DNA of 44,105 nucleotides from Bacteroidales bacterium (GTDB lineage Bacteria; Bacteroidota; Bacteroidia; Bacteroidales; VadinHA17). Location: contig JANTGF010000032.1 in assembly GCA_024763075.1 (NCBI GenBank), positions 1 through 44,105 on the forward strand. The letters are read 5' to 3'. This document shows positions 1-44,105 of this stretch, one piece after another (position 1 is the first letter of the stretch; each line of letters starts with the position of its first letter). A program made the position numbers and the translations under genes. The notes beneath the pieces are model-generated. The model was not told the origin of the DNA, searched no databases, and worked only from the letters and a program-made list of their open reading frames with translations.

Positions 1-683
1 GCATCCTGCGATCCGGAAACATCTTTCTGACTGGGAGGGTTATCATAGCGGAATAATTGTCTGGCCAGTTTCTCAGGTTTACCAATAGGAATTCCCATTG
101 GCCACATTTCAACGGCATGTTTTCTTGTACTGGTTGCCATTCCGCTCCTTTCAAAAAACTCCACCGTAGGTTCAAGTGAAGCAACAATTGCCGAACCATC
201 ATGGTATTTTGAAACATAGGGCTGATCTATCCATGTACCGGCAAGGTCAACCCTGTATGGTAAAGGGCTCACCGTCCGTAGGCTTGTGGTAGAGCGGGGA
301 GGAAGTCCGCTATGGGGTATCCGGTTAAGAACAATATAATCGATTCCTCTTTCATTGCAAAGCTCATACTTCTCAGCGGTATGACCGTCTTCATTTACCA
401 AAAAAATATCAGGTTTTACTTCGTCCAAAGTAGGAATGAAATCAAGAATACCCGATCCTGAATTTATTATACATTTTTTTACACTTTTCAGATTTTCAAG
501 CATATACTTCCGCTCCTGCTCGGAATTAATGGTTTCTCGTCCTTTTAACTCAGCAATCGTTTTGTCCGAACCCAGAGCAACATAGACATCACCATACCCG
601 GCCGCCTCATTTAAAAATGCGATATGACCACTGTGCATCATATCAAAACAACCGGAAACAAAGACTTTTTTTGGTTTATTCAT
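1..683 (-). CDS. Nucleotidylyltransferase-like protein (cytidylyltransferase fold), C-terminus cut by window edge
   Basis: An open frame runs from ATG at 683 leftwards to the window edge, giving 227 codons and no stop. The N-terminus reads VFVSGCFDMMHSGH, the nucleotide-binding HxGH-type motif of the cytidylyltransferase/adenylyltransferase superfamily, followed by a FLNEAAGYGD helix and VYVALGSDKT. After about residue 140 comes a second segment, with RVDLAGTWIDQP near residue 155, that resembles the start of a GHMP-kinase-like fold. This suggests a two-domain protein that activates a phosphorylated small molecule, possibly a sugar, but the substrate cannot be read. The gene continues outside the window. 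No consensus promoter is seen in the 113-bp gap to the next gene, which is on the same strand upstream. The nucleotidylyltransferase fold is confident; the second domain is a tentative reading. Confidence 0.8.
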   Translation of the reverse strand, partial: MNKPKKVFVSGCFDMMHSGHIAFLNEAAGYGDVYVALGSDKTIAELKGRETINSEQERKYMLENLKSVKKCIINSGSGILDFIPTLDEVKPDIFLVNEDGHTAEKYELCNERGIDYIVLNRIPHSGLPPRSTTSLRTVSPLPYRVDLAGTWIDQPYVSKYHDGSAIVASLEPTVEFFERSGMATSTRKHAVEMWPMGIPIGKPEKLARQLFRYDNPPSQKDVSGSQD

Positions 684-796
684 CGTAAAATCAATAAATT
701 TTGACTTTAAATTTAAGTTAATTTTTAAAACAGGATATCATTCTCTTTCCGAAATTTTAAAATAATTCCGGAACTTAAGAAAATTTGAAAAATATT

Positions 797-1861
797 TTAT
801 CTGAAACTTGCTCCTAATCCACAGGTTAGTACAGAATATTTTGCGTAAGTATAATCAACATGAATGGTCAATCCACCTACGTTTAATTTAGCACCAATTG
901 TAGTTCTTAATCCACTGATATTCTGTATTTCAATATCCGGAATGCGAATCACATCTTCATCCCTGACAACCGGGCCATCCGGGTTAAGCAAAGGATCATA
1001 AGCGGGTACAGGAATATTGGCATCAATTCTGCTTTTTGTGCGGGATTTACTGTAACCCATACTTCCATAAACGTTGATCACCGGAAAAGCGGTGGAAGCG
1101 ATCAAACTCACATTATAGCCTTCCGTAATAGTTTTGATTGCCTGGTTTTCAAAATCTTCCGGGATGTAATTTGTTAAATAATCGTAAGTAACCGGAAGTG
1201 CAGAAATACCAACTTCACTGGAGATCCGTGTATAGCCGCCAAATACAGAAATATCTACCGGCGCCTTTTTTACTCCGGGAATATACTGGGCAATGCTATG
1301 TTTCAAACCAACCCCCCATAAAGAAAATTGGGATCTTGTATGAGGTATTTTTATTATCGGTAAAAATCTCACTACCACCTCTGTACCCAATGGAAGACCT
1401 ATCCCTGCCTGTATCATAGGAGCCGGAAAATAAGGAAAACCTGTTCCCTCCGGAGATTCAAATTCTGTTAGTGTAACTCCATTGGTTTCATACCTTAGCA
1501 TCGGGCCGGGTTCACCTTTTCCTGCAATAGTCGGAGCCAAAGTACCTTCGCCAACAACTGACAGGTTCTCAAAATTAAGCTCAGCTAAATCGAACACCCG
1601 ATGTTCCTCAGGAATAATTGTTACACTGGTTGTAAAAGTAAGGTCAAATCCACCAAACTGATGCGGTTTTGCAGTATTGTACCACCCTCCGTTCAAATCC
1701 GTACCAAACGCATCCACCCAGGGCGTAACATACGGAACAAAGATTTCCATCCCATCCTCAATACCTGCACTAAACATATCAAAATCAAATGACTGGGAAT
1801 ATGAGAATAAAGTCATCTGAAAAACGATGACTCCCAGAAAAAGGTTTTTAACTTTTTTCAT
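797..1861 (-). CDS. DUF6588-like exported protein, probable outer-membrane barrel
   Basis: I start the gene at the internal ATG at 1861, because MKKVKNLFLGVIVF followed by SYSQS is a good signal peptide while the longer frame adds a non-signal 20-residue extension. The mature protein of about 330 residues has an N-terminal block (SAGIEDGMEIFVPYVTPW, then NGGWYNTAKPHQ, then GGFDLTFT) that I recognise from the Bacteroidota DUF6588 family. The rest is rich in alternating strands and ends in a short hydrophobic strand with terminal Phe-Arg, as outer-membrane barrels often do. Function is unknown. It stands alone between divergent rarA and the nucleotidylyltransferase gene. The family assignment is from memory of the motif, so moderately sure. 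Confidence 0.7.
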   Translation of the reverse strand: MKKVKNLFLGVIVFQMTLFSYSQSFDFDMFSAGIEDGMEIFVPYVTPWVDAFGTDLNGGWYNTAKPHQFGGFDLTFTTSVTIIPEEHRVFDLAELNFENLSVVGEGTLAPTIAGKGEPGPMLRYETNGVTLTEFESPEGTGFPYFPAPMIQAGIGLPLGTEVVVRFLPIIKIPHTRSQFSLWGVGLKHSIAQYIPGVKKAPVDISVFGGYTRISSEVGISALPVTYDYLTNYIPEDFENQAIKTITEGYNVSLIASTAFPVINVYGSMGYSKSRTKSRIDANIPVPAYDPLLNPDGPVVRDEDVIRIPDIEIQNISGLRTTIGAKLNVGGLTIHVDYTYAKYSVLTCGLGASFR

Positions 1862-2001
1862 AATGAATCGGTTTAATTCGAAAAAAAATATTAATCCATA
1901 GGTCAAGTTACCAGAATACACTGAAACCGGTAATTTACATTATAAATTATATACGTTTTTACACTGTAAAGGTTTTGAGGCACCAATTCTCTTATTAATT
2001 T

Positions 2002-2009
2002 TATCTTTG
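2002..2009 (+). promoter_or_regulatory. Bacteroidota -7 box (TATCTTTG) upstream of rarA
   Basis: TATCTTTG matches the TAnnTTTG consensus and lies 22 bp before the rarA ATG. A TTTG at 1974-1977 could be the -33 element, but its spacing of 24 nt is longer than usual. Confidence 0.5.
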
Positions 2010-2031
2010 TACTTAAAATCAAATTCCCGTT

Positions 2032-3324
2032 ATGGTACCCAATATTCCCCTTGCTGAACGAATGCGCCCCAAAACCCTGGATGAATACATTGGGCAGAAG
2101 CACCTGGTGGGGGAAAAATCAATTTTACGAAACATCATTGAATCAGGAAATATTCCATCCTTTATCTTATGGGGCCCTCCAGGAGTCGGGAAAACCACCC
2201 TGGCCAAAATCATTGCACAACAGCAAAACCGGCCCTTTTATAGCTTAAGTGCTGTACACTCCGGGGTAAAAGATGTTCGGGAAACCATAGAAAAAGCAAA
2301 GAAACAAGCCTTTTTTGATCGCCCGAATCCCATCCTTTTTATTGATGAAATTCACAGGTTTAGCAAATCACAACAGGACTCACTTCTAGGGGCGGTTGAA
2401 CAGGGGATCATTACTTTAATCGGAGCAACTACGGAGAATCCTTCCTTTGAGGTCATCTCCCCTCTGTTATCCAGGTGTCAGGTTTATGTATTAAAACCAT
2501 TGGATGTACCGGAACTGGAGTCCCTGATAGAAACTGCCCTGAACAAAGACAGCTATTTGAAGAAAATTCCGGTTAAGATAAAAGAAAAAGAAGCCATTCT
2601 TCAGTTTTCCGGAGGAGATGCCCGTAAATTGTACAATATCCTTGAATTGGTTGTTTATGCTGAATTTGATAAGAATCATCCAAAGAAAAAAATCGTTCTT
2701 TCAAATGAAATGGTAAAATCCAGAATTCAGGAGAACTTTGCATTATATGATAAAAACGGGGAGCAACATTACGATATCATTTCTGCTTTTATCAAATCGA
2801 TCCGGGGAAGTGACCCGAATGCTGCTGTTTACTGGCTGGCCCGGATGGTTGAAGGAGGAGAAGATATTGAGTTTATTGCCCGGCGGTTGGTAATCCTTGC
2901 CAGTGAGGACATTGGTTTAGCCAATCCGAATGCACTTTTACTGGCAACCAATTGTTTTCAGGCAGTAAAAATGATCGGATGGCCGGAATCCAGAATCATC
3001 TTATCGGAAACAGCTATTTATCTTGCAAATTCACCAAAAAGCAATACAGCTTATATGGCCATTAAAGAGGCACAGGAATTTGTAAAGAAAACAGGTAATC
3101 TGCCGGTACCCCTGAACTTGCGGAATGCTCCAACAAAGCTTATGGAAGAATTGGATTACGGGAGAAATTATAAATATGCACATAATTACAAAAATGGATT
3201 TACAGATCAGGAATTCCTTCCTGAAAAAGCTTCGGGAACTGCTTTTTATAAACCAGGAAGTAACCCAAGAGAACAAGATATGCTGACCAGGTTAAGAAGA
3301 TTATGGAAAAAATACGGTTATTAG
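2032..3324 (+). CDS. rarA: Replication-associated recombination protein A (RarA/MgsA AAA+ ATPase)
   Basis: A 430-residue AAA+ ATPase of the RarA/MgsA/WRNIP1 family, which acts at stalled replication forks together with single-strand binding protein. The N-terminus has the family phrase LAERMRPKTLDEYIGQ. Walker A is GPPGVGKT (48-55), Walker B ILFIDEIH (101-108), sensor 1 GATTENPSFE (131-140), and the arginine finger lies in LLSRCQ (about 145-150). The C-terminal half carries the conserved RGSDPNAAVYWLARM and SEDIGLANP blocks of the tetramerisation domain. Length is typical. The start is supported by the -7 box 22 bp upstream. The gene is followed by a MITE-like element with a terminator-like hairpin. 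Confidence 0.96.
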   Translation: MVPNIPLAERMRPKTLDEYIGQKHLVGEKSILRNIIESGNIPSFILWGPPGVGKTTLAKIIAQQQNRPFYSLSAVHSGVKDVRETIEKAKKQAFFDRPNPILFIDEIHRFSKSQQDSLLGAVEQGIITLIGATTENPSFEVISPLLSRCQVYVLKPLDVPELESLIETALNKDSYLKKIPVKIKEKEAILQFSGGDARKLYNILELVVYAEFDKNHPKKKIVLSNEMVKSRIQENFALYDKNGEQHYDIISAFIKSIRGSDPNAAVYWLARMVEGGEDIEFIARRLVILASEDIGLANPNALLLATNCFQAVKMIGWPESRIILSETAIYLANSPKSNTAYMAIKEAQEFVKKTGNLPVPLNLRNAPTKLMEELDYGRNYKYAHNYKNGFTDQEFLPEKASGTAFYKPGSNPREQDMLTRLRRLWKKYGY

Positions 3325-3349
3325 ATGCATTACTCACCAAACTAATTTA

Positions 3350-3556
3350 GGGTTTGCTGAAAAACACTTAAATTTCATATAATTAATTGGATAAAAGTGC
3401 GTATTTCATTTCAAATGTAAGGTTTATAGGTTTTTACTAAAAACCTTGCATTTTTTACTATTGTTAGCCCATAACACACCATCTACTTCATTGCTACGGC
3501 TCAGCTTCACCTTGCAGCTTTGTATATGGCATGTTCCGGACTTTTTCAACAAGCCC
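3350..3556. mobile_element. MITE-like 207-bp element with inverted ends and 7-bp target duplication
   Basis: The left end (3350-3364, GGGTTTGCTGAAAAA) and the inverted right end (complement of 3542-3556, GGGCTTGTTGAAAAA) match at 13 of 15 positions. Directly outside both ends is the same 7-bp sequence, TAATTTA (3343-3349 and 3557-3563), as expected for a target-site duplication. There is no room for a transposase, so this is a non-autonomous element or an internally deleted insertion sequence. The GGGnTTGnTGAAAAA end resembles ends of DDE-type insertion sequences, but I cannot name the family. The 373-bp gap between rarA and the next gene otherwise holds only the hairpin at 3414-3456, inside this element, and a promoter at 3662. 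Confidence 0.75.
3414..3456 (+). terminator. Terminator-like hairpin inside the MITE
   Basis: AATGTAAGGTTT (3414-3425) pairs with AAACCTTGCATT (3441-3452) over 12 bp with one T-G wobble and a 15-nt loop, and runs into a T-tract ending at 3456. It would stop transcription coming from rarA. An alternative shorter stem uses GGTTTTT at 3429-3435. Confidence 0.55.
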
Positions 3557-3661
3557 TAATTTAATGAAACTATTTTTGTTGAAAACATATAAAATTTCCA
3601 AATAAGTTTATTTTTACAAAATCCCGGCTTATTTTTATTTAGAACTTTTATAAATAATGAC

Positions 3662-3669
3662 TATATTTG
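3662..3669 (+). promoter_or_regulatory. Bacteroidota -7 box (TATATTTG) for the PCD-like/MEMO1 pair
   Basis: TATATTTG matches TAnnTTTG and lies 28 bp before the ATG at 3698. No clear TTTG -33 element is visible at the usual distance. Confidence 0.5.
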
Positions 3670-3697
3670 TTCAATCATTCATGTTAAATATTTTGTT

Positions 3698-3940
3698 ATG
3701 AACAATAAGGACTGGAAAGTGACCGGGAATGCCATGACTAAGGATTTTGAGTTTAAAAATTCAAAACTTGCCATGAATTTTATGAATGAAATTACAAAAC
3801 TCGCTGACGAATATAAACGCAGCCCTGACATTCACTTTCATTCAAAAAAATCGGTAAGTGTAAAAATTATCAACGAAGGGCAGGATTCTATTTCAGAAGA
3901 TGATATCAAGCTGGCAAATCTGATGAATCAGCTTGGATAG
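3698..3940 (+). CDS. Small pterin-4a-carbinolamine dehydratase-fold protein without catalytic histidines
   Basis: This 80-residue protein follows the layout of pterin-4a-carbinolamine dehydratase (PCD/DCoH, PhhB): W6, the DFEFKN strand (16-21), the AMNFMNEITKLADEY helix (25-39), an SPD turn and the final SEDDIKLANLMNQL helix. The family's catalytic His-His-Pro appears as Arg41-Ser42-Pro43, and the later catalytic His in the central strand seems replaced by Ser in SVSVKI. It is also slightly short for the family (usually about 95-110). It is therefore unlikely to dehydrate carbinolamine and may have a binding or regulatory role; this is inference. It starts 28 bp after a -7 box and is followed 51 bp later by the MEMO1-like lipoprotein, probably in one transcript. 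Confidence 0.75.
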   Translation: MNNKDWKVTGNAMTKDFEFKNSKLAMNFMNEITKLADEYKRSPDIHFHSKKSVSVKIINEGQDSISEDDIKLANLMNQLG

Positions 3941-3991
3941 TCCCAGGTGTTTTTGATTATTGATTTGTGTTTCATTGGTTTATTTAAAAAA

Positions 3992-5116
3992 ATGAAAGCC
4001 ACTGTTTTTTCTTTACCGTTACTTTTCCTGCTGTTTGCAGCCTGTACAAACAGGCCGCATTCTTCCAACAGAGAGGTCTCTTCATCCGATGCATATACAA
4101 GAAATGTTGTAGATACGATTGGGTTCGCACAATATGCCTGGCAAATGGATAGTGTCGTTGCCCGGATATACCGGTTTCAAAAAGATTCTGTCAAGTCCAT
4201 CCGAAGAGGTACTCCTCCCTGGAAAGTCTGTATATCACCTCACGATGATTACACTTATGTTGGTTATCCATACATCAATGCTCTTTCAAATATAAAAGCA
4301 CAAACGGTAATTCTTTTTGGAGTAGCACACAAAGCCTGGAGATTTGGATTGGAGAACAAAATAATTTTTGACCGTTTTCAATACTGGAAAGGCCCATACG
4401 GAAAAGTGAAAGTATCAGGTCTGCGGGATAAGATTATGGATGAACTCAATCCAGTTCTTTATGAGGTACATGATTCCATGCAAATTATAGAACACAGCCT
4501 TGAAGCGCTGATCCCGTTTTTACAATATTTTATTCCGGATATTAATATTGTTCCAATCCTTGTACCCTATATGGAATACAGTAAAATTGAAGAAACAGGC
4601 GCAGCTCTGGCAGATGTTCTTTACAAAATAATGACAAGAGATTCACTGGTATGGGGAGAAGATATTGCACTGGTTATTTCCTCAGATGCTGTTCATTATG
4701 GTGATGAGGGCTGGGGTGGTAAGAATTTTGCACGTTTCGGGACTGACAGTGTGGGTACTGCAAAAGCGGTAAGTTATGAGTATAAAATAATTGATGACTG
4801 TCTGTCCGGTAACCTGGATCTAAAAAGAATCAAAAAATTTACTGCTTATACCGTAAAACCGACTAACTACAAAGAGTATAAATGGACCTGGTGTGGCCGC
4901 TACTCGGTACCTTTTGGGCTTGCAACCGCATATTTTTTACAAAAGAAATATACAAATGACCCGCTTAAAGGTTTTCTCATGAATTACGCAAACAGCATTG
5001 ACCATCCGCCCCTTCCTGTAAATGACCTGGGTATGGGAGTAACTGCACCTGCAAATCAACATCACTGGGTTGGATATGCAGCTCTGGGTTATTATTCCAA
5101 AACTTTAGACGAGTAG
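3992..5116 (+). CDS. MEMO1-family (AmmeMemoRadiSam protein B) lipoprotein
   Basis: I choose ATG 3992, since the upstream 15 codons precede a clean lipoprotein signal (MKATVFSLPLLFLLFAAC, lipidated Cys18). The 374-residue protein belongs to the MEMO1 family. The residues corresponding to the human MEMO1 metal site are all visible: H84 (ISPHDDY), H113 (GVAHKA), D232 and H235 (SSDAVH) and C301 (WCGRYSVP). The EHSLEALIPF block (167-176) is also typical. Family members bind iron or copper, but their bacterial role is not settled. Most bacterial members are thought of as cytosolic; here the protein should be anchored in the envelope. The radical SAM and AMMECR1 partners are not in the window. It converges with yihY, with only 13 bp between stops. 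Confidence 0.87.
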   Translation: MKATVFSLPLLFLLFAACTNRPHSSNREVSSSDAYTRNVVDTIGFAQYAWQMDSVVARIYRFQKDSVKSIRRGTPPWKVCISPHDDYTYVGYPYINALSNIKAQTVILFGVAHKAWRFGLENKIIFDRFQYWKGPYGKVKVSGLRDKIMDELNPVLYEVHDSMQIIEHSLEALIPFLQYFIPDINIVPILVPYMEYSKIEETGAALADVLYKIMTRDSLVWGEDIALVISSDAVHYGDEGWGGKNFARFGTDSVGTAKAVSYEYKIIDDCLSGNLDLKRIKKFTAYTVKPTNYKEYKWTWCGRYSVPFGLATAYFLQKKYTNDPLKGFLMNYANSIDHPPLPVNDLGMGVTAPANQHHWVGYAALGYYSKTLDE

Positions 5117-5129
5117 TCTTTCCCAGCTG

Positions 5130-6458
5130 CTATATATCTTTAATTAACAAGTTTTTGTCAGAATTCTCAAGTAATTCCTGAGCATCTTCCATCATCTTTA
5201 TGATTCGTTTGTATTCTTTACTTTTCAAGGGTTGAATATGATGACTTCCAAGGTCTTCCAGCTTGTACTTTATTAAACCAAAAGTAATTTTATGAATATC
5301 AATAGCAGGTTGATAAGCACGCTCTTTTTCATCTTCTGATAAAAGTTCAGAAAATATCTTTACATTAACAAGACTATCCACAATTTCCCTGACCAGGCGC
5401 ACAGGAATTTTTAATTTTTGGGAAATTTCGGTAGAAGTCATAGGTTCTTTTCCCTCTTCAAAATTCTTAACAACAAGATTTGCAACCAGAAAAGTCAGAA
5501 TTTTCTTCAACTTTGGACTTAATAAGAGAGAATCAGACTCATACTCATATAAATTCACATTCTGATTTGCAAAAGAAATTTCAGCCCCCAGTAGAACAAT
5601 CAGCCAGCTTAACTGCATCCAGATAATAAACAGGGGAAGGGCAGCCAAACTTCCATAAACTGCACCGTATTTGCTTACTCCGATCTGAAAATAAATATAA
5701 CCCCATTGCGTCAACTGAAAAAGGGTTCCGGCAATCAGTCCTGCAATAAAAGCAGATTTAAAATGCACCTTAGTATTGGGCATCACCATATAAATAAAAG
5801 CAAATAAAAACCAAACAATTACAAATGGCAGGGAGCCGACAATGAAATTCAAATGTCCAAGTATAGGATAAGCGTCACTAACCCTGGCAAATGCACCTGA
5901 AATAGAAACAGTTAATGTACTTGCCAGGACCATAAAAACGGGAGCTACCAGAATTACTGTCAAATAATCGGTAAACTTCCTTACATAAGAGCGTGGCTTT
6001 TTAATTTGCCAGATACGATTAAAAGCACTCTCAATGTTTCCCAGTACCTGAATTACCGACCAAATCAGTATTACAATACCAATACCTGCCAGATAGCCAC
6101 TTTTGGTATTCTCCAGAAAATTATTTGCATACTCAATGATCCAGTTCAACACCTCTTCCTGCCCCTGAAAGCTATGAATTAACTCCTGTTGAATAAGGGT
6201 TTTAATACTAAAACCTTTGGCAATTGCAAAAATTAGTGATACAACAGGTACTACTGAGAGTAAGGTATATAATGTGAGAGCAGATGCCCTCAACTGTATC
6301 CTGTCTCTTGAAAAACCCTTGATAGCGAGGATGAAAATTTTTATTTGCCGGATAAGAAAAGACTTTGTTTTCGACAACTCTTCATGTTCAATTACCCAGA
6401 TTTCCTCTGTGAAGTAATGAATATACTCTTTAACCCGTTCCAGAATTTTATTCTTCAT
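5130..6458 (-). CDS. YihY/virulence factor BrkB family membrane protein
   Basis: A 442-residue inner-membrane protein of the YihY/BrkB family, formerly mistaken for RNase BN. The membrane half has the family hallmarks: RASALTLYTLLSVVPVVSLIFAIAKGF near 60-85, NIESAFNRIWQIKKPRS near 132-148, and FQLTQWGYIYFQIGVSKYGAVYGSLAALP near 250-280. About six membrane segments are visible up to residue 295. The C-terminal third is soluble and contains a winged-helix-like stretch (TSTEISQKLKIPVRLVREIVDSL), a common extension in this family. Function is unknown. A very good promoter lies at 6494-6523, shared in a divergent region with the hydrolase operon. Confidence 0.9.
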   Translation of the reverse strand: MKNKILERVKEYIHYFTEEIWVIEHEELSKTKSFLIRQIKIFILAIKGFSRDRIQLRASALTLYTLLSVVPVVSLIFAIAKGFSIKTLIQQELIHSFQGQEEVLNWIIEYANNFLENTKSGYLAGIGIVILIWSVIQVLGNIESAFNRIWQIKKPRSYVRKFTDYLTVILVAPVFMVLASTLTVSISGAFARVSDAYPILGHLNFIVGSLPFVIVWFLFAFIYMVMPNTKVHFKSAFIAGLIAGTLFQLTQWGYIYFQIGVSKYGAVYGSLAALPLFIIWMQLSWLIVLLGAEISFANQNVNLYEYESDSLLLSPKLKKILTFLVANLVVKNFEEGKEPMTSTEISQKLKIPVRLVREIVDSLVNVKIFSELLSEDEKERAYQPAIDIHKITFGLIKYKLEDLGSHHIQPLKSKEYKRIIKMMEDAQELLENSDKNLLIKDI

Positions 6459-6493
6459 AACTGAGATTACAATACCCTCTGTAAATGTATCTG

Positions 6494-6523
6494 CAAAGAT
6501 AAGCTAAATCATTGAAACTCAAA
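6494..6523 (-). promoter_or_regulatory. Consensus Bacteroidota promoter for the yihY-like gene
   Basis: On the minus strand TTTG (6520-6523) is followed after 18 nt by TATCTTTG (6494-6501), matching both consensus elements. The ATG lies about 35 bp downstream. Confidence 0.7.
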
Positions 6524-6551
6524 TTTCACCCTGAAATCACAATAATATTAT

Positions 6552-6559
6552 TACTTTTG
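6552..6559 (+). promoter_or_regulatory. -7 box (TACTTTTG) for the hydrolase operon
   Basis: TACTTTTG fits TAnnTTTG and lies 19 bp before the ATG at 6579. Only a weak CTG is found at the -33 position, so the leader would be very short. Confidence 0.5.
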
Positions 6560-6578
6560 GTCTCAAATCGAAATTTTT

Positions 6579-7565
6579 ATGAGTTACAGTACGTCTACAT
6601 TTATAGTAAGTGATGGCCTTAATATTTATTTACACAAATGGCTGCCCGAAAATGAAAATCCAACAAAATTACTGTTTCTGGTTCATGGTTCTGTAGAGCA
6701 TGCCAGAAGATATGATGGATTCGCAAGAATATTAAATGAACAGGGCTTTGTGGTCATAGCACCTGACCATCGCGGGCATGGACTCACTGCAAAGGAAAGT
6801 GGAGTTTTTTCACATTTTGGTGACAAGAATGGGTTTTTAAGGGCTGTACAGGACCTGGAAGAAATTCTCGATTATATTAAAACAGAATATCCCACCCTTC
6901 CCCGAGGAGTTTTCGGACATAGTCTGGGATCCTTTTTGACCCGGAAACTCATTTCAGTAAGAGGCGATGAATTTAAAACTGCCATTATTTCCGGAACCAG
7001 TTGGGGGAATATAATTGAATTAAAAGGATTGATATTTCTTGTAGGAATATGGTCATTATTCACAAATAAAAATGTACAGAATCAGTCTTTTTCTAATTTT
7101 TACTGGGGTGGTTTAAATGCAAAAATAAAAAACAGAAAAGGTAAATTAGACTTTCTGAACAGGGATGAGAATGAGGTGAAAAAATATGAGGAGGATGAAT
7201 TGTGTGGCATTAACATTACCATGGAATTTGGAGTAATGATGGGAAGATCTATTCTTATGTTAAGAAAACCGGAGATTTATATTAATACTCCAAAGGATTT
7301 GAACATTTATCTTGCATCGGGTACAGACGACCCATTATCAAATAAGGGAAAAGACATTACCATAATTGCCGGGAAATACCGTAAGGCCGGAGTTAAAAAT
7401 GTTACAGTTAAATTATATCCGGGCGCCCGTCATGAGATCATCCATGAGATTAATAAGGAAGAAGTAATAAATGACATGGGGGACTGGTTAACTCAGCATC
7501 TAGATGATTCCTCAACCCAACATTTTCCTTCCTCACATGAGCAACAAAAAATTGCCATTCATTAA
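6579..7565 (+). CDS. Alpha/beta hydrolase, monoacylglycerol-lipase / S33 type
   Basis: This 328-residue protein has the cytosolic serine-hydrolase layout of bacterial monoacylglycerol lipases and lysophospholipases (Hydrolase_4). It shows LVHGSVEHARRY (34-45, oxyanion region), APDHRGHGLT (61-70), and the nucleophile elbow GHSLGS with Ser116. Asp251 lies in ASGTDDP and His285 in PGARHEI, completing the triad. The C-terminus has a polar 20-residue tail. There is no signal peptide. It is the first gene of a tight operon: its stop is 2 bp before the ComB-like start. Likely an esterase or lipase; substrate unknown. Confidence 0.9.
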   Translation: MSYSTSTFIVSDGLNIYLHKWLPENENPTKLLFLVHGSVEHARRYDGFARILNEQGFVVIAPDHRGHGLTAKESGVFSHFGDKNGFLRAVQDLEEILDYIKTEYPTLPRGVFGHSLGSFLTRKLISVRGDEFKTAIISGTSWGNIIELKGLIFLVGIWSLFTNKNVQNQSFSNFYWGGLNAKIKNRKGKLDFLNRDENEVKKYEEDELCGINITMEFGVMMGRSILMLRKPEIYINTPKDLNIYLASGTDDPLSNKGKDITIIAGKYRKAGVKNVTVKLYPGARHEIIHEINKEEVINDMGDWLTQHLDDSSTQHFPSSHEQQKIAIH

Positions 7566-7567
7566 AG

Positions 7568-8257
7568 ATGAACATTCAAATCTTAGAATTTGTTGAAGGT
7601 GCTGCACAAGCAAAAGGACTAACAGTAATCATTGATGTTTTCAGGGCTTTTTCGGTTGCATGTTATTTATTTGATAAAGGGGCAAAAAGTGTTTTACCTG
7701 TCGAAACAGTTTCTCAGGCTTTTCTGCTTAAAAAAACAAACCCCGGTTTTCTTTTGCTTGGTGAACGAAATACAAAAAAAGTAGAAGGATTCGATTTCGG
7801 GAATTCCCCCACTGAGATATTGCAGCACCATCTACAAGATAAAACCATCATCCAAACCACCAGTGCCGGAACACGGGGTTTAACAAAGGCTGTTCATGCT
7901 GATGAGATCATCACAGGAAGCTTTGTGAATATTGATTCCATTGTTAATTACATCCGGAAAAAGAACCCGCAGACTGTTTCATTAGTGGCAATGGGGTATA
8001 ACGGAGAATCCAGGACAGATGAAGACTTCCTATGTGCACAGTACATCAAAAACAGCCTCAACAATGAAGCTTCCGACTTTAAAATCATGAAAGAAAAGAT
8101 TCGCAACGGATCCGGCTCACGGTTTTTTCTGCCGGAAAATGCAAACCACTCCCCGACAAGTGATTTTGATTATTGTCTTGACCTGAACAGGTTTTCCTTT
8201 GTTTTAAAAGTACGAAAAGAAAAGGATCAGTTATCTTTACAGAAAATATTCATTTAA
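7568..8257 (+). CDS. 2-phosphosulfolactate phosphatase family protein (ComB-like)
   Basis: This 229-residue protein has the ComB family signature blocks: TVIIDVFRAFSVA (19-31, acidic D23), LLGERN (63-68), GFDFGNSPTE (74-83), TTSAGTRG (97-104) and a C-terminal acidic block GESRTDEDFLCAQ (146-158). ComB removes phosphate from 2-phosphosulfolactate in coenzyme M synthesis and in some sulfonate pathways, using magnesium. No other coenzyme M genes are here, so the substrate in this organism is open. The family usually has Asn where this protein has Ser-Ala (TTNGTRA versus TTSAGTRG), a small deviation. It lies 2 bp after the hydrolase and directly touches the PLP-enzyme gene. Confidence 0.85.
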   Translation: MNIQILEFVEGAAQAKGLTVIIDVFRAFSVACYLFDKGAKSVLPVETVSQAFLLKKTNPGFLLLGERNTKKVEGFDFGNSPTEILQHHLQDKTIIQTTSAGTRGLTKAVHADEIITGSFVNIDSIVNYIRKKNPQTVSLVAMGYNGESRTDEDFLCAQYIKNSLNNEASDFKIMKEKIRNGSGSRFFLPENANHSPTSDFDYCLDLNRFSFVLKVRKEKDQLSLQKIFI

Positions 8258-9367
8258 ATGATGGAAATTAAATCGCCCACTCTTTTACTGGATGAAAAAA
8301 AATGCCGGAATAATATCCGGATGATGACGGAGAAACTAAAAAAACAAAAAGTCCGTTTTCGTCCTCATTTTAAAACGCATCAATCCATTCAGATTGGACA
8401 TTGGTTCAAAGAAGCAGGGGTAAATTCCATTACAGTTTCCTCTCTTAAAATGGCTGATTACTTTGCCACCAAAGGATGGGATGATATAACAGTTGCATTT
8501 CCGGTAAACCTGAGAGAGACAGAAAGGATCAAAGCTCTAAGTAAACAAATAAATCTGGAACTGGTGGTTGCCGATCTCGGAGTCGCTACCAGACTCAATT
8601 CCATGGTTAACAACCCGGTTAATATCTGGATCAAAACGGATACCGGTTATCATCGGTCAGGAATTCCCGTTGAAGACACAAATACATTTGAAAAAATAAT
8701 TAAGGAAATTGATTCAAGCCCAAACCTTAAATTAAAAGGATTATTATCCCACACAGGGAATACATATCATACTACGTCAGTACTACAAATTGAGAAACTT
8801 TATAATGAAGCTGTAAAAAAACTAACCGGACTTAAGAACAGATTTTCGGACCGGCAAACCAAACTGCAACTCTCGCTTGGGGACACACCTTCTTTCACCC
8901 GGGTATCTGACTTATCAGGCATTAATGAAGCGCGTCCGGGAAATTTTGTATTTTTTGATCTGATGCAGTATCATCTGGGCGTTTGCAGCCTGGATCAAAT
9001 TGCAGTTGCACTTGCCTGCCCGGTAGTTTCAAAAAAGAAAAAGGAAAAACAGGTAATCATTCATGGTGGAGCTGTGCATTTCTCAAAAGAATCTATTTTA
9101 GATAAAAATCATCGAAAAATTTACGGAAGGGTGGTTAAAATGGAAGAAGATTTATGGAAGAATGCAGGTGAAGAAAACGTTTTGACGGCATTATCCCAGG
9201 AACATGGAACGGTACAACTGGATAATAAACTGTATGAAAGCGTAAACATTGGCGACCTCATTTATATACTACCGGTACATTCCTGCCTTACAGCAAACCT
9301 GATGAAAGGGTATCTTAATCTTAATGGAGAATATTTAGATCATTTGGAAGGAGTCTTTTCGTATTAA
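8258..9367 (+). CDS. D-threonine aldolase / D-serine dehydratase-like PLP enzyme
   Basis: A 369-residue fold-type III (alanine racemase-like barrel) PLP enzyme of the DSD1/D-threonine aldolase group. PLP lysine K39 is in RPHFKTHQ (35-42). The C-terminal metal motif PVHSC has H341 and C343, matching the Zn-binding HxC of eukaryotic D-serine dehydratase; HGGAVHFSKE and SQEHGT (H316) are further family blocks. Family reactions split or dehydrate D-3-hydroxy amino acids such as D-serine or D-threonine. The start is ATG 8258 immediately after the ComB stop; a second ATG follows at 8261. It is the last gene of the three-gene operon. The exact substrate is not readable. Confidence 0.87.
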   Translation: MMEIKSPTLLLDEKKCRNNIRMMTEKLKKQKVRFRPHFKTHQSIQIGHWFKEAGVNSITVSSLKMADYFATKGWDDITVAFPVNLRETERIKALSKQINLELVVADLGVATRLNSMVNNPVNIWIKTDTGYHRSGIPVEDTNTFEKIIKEIDSSPNLKLKGLLSHTGNTYHTTSVLQIEKLYNEAVKKLTGLKNRFSDRQTKLQLSLGDTPSFTRVSDLSGINEARPGNFVFFDLMQYHLGVCSLDQIAVALACPVVSKKKKEKQVIIHGGAVHFSKESILDKNHRKIYGRVVKMEEDLWKNAGEENVLTALSQEHGTVQLDNKLYESVNIGDLIYILPVHSCLTANLMKGYLNLNGEYLDHLEGVFSY

Positions 9368-9430
9368 GTAAGATGGTGGGTCAACACATCACTCAGTTTC
9401 AGAAAACTGGTGTAAATTGATTTTTAGTTG

Positions 9431-9438
9431 TAGCTTTG
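9431..9438 (+). promoter_or_regulatory. -7 box (TAGCTTTG) for the TlpA-like gene
   Basis: TAGCTTTG fits TAnnTTTG and lies 19 bp before ATG 9458. No good -33 TTTG is seen at standard spacing. Confidence 0.45.
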
Positions 9439-9457
9439 CAGCCTAAAACAAATTCAA

Positions 9458-10075
9458 ATGAACAAAATCTTAGAGCGTTTAAAAAAATATTATAAAAAGA
9501 AAAGCATCGTATCCATCATTTTTGATGTGCTATTTTATGTGCTAATCATACTGATCATTATTCCCGGTACCAGAACACAGGTAGTTTCTACTATTAAAAG
9601 AATTACACTCATCCCGCCACTGGGTTTGAATTCAGATTCCGGTAAAAAAATTTCAGAAGCAGATTATCAATGGTCATTTCAGGAAATGAATGGGCAAACT
9701 ATAAATCTGGAAAAAATGAAAGGGGAGGTTATTTTTCTTAATTTCTGGGCTACCTGGTGTCCTCCCTGTATTGCAGAGATGCCAAGCATTGAAAAACTTC
9801 ATGAAAAATACGGGAATAAAATTAAAATTGTACTGGTAAGTCAGGAAAATCCTCAAACAGTTACCACTTTTCTGAAAAAAAACGGTTATACCCTGCCAAC
9901 CTATATCAGCGACGGGTCTGTTCCTGAGATTTTCAAATCAAGATCAATACCCACTTCCTTTCTGATATCTCCCGATGGAAAAATCGTATTGAAAAAGAAG
10001 GGTGCTGCAAAGTGGAACAGCAAAAAGGTGGAACGCCTGATTGATAAGATGATTGCTCAAAAAGAAAACAGATAA
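9458..10075 (+). CDS. Membrane-anchored TlpA/ResA-like thioredoxin
   Basis: This 205-residue protein has a basic N-terminus, one membrane segment (about 17-37) and then a thioredoxin domain with NFWATWCPPC (active Cys101 and Cys104). The cis-Pro loop is RSIPTSFLISPDG. The domain should face the periplasm and act in thiol-disulfide exchange, for example reducing apocytochromes or disulfides; the partner is unknown. It has its own -7 box and lies 90 bp after the PLP-enzyme gene. Its end converges with the minus-strand PLP enzyme across a 60-bp gap in which I see no convincing hairpin. Confidence 0.9.
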   Translation: MNKILERLKKYYKKKSIVSIIFDVLFYVLIILIIIPGTRTQVVSTIKRITLIPPLGLNSDSGKKISEADYQWSFQEMNGQTINLEKMKGEVIFLNFWATWCPPCIAEMPSIEKLHEKYGNKIKIVLVSQENPQTVTTFLKKNGYTLPTYISDGSVPEIFKSRSIPTSFLISPDGKIVLKKKGAAKWNSKKVERLIDKMIAQKENR

Positions 10076-10135
10076 TTAGTGGTTGTCCATAATGTCTGAT
10101 ATCAGCCTTGTTGATCAAATTAATAATCAGTTTAC

Positions 10136-11344
10136 TTATTTGTGTTGAATTCCTACCTCCTTTAAACTGGTTTCAATTAATTTCCAGGTTCTCTCAATAT
10201 CCATATCCAGGCCTACTGAAAAACGAACAAGACCTTCGGAAAGCCCCATTTTTTTCTGCTCTTCAATAGGCACCTCTGACGAAGTACTCGTTCCGGAATT
10301 ACTAAACAAAGTCCGGAAATACCCCAGGCTTACAGCTAGATAGCCTACTCCCTTTTCCTGCATGTGAACCATAAATTCGTTAGCCTGATCAGTTGTTCCC
10401 ATATCTATTGCTATCATTCCACCGTATCCGAACTGACCATGCATCAAACTTTTCATTAACTCATGCCCCGGATGCTCCTTCAACCCGGGATAATTTATAT
10501 CCACACCATATTCTTTAAATTTTACCGCCAGATACATGGCATTCTGGCTGTGTTTTTGCAACCTCACATGCAGGGTGTACAGATTTTTAAGGATGGATGA
10601 TGACCTCAGTGGATCCAATACAGGTCCAAGCAGCATAGCCGTGCCCGAGTTCACATCTATCAGTGATTCAATAAATTCACTGTTACCACAGATTGCCCCG
10701 GCAATGCAATCATTTTTTCCGTTGATGAACTTGGTCATGCTGTACACAACAATATCGGCACCCAGTTTCAGTGGGGAAATGATCATGGGCGTAAATGTAT
10801 TATCAATCACCAGTTTCAGCTTGTTTTTCTTCGAAATTTCTGCCAGAGAAGGGATATCTGAGATCTGTAACAGGGGATTGGTCATACTCTCGGTATAGAT
10901 CAGTTTTGTATTGGGCCTGATTGCCTTTTCAACTTCAGCCAGATCAGTGATGTTTACAAAACTTATTTCTATATTAAATTTTGAAGGAAGATAATTCTTA
11001 AAAAATGCATAAGTACCGCCATAGGTAGTATTGCTGGAAACAATATGATCGCCCGATTTGCATAATTGCAGAATGGTGGAAGTAATTGCAGCCATTCCCG
11101 AACTGGTTACCCAGCCGGCCTCCGCCCCTTCCATGGCGGCCAATACATCAGCCAGGCCATGATTGGTAGGATTCCAGTGGCGGCTATAAAGGAAACAGCC
11201 TTCAGTTTTACCTTCAAAAGTATCGTGCATTACATCCCCCCGGGAAAATGCAAAAGTAGCAGAGTCTGAGATGGCAGGATTTACCCCGTCAAAGGGACTA
11301 AGATTCATTATTTTTTGTACTTCAACAGCCGGATCAAATTTCAT
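10136..11344 (-). CDS. Cys/Met metabolism PLP-dependent enzyme (methionine gamma-lyase / cystathionine synthase-like)
   Basis: A 402-residue fold-type I PLP enzyme of the trans-sulfuration family. It shows FLYSRHWNPT (51-60), the phosphate-binding SSGMAA (81-86), TTYGGT (106-111), Asp181 in VIDNTFTP and Schiff-base Lys205 in SMTKFINGKND. Members split or exchange gamma- or beta-substituents of homoserine, cystathionine or methionine; the subfamily cannot be fixed from motifs alone. The local sequence SMTKFINGKND differs from the usual SxTKYxxGHxD, with Lys-Asn in place of Gly-His, which may mark a distinct subfamily. It is monocistronic, between the convergent TlpA gene and the efflux operon. 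Confidence 0.87.
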   Translation of the reverse strand: MKFDPAVEVQKIMNLSPFDGVNPAISDSATFAFSRGDVMHDTFEGKTEGCFLYSRHWNPTNHGLADVLAAMEGAEAGWVTSSGMAAITSTILQLCKSGDHIVSSNTTYGGTYAFFKNYLPSKFNIEISFVNITDLAEVEKAIRPNTKLIYTESMTNPLLQISDIPSLAEISKKNKLKLVIDNTFTPMIISPLKLGADIVVYSMTKFINGKNDCIAGAICGNSEFIESLIDVNSGTAMLLGPVLDPLRSSSILKNLYTLHVRLQKHSQNAMYLAVKFKEYGVDINYPGLKEHPGHELMKSLMHGQFGYGGMIAIDMGTTDQANEFMVHMQEKGVGYLAVSLGYFRTLFSNSGTSTSSEVPIEEQKKMGLSEGLVRFSVGLDMDIERTWKLIETSLKEVGIQHK

Positions 11345-11433
11345 GATTTTTTAAATTTTAAGTTTTAGCTAAGTTACAAAACTTTTAAAGAATGATGAAA
11401 TTCATATTTGAAGAATGAAAATATCCTATAGAA

Positions 11434-12549
11434 TCAAGTGGTTTTCCGATACCTCCAGGCCGCAAGGCTGAGGATTATCACAGCATATACCGAAAGTGCA
11501 TAAATTTCTTTCAATACATCCTGCAAACCGGAACCTTTAAGGAGAATCATGCGGATAACGCGCATAAAATAGGCCAGGGGATTTATATAATTTACTTTTT
11601 GCGCCCACGATGGCATACTTTCAACAGGTGTAAATAAACCACTCATCAGAATGAATACAATGTTAAAAAAGAAAAATAAAAACATGATCTGTTGCTGAGT
11701 ATTGGTAATTGTAGAAAAGAATAACCCAATTCCAATCACAACAATGAGGAAAACGGAGGAAAACCCAAACAGCAGTAATAAACTTCCTTCAATCGGGATA
11801 TGGAAGAATATTGTACCAAGGGTAAGTCCAAAAGCCAGTTCAGCCAGTGCTATGATCCAGAAAGGTAATAATTTCCCGGTTAAAAACTGTACCTTTCCTA
11901 TGGGTGTAACATTTATCTGTTCAATGGTTCCCAATTCTTTCTCCCGTACCATACTGATTGCTGATAAAAACATCCCCATGATGGTAACCAGTAAAACAAG
12001 TATTCCCGGCAGCATATATATTTTAAAATCTAGTTCGGGATTAAACCAGTAATGAGAGCGGATATCCAGCCTTTTTTGTGTATTTCCGCCAATTACAACC
12101 AGATCACCAATAATATTCTGATTGAACTGTGAAATTATATTCATAGAATAAGCATTGACCAATCCGGCCTTCATGCCGTTTATCGCATTGATCAATAGCT
12201 GAATATCACTTTTTTTATCCCGCTTAAGTTTTTGTTCAAATCCTGAAGGAATATGAAGAATGACATCCGCTTCATCATTTTTCATTTGCTCCTCTGCTTC
12301 ATTTATTGAAAAAGAGAAACCCGTTAAATAATAAAACGGAGAACCTTCAAAATTACTTATCAGTTGCCTGGAAGTTTGTGACAAATCCTTATCAACCACA
12401 TACATATTAATATGTTTCATTTCTTGTGTAGCGGTATATACCAGTATAAACATCTGAAAAATTGGTACCAGAAATATCAAAGGCAACATGGTCTTGTTCC
12501 TGAATATCTGTATAAATTCTTTCTGTATTATGAAAAGAGTTGTTTTCAT
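11434..12549 (-). CDS. ABC-2 type exporter permease (second permease of the operon)
   Basis: This 371-residue protein has an N-terminal membrane helix after FIQIFRNKTMLPLIFLVPIF, then a large extracytoplasmic domain (about 45-175) with a VVDKDLSQTSRQL strand, and five C-terminal helices including SMVREKELGTIEQINVTPI, the ABC-2 family motif. This matches the YbhR/YhhJ type of the ABC2_membrane_3 family. It should pair with the permease encoded just upstream to form the membrane channel of the exporter. It is the last gene of the seven-gene operon, 77 bp after its partner. No clear terminator was found in the 89-bp gap before the next gene. Confidence 0.9.
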   Translation of the reverse strand: MKTTLFIIQKEFIQIFRNKTMLPLIFLVPIFQMFILVYTATQEMKHINMYVVDKDLSQTSRQLISNFEGSPFYYLTGFSFSINEAEEQMKNDEADVILHIPSGFEQKLKRDKKSDIQLLINAINGMKAGLVNAYSMNIISQFNQNIIGDLVVIGGNTQKRLDIRSHYWFNPELDFKIYMLPGILVLLVTIMGMFLSAISMVREKELGTIEQINVTPIGKVQFLTGKLLPFWIIALAELAFGLTLGTIFFHIPIEGSLLLLFGFSSVFLIVVIGIGLFFSTITNTQQQIMFLFFFFNIVFILMSGLFTPVESMPSWAQKVNYINPLAYFMRVIRMILLKGSGLQDVLKEIYALSVYAVIILSLAAWRYRKTT

Positions 12550-12626
12550 TTATTTATTTCCAAACCTTCTTTATAAATTTCTTTGTTTACATATAAATTC
12601 AAAATGAACTGAATGGTTAGTATCTG

Positions 12627-13730
12627 CTACTCAAGTCTCGTTTTAAACCTCTTTACAGCAATCAACAGGAAAAAAATCATCATTCCAAAAAGGATAAGCG
12701 TTTCCTCCCAAACCAAACCCAACCCTTCTCCTTTTATCATTATATCTTTAATAATAATTATAAAATATTTAGGAGGCATAGCATAACTTATCACCTGAAG
12801 AATTACCGGCATATTTTCTATCGGATAAATAAATCCGGATAATAAAATGGTTGGCAACATCAAAGCAAACAAACTGATGAACATTGCCACCTGCTGACTT
12901 TCTGAAACTGTAGATATGAGTATACCCAACGACAAAGCAAGTGAAATAAACAGTAAATTTTCAGCCAGTAATAAAACAAGACTTCCCCTGACAGGCAAAC
13001 CAAAGACAAAAAAGCCCAACAAAATGATAACTACAGCATTAATAAAACTCAGTACAATGTAGGGTATTACCTTGCCAATAATTATCTGAAAAGGTTTCAG
13101 TGGAGAAACCATTAATACCTCCATTGTCCCGAGTTCTTTTTCCCTTGCGATAGAAATAGATGTCATCATAGCCGAAATAAGCATCAAAATCATTGCCATG
13201 GTACCCGGCACAAACATATAGACACCTTTCAAACTTTGATTATATACCATGCGTACCCGGGTATCAAACTGATAAGAAGTGCCTGCCTGATTTTGTTTAT
13301 TCAAATAATCGAAAAGAATGCCCTTTGTATAATTTACGATCAAATTAGCTGTATTCGGATCAGATGCATCAGCCAGAAGCTGCACATCTGCTTTACCATC
13401 TTTTTGAAGAGAAACAGCAAAACCAGGTTCAAAAATGATTACTTCTTTAATATCCCCCTTTAACATCATGGCCTCAACATCATTGGAACTGGTCAATTCG
13501 GCCATCAGCTTAAAATATCCTGAAGAAATGATTTTTTGCGTGATTTCCCTTGTCATTTCATCTTTAGAATGATCAAGAACGGCAATAGGTATATCTTTTA
13601 TTTCATTGGTAACAACATATCCAAATATTAATACCAGAGCAACAGGCATACCAAAAAGAACCAGCATAGTTCTCGGGTCACGAAAAATATGCAGAAATTC
13701 CTTTTTTACGAATCCAAAAAAACTCTTCAT
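12627..13730 (-). CDS. ABC-2 type exporter permease (first permease of the operon)
   Basis: A 367-residue paralogue of the next permease in the operon. It begins KKEFLHIFRDPRTMLVLF and has an N-terminal helix, a large extracytoplasmic domain with IAVLDHSKDEMT, then SIAREKELGTMEVLMVSPL and about five C-terminal helices. This is the YbhS/YhhJ-like half of a heterodimeric ABC-2 exporter. It lies 32 bp downstream of the second ATPase gene, consistent with one transcript. The substrate cannot be deduced; homologous systems export drugs, dyes or cations. Confidence 0.9.
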   Translation of the reverse strand: MKSFFGFVKKEFLHIFRDPRTMLVLFGMPVALVLIFGYVVTNEIKDIPIAVLDHSKDEMTREITQKIISSGYFKLMAELTSSNDVEAMMLKGDIKEVIIFEPGFAVSLQKDGKADVQLLADASDPNTANLIVNYTKGILFDYLNKQNQAGTSYQFDTRVRMVYNQSLKGVYMFVPGTMAMILMLISAMMTSISIAREKELGTMEVLMVSPLKPFQIIIGKVIPYIVLSFINAVVIILLGFFVFGLPVRGSLVLLLAENLLFISLALSLGILISTVSESQQVAMFISLFALMLPTILLSGFIYPIENMPVILQVISYAMPPKYFIIIIKDIMIKGEGLGLVWEETLILFGMMIFFLLIAVKRFKTRLE

Positions 13731-13762
13731 CTGTTTAAAATATCTGATAACTGCTCATACTT

Positions 13763-14491
13763 TCACCTTGCAATTTTAATAAAGACCTCATTCATATTTT
13801 GTGCATGGTAGTTTCTTTTCAACTCTTCGGGCGTATCCAGCGCCACGATCTTCCCTTCATCCATTATACATACCCTGTTGCAATACTCTGCTTCATCCAT
13901 ATAATGAGTGGTTACAAAAACGGTCGTACCGCTCTCTGATACCTCATAAATCATATCCCAGAACATTCTACGGGTAACCGGATCCACACCACCTGTAGGC
14001 TCATCAAGGAAAACAATTTTGGGCTCATGCATAATGGCAATAGAAAATGCCAGTTTTTGTTTCCACCCCAGAGGTATATCAGAGATTAACCCATTCCTTT
14101 CTTCTACTAATCCCAGCTTTTCAATCAATTTTTTCCTTTTTTGCTTTATCTCTTTCCAACCAAGACCATAAATACCACCATAGAACCGGATATTTTCACT
14201 TACAGTAAGGTCCGGATATAAAGAAAATCGCTGACTCATGTATCCAATGTTACTTTTTATTTGCTCTGTTTCAGTATAAACATCATATCCGGCCACATTG
14301 ATATCCCCTGAGGTTGGAATGGATAAACCGCAAAGAATCTTTATTGCTGTTGTTTTTCCGGCACCGTTTGCTCCAAGAAAACCAAAAATTTCTCCCTGAA
14401 ACACATCAAAATCAAGATGGTCGTTAGCGACAAAATCTCCAAACTTCTTTGTTAACCCTTTTGCACTAATTACCAATTGCTTATCATTCAT
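13763..14491 (-). CDS. ABC transporter ATP-binding protein, second NBD with degenerate signature
   Basis: A 242-residue nucleotide-binding domain. Walker A is GANGAGKT (40-47), the Q-loop glutamine is Q87 (YMSQRF), Walker B ends in E164 (VFLDEP) and the H-loop histidine is H196 (TTHYMDE). The ABC signature LSGGQ is replaced by IPLGWKQ (139-145). This pattern is what I know from the second NBD of fused YbhF/RbbA-like ATPases, here encoded as a separate protein. It should dimerise with the product of the gene immediately upstream (74-bp gap), which has the complementary defects. The pair drives the ABC-2 permeases. Confidence 0.93.
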   Translation of the reverse strand: MNDKQLVISAKGLTKKFGDFVANDHLDFDVFQGEIFGFLGANGAGKTTAIKILCGLSIPTSGDINVAGYDVYTETEQIKSNIGYMSQRFSLYPDLTVSENIRFYGGIYGLGWKEIKQKRKKLIEKLGLVEERNGLISDIPLGWKQKLAFSIAIMHEPKIVFLDEPTGGVDPVTRRMFWDMIYEVSESGTTVFVTTHYMDEAEYCNRVCIMDEGKIVALDTPEELKRNYHAQNMNEVFIKIAR

Positions 14492-14564
14492 TTATCTTAA
14501 CATTTTGGAATACGAAGCATCTTATAAATATTCTTGTCAACCCTCATCGCACAATTTTCGGATC

Positions 14565-15464
14565 TTATGATATCAGCTCAAGAAATCTGTCCTCAATTCC
14601 GGGTTTAATTTTTCTGAATTTAATATTATTATGTCTTTCTTTTTGAAGATAATTGATCAGTTCATCTTTATTAATCCTTCCGGATCTACTTGTATAGTGC
14701 ACTTCATGACCAAAAAGGAGGGCTGAATTTACATCAGGATATTTCCTCAAATCAACTACCAGACGATGCATATCATCAGCACTCACCGAAACCAAATCCC
14801 TTGAATAAGCTTTAATCAGGCCCTGGGGACTATCCATGGCAAGAATCTTTGCTTTTTCCATAAACACCACTCTTTCACACAACAAAGCTTCATCCATATA
14901 GGGAGTAGAAACCAGCACGGTGATCCCTTCACGCTGTATTTTCTTCAGCATATCCCAGAATTCTTTGCGCGAAACGGCATCCACACCTGTTGTTGGTTCA
15001 TCAAGAATTAATAATTGTGGCCTGTGAATCAAGGCACAGGAAAGGGCCAGCTTTTGCTTCATCCCACCTGAAAGCTTACCAGCCAGACGATTTTTAAAAG
15101 GCTCTATATGAGAATAGATGTCTTTAATCAAATCATAATTTTTCTTCACACTTGTACCAAAAACAGTTGCATAAAATTGCAGGTTCTCCTCTACCGTCAG
15201 ATCCTGATAAAGAGAAAACCTTCCTGGCATATAACCCGTAATTTTCCGGATTTCCCTGTAATCTTTTATCACATCCAAACCATTTACCATTACCTTACCG
15301 GAATCGGGTAATAAAAGCGAAGTTATGATCCGGAACAAGGTAGTTTTACCGGCACCGTCCGGACCGATCACCCCAAAAAGCTCCCCGTCATCCACCTGAA
15401 AACTCACAGAATCAAGAGCTGTTGTTGACTCGTACTTTTTTGTTATTTGGAAAATGTTAATCAC
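14565..15464 (-). CDS. ABC transporter ATP-binding protein, first NBD lacking Q-loop Gln and H-loop His
   Basis: A 299-residue ATPase. Walker A is GPDGAGKT (34-41) with the less usual Asp36, the ABC signature is intact (LSGGMKQ, 131-137) and Walker B ends in E156 (LLILDEP). The Q-loop position is Gly81 (YMPGRF) and the H-loop position is Pro188 (STPYMDEA), so two residues of its own catalytic site are missing. A C-terminal extension of about 75 residues follows the NBD. It fits the first half of YbhF/RbbA-like ATPases. It lies 94 bp downstream of the fusion-protein gene. Confidence 0.93.
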   Translation of the reverse strand: MINIFQITKKYESTTALDSVSFQVDDGELFGVIGPDGAGKTTLFRIITSLLLPDSGKVMVNGLDVIKDYREIRKITGYMPGRFSLYQDLTVEENLQFYATVFGTSVKKNYDLIKDIYSHIEPFKNRLAGKLSGGMKQKLALSCALIHRPQLLILDEPTTGVDAVSRKEFWDMLKKIQREGITVLVSTPYMDEALLCERVVFMEKAKILAMDSPQGLIKAYSRDLVSVSADDMHRLVVDLRKYPDVNSALLFGHEVHYTSRSGRINKDELINYLQKERHNNIKFRKIKPGIEDRFLELIS

Positions 15465-15558
15465 ATCTTTATTTTTACATCAAAATCCCCAAACCGGCAT
15501 TCATTAATTGGTATTCGATTTTAAAATATAACATGCCTTCAACTTTTATTGTTTAATA

Positions 15559-16455
15559 TTAAAAAACGACTTCTCCCGGCATACCAATTTTTAAAGATCC
15601 GTCATTTTTAACCCTGACTTTTACTGCATAAACCAGTTTTACCCTTTCTTCCTTTGTTTGGATAATCTTTGGAGTGAACTCAGCTTCCGAGGATATCCAG
15701 CTTACAGTTCCGGTCAGTTCCCGGTTTGTTTTAGTATCTTTATCCACAAATACTTTCACCTGATCACCCAGCTTAATATCAGGAAGTATAGATCCGCTTA
15801 CATAAACCCGTAATTCCAGAGTATTCAGATTTGCAATTTTATAAATAGGCTTTGCAGTTACTGCAATTTCAAATGGCTCGGCATATTTTTCCAGAACAAT
15901 TCCATTCATCCTGTTTTTTATAAAACATCTGTCCAGTTTATCCCTGACCAGCAACATATTCTGATCAAGTACTGCAGCCTCACTCAGTATGGATTGCTTT
16001 TGTACACTTATTGATTTAATCTGGCTGTTTAGAACATTCAGTTTTCCATTCAGGTCATCTAACTGCTGAGTAGTCGCTGCCCCCGATTCGTAAAGTTTCT
16101 GAGCCCGGTTCAATTCAACCATAAGAGACTCTTTTTGATCTTTAAAGATAGCTGCCTGAGCATCCATATTCTCCAGCTTACTGTAAACTGAAGCTTGTTT
16201 GGCTTTAATTTCCATCAAATTCAGATGATAAGGCATTGTATCAATTATGGCAACCAACTGACCCGAATCAAGCTTTTCCCCTTCTTCCAGTTTCAGGAAC
16301 AAAATGCGGCCGGAAACATCCGGCGAAACATAGATGGGTACCGATTCGAAATTTCCGTAAGCATCGGAAGTATTATCACTCTGGTTGCATGCTGCCAGTG
16401 AAAAAATCAAGATTAAAAAGACAACTCCTGTTTTCATATTAATTTTATTTTTCAT
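15559..16455 (-). CDS. HlyD-type membrane fusion lipoprotein
   Basis: This 298-residue periplasmic adaptor has a lipoprotein signal (FSLAAC, Cys23). After it come a biotinyl-lipoyl-like half (ISPDVSG-type strand and EEGEKLDSGQLVAIIDT), a coiled-coil hairpin (about 80-165) and a beta-barrel segment with GSILPDIKLGDQVKVFVD. It should bridge the ABC-2 permeases and the TolC partner. Homologues such as YbhG are usually anchored by a membrane helix; here the anchor is lipid. Its ATG at 16455 overlaps the TolC-family gene by 11 nt, suggesting coupled translation; an alternative ATG is at 16437. Confidence 0.92.
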   Translation of the reverse strand: MKNKINMKTGVVFLILIFSLAACNQSDNTSDAYGNFESVPIYVSPDVSGRILFLKLEEGEKLDSGQLVAIIDTMPYHLNLMEIKAKQASVYSKLENMDAQAAIFKDQKESLMVELNRAQKLYESGAATTQQLDDLNGKLNVLNSQIKSISVQKQSILSEAAVLDQNMLLVRDKLDRCFIKNRMNGIVLEKYAEPFEIAVTAKPIYKIANLNTLELRVYVSGSILPDIKLGDQVKVFVDKDTKTNRELTGTVSWISSEAEFTPKIIQTKEERVKLVYAVKVRVKNDGSLKIGMPGEVVF

Positions 16456-17770
16456 TTTCTATCGTATTTCCTTTTAAAGTAAGATAATCAAATTTGGCCT
16501 GCATGAGTTTCAACTGATGAAGATTTTGTTGTACTCTGGCAGCTAAATACTTATTAAAATCACGAATGTAATCTGAGGATTGAATAACTCCGTTATCCAG
16601 TTTAGATGCTGAAGAAACAATTATACTTTTACGCAGAGTAATGATCTCATCATCTTTCTGTAAAATATCCTGTATTTTCATTATCTCTTCCCGGGCCTTA
16701 ACGAGTCCCATATTCAGATTCTTATCAAATGTTTCCCTTTGGTTTTTAATTTTTGTTTGCTGAATTGTAAGGATTTCTTTTTCCCTTTTGGAATTATTCC
16801 AGTCCCAAAAATTCCATTTCATTTTCAATCCAACAATATAGAAGGGAGCAAATCCATCATTCACAGGATTTAATCCGGGTTGTCCGTACCCTGCCTGACC
16901 ATATCCCATAATAACGGGCCTGCGATTGACCTGTGTCAATAGCTTACTTGCCTCCAGTTTTTGCTGCTGAGCCTCAAACAAGGCATATTCCGGCCGATTG
17001 ATATTTTCTTCAAAATCCAGATTTACTTTCGGAGATACAAGGGTAACCTCAGCACTCAGAGTCGTATCCAAATAAACTTCAAGAGTGGCCAGTACTGCAT
17101 TTTTATTGTGCTTGTTTTCAATTATCTGTTGTTCCAACCGGATTTTCTCAGCTTTTAAAACATCCCTGTCAGAACTTAACATAGCACCATTCAGCACCGC
17201 AGCTTCAGCCTGTTGAAGTTTAACATCGAGTTCTTTTGCCGATAAACCAAAGAGACTGTCATTTACCTGAAGAAAAAGAATGGAGAAATATAGTTTATTG
17301 ATGCTTTCCTTCAGTTTATATAATTCAACATCCAGTGACTTGTCATCCACCATTGAAGCATACATCTCCAGTTCTTTTCTCGATTTAATCATACCTCCGT
17401 CATAAATAATCTGATTAAGGGCCAGCGTAATGCCATACTGGTCTTGAGGAGGAGAAGGGATTTCGTAACCAGGTATTGGAATTATACCATTCATATTAAT
17501 TACTTCAGATAAATATTTTGCATCGCCTGAAACTTCCAGTTGAGGCAAATAACCCTTTTTCAGATTCTCCGTGCGTAAATCAGTGGATTCTTTAATGAGT
17601 TCCCTATTCTTTTGTAAAGGATAAACTTCTTCTGCACGCTGATAACAGAAACCAATCCTTAATGTATCCAAACCCTGTGCTTTTAGGGGCTGAAGATAAA
17701 TTATTCCAGCAATAATGAACAGAAGAAATACTTTAACAGGATTTTGAATGCCCCAATTTAAATTATTCAT
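16445..17770 (-). CDS. TolC family outer-membrane efflux protein
   Basis: A 441-residue protein with a signal peptide ending near LQPLKAQG. Two long coiled-coil repeats follow, with typical TolC-family phrases such as LTLALNQIIYDGGMIKSRKELE and MKWNFWDWNNSKREKEILTIQQTKI. It forms the outer-membrane duct of the exporter. It is the second gene of the operon, 7 bp after the TetR gene, and overlaps the fusion-protein gene by 11 nt. The assignment is from domain pattern and context. Confidence 0.93.
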   Translation of the reverse strand: MNNLNWGIQNPVKVFLLFIIAGIIYLQPLKAQGLDTLRIGFCYQRAEEVYPLQKNRELIKESTDLRTENLKKGYLPQLEVSGDAKYLSEVINMNGIIPIPGYEIPSPPQDQYGITLALNQIIYDGGMIKSRKELEMYASMVDDKSLDVELYKLKESINKLYFSILFLQVNDSLFGLSAKELDVKLQQAEAAVLNGAMLSSDRDVLKAEKIRLEQQIIENKHNKNAVLATLEVYLDTTLSAEVTLVSPKVNLDFEENINRPEYALFEAQQQKLEASKLLTQVNRRPVIMGYGQAGYGQPGLNPVNDGFAPFYIVGLKMKWNFWDWNNSKREKEILTIQQTKIKNQRETFDKNLNMGLVKAREEIMKIQDILQKDDEIITLRKSIIVSSASKLDNGVIQSSDYIRDFNKYLAARVQQNLHQLKLMQAKFDYLTLKGNTIENEK

Positions 17771-17777
17771 AATATAC

Positions 17778-18401
17778 TCATTTTTTCATTATTGAATTAA
17801 TAAACCATTCCGGCAACTCCCTTTTTCGCTTCTCCATCAGTTGATCAAAATCTCCTTCCTTTGCTTCTAGTATTCCTTTGAGTAACGGGGCTGCAAGAAC
17901 AGGGAAGATTGCAAGTGACAACATATTCATTAACAATTGCATAGGATCAATCTGAATGATATTCCCTTTTTGTACCTCTTCCTTAATCTGCAAAATCAGC
18001 TTCGGAGGCGGTTTAATCCCTGCATCCCGGAAGTGGTTAATCATTTTTTCAGGATCCTGATTCAATTCATTGATTATAAAGCCAGGTAAAAAACTATTCT
18101 CCTGCAAAAAATCAGTATATCCGGTAAAGAAATTTCTTATTTTACTAAAAAGGTCCATTTCCGAATTCAAAATACCAAGAAACTTTTTTTGAATATTCCC
18201 CAACAGATCATAAAATACCGCATTAAAAAGATTTTCTTTCGACCTGAAATAATAATGCAGCAGGGCCTTATTGATCCCTGCCTCATCTGCGATCTCCTGC
18301 ATGCGTGCACCAGCCATTCCTTTCCTTGAAAAAACAAGCTTTGCTGCTTTCAGAATTAATTCTTCTGTTGAATTCTCTTTATGCTTAGGGACTTCTTCCA
18401 A
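17778..18401 (-). CDS. TetR/AcrR family regulator of the efflux operon
   Basis: A 207-residue repressor with an N-terminal TetR helix-turn-helix: ILKAAKLVFSRKG, then MQEIADEAGINKALLHYYFRSKENLF, in residues 15-60. The C-terminal helical ligand domain has no strong family label. It is the first gene of the seven-gene operon and lies under a promoter whose -7 box overlaps a 16-bp palindrome, so autoregulation and control of the exporter are likely. The ligand is presumably an exported substrate (inference). Confidence 0.93.
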   Translation of the reverse strand: MEEVPKHKENSTEELILKAAKLVFSRKGMAGARMQEIADEAGINKALLHYYFRSKENLFNAVFYDLLGNIQKKFLGILNSEMDLFSKIRNFFTGYTDFLQENSFLPGFIINELNQDPEKMINHFRDAGIKPPPKLILQIKEEVQKGNIIQIDPMQLLMNMLSLAIFPVLAAPLLKGILEAKEGDFDQLMEKRKRELPEWFINSIMKK

Positions 18402-18432
18402 AATTTTTAACTATAAAGTTTAACCTTTTAGT

Positions 18433-18448
18433 TTAACCAACTGGTCAA
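18433..18448. promoter_or_regulatory. Putative TetR operator palindrome
   Basis: TTAACCAACTGGTCAA is an inverted repeat of form TTnACCAnnTGGTnAA, about 32 bp upstream of the TetR gene. It overlaps the -7 box of the operon promoter by 3 nt, so a bound repressor would block initiation. A related half-like sequence, GTTAACC, lies at 18419-18425. Confidence 0.6.
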
Positions 18449-18476
18449 AAGTAAAACATTAATTTTAAACATGCAA
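18446..18476 (-). promoter_or_regulatory. Promoter of the TetR-efflux operon
   Basis: On the minus strand TTG (18474-18476) is followed after 20 nt by TACTTTTG (18446-18453), a TAnnTTTG box. It lies 45 bp upstream of the TetR start and overlaps the palindrome. Confidence 0.6.
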
Positions 18477-18500
18477 CTATTTTTATGATATTTAACAATT

Positions 18501-18533
18501 TTTGAAAAGGTTTGAAGTTTTATTCTATTTTTG
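18501..18533 (+). promoter_or_regulatory. Promoter for the membrane-protein gene at 18589
   Basis: TTTG (18501-18504), 21 nt, then TATTTTTG (18526-18533) fits the Bacteroidota consensus. The start codon is 55 bp downstream. Confidence 0.6.
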
Positions 18534-18588
18534 TATACGCAAATCGGGCAATCCCGACTATGACTAAACTACTAAAAATTAAATCATT

Positions 18589-19416
18589 ATGGTAAAGAAG
18601 ATATTATTCTGGGTCTTAGCGTTCCTTATAACTGCTGCTGCTGCAATTTATCAGCGCAAAACCGGCCCCACTTATGAACTAAAAACAAGTTTCAACCTGG
18701 AAGGACAGAATTATGAGATTGATTTTATCAGAAGCCATGAAATTGGAGAACCCTGTGTTATTGATTTTAAAATTCCGCCTGAGAACATTAAAGGAGAACT
18801 GATGTACAGGAAATACCCGACAAAGGACCCATGGACAAAAGTGGAATTAATCCGAAAAGGTGACCATCTTACCGGTGAATTACCGGTTCAGGGTGCAGCG
18901 GGAAAATTGGAATATTACCTGCTGCTTCAGGATGGAAATATAAAAATACCTAAAGAAGGTCCGGTTGTTATAAGGTTTAAAGGAGCCGTTCCGAAATATA
19001 TCCTGATTCCGCACATATTCTTTATGTTTTTTGCCATGATGATTTCCACACTTGCAGGTATAATGGCACTGGCAAAAGTTTCCAGATACAAATTGTATGG
19101 AAAGATTGCCTTTATTTTATTGTTAATTGGCGGAATGGTACTTGGACCTCTTGTACAGAAATATGCCTTTGGGGAATTGTGGACCGGAGTACCATTTGGA
19201 TGGGACCTGACTGATAATAAAACCCTGATCGCTGTAATTTTCTGGCTTATTGCTTATGCAGGAAATCTGAAAAAGGAACGGCGGGGACTTACCATTCTTG
19301 CAGCAATAGTTTTACTTGCTATTTTCTCCATACCTCATTCCATGTTCGGTTCAGAATTAAACCCGGAAACCGGAGAAATAATTTCAGCAATGATCATGCC
19401 TTTTGGTCTCCTCTAA
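18589..19416 (+). CDS. Membrane protein of unknown function with periplasmic beta-rich domain
   Basis: I do not recognise a named family. The 275-residue protein has a membrane segment at about 4-20, an extracytoplasmic beta-rich domain (about 25-133) and four more helices (137-163, 168-188, 209-226, 233-251). Conserved-looking features are a cysteine at 56, the run GPLVQKYAFGELWTGVPFGWDLTDN (positions 186-210; key residues G186, P187, W206 and D207), H142 in helix 2 and H250 after helix 5. A heme or metal role for the two histidines is only a guess. It is divergent from the efflux operon with its own promoter, and ends at a strong hairpin shared with ferritin. Confidence 0.8.
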   Translation: MVKKILFWVLAFLITAAAAIYQRKTGPTYELKTSFNLEGQNYEIDFIRSHEIGEPCVIDFKIPPENIKGELMYRKYPTKDPWTKVELIRKGDHLTGELPVQGAAGKLEYYLLLQDGNIKIPKEGPVVIRFKGAVPKYILIPHIFFMFFAMMISTLAGIMALAKVSRYKLYGKIAFILLLIGGMVLGPLVQKYAFGELWTGVPFGWDLTDNKTLIAVIFWLIAYAGNLKKERRGLTILAAIVLLAIFSIPHSMFGSELNPETGEIISAMIMPFGLL

Positions 19417-19459
19417 ACATTATTAACTGACATATTTCACACGGAATATAAAAACGAAA

Positions 19460-19481
19460 GGGTGACCTTTACAAGTCACCC
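19460..19481. terminator. Bidirectional terminator between the membrane protein and ferritin genes
   Basis: GGGTGAC (19460-19466) pairs perfectly with GTCACCC (19475-19481) around an 8-nt loop, with A-rich sequence on the left and T-rich on the right. The two flanking genes converge here. Confidence 0.7.
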
Positions 19482-19518
19482 ATTTCTTTATTCATACTTT
19501 CTGTTCTTCCTTTACGGA

Positions 19519-20031
19519 CTATTCATCACTCTCAGTACCGGAAGACCTCATTGACATAATATCCCTGTCAAACATATACAAATTATTGTCACCAATTAAA
19601 TTCAGTCTGTCGAGGATTGCCTGAACGGAGGCTTCCTCCTCAATTTGTTCTGCAACAAAACTCTGTAACCAGTTCTGGGTTGTAAAATCTTTTTCCTGTA
19701 CGCACAAGCCAACAATATCATTGATAGATGCTGAAATAAACTGTTCATGGCTCATTACATCATTAAACAACTGCTTAATACCCCGATAAGTCTCCGGTGG
19801 CTTTTTTAAACCTGAAATCAACGCTTTTCCACCCCTGTCATTGATATAATGAATAAATTCCAGCATATGATTTTTTTCCTCATCAGCCTGAGCATATAAC
19901 CATTGTGAAATTCCGGGGTATCCCTTTGTTTCAGCCCATGATGCCATAGACAGATATAATAATGAAGAATAACCTTCCTTCTCAACCTGTGTATTCAGGA
20001 GCTCTTCAACTTTTGTAGATAACATATTCAT
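19519..20031 (-). CDS. Ferritin (FtnA-type iron storage)
   Basis: A 170-residue non-heme ferritin with the four-helix bundle phrases GYSSLLYLSMASWAE, ADEEKNHMLEFIHYIND, SHEQFISASIND and VAEQIEEEA. The ferroxidase residues seen by alignment with E. coli FtnA are E19, Y26, E52, H55, the Glu of SHEQ and the Gln of AEQ, so it should oxidise Fe(II) and store Fe(III) in the cytoplasm. A polar 15-residue tail rich in Ser and Glu ends the protein. It is the second gene after the mini-ORF at 20070-20243, with a good promoter 280 bp upstream. Confidence 0.94.
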   Translation of the reverse strand: MNMLSTKVEELLNTQVEKEGYSSLLYLSMASWAETKGYPGISQWLYAQADEEKNHMLEFIHYINDRGGKALISGLKKPPETYRGIKQLFNDVMSHEQFISASINDIVGLCVQEKDFTTQNWLQSFVAEQIEEEASVQAILDRLNLIGDNNLYMFDRDIMSMRSSGTESDE

Positions 20032-20069
20032 TTATTTTATATTATTAAAAAAACTAAATCATCAGATTA

Positions 20070-20243
20070 TTACATGTTTGAAATATTTTCATCACCAAAC
20101 TCTGAACATTTCAGAAGGGTAGCACCCTCCGTTTGCCTTACAAAATCAGCAACCCAAATATTCGAACCTTCCACAAAAGGAATTACCGGGAAGTCAGGAA
20201 TATTTAATACACCCATGCTAATCGTAATCTTTTCTCCATTCAT
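20070..20243 (-). pseudogene. 57-codon ORF with isocitrate-dehydrogenase-like N-terminus, in the ferritin leader
   Basis: This short open frame (ATG at 20243, stop at 20070) encodes KITISMGVLNIPDFPVIPFVEG near its start. That is very like the N-terminus of NADP-isocitrate dehydrogenase (KIxxxnGxLNVPDxPxIPFIEG). After this, where the enzyme has DGTGPDIW, the ORF reads SNIW and then diverges into a polar tail ending in ENISNM. It is either a remnant of an icd gene or a small gene in its own right. It lies 60 bp downstream of a consensus promoter and 38 bp upstream of ferritin, so it would be transcribed with it. With the promoter, it accounts for the 352-bp stretch between ferritin and dnaX. 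Labelled pseudogene for lack of a better class. Confidence 0.5.
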
Positions 20244-20309
20244 AATTTATAGAAATGATAATATTCTTGATCTCTGACCTGCATTATTTTGCAGATCAAA
20301 TTGCGAGCG

Positions 20310-20341
20310 CAAATTTAATAAAATAACCCGATAACAGCAAA
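20310..20341 (-). promoter_or_regulatory. Consensus promoter for the mini-ORF/ferritin transcript
   Basis: On the minus strand TTTG (20338-20341), 20 nt, then TAAATTTG (20310-20317) matches both consensus elements with ideal spacing. Confidence 0.65.
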
Positions 20342-20383
20342 TAGATTTGAACGCGGATTGATACTCCTGCTAATGTAGTTTTC

Positions 20384-22177
20384 TTACTCAAAATCAAGGC
20401 CTAACTGTTGTTTCAGCACTTTAAGATTTGGGTTTTTCTCACTCATAAATTCAAACTTTTCTTCCTGAGTATAAGGTTTTTTCGAGTCTTTATCTGACTT
20501 TATGAGAGTGGTCTCAATGGTAATATTATCATTTTTCAATTCCTTGCGCAGAAATACCAGCAAGTCAGGTTTCAGAAATTTAGTAAAATCCTCATCCTGA
20601 TTGGCATTTTGCATTTCCACCCGGATTTTTGCATCTTCCATCAATTCTGGTGTTTGCATCCGTAAAGTAATCGAAAGGCGTGGCCGTTCCTCCTTTATTT
20701 TCTCGGCAAACTCCTTCCATTTCCCCAGTAAATCTTCCGGTTTAAACGGATTATCCTGAATTACTTCCTGTTTTCTTTCAACCAAAATCTTATCATCTCC
20801 GCCGGCCTCACTTGTTTTAAATGCTCCTTTCAGTCCGTCTTTAATGGATGTGGTTTTGGGTTCGTATGCAGGCTTATTCTCGCTTACTTTCTTTTCTGAA
20901 ATCTTTACTTCAGGAACTTCTGCTTTTTTTTCAGGTTCCGAAGCATATTTCAGATCCGGTTTGGTTTTTTCTGATTCTACACTCTTTTCATCAACCACTT
21001 TAGGCGTATTCTCCGAAGGTTCAGATATGCTCTCTTTTTTTTTCTCAGGAATTGTATGGTTTGTTTTGCTCTCCGCTTCTTCTGTCTGGTTTAATCTGGT
21101 AATCTTAATCAGTGCCAATTCGGTAAGTAATCGCTGGTTTTTGGACTGACGAAACTGTACATCGGCAGAATTCAATATCTCAAGCGAATTAAATATAAAC
21201 GAAACCGGACATGTCCCTGCCTGTTTCAGGTACCTTTCCCTGAAGCTTGCTCCAGCCTCCAGCAATTGAACCGTAACCGGATCCTTGCATACAAGCAAAT
21301 CCCGAAGGTGACTGCTTAACCCGGTAACCAAATGATGAGGATCAAAGCCCTTTAACATAATTTCATCCAGCATCAGCAGGCTTTCAGAAATCATTCCTGC
21401 AAGGAAATTCTCAACAAACCTGAAATAATAATCATAATCCAGAACATTCAGGTTTTCGATTACATTTTTATAACTGATCCGGTTACCGGAAAAACTAACA
21501 ATCTGATCAAAAATAGAAAGGGCATCCCTCATTGACCCGTCGGATTTTTGTGCAATAATATGCAAAGCATCCGGTTCGGCTTCCACTTCCTCTTTATCAG
21601 CCACAAACTTTAACCTGGCAACGATGTCATCTACTTTAATCCGGTTAAAATCAAAGATCTGGCAACGGGATAAAATGGTAGGTATGATTTTGTGTTTTTC
21701 TGTTGTGGCAAGTATAAATATGGCATGTTCCGGTGGTTCTTCCAGTGTTTTCAGGAAAGCATTAAATGCCTGAGCTGAAAGCATATGAACCTCATCAATA
21801 ATGTAGATACTGTATTTCCCAACCTGAGGTGGTATCCTGACCTGATCGATCAGATTCCGAATATCATCCACGGAATTATTTGAGGCAGCATCCAGCTCAT
21901 GAATATTGAACGACCTTGATTCATTAAATGCCTGACAGGATTCACAAACATCACAAGCTTCAATCTCCCCGGAAATATTATTGCAATTGATTGTCTTTGC
22001 CAGAATTCTGGCACAGGTCGTTTTACCAACACCCCTTGGACCGCAGAAAAGATATGCATGAGCCAGATGATTTGACTTAATTGCATTTTTCAAGGTTTTT
22101 GTAACTGTCCCCTGTCCTACAACAGAATCAAAAGTTACAGGTCTGTATTTACGCGCAGAAACAATAAAATTCTCCAT
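20384..22177 (-). CDS. dnaX: DNA polymerase III subunit gamma/tau
   Basis: This 597-residue clamp-loader ATPase has Walker A GPRGVGKT (46-53), zinc-site cysteines C65, C75, C78 and C81, Walker B IIDEVH (126-131), sensor 1 LATTEKHK (156-163) and the SRC arginine finger (170-172). Domain III ends near residue 362. A charged, low-complexity linker (about 365-475) follows, then a C-terminal tau domain that binds the polymerase in other species. An A9 run sits in codons 379-381 of the linker; slippage by -1 would end translation after residue 385 and give a gamma-length protein. A weak promoter lies at 22232-22239. Confidence 0.97.
   Translation of the reverse strand: MENFIVSARKYRPVTFDSVVGQGTVTKTLKNAIKSNHLAHAYLFCGPRGVGKTTCARILAKTINCNNISGEIEACDVCESCQAFNESRSFNIHELDAASNNSVDDIRNLIDQVRIPPQVGKYSIYIIDEVHMLSAQAFNAFLKTLEEPPEHAIFILATTEKHKIIPTILSRCQIFDFNRIKVDDIVARLKFVADKEEVEAEPDALHIIAQKSDGSMRDALSIFDQIVSFSGNRISYKNVIENLNVLDYDYYFRFVENFLAGMISESLLMLDEIMLKGFDPHHLVTGLSSHLRDLLVCKDPVTVQLLEAGASFRERYLKQAGTCPVSFIFNSLEILNSADVQFRQSKNQRLLTELALIKITRLNQTEEAESKTNHTIPEKKKESISEPSENTPKVVDEKSVESEKTKPDLKYASEPEKKAEVPEVKISEKKVSENKPAYEPKTTSIKDGLKGAFKTSEAGGDDKILVERKQEVIQDNPFKPEDLLGKWKEFAEKIKEERPRLSITLRMQTPELMEDAKIRVEMQNANQDEDFTKFLKPDLLVFLRKELKNDNITIETTLIKSDKDSKKPYTQEEKFEFMSEKNPNLKVLKQQLGLDFE
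21035..21043 (-). other. dnaX: A9 slippery run in dnaX, predicted gamma-producing slippage site
   Basis: On the coding strand codons 379-381 are AAA AAA AAA, preceded by GAG and followed by GAGAGC. With one extra A (or a -1 shift) the frame reads Arg-Glu-His-Ile and then TGA, giving 385 residues. With one A lost, the frame stops at a TAG 20 codons past the run. A9 slippage in dnaX is known in Thermus thermophilus, where transcriptional slippage makes gamma. Confidence 0.7.
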
Positions 22178-22231
22178 AATTCAATAAGCCCGGAATTTTC
22201 ACTATAAAACCCTCATTCGGGAAGTACATTG

Positions 22232-22239
22232 CAAATATA
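22232..22239 (-). promoter_or_regulatory. -7 box (TATATTTG) for dnaX
   Basis: CAAATATA on the plus strand is TATATTTG on the minus strand, 55 bp upstream of the dnaX ATG. No clear -33 partner is visible. Confidence 0.4.
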
Positions 22240-22350
22240 ATGTTTCAGAAATAAACTTTGGAATAAAGTTGTTCACAATTCTTTAAAAATTATAATGACA
22301 GTTTGGGATGAAATCTGAAAACCATCATAAGCCGCAAGTTGAACGGGATT

Positions 22351-23526
22351 CTAAAGATCATCCGAATAAACCACCCCGGCTTTTTCTCTAAGATTGTAAT
22401 TCGAGGCCATGGACTGCCCGTAAGCACCCACACTATAAACAGCCAGCAGATCACCACGGTAAGTTACCGGCAGGGAAACACCTTTCCCCAGAAAATCAGT
22501 GGTTTCACAAACTGGTCCAACAATGTCATACGTAGAGTAAATTTCAGATGGATTTTCTTCCTGTCCGTTTATTGACAGGTTTTCAATTTTATGCACAGAA
22601 TTATACAAGGCCGGCCGGATGAGTTCCGTCATACCGGCATCCACCACTGCAAAATTTTTAGATCTCCCTTTTTTAATATACAATACTTTGGCAATCAGTG
22701 TTCCCATTTGTGCCACCACCGACCGTCCCAGCTCAAAATAAACATTCTGGCCGGTTCTCACCTTCAGGTACTTATTAAAAGTACCAAAAAAGCTCTTAAA
22801 ATCAGGAACAGGATTCTCTGCCGGATCCTCGTAATCAATTCCAAATCCTCCTCCAAGGTTTAATAAAGATAACTCAAAGCCCTCCCCTGCAACCCGCTCA
22901 TTTATTTTATTCACCTTAATACAAAGCTCTTTAAAGATATCCATATTTGTGATTTGCGATCCAATATGAAAATGTAATCCGGTTAGCTTAATGTTCTTTA
23001 AGGTGCGAACCACCGATAAAACCTCATCCAGTTCCCAAAGCTGAATGCCAAACTTATTCTCTTCTATACCGGTGGTAATGTATGAGTGTGATTTACTGTC
23101 AACATGAGGATTTATTCGCAAAGCAATTCTTGCGGTTTTATTTATCTTTGTTGCAATCTCATTGATTACGGTAATTTCCTGCAGGGATTCACAATTAAAA
23201 CAACCTATACCGGCCTTTATTCCCGTAAGAATTTCAGTATCCGTTTTACCCACGCCTGCATAGAACACATCTCCAGCCCTGAAGTTATGTTCCAGCGCTT
23301 TTTTCACCTCATTCCCGCTTACACAATCTGCCCCAAGTCCCTCATTACTAACTATGTCGAGAACTCTATCATCGGTATTTGCCTTCAGTGCATAATGTAC
23401 CTTAAACTGATACTTCTGCGCTTCAGATTTTAATTCCTTGATCGTAGCCCTCAGCAGATCCAGATCATAAAAATAAAAAGGTGTCGGATTTTTGTTTAAT
23501 TTTTGAAAATCAATATTTCTAAGCAT
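22351..23526 (-). CDS. lysA: Diaminopimelate decarboxylase
   Basis: I choose ATG 23526, which overlaps the lysC stop in ATGCTTAG (8 nt); the frame is open 9 codons further, but that start lies deeper inside lysC. The 391-residue fold-type III PLP enzyme has K48 in VHYALKAN for PLP, the HFHIGSQI block, the phosphate-binding GGGFGID, and the active-site GPVCETTDFLG with its cysteine. It decarboxylates meso-diaminopimelate to L-lysine in the cytoplasm. Overlap with lysC implies coupled translation and a lysC-lysA operon. Confidence 0.95.
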   Translation of the reverse strand: MLRNIDFQKLNKNPTPFYFYDLDLLRATIKELKSEAQKYQFKVHYALKANTDDRVLDIVSNEGLGADCVSGNEVKKALEHNFRAGDVFYAGVGKTDTEILTGIKAGIGCFNCESLQEITVINEIATKINKTARIALRINPHVDSKSHSYITTGIEENKFGIQLWELDEVLSVVRTLKNIKLTGLHFHIGSQITNMDIFKELCIKVNKINERVAGEGFELSLLNLGGGFGIDYEDPAENPVPDFKSFFGTFNKYLKVRTGQNVYFELGRSVVAQMGTLIAKVLYIKKGRSKNFAVVDAGMTELIRPALYNSVHKIENLSINGQEENPSEIYSTYDIVGPVCETTDFLGKGVSLPVTYRGDLLAVYSVGAYGQSMASNYNLREKAGVVYSDDL

Positions 23527-24850
23527 AAACTGTTTGTTTTCTAAAAATTTCATGATGCAGAGCTTCCATGGCTCTTTTTTTATCGGCAGATTTTACCAGC
23601 AATGAAATATTATTCATACTTCCGCCATATGATATCATTCGCACAGGTATGTCTTTAAAGGCATCCAACACGGTTCTTGCCATTCCGGTTTCCTCCGCCA
23701 TAAAATCACCCACCACACAAATAATGGTCTGATCCAGGTCGTACTCGACTTCCCCCAGAGACCTTAAATCAGAAATGATCAGTTCCAGATGATCTGGGTT
23801 ATCAATGGTAAGGGAAACGCTGATCTCTGACGTGGAGATCATATCAATGGGTGTTTCATAATCTTCGAAAACCTGAAATACTTTCCGTAAAAATCCATAA
23901 GCCATCAGCATTCTGGCAGATCTGATCCGGATGGCAATAATTCCGTCCTTCGCGGCAACTGACTTGATTTTATCCTTTCTTGATGTAGATGAAATCAGGG
24001 TTCCGGCAGCATCCGGTCTAAATGTATTTTTGAGTTTCAGAGGAATATTTCTTTTCTGGGCAGGGAAAACACATTTTGGATGTAAAATAGCAGCTCCGAA
24101 ATAAGATAACTCAGCTGCCTCTTTGTATGAAAGTTCTTTTACCGGTAAGGTTGAAGAAACAATCCGGGGGTCATTGTTATGAACTCCGTCAACATCCGTC
24201 CAGATTTGTATTTCTGAAGCATCCAGGGCAGCTCCTATAATACTGGCAGAATAATCACTCCCGTCTCTTCCGAGGTTATCTATTTCCCCTTCATAATTTC
24301 TGCAAACATAACCCTGAGTAACATAAACATTAGCCAGCGGACCGTCCTGCATGCATTTTCCAAGATTTATTCTGATAAAATACATATCCGGTTCTCCATC
24401 CTTATCGGTCCGCATAAAATTCAAAGCATAAATAAGCCTTGATTTAATCCCTTTCGATTCCAGCAAAGCCTGAAAAATTTCCGTTGATAGTATTTCCCCC
24501 TGTGCCAGCACCTCTCTTTGAACCAGTTTTGAGAGATTTTCAGGTACCAGGGAAATCATATCTTCAACACTTTTCAGAATGATCTTCTCCAGATGGGTAA
24601 TGTAATATTTATCATGAAATAACTCCCTGATAAATCGGTCATACTCAAGCTTAAAATTTCTGATCCTTTCCTGTGCTTCTTTTCTATTGTATTTTTTTAA
24701 CAAGTCAATGATCTCAAGCAGTTTATCAGTGGTACCTGAGATTGCGGAAAGAACGACAAGTTTCTGTTCCCCGTTTCCAATAATTTCCGCAACATGCTGC
24801 ATATTCTCAGGCGACCCGAGAGATGTACCTCCAAATTTCAATACCCGCAT
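23519..24850 (-). CDS. lysC: Aspartate kinase (monofunctional, LysC type)
   Basis: This 443-residue enzyme begins MRVLKFGGTSLGSPENM, with the kinase KFGGTS motif at 5-10. DNLGRDGSDYSASIIGAAL and WTDVDGVHNNDPRIV are the catalytic and nucleotide-binding blocks. The last 150 residues form the paired ACT regulatory domains (ISTSEISVSLTIDN, then MISYGGSMNNISLLV), which usually bind lysine for feedback. It phosphorylates aspartate at the entry to lysine/DAP, threonine and methionine synthesis. There is no homoserine dehydrogenase fusion. It overlaps lysA by 8 nt. Confidence 0.95.
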   Translation of the reverse strand: MRVLKFGGTSLGSPENMQHVAEIIGNGEQKLVVLSAISGTTDKLLEIIDLLKKYNRKEAQERIRNFKLEYDRFIRELFHDKYYITHLEKIILKSVEDMISLVPENLSKLVQREVLAQGEILSTEIFQALLESKGIKSRLIYALNFMRTDKDGEPDMYFIRINLGKCMQDGPLANVYVTQGYVCRNYEGEIDNLGRDGSDYSASIIGAALDASEIQIWTDVDGVHNNDPRIVSSTLPVKELSYKEAAELSYFGAAILHPKCVFPAQKRNIPLKLKNTFRPDAAGTLISSTSRKDKIKSVAAKDGIIAIRIRSARMLMAYGFLRKVFQVFEDYETPIDMISTSEISVSLTIDNPDHLELIISDLRSLGEVEYDLDQTIICVVGDFMAEETGMARTVLDAFKDIPVRMISYGGSMNNISLLVKSADKKRAMEALHHEIFRKQTVYA

Positions 24851-24878
24851 AAATTTTCTTTATCAATAAAACAAGAAG

Positions 24879-24886
24879 CAAAAATA
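24879..24886 (-). promoter_or_regulatory. -7 box (TATTTTTG) for lysC-lysA
   Basis: CAAAAATA on the plus strand reads TATTTTTG on the minus strand, 29 bp upstream of the lysC ATG. There is no clear -33 element. Confidence 0.4.
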
Positions 24887-24925
24887 ACCTTAAGCCTGAG
24901 TAAAGAAAAAATAATTTTAAACTAA

Positions 24926-24947
24926 AACAAATTATTAACAATTTGTT
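24926..24947 (-). terminator. AT-rich hairpin between the CYTH gene and lysC
   Basis: AACAAATT (24926-24933) and AATTTGTT (24940-24947) pair perfectly around a 6-nt loop. Read on the minus strand, the hairpin is followed by a T-rich stretch and lies downstream of the CYTH gene. It could instead be a lysC upstream regulatory site. Confidence 0.35.
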
Positions 24948-24985
24948 AAATATTAAACATTACTAAAAATGATCCGGGATTGAGG

Positions 24986-25453
24986 CTACCATGAATTGTA
25001 AGGCTTTTTTAGCAGCATGATGTTATAATATTTTGGGTCACCGGTAACTTCCTCCCCAAGCCAGGGAGGTGCAACAAAAGATTCATCTTTAGTTTTCAAT
25101 TCGAGCTCAGCAATCACCAAACCTTTATTTTCTCCTTTGAATTCATCCACCTCAAAAGTATGTTTTTTAAATTCAACATAATATCTTTTTTTCTGTATGT
25201 ACCCATCGGAACATACTTCCAGCAACTCACGAGCTTCAGAGACAGGGATTTCATACTCCCACTCATGCCTGCTGATTCCTGACGGATCACTTTCTCCTTT
25301 TATTGTAATGAACCCTTTCTTTCCCATAACCCTGACCCTGACAGCACGGCCGGAGTCCGTTGACAGATATCCTTGCAATATCTGCACGAACTTGTTTACA
25401 GAGGTTTTAAACTCCCCCTTTACAAGAAATTTTCTTTCAATTTCATCTTTCAT
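24986..25453 (-). CDS. CYTH-domain protein (probable inorganic triphosphatase)
   Basis: This 155-residue protein forms a whole triphosphate tunnel. The EIERKF motif gives E4, E6 and K8 (ExExK), followed by basic residues R36, R39 and R41, K52 in ITIKG, the EWEYEI strand (64-69), KKR at 88-90, FEVDEF (100-105) and acidic AELELK (115-120). Bacterial stand-alone CYTH proteins of this size usually split tripolyphosphate with Mg2+; a nucleotide cyclase or thiamine-triphosphatase role is less likely but not excluded. A -7 box precedes it. It is divergent from the ACT-domain gene. Confidence 0.9.
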   Translation of the reverse strand: MKDEIERKFLVKGEFKTSVNKFVQILQGYLSTDSGRAVRVRVMGKKGFITIKGESDPSGISRHEWEYEIPVSEARELLEVCSDGYIQKKRYYVEFKKHTFEVDEFKGENKGLVIAELELKTKDESFVAPPWLGEEVTGDPKYYNIMLLKKPYNSW

Positions 25454-25492
25454 AAATACCAGTTAACCGTTTAAAAACAGCCTTAAAAATTT

Positions 25493-25500
25493 CAAATTTA
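25493..25500 (-). promoter_or_regulatory. -7 box (TAAATTTG) for the CYTH gene
   Basis: CAAATTTA on the plus strand reads TAAATTTG on the minus strand, 40 bp upstream of the CYTH ATG. No -33 element was found. Confidence 0.4.
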
Positions 25501-25537
25501 ATGAAATATTATTTAACATTGCGTTAAATATTTAACC

Positions 25538-26206
25538 ATGATTACAATTTCCGAATCCGTAAAGAATATTCTCTCACAATCGCCATTCCTGGAAGAAGCC
25601 CTGGCTGATAACCTGATAAATGTTTCTTCGTTGGCACGATACATATTACCTGAGGTTGAAAAAAGTTTGCAAAAGAAGGTGAAGGAAGGAGCAGTAATAA
25701 TGGCAATTAACAGACTTGCTCCCAATTATTATTTTAAAATTAATATTGGGTTGAAGGATTTTGTAACGAATCTCGGAGATTTCACCGTGCGTTCGGATCT
25801 GATGGATTATACCTATCTTAACACAGACAGCCTGAGAAAGAAACAGTTGATTTTATTAAAACAACTGGAAGACCAACCAGGTGTCTTTTATACTTTTTCA
25901 CAGGGAATCAATGAGACTACAATTATCATCAGTGTTTCACAGGAAACTTTAATGGATGAACTTTTCAAAACCGAACAGTTGGTAAATAAAAAGACCGATC
26001 TTTCTACCATCACCATGAAATTGCCCACTGAAAATACGGAAATATCAGGTTTTTACTATTTCATATTAAAAAACCTGGCCTGGGAAGGAATAAATATTAT
26101 GGAGGTTATTTCAACAACAAACGAATTTACGATTGTTGTGAAAGATGAAGAAGTACAGAATGCATTTAATATTTTAATGAATCTGAAAAAAGGCAGAAAG
26201 AGATAA
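25538..26206 (+). CDS. ACT-domain protein, aspartokinase-like regulatory domain
   Basis: A 222-residue protein with a helical N-terminal half (SQSPFLEEALADNLINVSSLARYIL) that looks like a small helix-turn-helix or dimerisation unit. The C-terminal ACT domain (about 150-218) carries ISGFYYFILKNLAWEGINIMEVIST and FTIVVKDEEVQNAFNILM, which resemble the ACT region of aspartate kinases. There is no kinase domain. It may sense an amino acid and act on another protein or on DNA, but no ligand can be assigned. The adjacent AsmA-like gene follows 30 bp later. Divergent from the CYTH gene and close to lysC. Confidence 0.75.
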   Translation: MITISESVKNILSQSPFLEEALADNLINVSSLARYILPEVEKSLQKKVKEGAVIMAINRLAPNYYFKINIGLKDFVTNLGDFTVRSDLMDYTYLNTDSLRKKQLILLKQLEDQPGVFYTFSQGINETTIIISVSQETLMDELFKTEQLVNKKTDLSTITMKLPTENTEISGFYYFILKNLAWEGINIMEVISTTNEFTIVVKDEEVQNAFNILMNLKKGRKR

Positions 26207-26236
26207 TCCCGGTAATATTTCTGCAAATTAAAAAAT

Positions 26237-29200
26237 ATGGAACCAAGCAAGAAACAGACCTTTTCCGGAAAAAGTAAGAAACAAATCCTACTCCGCACAA
26301 GTCTGGCCATCTTATTCATACTTATGGCATTGTTTGTGGTCTCGGCGGCAGTTTTGTATCTGAAAAGGGATGAGATCGCCGGGAATATATTATCTGGAAT
26401 CAATAATAACAAAAATGGAGAGATTGATTTTGAAAATATTAGCATTGATGCAGTTACCCAGTTCCCTAACATCTCTCTCACCTTGCTAAATGTTGATATT
26501 TTTGAACATCATAAATTCTCTGAACCCGATATAAAACCATTTGCAAGGATTGAAAAAGTATATTGTGGTTTTGATGTGATTGAACTGATCAAAGGAAATA
26601 TAAAAGTTTCGAAAATCACTTTAGAAAACGGAAATCTGAGCTTGATTCACAATAGTGACAGCAGCTTCAATTTCATCAATACCTTTATGCAAAAGGATAC
26701 ACTTAAAGAAAATACCAGATTAAGTTCCAGACAAGTCCGAAATTCTGATAACAAAAACTCAGAAATAAAACTTTCACTAAATCAAATTGCTTTAATAAAC
26801 ATCAGGGCAGACTATATCGACTCCATAGCCGGAATAAATACATGGACAGAAATTAGTAAATTGAAATCCTCCTTATTGTTTAAGGATGGTTTTATTGAAA
26901 GTTCAGCTAACCTGAACATGTATATTAATAAAATCAAATTGTCAGAGAATCATAGTTTTAATAATATTAGTGTGGGCTTGCAAACCCGCATATTTTTTGA
27001 CAGGGATAAACAAACTTTAAGCTTTGACCCCAGCGAACTGCAAGTCAATGATGCTCATTTCAAAATGTTTGGACTTATTGATTTTAAGGACATAGCAAAT
27101 GTTGACATCAAGCTGAACGGAATTGATAAAGACCAGAGTCTGCTCCATTTATATTTGACCCGCTCTGGCTTAAAAAATATCAGGGAGGGAGATATTTTAT
27201 TTAACGGGAGCATCAATGGCTCTTTTCGGGAAGGAATTCCAAATATCAATTTTGATTTTGGCATAACAAACCTGAGCATCACGATTCCTGATGTTGACCA
27301 TTCCATCGAACATCTGAATTTATCCGGAAAGTTTCATTCCGGAACCAAATCAGATTTTTCAGATGCTACCCTGAAAGTCGATACAATTAACGGAAAACTA
27401 CCTGGTGGCAGCATTGCCGGGAACTTGTTTGTAAGTAATTTCACTGCACCTTATCTTGATTACCAGATTGATCTCATTACAAACATCAGAGGATTTGATA
27501 AAGTATTTAAATTAAGCAAGGTCAGTAAGTTACAGGGACTCATTCATTTTAACGATAAGTATTCAGGGCAGTTCCGGCCAGACTCAGGATGGACAAACCG
27601 TCGTAAAGGAAATTTTCGCCTTATCCTTGACAGCCTGTCTTTTGTTTTACCCGATATGAATGTAAGCCTGCTGGACGGAAATGTGAACGGAAATCTGGAT
27701 ACAAGCTATTTCCGGAACCTTATTTTTAAAACTGAAAAAACAGATTTACTGGTTAACGGAAAAATCTACAATCTCTCCCAGTTTATTTTTGATGAAAACA
27801 GAGAAATTTTTGCTGATTTTAACATTAGATCTGACATGTTTGATCTTCCACAGTTTCTCTCTTTCGATCCTAAAATAGGCAGAAGTTTTCCTTATAAAAT
27901 CAAGGATCTATTATTGAACTTATCTGTAACAACTTCACGAAAAAAGCTTAAAGTTTATCAGGTTGCACCTGAAATAAACTTCAATATTAAGCAACTGGAA
28001 GCTACCATTATGGATTTTATTCCCCGGGTCACGATAAATCAGGGCAATTTTTTACTGGGAGAATCAGACAGTCTGCTACACCTAAATTTTACTGATTTTG
28101 ACATTAAAGTTGCCGGCAGCCATTTAAAAACACATGTTGAACTGTTTCGTCCACCTGACCGGTCGCTGGATCTGCATATTGATTTAGATGCACAAAATCT
28201 GAATTTAGGTAAGGCTTTCTATTTTGAAGAAAACGACACAATCCCCAAATTACTGAATGCCGGATTAAATGGAAACATGAATTTATCTTCCCATTTCCGA
28301 AAAATTGACAGTATCTCGCACCTGAAAACATTAAATTTTACATCCGGATTTTTAACTTATACCGGATTAACGGATACGCTGGAATTCAGCAAGCTTTACC
28401 TGGATGCACAAAGTATTAATTATAAGAAAAAGACAAATCCTCTGACCAACCTGTCATCCAGGATTATTCTTTCCGCAGGAAAGTTTAAGAGTTCCTCATT
28501 AAAAACGGAAGACTCCCAATTTCAGATTATTGCAAAAGATGGCAGTTTTACAATAGTACCTGAAAAATTTGCTTTATTTGGAAAAGAAGGCAATGGGAAG
28601 TTTATTGTAAATCCTTTTAATGATCCTCCTTCATACGAAATAAATTACAGGGTAAACCATTTCAAAATTGAAGATTTACTGAATAATTTCACTCCAAAAC
28701 AATACCTGACAGGACGATCGGACCTGTCTGTTGAGCTTGTATTCACCGGGAAAAAATGGAAAGAGATATCATCAACAATGAAAGGGAGAATTCATCTTTC
28801 AGGTGACAGTTTAGTTTTAACCGGGTTTGATTTTGATGACTTTATAAAGAAATATGAAAGAAGCCAGAGATTTACCCTGGCAGATGTGGGGGCGGTAATT
28901 ATTGCCGGACCCCTGGGTTTGGCTGTTACCAAAGGAACCGATTTTACCAGGGTTCTCATTACAAATCATGAAGATTCAACCCTGATCACAAAATTATATT
29001 CCTATTGGGCGGTGCAGAATGGAATTTTAAAAATGTATGATGTGGCATTTACAACCCGGGAAAACAGAATGGCATCCAAAGGATGGATCAACGTCGCAAA
29101 CGATAGCCTTGATATCACATTTGCCGTAGTGAATCCCAGAGGTTGCAGCATATTAAGTCAGAATGTCCACGGATCACTTAAGGACCCAAAACTGGGAGAC

Positions 29201-29320
29201 CTGGAAGTGGTTTCTAAATTACTGGCTCCGATAACAAATCTGGTAAAAAATGTTTTTGATCCGGATTGCGAACCGTTTTATACCGGGACATTAAAGGGCC
29301 CTGTTCTTCCGGAAAAATAA
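26237..29320 (+). CDS. AsmA-family protein (large periplasmic bridge-like protein)
   Basis: This 1027-residue protein has an N-terminal membrane anchor (about 20-42), then an AsmA N-terminal segment (FENISIDAVTQFPNISLTLLNVDI) and repeated beta strands over the rest of the chain. The last 200 residues contain the AsmA_2 C-terminal pattern, including LSGDSLVLTGFDFDDFIKKY and DVAFTTRENRMASKGWINV. AsmA-family proteins span the periplasm and help move lipids to the outer membrane. Length suits the group. It follows the ACT gene by 30 bp and converges with the receiver gene across 13 bp. Confidence 0.88.
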   Translation: MEPSKKQTFSGKSKKQILLRTSLAILFILMALFVVSAAVLYLKRDEIAGNILSGINNNKNGEIDFENISIDAVTQFPNISLTLLNVDIFEHHKFSEPDIKPFARIEKVYCGFDVIELIKGNIKVSKITLENGNLSLIHNSDSSFNFINTFMQKDTLKENTRLSSRQVRNSDNKNSEIKLSLNQIALINIRADYIDSIAGINTWTEISKLKSSLLFKDGFIESSANLNMYINKIKLSENHSFNNISVGLQTRIFFDRDKQTLSFDPSELQVNDAHFKMFGLIDFKDIANVDIKLNGIDKDQSLLHLYLTRSGLKNIREGDILFNGSINGSFREGIPNINFDFGITNLSITIPDVDHSIEHLNLSGKFHSGTKSDFSDATLKVDTINGKLPGGSIAGNLFVSNFTAPYLDYQIDLITNIRGFDKVFKLSKVSKLQGLIHFNDKYSGQFRPDSGWTNRRKGNFRLILDSLSFVLPDMNVSLLDGNVNGNLDTSYFRNLIFKTEKTDLLVNGKIYNLSQFIFDENREIFADFNIRSDMFDLPQFLSFDPKIGRSFPYKIKDLLLNLSVTTSRKKLKVYQVAPEINFNIKQLEATIMDFIPRVTINQGNFLLGESDSLLHLNFTDFDIKVAGSHLKTHVELFRPPDRSLDLHIDLDAQNLNLGKAFYFEENDTIPKLLNAGLNGNMNLSSHFRKIDSISHLKTLNFTSGFLTYTGLTDTLEFSKLYLDAQSINYKKKTNPLTNLSSRIILSAGKFKSSSLKTEDSQFQIIAKDGSFTIVPEKFALFGKEGNGKFIVNPFNDPPSYEINYRVNHFKIEDLLNNFTPKQYLTGRSDLSVELVFTGKKWKEISSTMKGRIHLSGDSLVLTGFDFDDFIKKYERSQRFTLADVGAVIIAGPLGLAVTKGTDFTRVLITNHEDSTLITKLYSYWAVQNGILKMYDVAFTTRENRMASKGWINVANDSLDITFAVVNPRGCSILSQNVHGSLKDPKLGDLEVVSKLLAPITNLVKNVFDPDCEPFYTGTLKGPVLPEK

Positions 29321-29333
29321 TTAAGTATTGAGA

Positions 29334-30218
29334 TTACCTGTCGAGGTAACGGTATATTTTCAGTATTAAATCGTAATGTCCGATGGGTTTTGAAATAAAA
29401 TCATTAAAACCCAGGCCTTCCTTATTTATGGCTGTCCAGTCAAAATTATAGGCAGTTTGCGCAATAACAGGTATTTTGGTATTATATTTCCGTATGGCTT
29501 TTGTAGCTTCAAATCCATCCATGCCTGGCATCAGAATATCCATAAGGATAATGTTGATATCAGGATTTTTTCTGAATATCTTAAGCACTTCATTTCCGTC
29601 TTTAGCCCAAAGGACTTCGGCTCCGGTTTTTTGTAGTACTGCTTTCAATAATATGAAATTCATTTCAACATCTTCTGCAATCAGGATTTTTTTACCCCGC
29701 CAGTTTATGATCTCAAGATAGTCATCTTTGGTTTTAAAAGACTTTGTATCACCGAGTTTCAGACTTCCGATCAATTCATCAATGGCAGATAAAGTAGATT
29801 GTTTACTTGTTTCAATGTAGCCAAAGTAACGGTCTGACTGATCCTTGTCTATTTCTTCATCTCTTAGTAAATCTGCAAATCCCAATACATTGTTGAGTTC
29901 CATCCTGATGCGATGCAGAAAATTCAACAAAAACTCTGGATCTCTTTCTGCCAGTTTTCTGATTCCTTCAGGAATTTCTATTTCAATTTTCTCAATACTT
30001 TCTTCCGGTAATGAAAACTTTTTGTACAAAAAAACCCCCAGACCTACTACAAGTATGATAAGAAAAATTCTGAAGATCAGTTCTCCCGATGAAATACCGG
30101 TAAACAGGGATTCCATTAAATTTCTTTCGTCATCAACAATGGTCACAAACATTGATTGCAGAAACCAGAGTAATAATACTGAAAATATAATAAGTGGAAG
30201 TATAGCTTTCTTTTGCAT
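29334..30218 (-). CDS. Membrane-anchored DHp-receiver protein without a kinase ATPase domain
   Basis: This 294-residue protein has two membrane helices (about 5-25 and 48-66) with a short extracytoplasmic loop. A histidine-kinase-like DHp segment follows: FLHRIRMELNNVLGFADLL, with H102 where SHEIRTPLN would be (E and TP changed to R and ME). It then goes straight into a receiver domain (176-294) with D183, phospho-acceptor D227 (LMDILMPGMDG), T255 and K277. The HATPase domain of hybrid kinases is absent. It could be a phosphate acceptor or a membrane-tethered switch. No partner kinase or output domain is in view. Confidence 0.85.
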   Translation of the reverse strand: MQKKAILPLIIFSVLLLWFLQSMFVTIVDDERNLMESLFTGISSGELIFRIFLIILVVGLGVFLYKKFSLPEESIEKIEIEIPEGIRKLAERDPEFLLNFLHRIRMELNNVLGFADLLRDEEIDKDQSDRYFGYIETSKQSTLSAIDELIGSLKLGDTKSFKTKDDYLEIINWRGKKILIAEDVEMNFILLKAVLQKTGAEVLWAKDGNEVLKIFRKNPDINIILMDILMPGMDGFEATKAIRKYNTKIPVIAQTAYNFDWTAINKEGLGFNDFISKPIGHYDLILKIYRYLDR

Positions 30219-30400
30219 TCAGTGCCCCTCTTTAATTGCTGTTTTTGCCCCTTCTTTTTCTGTGCTTATAAGGTGAAATATAAACCGTTCCAAATGAAAA
30301 ATCCCGGGGGAATAACAATATTAACTTCAATTTACCCATTCGAACTTATATTACGTGACATCCATTAAAAAAGTTATATTTATTCAAATATTAACCCACC

Positions 30401-30421
30401 TATTCAGAACGGTTCTGAATA
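30401..30421. promoter_or_regulatory. 21-bp perfect palindrome, probable operator upstream of the fucosidase gene
   Basis: TATTCAGAAC-G-GTTCTGAATA has two perfect 10-bp arms around a single G. It lies about 46 bp upstream of the -7 box and 147 bp upstream of the start codon, a position typical for an activator or repressor site. No regulator gene is adjacent. It and the -7 box are the only signals I see in the 349-bp gap between the receiver and fucosidase genes. Confidence 0.65.
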
Positions 30422-30466
30422 ATGTCAATTTTTGATATTTACATTCCATAAAAAGAGCTTTGATTG

Positions 30467-30474
30467 TATATTTG
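30467..30474 (+). promoter_or_regulatory. -7 box (TATATTTG) for the fucosidase operon
   Basis: TATATTTG fits TAnnTTTG and leaves a leader of roughly 85-90 nt. There is no -33 TTTG at standard spacing, which would fit dependence on an activator bound at the palindrome. Confidence 0.5.
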
Positions 30475-30567
30475 AATAATCATAGATACTGAAGAATTAC
30501 ACATCCATGAATTTTTCAGTATATCAGATATAAATTACTATTAATTAACACTTTAAATTCAAAACAC

Positions 30568-31998
30568 ATGAATTCAACAAAGGCAGTAATACTTTTATTC
30601 CTTTTTTTGGCAATTCCTATGTTACATTTTGGACAGGATCTGAGCAGTGAGGAAAAAGAAACAGATCCGCTTGTTCTAAGAAACCTCGAAGAATGGCAGG
30701 ATTTAAAGTTTGGTTTTATGATGCATTGGGGTCCATATTCTCAGTGGGGAGTTGTGGAATCCTGGTCAATCTGCTCTGAAGATGTTCCATGGTGCCGGAG
30801 AAAGATGGATAACTATGTTGATTATGTCAGAGCTTATGAAAAACTGAAAGATACTTTTAATCCGGTGAAATTTGATCCGGACAGCTGGGCAAAAATTGCC
30901 AAAGAGGCAGGCATGAAATATGTGGTTTTTACAACAAAACATCATGACGGTTTTAGTATGTTTGATACCAAACTTACAAATTACAGTATTACAGACCCTG
31001 GTTGTGCCTTCCATAATAATCCTAAATCGAATATTACGAAAGAGATTTTTACAGCTTTCCGGAAGGAAGGGTTTAAAACAGGTGCCTATTTTTCCAAACC
31101 CGACTGGCACAGTGAATATTACTGGTGGCCCTATTTTGCCACGCCCACAAGACATGTGAATTACAATCCGGCAAAATACCCTGATCGCTGGCAAAAATTC
31201 AAAGATTTCACCTACGGGCAAATTGAAGAACTAATGACTGGTTACGGAAAGGTAGATATCTTATGGCTGGATGGTGGGTGGGTACGACCCCGGCCCGAAC
31301 TGGATAACCCCAAGCTTATCGTACCTCCGTTCAATCAGGACATAGATATGCCAAAAATTGCAAAAATGGCACGCTCTCATCAACCCGGGTTAATTATCGT
31401 TGACAGAACTGTAAAAGGGAAATATGAGAATTATACAACTCCCGAGCAACACATTCCGGATGAGGCACTGGATTATCCCTGGGAAACCTGTATGACCATG
31501 GGCAATTCATGGTCGTTTGTTCCGCATGATCATTATAAACCTACAAATAAAATTATACACAACCTGGTGGATATTGTAGCAAAAGGGGGGAATTATTTGT
31601 TAAATGTGGGTCCCGGGCCAGATGGTACCCTACCGGAAGATGCTATTCAAAAAATGAAGGAAATCGGAGCATGGATGAAAATAAATGGTGATGCTATCTA
31701 TAAGACAAGGGCCATTGCACCTTTTAAGGAAAACAACATTTGTTTCACCATGAATAAGGATAAAAGCGTGAATGCCATTTATCTTGCCGGAGAAGATGAG
31801 AAAAACCTTCCGGAGAAAATAAATATATCTTCTTTTACTCCAGAAAAGGGAGCAAAAGTTTATTTGCTGGGTTATGTAAAACCTGTAAAATGGAAAAAGA
31901 ATGAGGAAGGATTTTCAATCAGTATTCCGTCCTCTCTTCAGAAGAAACCACCATGTAGTTTCGCATGGTCTTTTAAGATAACAAAAGTAAAACAATAG
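30568..31998 (+). CDS. Alpha-L-fucosidase, GH29 family, exported
   Basis: A 476-residue glycosidase with a signal peptide (MNSTKAVILLFLFLAIPMLHFG). The barrel shows the GH29 pattern: KFGFMMHWGPYSQWGV (47-62), KYVVFTTKHHDGFSMFDT (117-134; H125 and H126), and VDILWLDGGWV (229-239) with nucleophile D235. It should release alpha-L-fucose from glycans in the periplasm or outside. The segment NYLLNVGPGPDG is also typical. It is followed 12 bp later by the DUF4091 gene. The acid/base residue is not obvious by eye. Confidence 0.93.
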   Translation: MNSTKAVILLFLFLAIPMLHFGQDLSSEEKETDPLVLRNLEEWQDLKFGFMMHWGPYSQWGVVESWSICSEDVPWCRRKMDNYVDYVRAYEKLKDTFNPVKFDPDSWAKIAKEAGMKYVVFTTKHHDGFSMFDTKLTNYSITDPGCAFHNNPKSNITKEIFTAFRKEGFKTGAYFSKPDWHSEYYWWPYFATPTRHVNYNPAKYPDRWQKFKDFTYGQIEELMTGYGKVDILWLDGGWVRPRPELDNPKLIVPPFNQDIDMPKIAKMARSHQPGLIIVDRTVKGKYENYTTPEQHIPDEALDYPWETCMTMGNSWSFVPHDHYKPTNKIIHNLVDIVAKGGNYLLNVGPGPDGTLPEDAIQKMKEIGAWMKINGDAIYKTRAIAPFKENNICFTMNKDKSVNAIYLAGEDEKNLPEKINISSFTPEKGAKVYLLGYVKPVKWKKNEEGFSISIPSSLQKKPPCSFAWSFKITKVKQ

Positions 31999-32010
31999 AT
32001 TCTTGAGTGT

Positions 32011-33780
32011 ATGAAAAAACTTTTGCCACTCCTTATTTTCATTTTCTTGCTGAATTTCTGCAAAGAGCCGGAAAAAAAGCTTAGTACAGACTTCCGGGAA
32101 CCTGAAAATCCTGAAAAGCCTGATTCCACTTTATGGGATCATGTAAAAAAAGGCTTACATGCAGGATTTGGATCTGTGGATACCCGTTATAAAAGGGATC
32201 TTCCACCAGGCATTCAAACCACGGATTCCTGGGATGGGACTTCCTGGAGAGGAGAAAAAATTCATACTCAATTTCTTTTATGGTCTGCAGAAAATATTCC
32301 GGATGTCAGATGGAGAACCGGGGAGATAAGAAACAATCAGGGTGAACTACTGGACTCAAATAATTTTGAAATACGGGCGGTACGTTATATTCTGACCGAT
32401 GAATTTGCCGGCGGCTGTGGCTTCAGAAGTGCAGATACCCTTCAGTCCCATCTTGCAGGAGATATGCTTGAAAGGATCACCAAAATAAACATACCGGCAC
32501 ATACTACCCGGCCCATGTGGCTTACAGTGAGTATTCCGGAAAACCAGGCACCCGGTGTTTACACTGGTAATTTAAAAATTCTCCAGCCAGGAGATTCTTC
32601 AAAATTCCTGAAGATTTCCATTAATGTTCAGGATCGAAGGCTCCCTCCTCCGTCCGACTGGACATTTCATCTTGATTTATGGCAGAATCCTTTTGCCGTT
32701 GCCCGGTTTCACAAAATCCCTGTCTGGTCGCAGGATCACTGGGACCTGCTGAAACCACTGTTAACCATGCTGGCTGATGCAGGACAAAAATGCATTACAA
32801 CCTCCATCATTCCCTTCCCCTGGGGCAAACAAACCTATGACCCCTTTGAATCGATGATTGGGTGGATTCACAATTCTTCCGGCAAGTGGGATTATGACTA
32901 CTCCGTATTCGATCAATATGTTCAGTTTGCAATGGATTGCGGTATCACTGAGCAAATCAATTGTTATTCAATGGTTCCATGGGGCAACAAACTGAAATAT
33001 TTTGACGAAGATTCTTCCGGTTTTGTTACCCGGGAAGTACTCCCGGGATCGGAAGAATTTGAAGAACTCTGGAAACCTTTTTTGTATGATTTCAGAGCAC
33101 ATCTGAAAGAAATGGGCTGGCTGGACAAAACAACATTGGCAATGGATGAACGAAACATGAAAGAGATGAAGGCAACCATTACCTTACTAGAAAAAGTAGT
33201 CCCGGAATTCAGGATCACTATGGCCGGTCATTATTTTAAAGACATCAATCCGGCATTGTATGACTTCAGCTACAACTGGCGATTAATCACTGAAAAGTCA
33301 AAAACAGTAGCTGAGAAGCGAAGGAAAAACAACCAGATCACTACCTATTATGTGGCGTGTGGAATTCCCAAACCAAATAATTTCACCTTCTCTCCCCCTG
33401 CCGAATCTGCATATGAGGGGTGGTTCGCTGCAGCCATGGGTTTTGATGGTTTTTTGAGATGGGCTTATAACTCGTGGGTTGAAGACCCTTTAACGGACTC
33501 CAGATTCCGTACATGGCCAGCAGGTGATACCTATTTTGTATATCCCGGGGCAAGGAGTTCCATCCGGTTTGAAAGATTGCGTGAAGGTATTCAGGATTAT
33601 GAAAAAATTAAAATTCTTAAAAGTGAATTTGGCAATCAGGGGATACCCGGAAATCCTGAAAAATTAAAAGAACTGGAAGACTTCCTTGAGAGAATCCAAC
33701 CTGAAAGCCTGGAAGAAAGTCCGGCAAAAGTATGGGTAAATGAAGGAAAAGATTTGATTAACAGGCTTAGTCTAAAATAA
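32011..33780 (+). CDS. DUF4091/GH123-like glycoside hydrolase lipoprotein
   Basis: This 589-residue lipoprotein has a signal ending at LLNFC (Cys17). An N-terminal beta-sandwich (about 50-205; PMWLTVSIPENQAPGVYTG is the typical DUF4091 phrase) precedes a TIM-barrel. The barrel carries an Asp-Glu pair, D379-E380 in LAMDERNM, matching the catalytic DE of GH123 N-acetyl-beta-galactosaminidases. SIRFERLREGIQDYEKI near the C-terminus is family-typical. It probably acts with the fucosidase 12 bp upstream on amino-sugar-containing glycans; substrate unproven. Confidence 0.85.
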   Translation: MKKLLPLLIFIFLLNFCKEPEKKLSTDFREPENPEKPDSTLWDHVKKGLHAGFGSVDTRYKRDLPPGIQTTDSWDGTSWRGEKIHTQFLLWSAENIPDVRWRTGEIRNNQGELLDSNNFEIRAVRYILTDEFAGGCGFRSADTLQSHLAGDMLERITKINIPAHTTRPMWLTVSIPENQAPGVYTGNLKILQPGDSSKFLKISINVQDRRLPPPSDWTFHLDLWQNPFAVARFHKIPVWSQDHWDLLKPLLTMLADAGQKCITTSIIPFPWGKQTYDPFESMIGWIHNSSGKWDYDYSVFDQYVQFAMDCGITEQINCYSMVPWGNKLKYFDEDSSGFVTREVLPGSEEFEELWKPFLYDFRAHLKEMGWLDKTTLAMDERNMKEMKATITLLEKVVPEFRITMAGHYFKDINPALYDFSYNWRLITEKSKTVAEKRRKNNQITTYYVACGIPKPNNFTFSPPAESAYEGWFAAAMGFDGFLRWAYNSWVEDPLTDSRFRTWPAGDTYFVYPGARSSIRFERLREGIQDYEKIKILKSEFGNQGIPGNPEKLKELEDFLERIQPESLEESPAKVWVNEGKDLINRLSLK

Positions 33781-33801
33781 GAACAGAGGAAATGATTCTT
33801 A

Positions 33802-33825
33802 GTTAAAGTTATCAGAAACTTTAAT
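33802..33825. terminator. Bidirectional hairpin between the GH123-like and MFS genes
   Basis: TTAAAGTT (33803-33810) and AACTTTAA (33817-33824) pair perfectly around a 6-nt loop, with a possible extra G-T pair. T-rich sequence follows. The two flanking genes converge. Confidence 0.5.
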
Positions 33826-33837
33826 CATCAGTTTTAA

Positions 33838-35124
33838 TCAAAATGCCGGTTTCGTTTTTTGCTTTCTGTTTTCACGGGCCAGAACCAACGCAGCAAACAG
33901 ACCTGCAATTGCAATTCCGGTTAATAATTTGAAAAAATTGTGATAACCAGTTAAACCAGGGGCAGCATCCAATATACGACCGGCTACTGAATTCAGGAAA
34001 ACATCGGGTGTATATCCAATTACAGAGATCAGGCCTACAGCTGTCCCGGTCAAAGCTTTCTCAATATTTGTTTCTTCCAGCAAAGCAAAATAGACTCCCC
34101 TCAATGCATATACTGCCGCAAAACTAAGCAAAATATTTCCTGTTATCAGAAACACAGAAAGGGAGACAGGTGAAAAAACAGTAAGAATAAGATAATTCAA
34201 CATTAAAAGCAGAAAAACCGTAACAAGCACTTTTGTACCGGAGAACCTGTCCACCAGCAAACCGGCAACAATTGCTGCAATAACTCTTAGCCAGGCAGCA
34301 TTTGATACAAACCTGGCTGCACTTACCTCGTTCATTTTTAAAATATCCACTCCATAAAGTGAATAATAATCCAGTGACTTATACCCACAATATGCACTCA
34401 CTACTATAATTGCCTGAAGCCATACAAGCCTGTTGCTCAAAACATTTCTTAATCCTAAAAATAAGCCTGAAGATTTCTTAATTTCCGACCGTTTTGAATC
34501 CGGAATGAAAAACCATGCAAGTAAAGCTCCTCCGGAGGTTAGAAATACATAAAACCAGATCACTGCTTTTAACGCCTCCGTTCTTTCCTTATCCGTTGAA
34601 TTTTCTACTACACCGGGCAGGAAAAACTGTAAAATAAATACGGCAAGAGTAGCAGCACCTGCAGCAATCAGTCCCCTGCCTCCATCCAGAATACCAAATG
34701 CACGACCCTGAGCAAATTTCCCTCCCCAGTCCCTTGTTGCTTTGATCAGTGCAGCCCAAAATAAAAATATGGTAGTAACTCCCCAATAGCCAAAAAGAAT
34801 AAACAATCCTGCCTGCGGTGGAATGGAGGCAAAATAAACTCCTCCCAAGGCTGTGGTTGCCAAAGACAGTGTAATTAATTTCCGCGAAGAAAACCGGTCA
34901 GCGATTGGTCCGCCGGGAAAATATGCGATCATTGCAGCAATCCCGTAAACACCCATTATATCGCCAAGTGCCGCATTGCTAAGGTCAAATACACTCAAAA
35001 GAGTGGGCCTGAAAAACCTGGCAACATGAAAAGGCAAACTAAAAATTATTTCACCGGCAAAAACAAGGCAAAAAATAACCTGCCATCGTGAATTATTCTT
35101 TATTGTCTTATCTTCCTGCATCAT
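33838..35124 (-). CDS. MFS transporter
   Basis: A 428-residue major facilitator with about 12 membrane helices. The loop after helix 2 reads GGPIADRFSSRKL, an MFS motif A variant, and the central loop is SKRSEIKKSSG (about residue 215). It starts at ATG 35124; a second ATG follows at once. The phrase SLPFHVARFFRPTLLSVFDLSN is seen in Bacteroidota MFS proteins near carbohydrate genes. Facing the fucosidase pair across a shared hairpin, it may import a released sugar (inference). No promoter of consensus type was found. Confidence 0.88.
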   Translation of the reverse strand: MMQEDKTIKNNSRWQVIFCLVFAGEIIFSLPFHVARFFRPTLLSVFDLSNAALGDIMGVYGIAAMIAYFPGGPIADRFSSRKLITLSLATTALGGVYFASIPPQAGLFILFGYWGVTTIFLFWAALIKATRDWGGKFAQGRAFGILDGGRGLIAAGAATLAVFILQFFLPGVVENSTDKERTEALKAVIWFYVFLTSGGALLAWFFIPDSKRSEIKKSSGLFLGLRNVLSNRLVWLQAIIVVSAYCGYKSLDYYSLYGVDILKMNEVSAARFVSNAAWLRVIAAIVAGLLVDRFSGTKVLVTVFLLLMLNYLILTVFSPVSLSVFLITGNILLSFAAVYALRGVYFALLEETNIEKALTGTAVGLISVIGYTPDVFLNSVAGRILDAAPGLTGYHNFFKLLTGIAIAGLFAALVLARENRKQKTKPAF

Positions 35125-35398
35125 TCTGAAACAAATATCAGCATTATTTTTTCAAAATAGTACGAAAAATAAAAGGAAGTGAAAAATATAAAAATGTATA
35201 GCCAAATGGGTTTATTTTTCGAAAGAACTTACTCTGGAATCCAACAACAGTGCAGATTCCATACAATTCATATAGGGCAATTTATAAATTTCATCCGGTT
35301 GACATACTTCTGCCTTCTGTCTTTTTTATCCTCCATAGCATCTGCGTAGGAGGATTCCTTCTGCCTTAAAATCAGGTTGCTTTGAATTGTGATCCAAC

Positions 35399-35980
35399 TT
35401 AATGACCACAACCACAACTGCTTCCCTCAGCTTCTGTGCTGCAACCGCAGGAATCATCCTCACAGCCGCCACTTCCGCAACCACAGGAATCATGTGAATG
35501 GGGTGAAAATCTTTCCAGGTCATCCTCCGTAGGCTCTCTTACTTCCAGTATCTCACCTTCGAAATAAAGATCCCTGCCTGCCAGGGGATGGTTAAAATCC
35601 ATGGTGACATACTCTTCTCCAACTGCTATCACAGTTCCTGTCACCCTCACTCCGGCCTGATCAATCATAGGTACTTTTTTACCTACCTGCATCATCTCTT
35701 CATTCAATTTACCATTTACTTCAAATGACCCTACCGGAATTTCCACAATGGCCTCTTCACGAACACTTCCGTATGCTTCTTCTGCCGAAAGGGAAAACGT
35801 AAATGGGTCATTCATTTTTAATCCTGATAAATATTGCTCGAACCTTGGCAAAAGATACCCGGTGCCATATAAAAATTCAAGAGGTTTTTCCTTATCTACC
35901 CTTTCAATAAGTTCACCATGAGTGTTTTTCAAATTCAAACGGTAAGTCAGGGAAACCATTTTACCTTCACTTATAAACAT
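35399..35980 (-). CDS. slyD: SlyD-like FKBP peptidyl-prolyl isomerase with metal-binding tail
   Basis: This 193-residue protein has the FKBP-IF layout of SlyD: an N-terminal half-domain (VSLTYRLNLKN), the chaperone insert (about 70-130) and the second half with VTMDFNHPLAGRDLYFEGEI. The last 35 residues are rich in Cys and His (SHDSCGCGSGGC, DSCGC, SSCGCGH), the nickel-binding tail of SlyD. It acts as folding helper and metal carrier in the cytoplasm. The gene may start at ATG 35980 or 7 codons later. The 289-bp gap upstream holds no clear feature. Confidence 0.92.
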   Translation of the reverse strand: MFISEGKMVSLTYRLNLKNTHGELIERVDKEKPLEFLYGTGYLLPRFEQYLSGLKMNDPFTFSLSAEEAYGSVREEAIVEIPVGSFEVNGKLNEEMMQVGKKVPMIDQAGVRVTGTVIAVGEEYVTMDFNHPLAGRDLYFEGEILEVREPTEDDLERFSPHSHDSCGCGSGGCEDDSCGCSTEAEGSSCGCGH

Positions 35981-36269
35981 ATATAGTAATTTAAATTCTT
36001 AATTTATAATCTGTTAAAGCCTGTAAAGATAAGATTTCTATTTTAGGATTTAACCAGGAAAACTTAAAATAAGCCATTTATACAACCGTATTTTAAATAA
36101 AAAAAACTTTTACAACCCTGATTAATAACTATTTATATATTTATTTATAATCTACCAATAAATTATTCAGAATGTACCGGTGAATGCACTTAAGAGTCCG
36201 TCCGTAAAGATGTGATAGGGTACCCATACTATGAAATAAACCACAATCTCATCTATCTGCTACAATAGA

Positions 36270-37136
36270 TTATGCAGATAATTTTCTTTCAACAAAATAA
36301 GAAAATTCTAAAACAAAGGGAGCAGTAATAAAACCAGCAATAACATCTATCAGATAATGCGCCTGAATATAAACAGTAGCCGGCCATAAAAACATGCATA
36401 GAAACAAAATAAGAGGAAATACTTTGTGAGCATACCTGTAGGAAAGAACCAGAGATATAAAAGAAACCCCCACATGTGAACTGGGGAAAGCCCCGGTTTG
36501 TGTTTCACCAACTTCCTGCGCCAGCCGAACCAGGCCATAAAAAAATCCTTGGCCTGACAGATTCAATTCCTCCGGTGAGAAATAAAACTGGGGACCTTTC
36601 ACCGGTAAAAAAATAAATACAAGATAGTAGGTGAAAAACGATATCATAATCAGGGCCATAACTTTAATTCCATCTTTTTCATTTTTTAAATAAACAAGAA
36701 AAACGAGTCCGAATACAATCAGATAGAAGGAAAAGTAGCCCATATACATCAATTCACTAAACCATTGCCATGAAAAGCTATGTGAGAATACCAGGCTGGG
36801 TTGAAAATGAAATATTTTGAATTCAAGGTCAGCAAAAAACGGATCAAAAAAATCGAAAAATACATTATTGAGATAACCTGTCTCCTTATAGATTGAGGCC
36901 AACAGTGCAAGCGGATAAAAATATCTGACCAGTTTAAAAAACAGATTTGACGTAACTTTTTCGTTTTTTATCTGCGAAATAAATAAGATAAAAGTAATTA
37001 CAACAATCCTGGCCAGAAAATGAGGAAGTGGATTATTTAATTCCTTCACACTTCCAATTATCAATATAAGACCTGTAAAAAGGGTATAAATGATCAATAC
37101 TTTATCAACTGGTAATAACCGGTTGTTTTTAACCAT
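36270..37136 (-). CDS. PAP2-superfamily membrane phosphatase (Aur1-like arrangement)
   Basis: A 288-residue integral membrane protein with six or so helices. The PAP2 core is visible: K180 and GPQF (first motif, without the usual Arg-Pro), FPSSHVG (217-223, with H221) and AHYLIDVIAG (259-268, with H260 and D264). The catalytic pair is H221 and H260. The variant first motif and long N-terminal membrane half resemble the Aur1-type inositolphosphotransferase arrangement, so a sphingolipid- or phospholipid-headgroup role is possible. Substrate unknown. The 79-bp gap to the upstream esterase gene suggests, but does not prove, co-transcription. Confidence 0.85.
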   Translation of the reverse strand: MVKNNRLLPVDKVLIIYTLFTGLILIIGSVKELNNPLPHFLARIVVITFILFISQIKNEKVTSNLFFKLVRYFYPLALLASIYKETGYLNNVFFDFFDPFFADLEFKIFHFQPSLVFSHSFSWQWFSELMYMGYFSFYLIVFGLVFLVYLKNEKDGIKVMALIMISFFTYYLVFIFLPVKGPQFYFSPEELNLSGQGFFYGLVRLAQEVGETQTGAFPSSHVGVSFISLVLSYRYAHKVFPLILFLCMFLWPATVYIQAHYLIDVIAGFITAPFVLEFSYFVERKLSA

Positions 37137-37215
37137 AAAACTGCATTTTAAATTTCAGGTTTGCGAAAATACATAATGATTTTTAAATCCGGCTATTTTT
37201 TGGATTTTATCTTTT

Positions 37216-38169
37216 CTAATGTCTCCTTCCATTCATCCATCTTAACCATACTGCACAATCACCCGTCCATTCATTTGTATGTGGTTTGTTCACAGCAAGC
37301 GAAAAACCATGTCCTCCTTCAGGATAAATATGCATTTCTGCAGGCACATTGTTTTTTATCAGAGCCTGATAGAAGCGAATGCTGTTTTCAGGGATTACTG
37401 CTTTATCGTCAGAGGCAAGGAAAAGAAATGCAGGAGGAGTATCCTTTGTTACCTGTAACTCGTTGGAATACTCCTTAACAAGTTCTGGAGTGGGATCAGG
37501 GCCCAGCAAATTGTTTTTTGATCCCTTATGTGTAATTGCATCATCCATAGATATTACCGGATATCCCAGGATCATAAAGTCAGGCCGGCTGCTTAATTTT
37601 TCAACAGGATCTTCAGCATCAGGACTACCTGTATCAAAATGGGTTCCGGCCGTTGATGCAAGGTGGCCTCCGGCGGAAAATCCCATGATTCCAACATTTT
37701 CAGGATCAATATTCCATTCTTTCGCATGATATCTAACAATCCGGATGGCTCTCTGGGCATCAAGCAACGGTGATTTGTACGATATAATGTTACATTCGGC
37801 ATTCGGCAGACGGTATTTCAGAATGATCCCGGCAACTCCGATTGAATTCAGCCATTTGGCGATATCCATTCCTTCCCAATCATAAACAAGAACCTGATAT
37901 CCCCCACCGGGACAAATTACCACGGCCTGTCCTGTCGCATTAGGTTTTGAAGGGAGGTAAACAGCAATATCAGGGTTTTGTACCAGGCTGAGAACCTCAT
38001 ATTTATTCATTTCTAATATTTCCTTTTCTCCTGCATCCTTATAGTTTGGAGGTGTTCCCTTCCACAAAGGAAGTCTTGTGTTTTGCGCAATTATTAATTT
38101 GCTGGTTAACAATAATAAGATCACAAAAACGATTTTCAGATTTTTTCTCATCACTTTAATATTCATCAA
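37216..38169 (-). CDS. Exported alpha/beta hydrolase (esterase, BD-FAE/acetyl-xylan type)
   Basis: This 317-residue enzyme has an exported N-terminus (MRKNLKIVFVILLLLTSKLIIAQ, cleavage after the Gln). The fold has the oxyanion PGGGY (87-91), the nucleophile elbow GFSAGG with Ser165, an ASDDKAV acid loop and PEGGHGFSL with the catalytic His. It resembles carbohydrate esterases that remove acetyl or feruloyl groups. The start could be ATG 38169, the adjacent codon, or the seventh codon; the signal is the same for all. It lies 24 bp downstream of the BNR-repeat gene. Confidence 0.88.
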   Translation of the reverse strand: MMNIKVMRKNLKIVFVILLLLTSKLIIAQNTRLPLWKGTPPNYKDAGEKEILEMNKYEVLSLVQNPDIAVYLPSKPNATGQAVVICPGGGYQVLVYDWEGMDIAKWLNSIGVAGIILKYRLPNAECNIISYKSPLLDAQRAIRIVRYHAKEWNIDPENVGIMGFSAGGHLASTAGTHFDTGSPDAEDPVEKLSSRPDFMILGYPVISMDDAITHKGSKNNLLGPDPTPELVKEYSNELQVTKDTPPAFLFLASDDKAVIPENSIRFYQALIKNNVPAEMHIYPEGGHGFSLAVNKPHTNEWTGDCAVWLRWMNGRRH

Positions 38170-38193
38170 TTTGGAGCAGCATGTTTTTTGAAT

Positions 38194-41100
38194 TTAAAAT
38201 TGAATGATCTCTATCTTCTTATCAAGTACTATTTTGTTTAATTTAGGAATATCCGTATTTTTTATCTGTTCAAACTTCTTTAATTCCTCATCTATCTGAT
38301 TAGTCAGTACTTTTTTTACCTCCCATGCCTGGTCTGTAGGCCGGAAATCACCACTGGACACTTGAGAAGCAACTACACCTAGCTTGTTATTCAGGCGGAT
38401 AGGAAAATTCAGAGGATCCTGAGGACTTTTGTTCCTGGTCTGATAAAGTGCTTTTTCAACCCCTGAACTTTTTTTCAGGATCTCCTCAGTTAAGGCAAAG
38501 ATATCTTTATCCTTTTTCTTATCCAGGTTATCCTGAAGTTGTTTTATCTGTTTCCGTATTTTCCTGATATCCAGAATTGCCTGATGGGTTTCCGTAAGTT
38601 TATCGCGACATTGGATCAGAAAATCAAATTGTTCCTGAAGATCCTCCTGAGATGCAGATGTTGCCGGATTCTTTAAAACAGTGAATTTTACCTCCGTAGA
38701 GTCATCCCCCACAACCAGCCGGGCCAGGTATTCTCCCGGAACAGCCACAGGACCGGATGTTTTAGCAGCCCAAATAATCAGGCCATCAAACACTTTTACC
38801 CCGGGATACTGAAGATTCCATGCAAACCGATTAATCCCTTTCTGAACTTTTAGTAAACCCAGGGGTGATTCCTGACGAATATCCTTTTTATTAATTCCTG
38901 TCCGGAAACTTTTGATAATTTCACCGTCCGTTTCCAAAATATCCAGTCGTACCACTTTACCGGTATCTTTCAGGTAAAAGTTAAACACTGCCCCGTTAGG
39001 TGGATTTTCCCCTGTGCCCTTTCCTCCTTTGCCTCCGAATACACGATAGGCATCACGGGGTTTTACAAGGAAAAAGTCCTTTTCAGCCAGTTCAGGGGAG
39101 AGACTGTGAATCATATTCAGATCATCAAGTATCCAGATGCTCCTGCCCTGTGTGGCAACTATAAGATCCTGATTATGAATAGCTATATCGGTTACCGGGA
39201 CTACCGGCAGGTTTAATTGAAATGGCTGCCAGTTCTGTCCGTCATTATAAGATATATACATTCCCGCTTCAGTTCCGGCATACAACAGACCTTCACGTTC
39301 AGGATCAGTTCGTACAACCCTCGTAAAATGATTCTTATCAATACCCTTTGTTATCAAAGTCCAGGTTTTACCATAGTCATCTGTTTTTAGAAGATAGGGG
39401 GTAAAATCATTTCTTTTATATCCGGTTGAAGCCACATAAGCCGTCCCTTTTCCATAGGGGCCTGGTTCAATGCTGTTTATCATAGTCCATTCAGGCATCA
39501 GGCTGGATGGAGGAGTAATATTTTCCCAGTTCTTTCCGCCGTCCTTAGTAATATGCAATAAACCATCATCTGATCCTGCCCAGAATACCCCTTCCTCCAG
39601 TTTTGATTCTGCAATGGCAAAAATAGTAGCATACACCTCCACTCCTGTATTATCTTTAGTAATGGGACCACCTGAGGCTAGTAAGGTTGATGTATCATGC
39701 CGTGTAAGGTCTGGGCTGATTTTCTCCCAGCTTTGCCCATAGTTTGTGGATTTGAACAAAACATTTGCAGCACAATAAAGGGTATTTGGGGAAAATTTAG
39801 AGAAGAATATCGGGAAATTCCACTGAAACCTGTATTTCAGGTCCTTTGCTCCCCAACCAAGCGGATTATCCGGCCAAACGTCGATCATTCTCGAAACCTT
39901 TGTCCGGTGATCATACATTTCAAGATAACCTCCGTAGGAACCACCGAAAACAATTTCCGGATCTTTTGGGTCAGGAACAATGTAACCACTTTCTCCACCA
40001 GCGGTCCGTTCCATCTGATCCTCAGTAATCCCTCCTCTGCTAAAAGATCTGCCTGAAATTCTGAAAGCCGAATTATCCTGTTGCCCACCGTAAATCCGGT
40101 AAGGAAAATGATCATCCACAGAAAGTCTGTACACCTGGGCCGTAGGTTGATTATAGTAGGTTGACCAGCTTTTTCCTGCATCAATTGAAATCTGTGCACC
40201 TCCGTCATCCCCGACAATCAGTACATTCGGGTCATTTTCTGATATCCAGAGGTCATGATGATCGCCATGAGGTGTACGAATCCTTTGAAATGTTTTACCA
40301 CCATCTTTAGATACGTGCATACCCACATTCAGAACATAGATCATATCATCATTGGAAGGGTCGGCGTAAATTCTTGAATAATACCATGCCCTTTGTCTTA
40401 GATTCCTGTCGGAATTTATCCTCTTCCAGGTCATTCCTGCATCTTCAGAACGAAACAGGCCTCCTTTATCAGCTTCAATAATGGCCCATATCCTTTTGGG
40501 GTTCACTCTTGAAACAGTAACCCCGATGATTCCAATGGTTCCTTTTGGGAAACCCGGTTTGTCGTTTAACTTTACCCAATGATCACCTCCATCGGTACTT
40601 TTCCACAAGGCAGAACCCTCACCTCCGCTTTCCAGACTGTAAGGTGTCCTTCTAACTTTCCAGGTAGAAGCATAGATCACCCTGGAATTTGAAGGATCAA
40701 GAATCAGATCACAGGCACCCGCATCCGGACTAACATATAAAACTTTTTCCCAGTTCTGGCCACCATCCTTTGAACGATAAATACCCCTTTCGGGATTCGG
40801 ACCAAAAATATGTCCGAGTACAGCGGCATAAACAAGTTCCGGATTTTGCGGATGAATCCTTATCCGCGGAATATATTGTCCCTTTTTTAATCCCATATAT
40901 TTCCATGTTTCTCCAGCATCCAGAGATTTCCAAATCCCGTATCCATGGGAAACATTTCCCCGAACCGTAACTTCACCTCCCGCGGCATAGATAATATTCG
41001 GATCACTCTGACTAACAGTGACCGCACCGATGGTTCCTCCAAAATAACCATCAGAAATATTATTCCAGGTATTACCCCCATCAGTTGTTTTCCACACACC

Positions 41101-41346
41101 ACCACCTGTAGAACCCATGTAAAATGTTCGCGGAGCATTGTTAACACCGGTTACTGCTGCAGACCTGCCACCTCTGAACGGACCGATATTCCTGTATTTC
41201 AGGTTGCTGTACAAAGAAGTATCAATTTGGATGGTTTTTTCTTTTTTATCCTTTTTCTTTGCCTGAGCTGAAAATGAGATGAATATACCAGGCAGAAAAA
41301 GAAACAGAAATAAGAAACTCTTTTTGAAATCGGAAAATGTTTTCAT
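38194..41346 (-). CDS. Large exported BNR/Asp-box repeat protein (sortilin-like propeller)
   Basis: This 1050-residue protein has a signal peptide ending near SFSAQA, then a basic KKKDKKEK stretch. Residues 60-720 hold about ten Asp-box repeats of form S-x-D-x-G-x-x-W (TTDGGNTW, SLDAGETW, SKDGGQNW, STDGGDHW, SEDAGMTW, SIDAGKSW, STNYGQSW, TKDGGKNW, TDDYGKTW and YNDGQNW), which fold as a beta-propeller. The last part has a strand-rich module, then a coiled coil (about 935-990; RDKLTETHQAILDIRKIRKQIKQLQDNL). Catalytic residues are not seen, so it may be a binding or scaffold protein. It follows the racemase-like gene after 94 bp. Confidence 0.88.
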   Translation of the reverse strand: MKTFSDFKKSFLFLFLFLPGIFISFSAQAKKKDKKEKTIQIDTSLYSNLKYRNIGPFRGGRSAAVTGVNNAPRTFYMGSTGGGVWKTTDGGNTWNNISDGYFGGTIGAVTVSQSDPNIIYAAGGEVTVRGNVSHGYGIWKSLDAGETWKYMGLKKGQYIPRIRIHPQNPELVYAAVLGHIFGPNPERGIYRSKDGGQNWEKVLYVSPDAGACDLILDPSNSRVIYASTWKVRRTPYSLESGGEGSALWKSTDGGDHWVKLNDKPGFPKGTIGIIGVTVSRVNPKRIWAIIEADKGGLFRSEDAGMTWKRINSDRNLRQRAWYYSRIYADPSNDDMIYVLNVGMHVSKDGGKTFQRIRTPHGDHHDLWISENDPNVLIVGDDGGAQISIDAGKSWSTYYNQPTAQVYRLSVDDHFPYRIYGGQQDNSAFRISGRSFSRGGITEDQMERTAGGESGYIVPDPKDPEIVFGGSYGGYLEMYDHRTKVSRMIDVWPDNPLGWGAKDLKYRFQWNFPIFFSKFSPNTLYCAANVLFKSTNYGQSWEKISPDLTRHDTSTLLASGGPITKDNTGVEVYATIFAIAESKLEEGVFWAGSDDGLLHITKDGGKNWENITPPSSLMPEWTMINSIEPGPYGKGTAYVASTGYKRNDFTPYLLKTDDYGKTWTLITKGIDKNHFTRVVRTDPEREGLLYAGTEAGMYISYNDGQNWQPFQLNLPVVPVTDIAIHNQDLIVATQGRSIWILDDLNMIHSLSPELAEKDFFLVKPRDAYRVFGGKGGKGTGENPPNGAVFNFYLKDTGKVVRLDILETDGEIIKSFRTGINKKDIRQESPLGLLKVQKGINRFAWNLQYPGVKVFDGLIIWAAKTSGPVAVPGEYLARLVVGDDSTEVKFTVLKNPATSASQEDLQEQFDFLIQCRDKLTETHQAILDIRKIRKQIKQLQDNLDKKKDKDIFALTEEILKKSSGVEKALYQTRNKSPQDPLNFPIRLNNKLGVVASQVSSGDFRPTDQAWEVKKVLTNQIDEELKKFEQIKNTDIPKLNKIVLDKKIEIIQF

Positions 41347-41440
41347 TTGTAATTGTTTTTAAAAATTGATCGTTAGTTTTTCGTTTTTATATCATTTTGT
41401 CCGTGCCTGAAAACAGACCATGGAACGGGTAAAAAAATTA

Positions 41441-42946
41441 TTATTTGTTAAAAATCACTTGTTCCCGGTGCTTCACCAGGCTGTATGTAACCGGAATGGT
41501 ATTCTCCAGTCTTTTCATAACTTCAGGAGATACCGTTTTATCACTGAAAGGAACCCTCCTCACGTATTGCTGAATAAAGCCAGCCTCACGGCTATATTTA
41601 TATTTATAGGTAAAATTTCCTGAAGAATCCACCTGAACTGTCGGATTTTTCAAATTTGGGACACTAATATAAAATTCACTTTCAAACAAATGTGCCCCCG
41701 ACCGGATAATCTTTTTTTCAGCAAGATACCCATACAATTCCTCAGCGGTATATTGTGCAGGATCAACAAGTTTCAGATTTTGGTCCATCAGATCACGGTA
41801 AACATATTTATTATCTTCCCGGTAGTCATACAGTTGGTGAAGCTTTTCTTTAAAAAATGAAAGGTAAAAAGGATAATGGGTACATCCAAGAATGATGACT
41901 TTCAAAGGCCGGACATGTTTCTTTTCCTTTAGCTGTTCCAATAAAGAAACAAGATGATAAGAAATATAATTTTCAATACTGTTGATCTGAATATTATCCG
42001 GTTTATCTTTTTCCCCCGTGAAAAGCATGTGATTTCCTGTCCAGTCAAACCCATATCTTTTAAGGATAGCCGTATCAATCGGCGATAAAGCATGTCCAGG
42101 AGAAGGCCCTGCATATTCCGCTCTCGGAGAAACTGCATTTGTATCGATGAAATCACTAATTCCGTCAATGGCTCCGGCAATTCCTACCCCTGCCTGCTGG
42201 TAAATATCAATTTCACCTGGAAACTGATTCTTCTCCAGTTCAGAGCGTATGGTTTTTACATACCCCATTGAAGCAACCGTACCAGCAGTTGCCATAACAG
42301 CAATACCCGCATCTTCCTTTTTTTCTAATTTCCTTAAAGCTGCCTTTACTGCAGCATCTATTACACCGATCACTTTCATATCCAACTGAACGCTGTCAAA
42401 AAAAGAAATAATATCCTCCTCCCCTACGGCAGTTGCAGTATTGCACGCAATCACAATTGCTTTTACCGGTTTTTTATCAGTCCGGTAATTCTCAATTGAT
42501 GCATTCAAATAATATTTGTTTCCCATCAGAAACTGAACATCTTTAAAGATATGCTCTTTCAATAAGGATGTATTGTTCTCCGCAGCATAATTTCCATAAG
42601 GCATATTTGCCTGGTCACCAAGGTAAATAAATGATTCAGAAGCAAAATCCGGAATACCATCACCTTCAGGATTATATCGATTGGAGGAATTAATAAACTT
42701 GTCAGAATTAACAATGGCATCCAGAATGGTCAGTCCACCGGTACCGGAATCAAATATCCCAATAGGTAAACTTTTGTTACCAACAGGATAATCCTGCAAA
42801 TCAATATAATAGTAGCTGTCCTTATTAAAAGACATCTCCTTTTTGATATCTGATTTAACCGGAGAATTCCTTTTTCTGCAACTCCCTGTTATCAGGCTAA
42901 ATCCTAAAACCAGACAGGTAAAATATAAAACAATCCTGTTTTTCAT
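41441..42946 (-). CDS. Glutamate racemase-like exported lipoprotein
   Basis: The racemase core is clear: IGIFDSGTGGLT (62-73, D66), DQANMPYG (111-118), IACNTATA with C168 and GCTHYPF with C355, the two catalytic cysteines of MurI. The protein is 501 residues, against about 270 for MurI, with inserts near 85-105 and 265-345 and an extra C-terminal part of about 115 residues. It begins with a signal and lipobox-like sequence (FSLITGSC, Cys23), so it should be in the envelope, not the cytosol. The lipobox is not ideal. It is divergent from the gamma-glutamyltransferase gene across 78 bp. Substrate could be glutamate, aspartate or a peptide end. Confidence 0.85.
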   Translation of the reverse strand: MKNRIVLYFTCLVLGFSLITGSCRKRNSPVKSDIKKEMSFNKDSYYYIDLQDYPVGNKSLPIGIFDSGTGGLTILDAIVNSDKFINSSNRYNPEGDGIPDFASESFIYLGDQANMPYGNYAAENNTSLLKEHIFKDVQFLMGNKYYLNASIENYRTDKKPVKAIVIACNTATAVGEEDIISFFDSVQLDMKVIGVIDAAVKAALRKLEKKEDAGIAVMATAGTVASMGYVKTIRSELEKNQFPGEIDIYQQAGVGIAGAIDGISDFIDTNAVSPRAEYAGPSPGHALSPIDTAILKRYGFDWTGNHMLFTGEKDKPDNIQINSIENYISYHLVSLLEQLKEKKHVRPLKVIILGCTHYPFYLSFFKEKLHQLYDYREDNKYVYRDLMDQNLKLVDPAQYTAEELYGYLAEKKIIRSGAHLFESEFYISVPNLKNPTVQVDSSGNFTYKYKYSREAGFIQQYVRRVPFSDKTVSPEVMKRLENTIPVTYSLVKHREQVIFNK

Positions 42947-43024
42947 GAATGAACTTAATACTTTCTGCTTTTTTTCTGTTAATTTTAAGCCTTTAGTTAA
43001 AAAACCATAAATTTAATTTTTAAA

Positions 43025-44105
43025 ATGAAAAAATCCATATTTACCCGACAAAACAACGCTCCAATTTTCATTATTCTCCTTTTTATCGGCTTTATTGTTT
43101 CATGTAACCAACCAAAAACCAGTGATGAAAAGGAAGATTCAAATGCCATATCAAAAAACGGTATGGTTGTCTCCGCTCATCCTGAGGCTACTAAAATAGG
43201 ACTGGAAATTCTGAAAAAAGGAGGAAATGCCGTGGATGCGGCATGTGCAGTAGAGTTTGCACTGGCCGTTAGCTATCCTGTTGCAGGAAACATAGGCGGA
43301 GGGGGATTTATGGTCGCACGTATGTCTAACGACAGTATTTATACACTTGATTTTCGTGAAAAAGCACCTGCCACGGCATCAAAAGATATGTACCTGGATA
43401 AAAACAAGGAGGTCATTCCGGGTTTAAGCACCGACAGTCATCTGGCAGCCGGTGTCCCGGGCTCAGTAGATGGGACCATTGTTGCTCATAAGAAACTGGG
43501 GAAACTCGATTTTAAGGATATTATTCAACCATCTATTGATCTGGCTCAGAATGGGTTCCCGGTAACAAAGAAACAGGCAAACCGGTTGAATGTTTATAAG
43601 GAAGCATTTCAAAAAATAAATGATCAAAATATCCCATTTTTAAAAAAAGATAAATGGATTGCAGGAGATACACTGAGGCAGCCGGAGTTAGCTCATACAC
43701 TTACTTTGATCCGTGATCATGGCAGAGCAGGTTTTTATGCCGGTGAAACTGCAGCAAAGCTGGTTAAGGAAATGGCAGATAATAAAGGACTGATCACCAT
43801 GGAAGATATGGAAAATTACCATTCTGTCTGGAGGGAACCTTTAACCGGAAATTATAAAGAATTCAAAGTAATATCCATGCCACCTCCTTCAAGCGGCGGT
43901 GTAGCCCTCCTGCAACTTCTCGGGATAACAGAATCTTATCCAATAAAAGACTGGGGCTGGCAAAACATAAAGACCATTCACCTGATGGTTGAAGCTGAGA
44001 GACGTGTTTACGCTGACCGGGCTGAATTTCTTGGTGATCCGGATTTTTATAAGGTTCCGGTAAAAGGATTGCTGAATAAAGATTATTTAAAACAGCGAAT
44101 GGAAA
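43025..44105 (+). CDS. ggt: Gamma-glutamyltransferase lipoprotein, C-terminus cut by window edge
   Basis: The frame opens at ATG 43025 and runs through the window end (360 codons). A lipoprotein signal (FIGFIVSC, Cys27) precedes the gamma-glutamyltranspeptidase large-subunit pattern: SAHPEATKIGLEILKKGGNAVDA, SYPVAGNIGGGGFM, LDFREKAPA with the substrate-binding Arg, and PPPSSGGVALLQLL. The Thr nucleophile of the small subunit lies beyond the window. Members cleave gamma-glutamyl bonds, for example in glutathione, in the periplasm. It is divergent from the racemase-like lipoprotein across 78 bp, in which no full consensus promoter is seen. Confidence 0.93.
   Translation, partial: MKKSIFTRQNNAPIFIILLFIGFIVSCNQPKTSDEKEDSNAISKNGMVVSAHPEATKIGLEILKKGGNAVDAACAVEFALAVSYPVAGNIGGGGFMVARMSNDSIYTLDFREKAPATASKDMYLDKNKEVIPGLSTDSHLAAGVPGSVDGTIVAHKKLGKLDFKDIIQPSIDLAQNGFPVTKKQANRLNVYKEAFQKINDQNIPFLKKDKWIAGDTLRQPELAHTLTLIRDHGRAGFYAGETAAKLVKEMADNKGLITMEDMENYHSVWREPLTGNYKEFKVISMPPPSSGGVALLQLLGITESYPIKDWGWQNIKTIHLMVEAERRVYADRAEFLGDPDFYKVPVKGLLNKDYLKQRME

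Follow-up and report, generated by a model that had tools for sequence, protein, structure and literature searches.

The window considered here is the whole 44,105-nucleotide stretch that was analysed (contig JANTGF010000032.1 of a Bacteroidales bacterium, VadinHA17), and its minus strand carries a dnaX gene in which tau is encoded as a single frame. A run of nine A's lies within that frame behind the domains that gamma and tau would share. The features of the gene are as follows.

20384..22177, minus strand: dnaX, with tau as a single frame of 597 codons (597 aa), from the open reading frame and NCBIfam.
21104..22177, minus strand: domains I–III (about residues 1–358), common to gamma and tau, from TIGR02397 and Pfam.
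21035..21043, minus strand: candidate A9 slippage run, codons 379–381, phase 0, from the sequence, with runs of the same kind in relatives.
21021..21023, minus strand: TGA at which the predicted gamma (385 aa) would stop if one A is gained or the frame shifts by −1, from the sequence and the translation of the A10 form.
20977..20979, minus strand: TAG that would close the product at 399 aa if one A is lost, or at 400 aa if two are gained, from the sequence and the translations of the A8 and A11 forms.
20384..21034, minus strand: the tau-only part, linker and C-terminal domains (codons 382–597), from relatives (e.g. G003) that match query residues 1–597.
20924..20931, minus strand: another A run, shorter than the first (A8, codon 416), from the sequence, not claimed as a programmed site.

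The gene product matches NF011531 (DNA polymerase III subunit gamma/tau, NCBIfam) over residues 1–596 with 809 bits, against a cut-off of 685, and its sequence relatives of solved structure include E. coli DnaX (3glh, 1jr3). Residues 6–359 correspond to TIGR02397 (dnaX_nterm, NCBIfam), and Pfam places PF13177 at residues 22–180 and PF22608 at residues 185–231, with domain III (PF12169) at residues 243–365 scoring 21.3 bits, under its cut-off of 24.4. Between dnaX and a 170-codon open reading frame, which we take by its look to be ferritin-like, is a further one of 57 codons (20070–20243, minus strand).

On the minus strand the letters around the run are ...CCTGAG AAAAAAAAA GAGAGCATATCTGAACC..., with codons 379–381 reading AAA AAA AAA at 21043–21035. 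The nine A's reported at these codons by an earlier, sequence-only reading are exact, and so is their placement behind domain III: the domain ends at about residue 359–365 (TIGR02397, PF12169), and the run starts some 14–20 residues further on, about 63% along the gene. Scripted translation of the gene at different run lengths gives 399 aa for A8, 597 for A9, 385 for A10, 400 for A11 and 598 for A12. The A10 form has the C-terminus ...KKKREHI*, as had been predicted for a gain of one A or a −1 shift. The companion prediction, that loss of one base would also soon reach a stop, holds in that a stop exists, but this stop is 19 codons away, in the +1 frame, and not directly behind the run, the −1 frame being closed after 4 codons. 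At the A8 run of codon 416 one base gained or lost gives 422 or 423 aa; this run was set aside as a slippage site, being shorter than the usual run length.

By itself the run in the window gene is little evidence of programming, because its linker is rich in lysine: with the protein held fixed and the codons of the 255-nt linker redrawn from the gene's own usage, a run of at least nine A's (A9+) arises in 57% of redraws. The proximity of the two stops (4 and 19 codons) is equally unremarkable. The dnaX run is the sole A9 of the 44-kb window, where dinucleotide shuffles expect 11.1, and A8 is observed 7 times against 30.5 expected; long A runs are thus avoided in the window. Avoidance of A runs in many AT-rich genomes has been linked to slippage, and replication slippage may contribute, as described by Baranov et al. 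(PMC1088944). The genome as a whole holds 180 A9 9-mers on both strands in 4.59 Mb. A sample drawn from the first 30 places listed for these 9-mers, and so from the first contigs, contains 24 distinct A9+ runs; 14 of them lie in the sense of an open reading frame of at least 100 aa, and the rarity of A9 in the genome was therefore rejected as proof of programming.

The relatives of the gene are more informative than the gene itself. Genes for dnaX were collected by searches over relatives, phylum, class, family and order, together with fetched stretches and 80 named loci, and the resulting 403 rows were reduced to 395 distinct genes by removal of exact duplicates. In the first 243 genes the run was sought from 15 nt before to 240 nt past residue 356. 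The relatives search excluded L011 (cut before the linker) and L030–L032 (loci without a dnaX N-terminus, being other clamp-loader genes or a fragment). The sample takes in every one of the 48 class-level matches and 44 of the 147 phylum matches listed, the latter hand-picked to spread over families and so not a random draw; this phylum and class sample is without G246 (29 nt left on its contig) and G239 (156 residues only). The family sample comprises 50 of 54 matches, G001, G372, G375 and G367 being cut or partial. From the order outside the family, 59 of 112 matches (the ones ranked in the top 30 listed, one in every three or four of the remainder, and the ones already collected) were joined to two earlier order genes to give 61. 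The named loci are 79 of the best 80 of 591, L375 (88% identical to the window dnaX) being cut.

A run of A9–A13 lies behind domain III in 291 of the 395 distinct Bacteroidota genes. The longest runs of lengths 2 to 8 number 2, 16, 30, 12, 21, 16 and 7, and those of lengths 9 to 13 number 50, 207, 27, 4 and 3, with a peak at 10 and a dip at 8. Among the first 243 genes A9+ is found in 188, the order contributing 15 of 30 genes, the class beyond it 149 of 169 and the phylum beyond the class 24 of 44. In the window's own GTDB family the run is carried by 42 of 50 genes, including all 11 of genus g11, which have A10 at 50–54% GC; the eight members without A9+ include G004 (71% identical) and all three of genus g2, and two of the eight have A8. 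The sole relative of the same genus, G001, is cut off by its contig end before the linker. Outside the family, only 28 of the 61 order genes have the run. Family f62 carries A9–A10 in all five of its genes, at a GC of 0.64–0.69. Conservation among relatives had been set beforehand as a check on the sequence-only reading, and the family and phylum counts are in its favour.

Among the named loci (best 80 of 591), 52 of 79 have A9+, and carriers of A10 include three Hymenobacter (GC 0.57–0.65), two Rufibacter, six Pedobacter and one Dysgonomonas. The Bacteroides and Prevotellaceae among the named loci listed have no A9+ (A3–A7), except L406, a metagenome bin labelled Bacteroides sp., which has A10. 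The first 188 run-bearing genes have their runs in phases 0, 1 and 2 in 28, 116 and 44 cases, and position and length vary as well, so that what appears to be conserved is a function and not a set of exact codons.

It might be expected that codon usage alone would place long A runs in lysine-rich linkers, but across the relatives the run is present far beyond chance. With proteins held fixed, A9+ is found in 127 of 176 one-frame genes against 49.4 expected, a comparison which, like the others of observed with expected counts given here, overstates the number of independent cases, as congeners are not independent. At a GC of at least 0.55 it is found in 9 of 22 one-frame genes against 0.24 expected, and in the ten run-bearing genes of this GC range AAA makes up 30% of the lysine codons in domains I–III. 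The domains I–III of 243 genes (254,220 nt) hold one A9+ and no T9+. Conservation of a KKK motif in the protein was rejected as the cause, since phase and residues differ (KKK, EKKN, EKKS) and the run occurs in GC-rich genes.

The stops behind the run tell a similar story. Both other frames are stopped within 10 codons in 189 of 211 run-bearing one-frame genes, against 72.6 expected from synonymous redrawing; taken by frame, a +1 stop within 10 codons is found in 193 (103.9 expected) and a −1 stop in 207 (151.1 expected). Control positions thirty codons past the run (58 of 210, 45.4 expected) and fifty codons upstream of the domain III end (74 of 211, 62.5 expected) are much closer to expectation, and run-less genes have no such excess either at the usual place (22 of 96, 17.9 expected) or at their longest A run (19 of 96, 16.8 expected). 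Stops in both frames are found in 33 of the 42 run-bearing members of the window's family against 10.5 expected; outside four well-sampled genera the excess is weak (5 of 9, 2.8 expected). The stops go with the run and guard both frames, as they do in Thermus (PMC5009743). In the window gene, too, stops lie close behind the run in both frames as in the Thermus type, though the +1 stop, at 19 codons, exceeds the 10-codon limit used here.

In some relatives the zero frame does not continue into tau at all. A zero-frame stop before codon 430 occurs in 81 genes, of which 79 have A9+ before the stop, 78 of them within 7 codons. With an HMM built from the C-termini of one-frame tau proteins, the tau C-terminus is located in 75 of the 79 two-frame genes, 65 of them with tau at −1 and 10 at +1, and in 74 of the 75 the tau frame stays open past the run (64 at −1, 10 at +1). 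In these 74 genes tau appears to need a slip, because its C-terminus is open from the run in another frame and the zero frame is stopped. The one exception is L359 (genome G435, family f145; A10), in which the zero frame continues for 44 codons after the run; its tau is at −1, and a stop one codon after the run shuts that frame, which places the frame change downstream of there unless it is an error. Four two-frame genes have no HMM match: L244, L410 and L448, in which the −1 frame is open to the end of the locus, and L246. The cultured species Carboxylicivirga sediminis (L392) also has a two-frame gene. The window gene is not of this kind, its zero frame being intact over 597 codons.

Several genes fall outside these patterns, among them L029 and L192, the two of the 81 that have no A9+. 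L029 (genome G018, family f2) is a two-frame gene without an A run (longest A4), in which the zero frame ends at codon 377 and tau is in the +1 frame; it has a different recoding signal, is truly broken or was wrongly sequenced. L192 (genome G247, 0.5 Mb, gene GC 0.19) ends at 353 codons without a run, and no match to the tau C-terminus HMM was found in the three forward frames behind its end; this may be a reduced genome that keeps only a gamma-like DnaX. In the order, the open frame is shorter than 430 codons in 19 of 114 rows, and one (G426) has a match that ends early. The linker of L017 (genome G010) has A10 and then a stretch of N in a repetitive linker with an apparent later frame change, probably an assembly gap.

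The run, the stops, their joint conservation and the relatives with tau in another frame behind the run are all seen in the sequence, and on this basis the A9 of the window gene is probably a programmed transcriptional slippage site of the kind found in dnaX of Thermus thermophilus, from which both gamma and tau would be made. In copying the run, RNA polymerase would gain or drop A's. Tau of 597 (or 598) aa would come from messages that contain 9 (or 12) A's, and those with 8, 10 or 11 A's would meet a stop behind the run and yield gamma-like proteins of 385 or 399–400 aa, containing the clamp-loader domains I–III without the C-terminal part of tau. We infer the occurrence of the slip in this organism, its stage (transcription rather than the ribosome), its frequency and the role of gamma. 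The earlier proposal that this organism makes both gamma and tau is supported by the run and stops in relatives and by the 74 two-frame genes, with the making of gamma predicted from them.

The known systems offer several points of comparison. In Thermus thermophilus, programmed transcriptional slippage occurs at an A9 in dnaX (Larsen et al. 2000, as described in PMC1088944 and PMC5009743). The window gene is alike in having one frame for tau, a sense-strand A9 and stops behind it in both other frames, with gamma predicted from messages whose length is changed by other than a multiple of three, and it likewise has at least nine A's behind the gamma part in a run conserved beyond codon usage. 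It differs in that the T. thermophilus run lies seven-eighths along the gene instead of about 63%, right behind domain III, in that the phyla are different, and in that slippage was measured there and is predicted here. Antonov et al. (2013; GeneTack, PMC3711429) describe 17 two-frame dnaX genes in 12 genera, nine with 10 A's, for which transcriptional realignment was proposed, and name Chlorobi among them. As there described, these genes have an A run behind the gamma part, but gamma is the zero-frame product and tau needs the slip, the reverse of the window gene; the 74 relatives are two-frame genes of the same definition and the window gene, with its single frame, is not.

In E. coli, dnaX uses a −1 ribosomal frameshift at A_AAA_AAG with a Shine–Dalgarno sequence and a stem-loop, as described in PMC5009743 and PMC3711429, and the shift on all-A codons is weaker in that species according to the former. 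The outcome there is the one predicted here, a slippery run of lysine codons letting the tau gene yield gamma as well; the window run, however, is longer and pure A, with stops in both frames and without a stem-loop or Shine–Dalgarno sequence that is consistent across the run-bearing genes. Caulobacter likewise has two DnaX forms, but its gamma is described as a product of proteolysis, without a change of frame (PMC5009743).

One alternative to transcriptional slippage is programmed −1 ribosomal frameshifting of the E. coli type. It would operate on a faithful message, with a slip on A_AAA_AAA that leads to the same TGA and the same 385 aa. The −1 stop is near (4 codons), and the linkers of run-bearing one-frame genes contain 64 in-frame A_AAA_AAG, 51 of them with a −1 stop within 5 codons, with 8 and 4 the corresponding numbers in run-less genes. 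The window site itself reads A_AAA_AAA and then GAG, and is not the in-frame A_AAA_AAG of E. coli. Only one lysine tRNA (UUU), as in E. coli, is seen among the 30 of 36 tRNA matches listed for the genome, and the argument from two lysine tRNAs that applies in Thermus therefore does not speak against a ribosomal shift here and was dropped. A stimulator-bearing candidate in Chlorobium is also named in a 2016 review (PMC5009743). Yet run lengths peak at 10, beyond what a ribosomal heptamer requires: such a site needs only six A's and a G, and longest runs of 6–8 are found in 44 of 395 genes against 284 with runs of 9–11. Moreover, 10 two-frame genes have tau at +1, and the excess of stops extends to the +1 frame (193 of 211, 103.9 expected) and is not confined to the −1 frame. 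Rfam gives no match over the window dnaX, and no consistent Shine–Dalgarno or stem-loop signal is found around the run across 290–295 run-bearing genes. There are slight excesses, of upstream Shine–Dalgarno-like 5-mers (22 of 295 rows, where other parts of the genes predict 11.8) and of stable downstream folds (mean z −0.67 against −0.21; −0.41 against −0.15 in shorter windows), the downstream means in families with three or more genes ranging from −1.4 to +0.6, and these were not taken as signals. Because the runs exceed the heptamer need, tau occurs in both directions, both frames are stopped and no stimulator is consistent, transcriptional slippage would fit best, and we regard a ribosomal shift as unlikely.

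It is also conceivable that the run in the window gene is a chance product of a lysine-rich linker in a genome that prefers AAA, without a programmed product here even if relatives use such a site. The redraws that give A9+ more than half the time accord with this, as do the distance of the +1 stop and the lack of the run in part of the family (8 of 50 genes) and of the sample from the rest of the order (33 of 61). Against it stand the strong family excess of stops in both frames (33 of 42, 10.5 expected), the excess of the run in GC-rich relatives and the position of the window run at the usual place behind domain III, and chance seems to us improbable to much the same degree as the ribosomal shift. 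There remains the matter of sequence quality. Homopolymers are prone to sequencing error and many of the genomes are draft assemblies, so the true run length might be other than nine and the in-frame product differ, or the two-frame genes might be artefacts. The window frame, however, continues unbroken through 597 codons, at least four two-frame genes (L188, L197, L203, L206) are in single-contig assemblies, and the two-frame form agrees across congeners: all nine sampled genes of g32 in f17 end at codon 361, and the form is shared by 5 of 5 genes in f65 and by 6 of 6 fetched in f29. An error of this type is very improbable as a general explanation, and programmed transcriptional slippage is the reading carried forward here.

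If slippage at the run fills all three frames, and both frames other than that of tau end soon, then a base gained or lost in or near the run would merely swap which subunit is templated and which depends on the slip. The dnaX A run of Bacteroidota may therefore act as a self-buffering frame switch that has flipped many times between one-frame and two-frame forms, with a slippage-dependent tau, presumably essential, being common; on this wider reading we find ourselves evenly balanced. The zero frame ends behind the run in 79 of 395 genes, and both architectures occur within 10 of 94 families. On a FastTree tree of 395 domain I–III sequences, parsimony gives 51 changes in run presence, 47 in phase and 37 in architecture (290 labelled run-bearing genes), the last an upper figure as the tree is approximate. 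Run length is also related to the direction of tau: of the genes whose tau lies at +1, 8 of 10 have A11–12, and of those whose tau lies at −1, 6 of 65 have A11–12 and 59 of 65 have A9–10 (Fisher 6.8e-6, with kinship not accounted for). The longer runs with a +1 tau fit the idea of a frame switch.

How much of this is new requires some care. The sequence-only reading had supposed the site to be undescribed in this lineage, and this stands insofar as the titles and abstracts of open-access literature yielded no paper on a phylum-wide dnaX site or on the one-frame form in Bacteroidales, which is not proof of absence; it must be qualified in that two-frame dnaX genes at 10-A runs are already published for other genera, as described in PMC3711429. 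A 2012 review states that most bacteria do not keep dnaX frameshift signatures (PMC3290774). The window gene has the same design as Thermus, and it is the breadth of the site and the switching of architecture that look new.

The pattern bears on whether bacteria other than a few models make a short DnaX. In E. coli the C-terminal part of tau binds the helicase. This part also binds the polymerase, as described in PMC3290774. Should the pattern hold, gamma and tau would be made by slippage of RNA polymerase across much of a large phylum, and in many of its members tau would depend on that slippage. Genome annotators would then be warned not to take every dnaX broken at a run of 10 A's for a pseudogene or an error of sequencing. 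In our judgement few uses of programmed slippage in core genes would be as wide, and dnaX would be a natural reporter of slippage in Bacteroidota.
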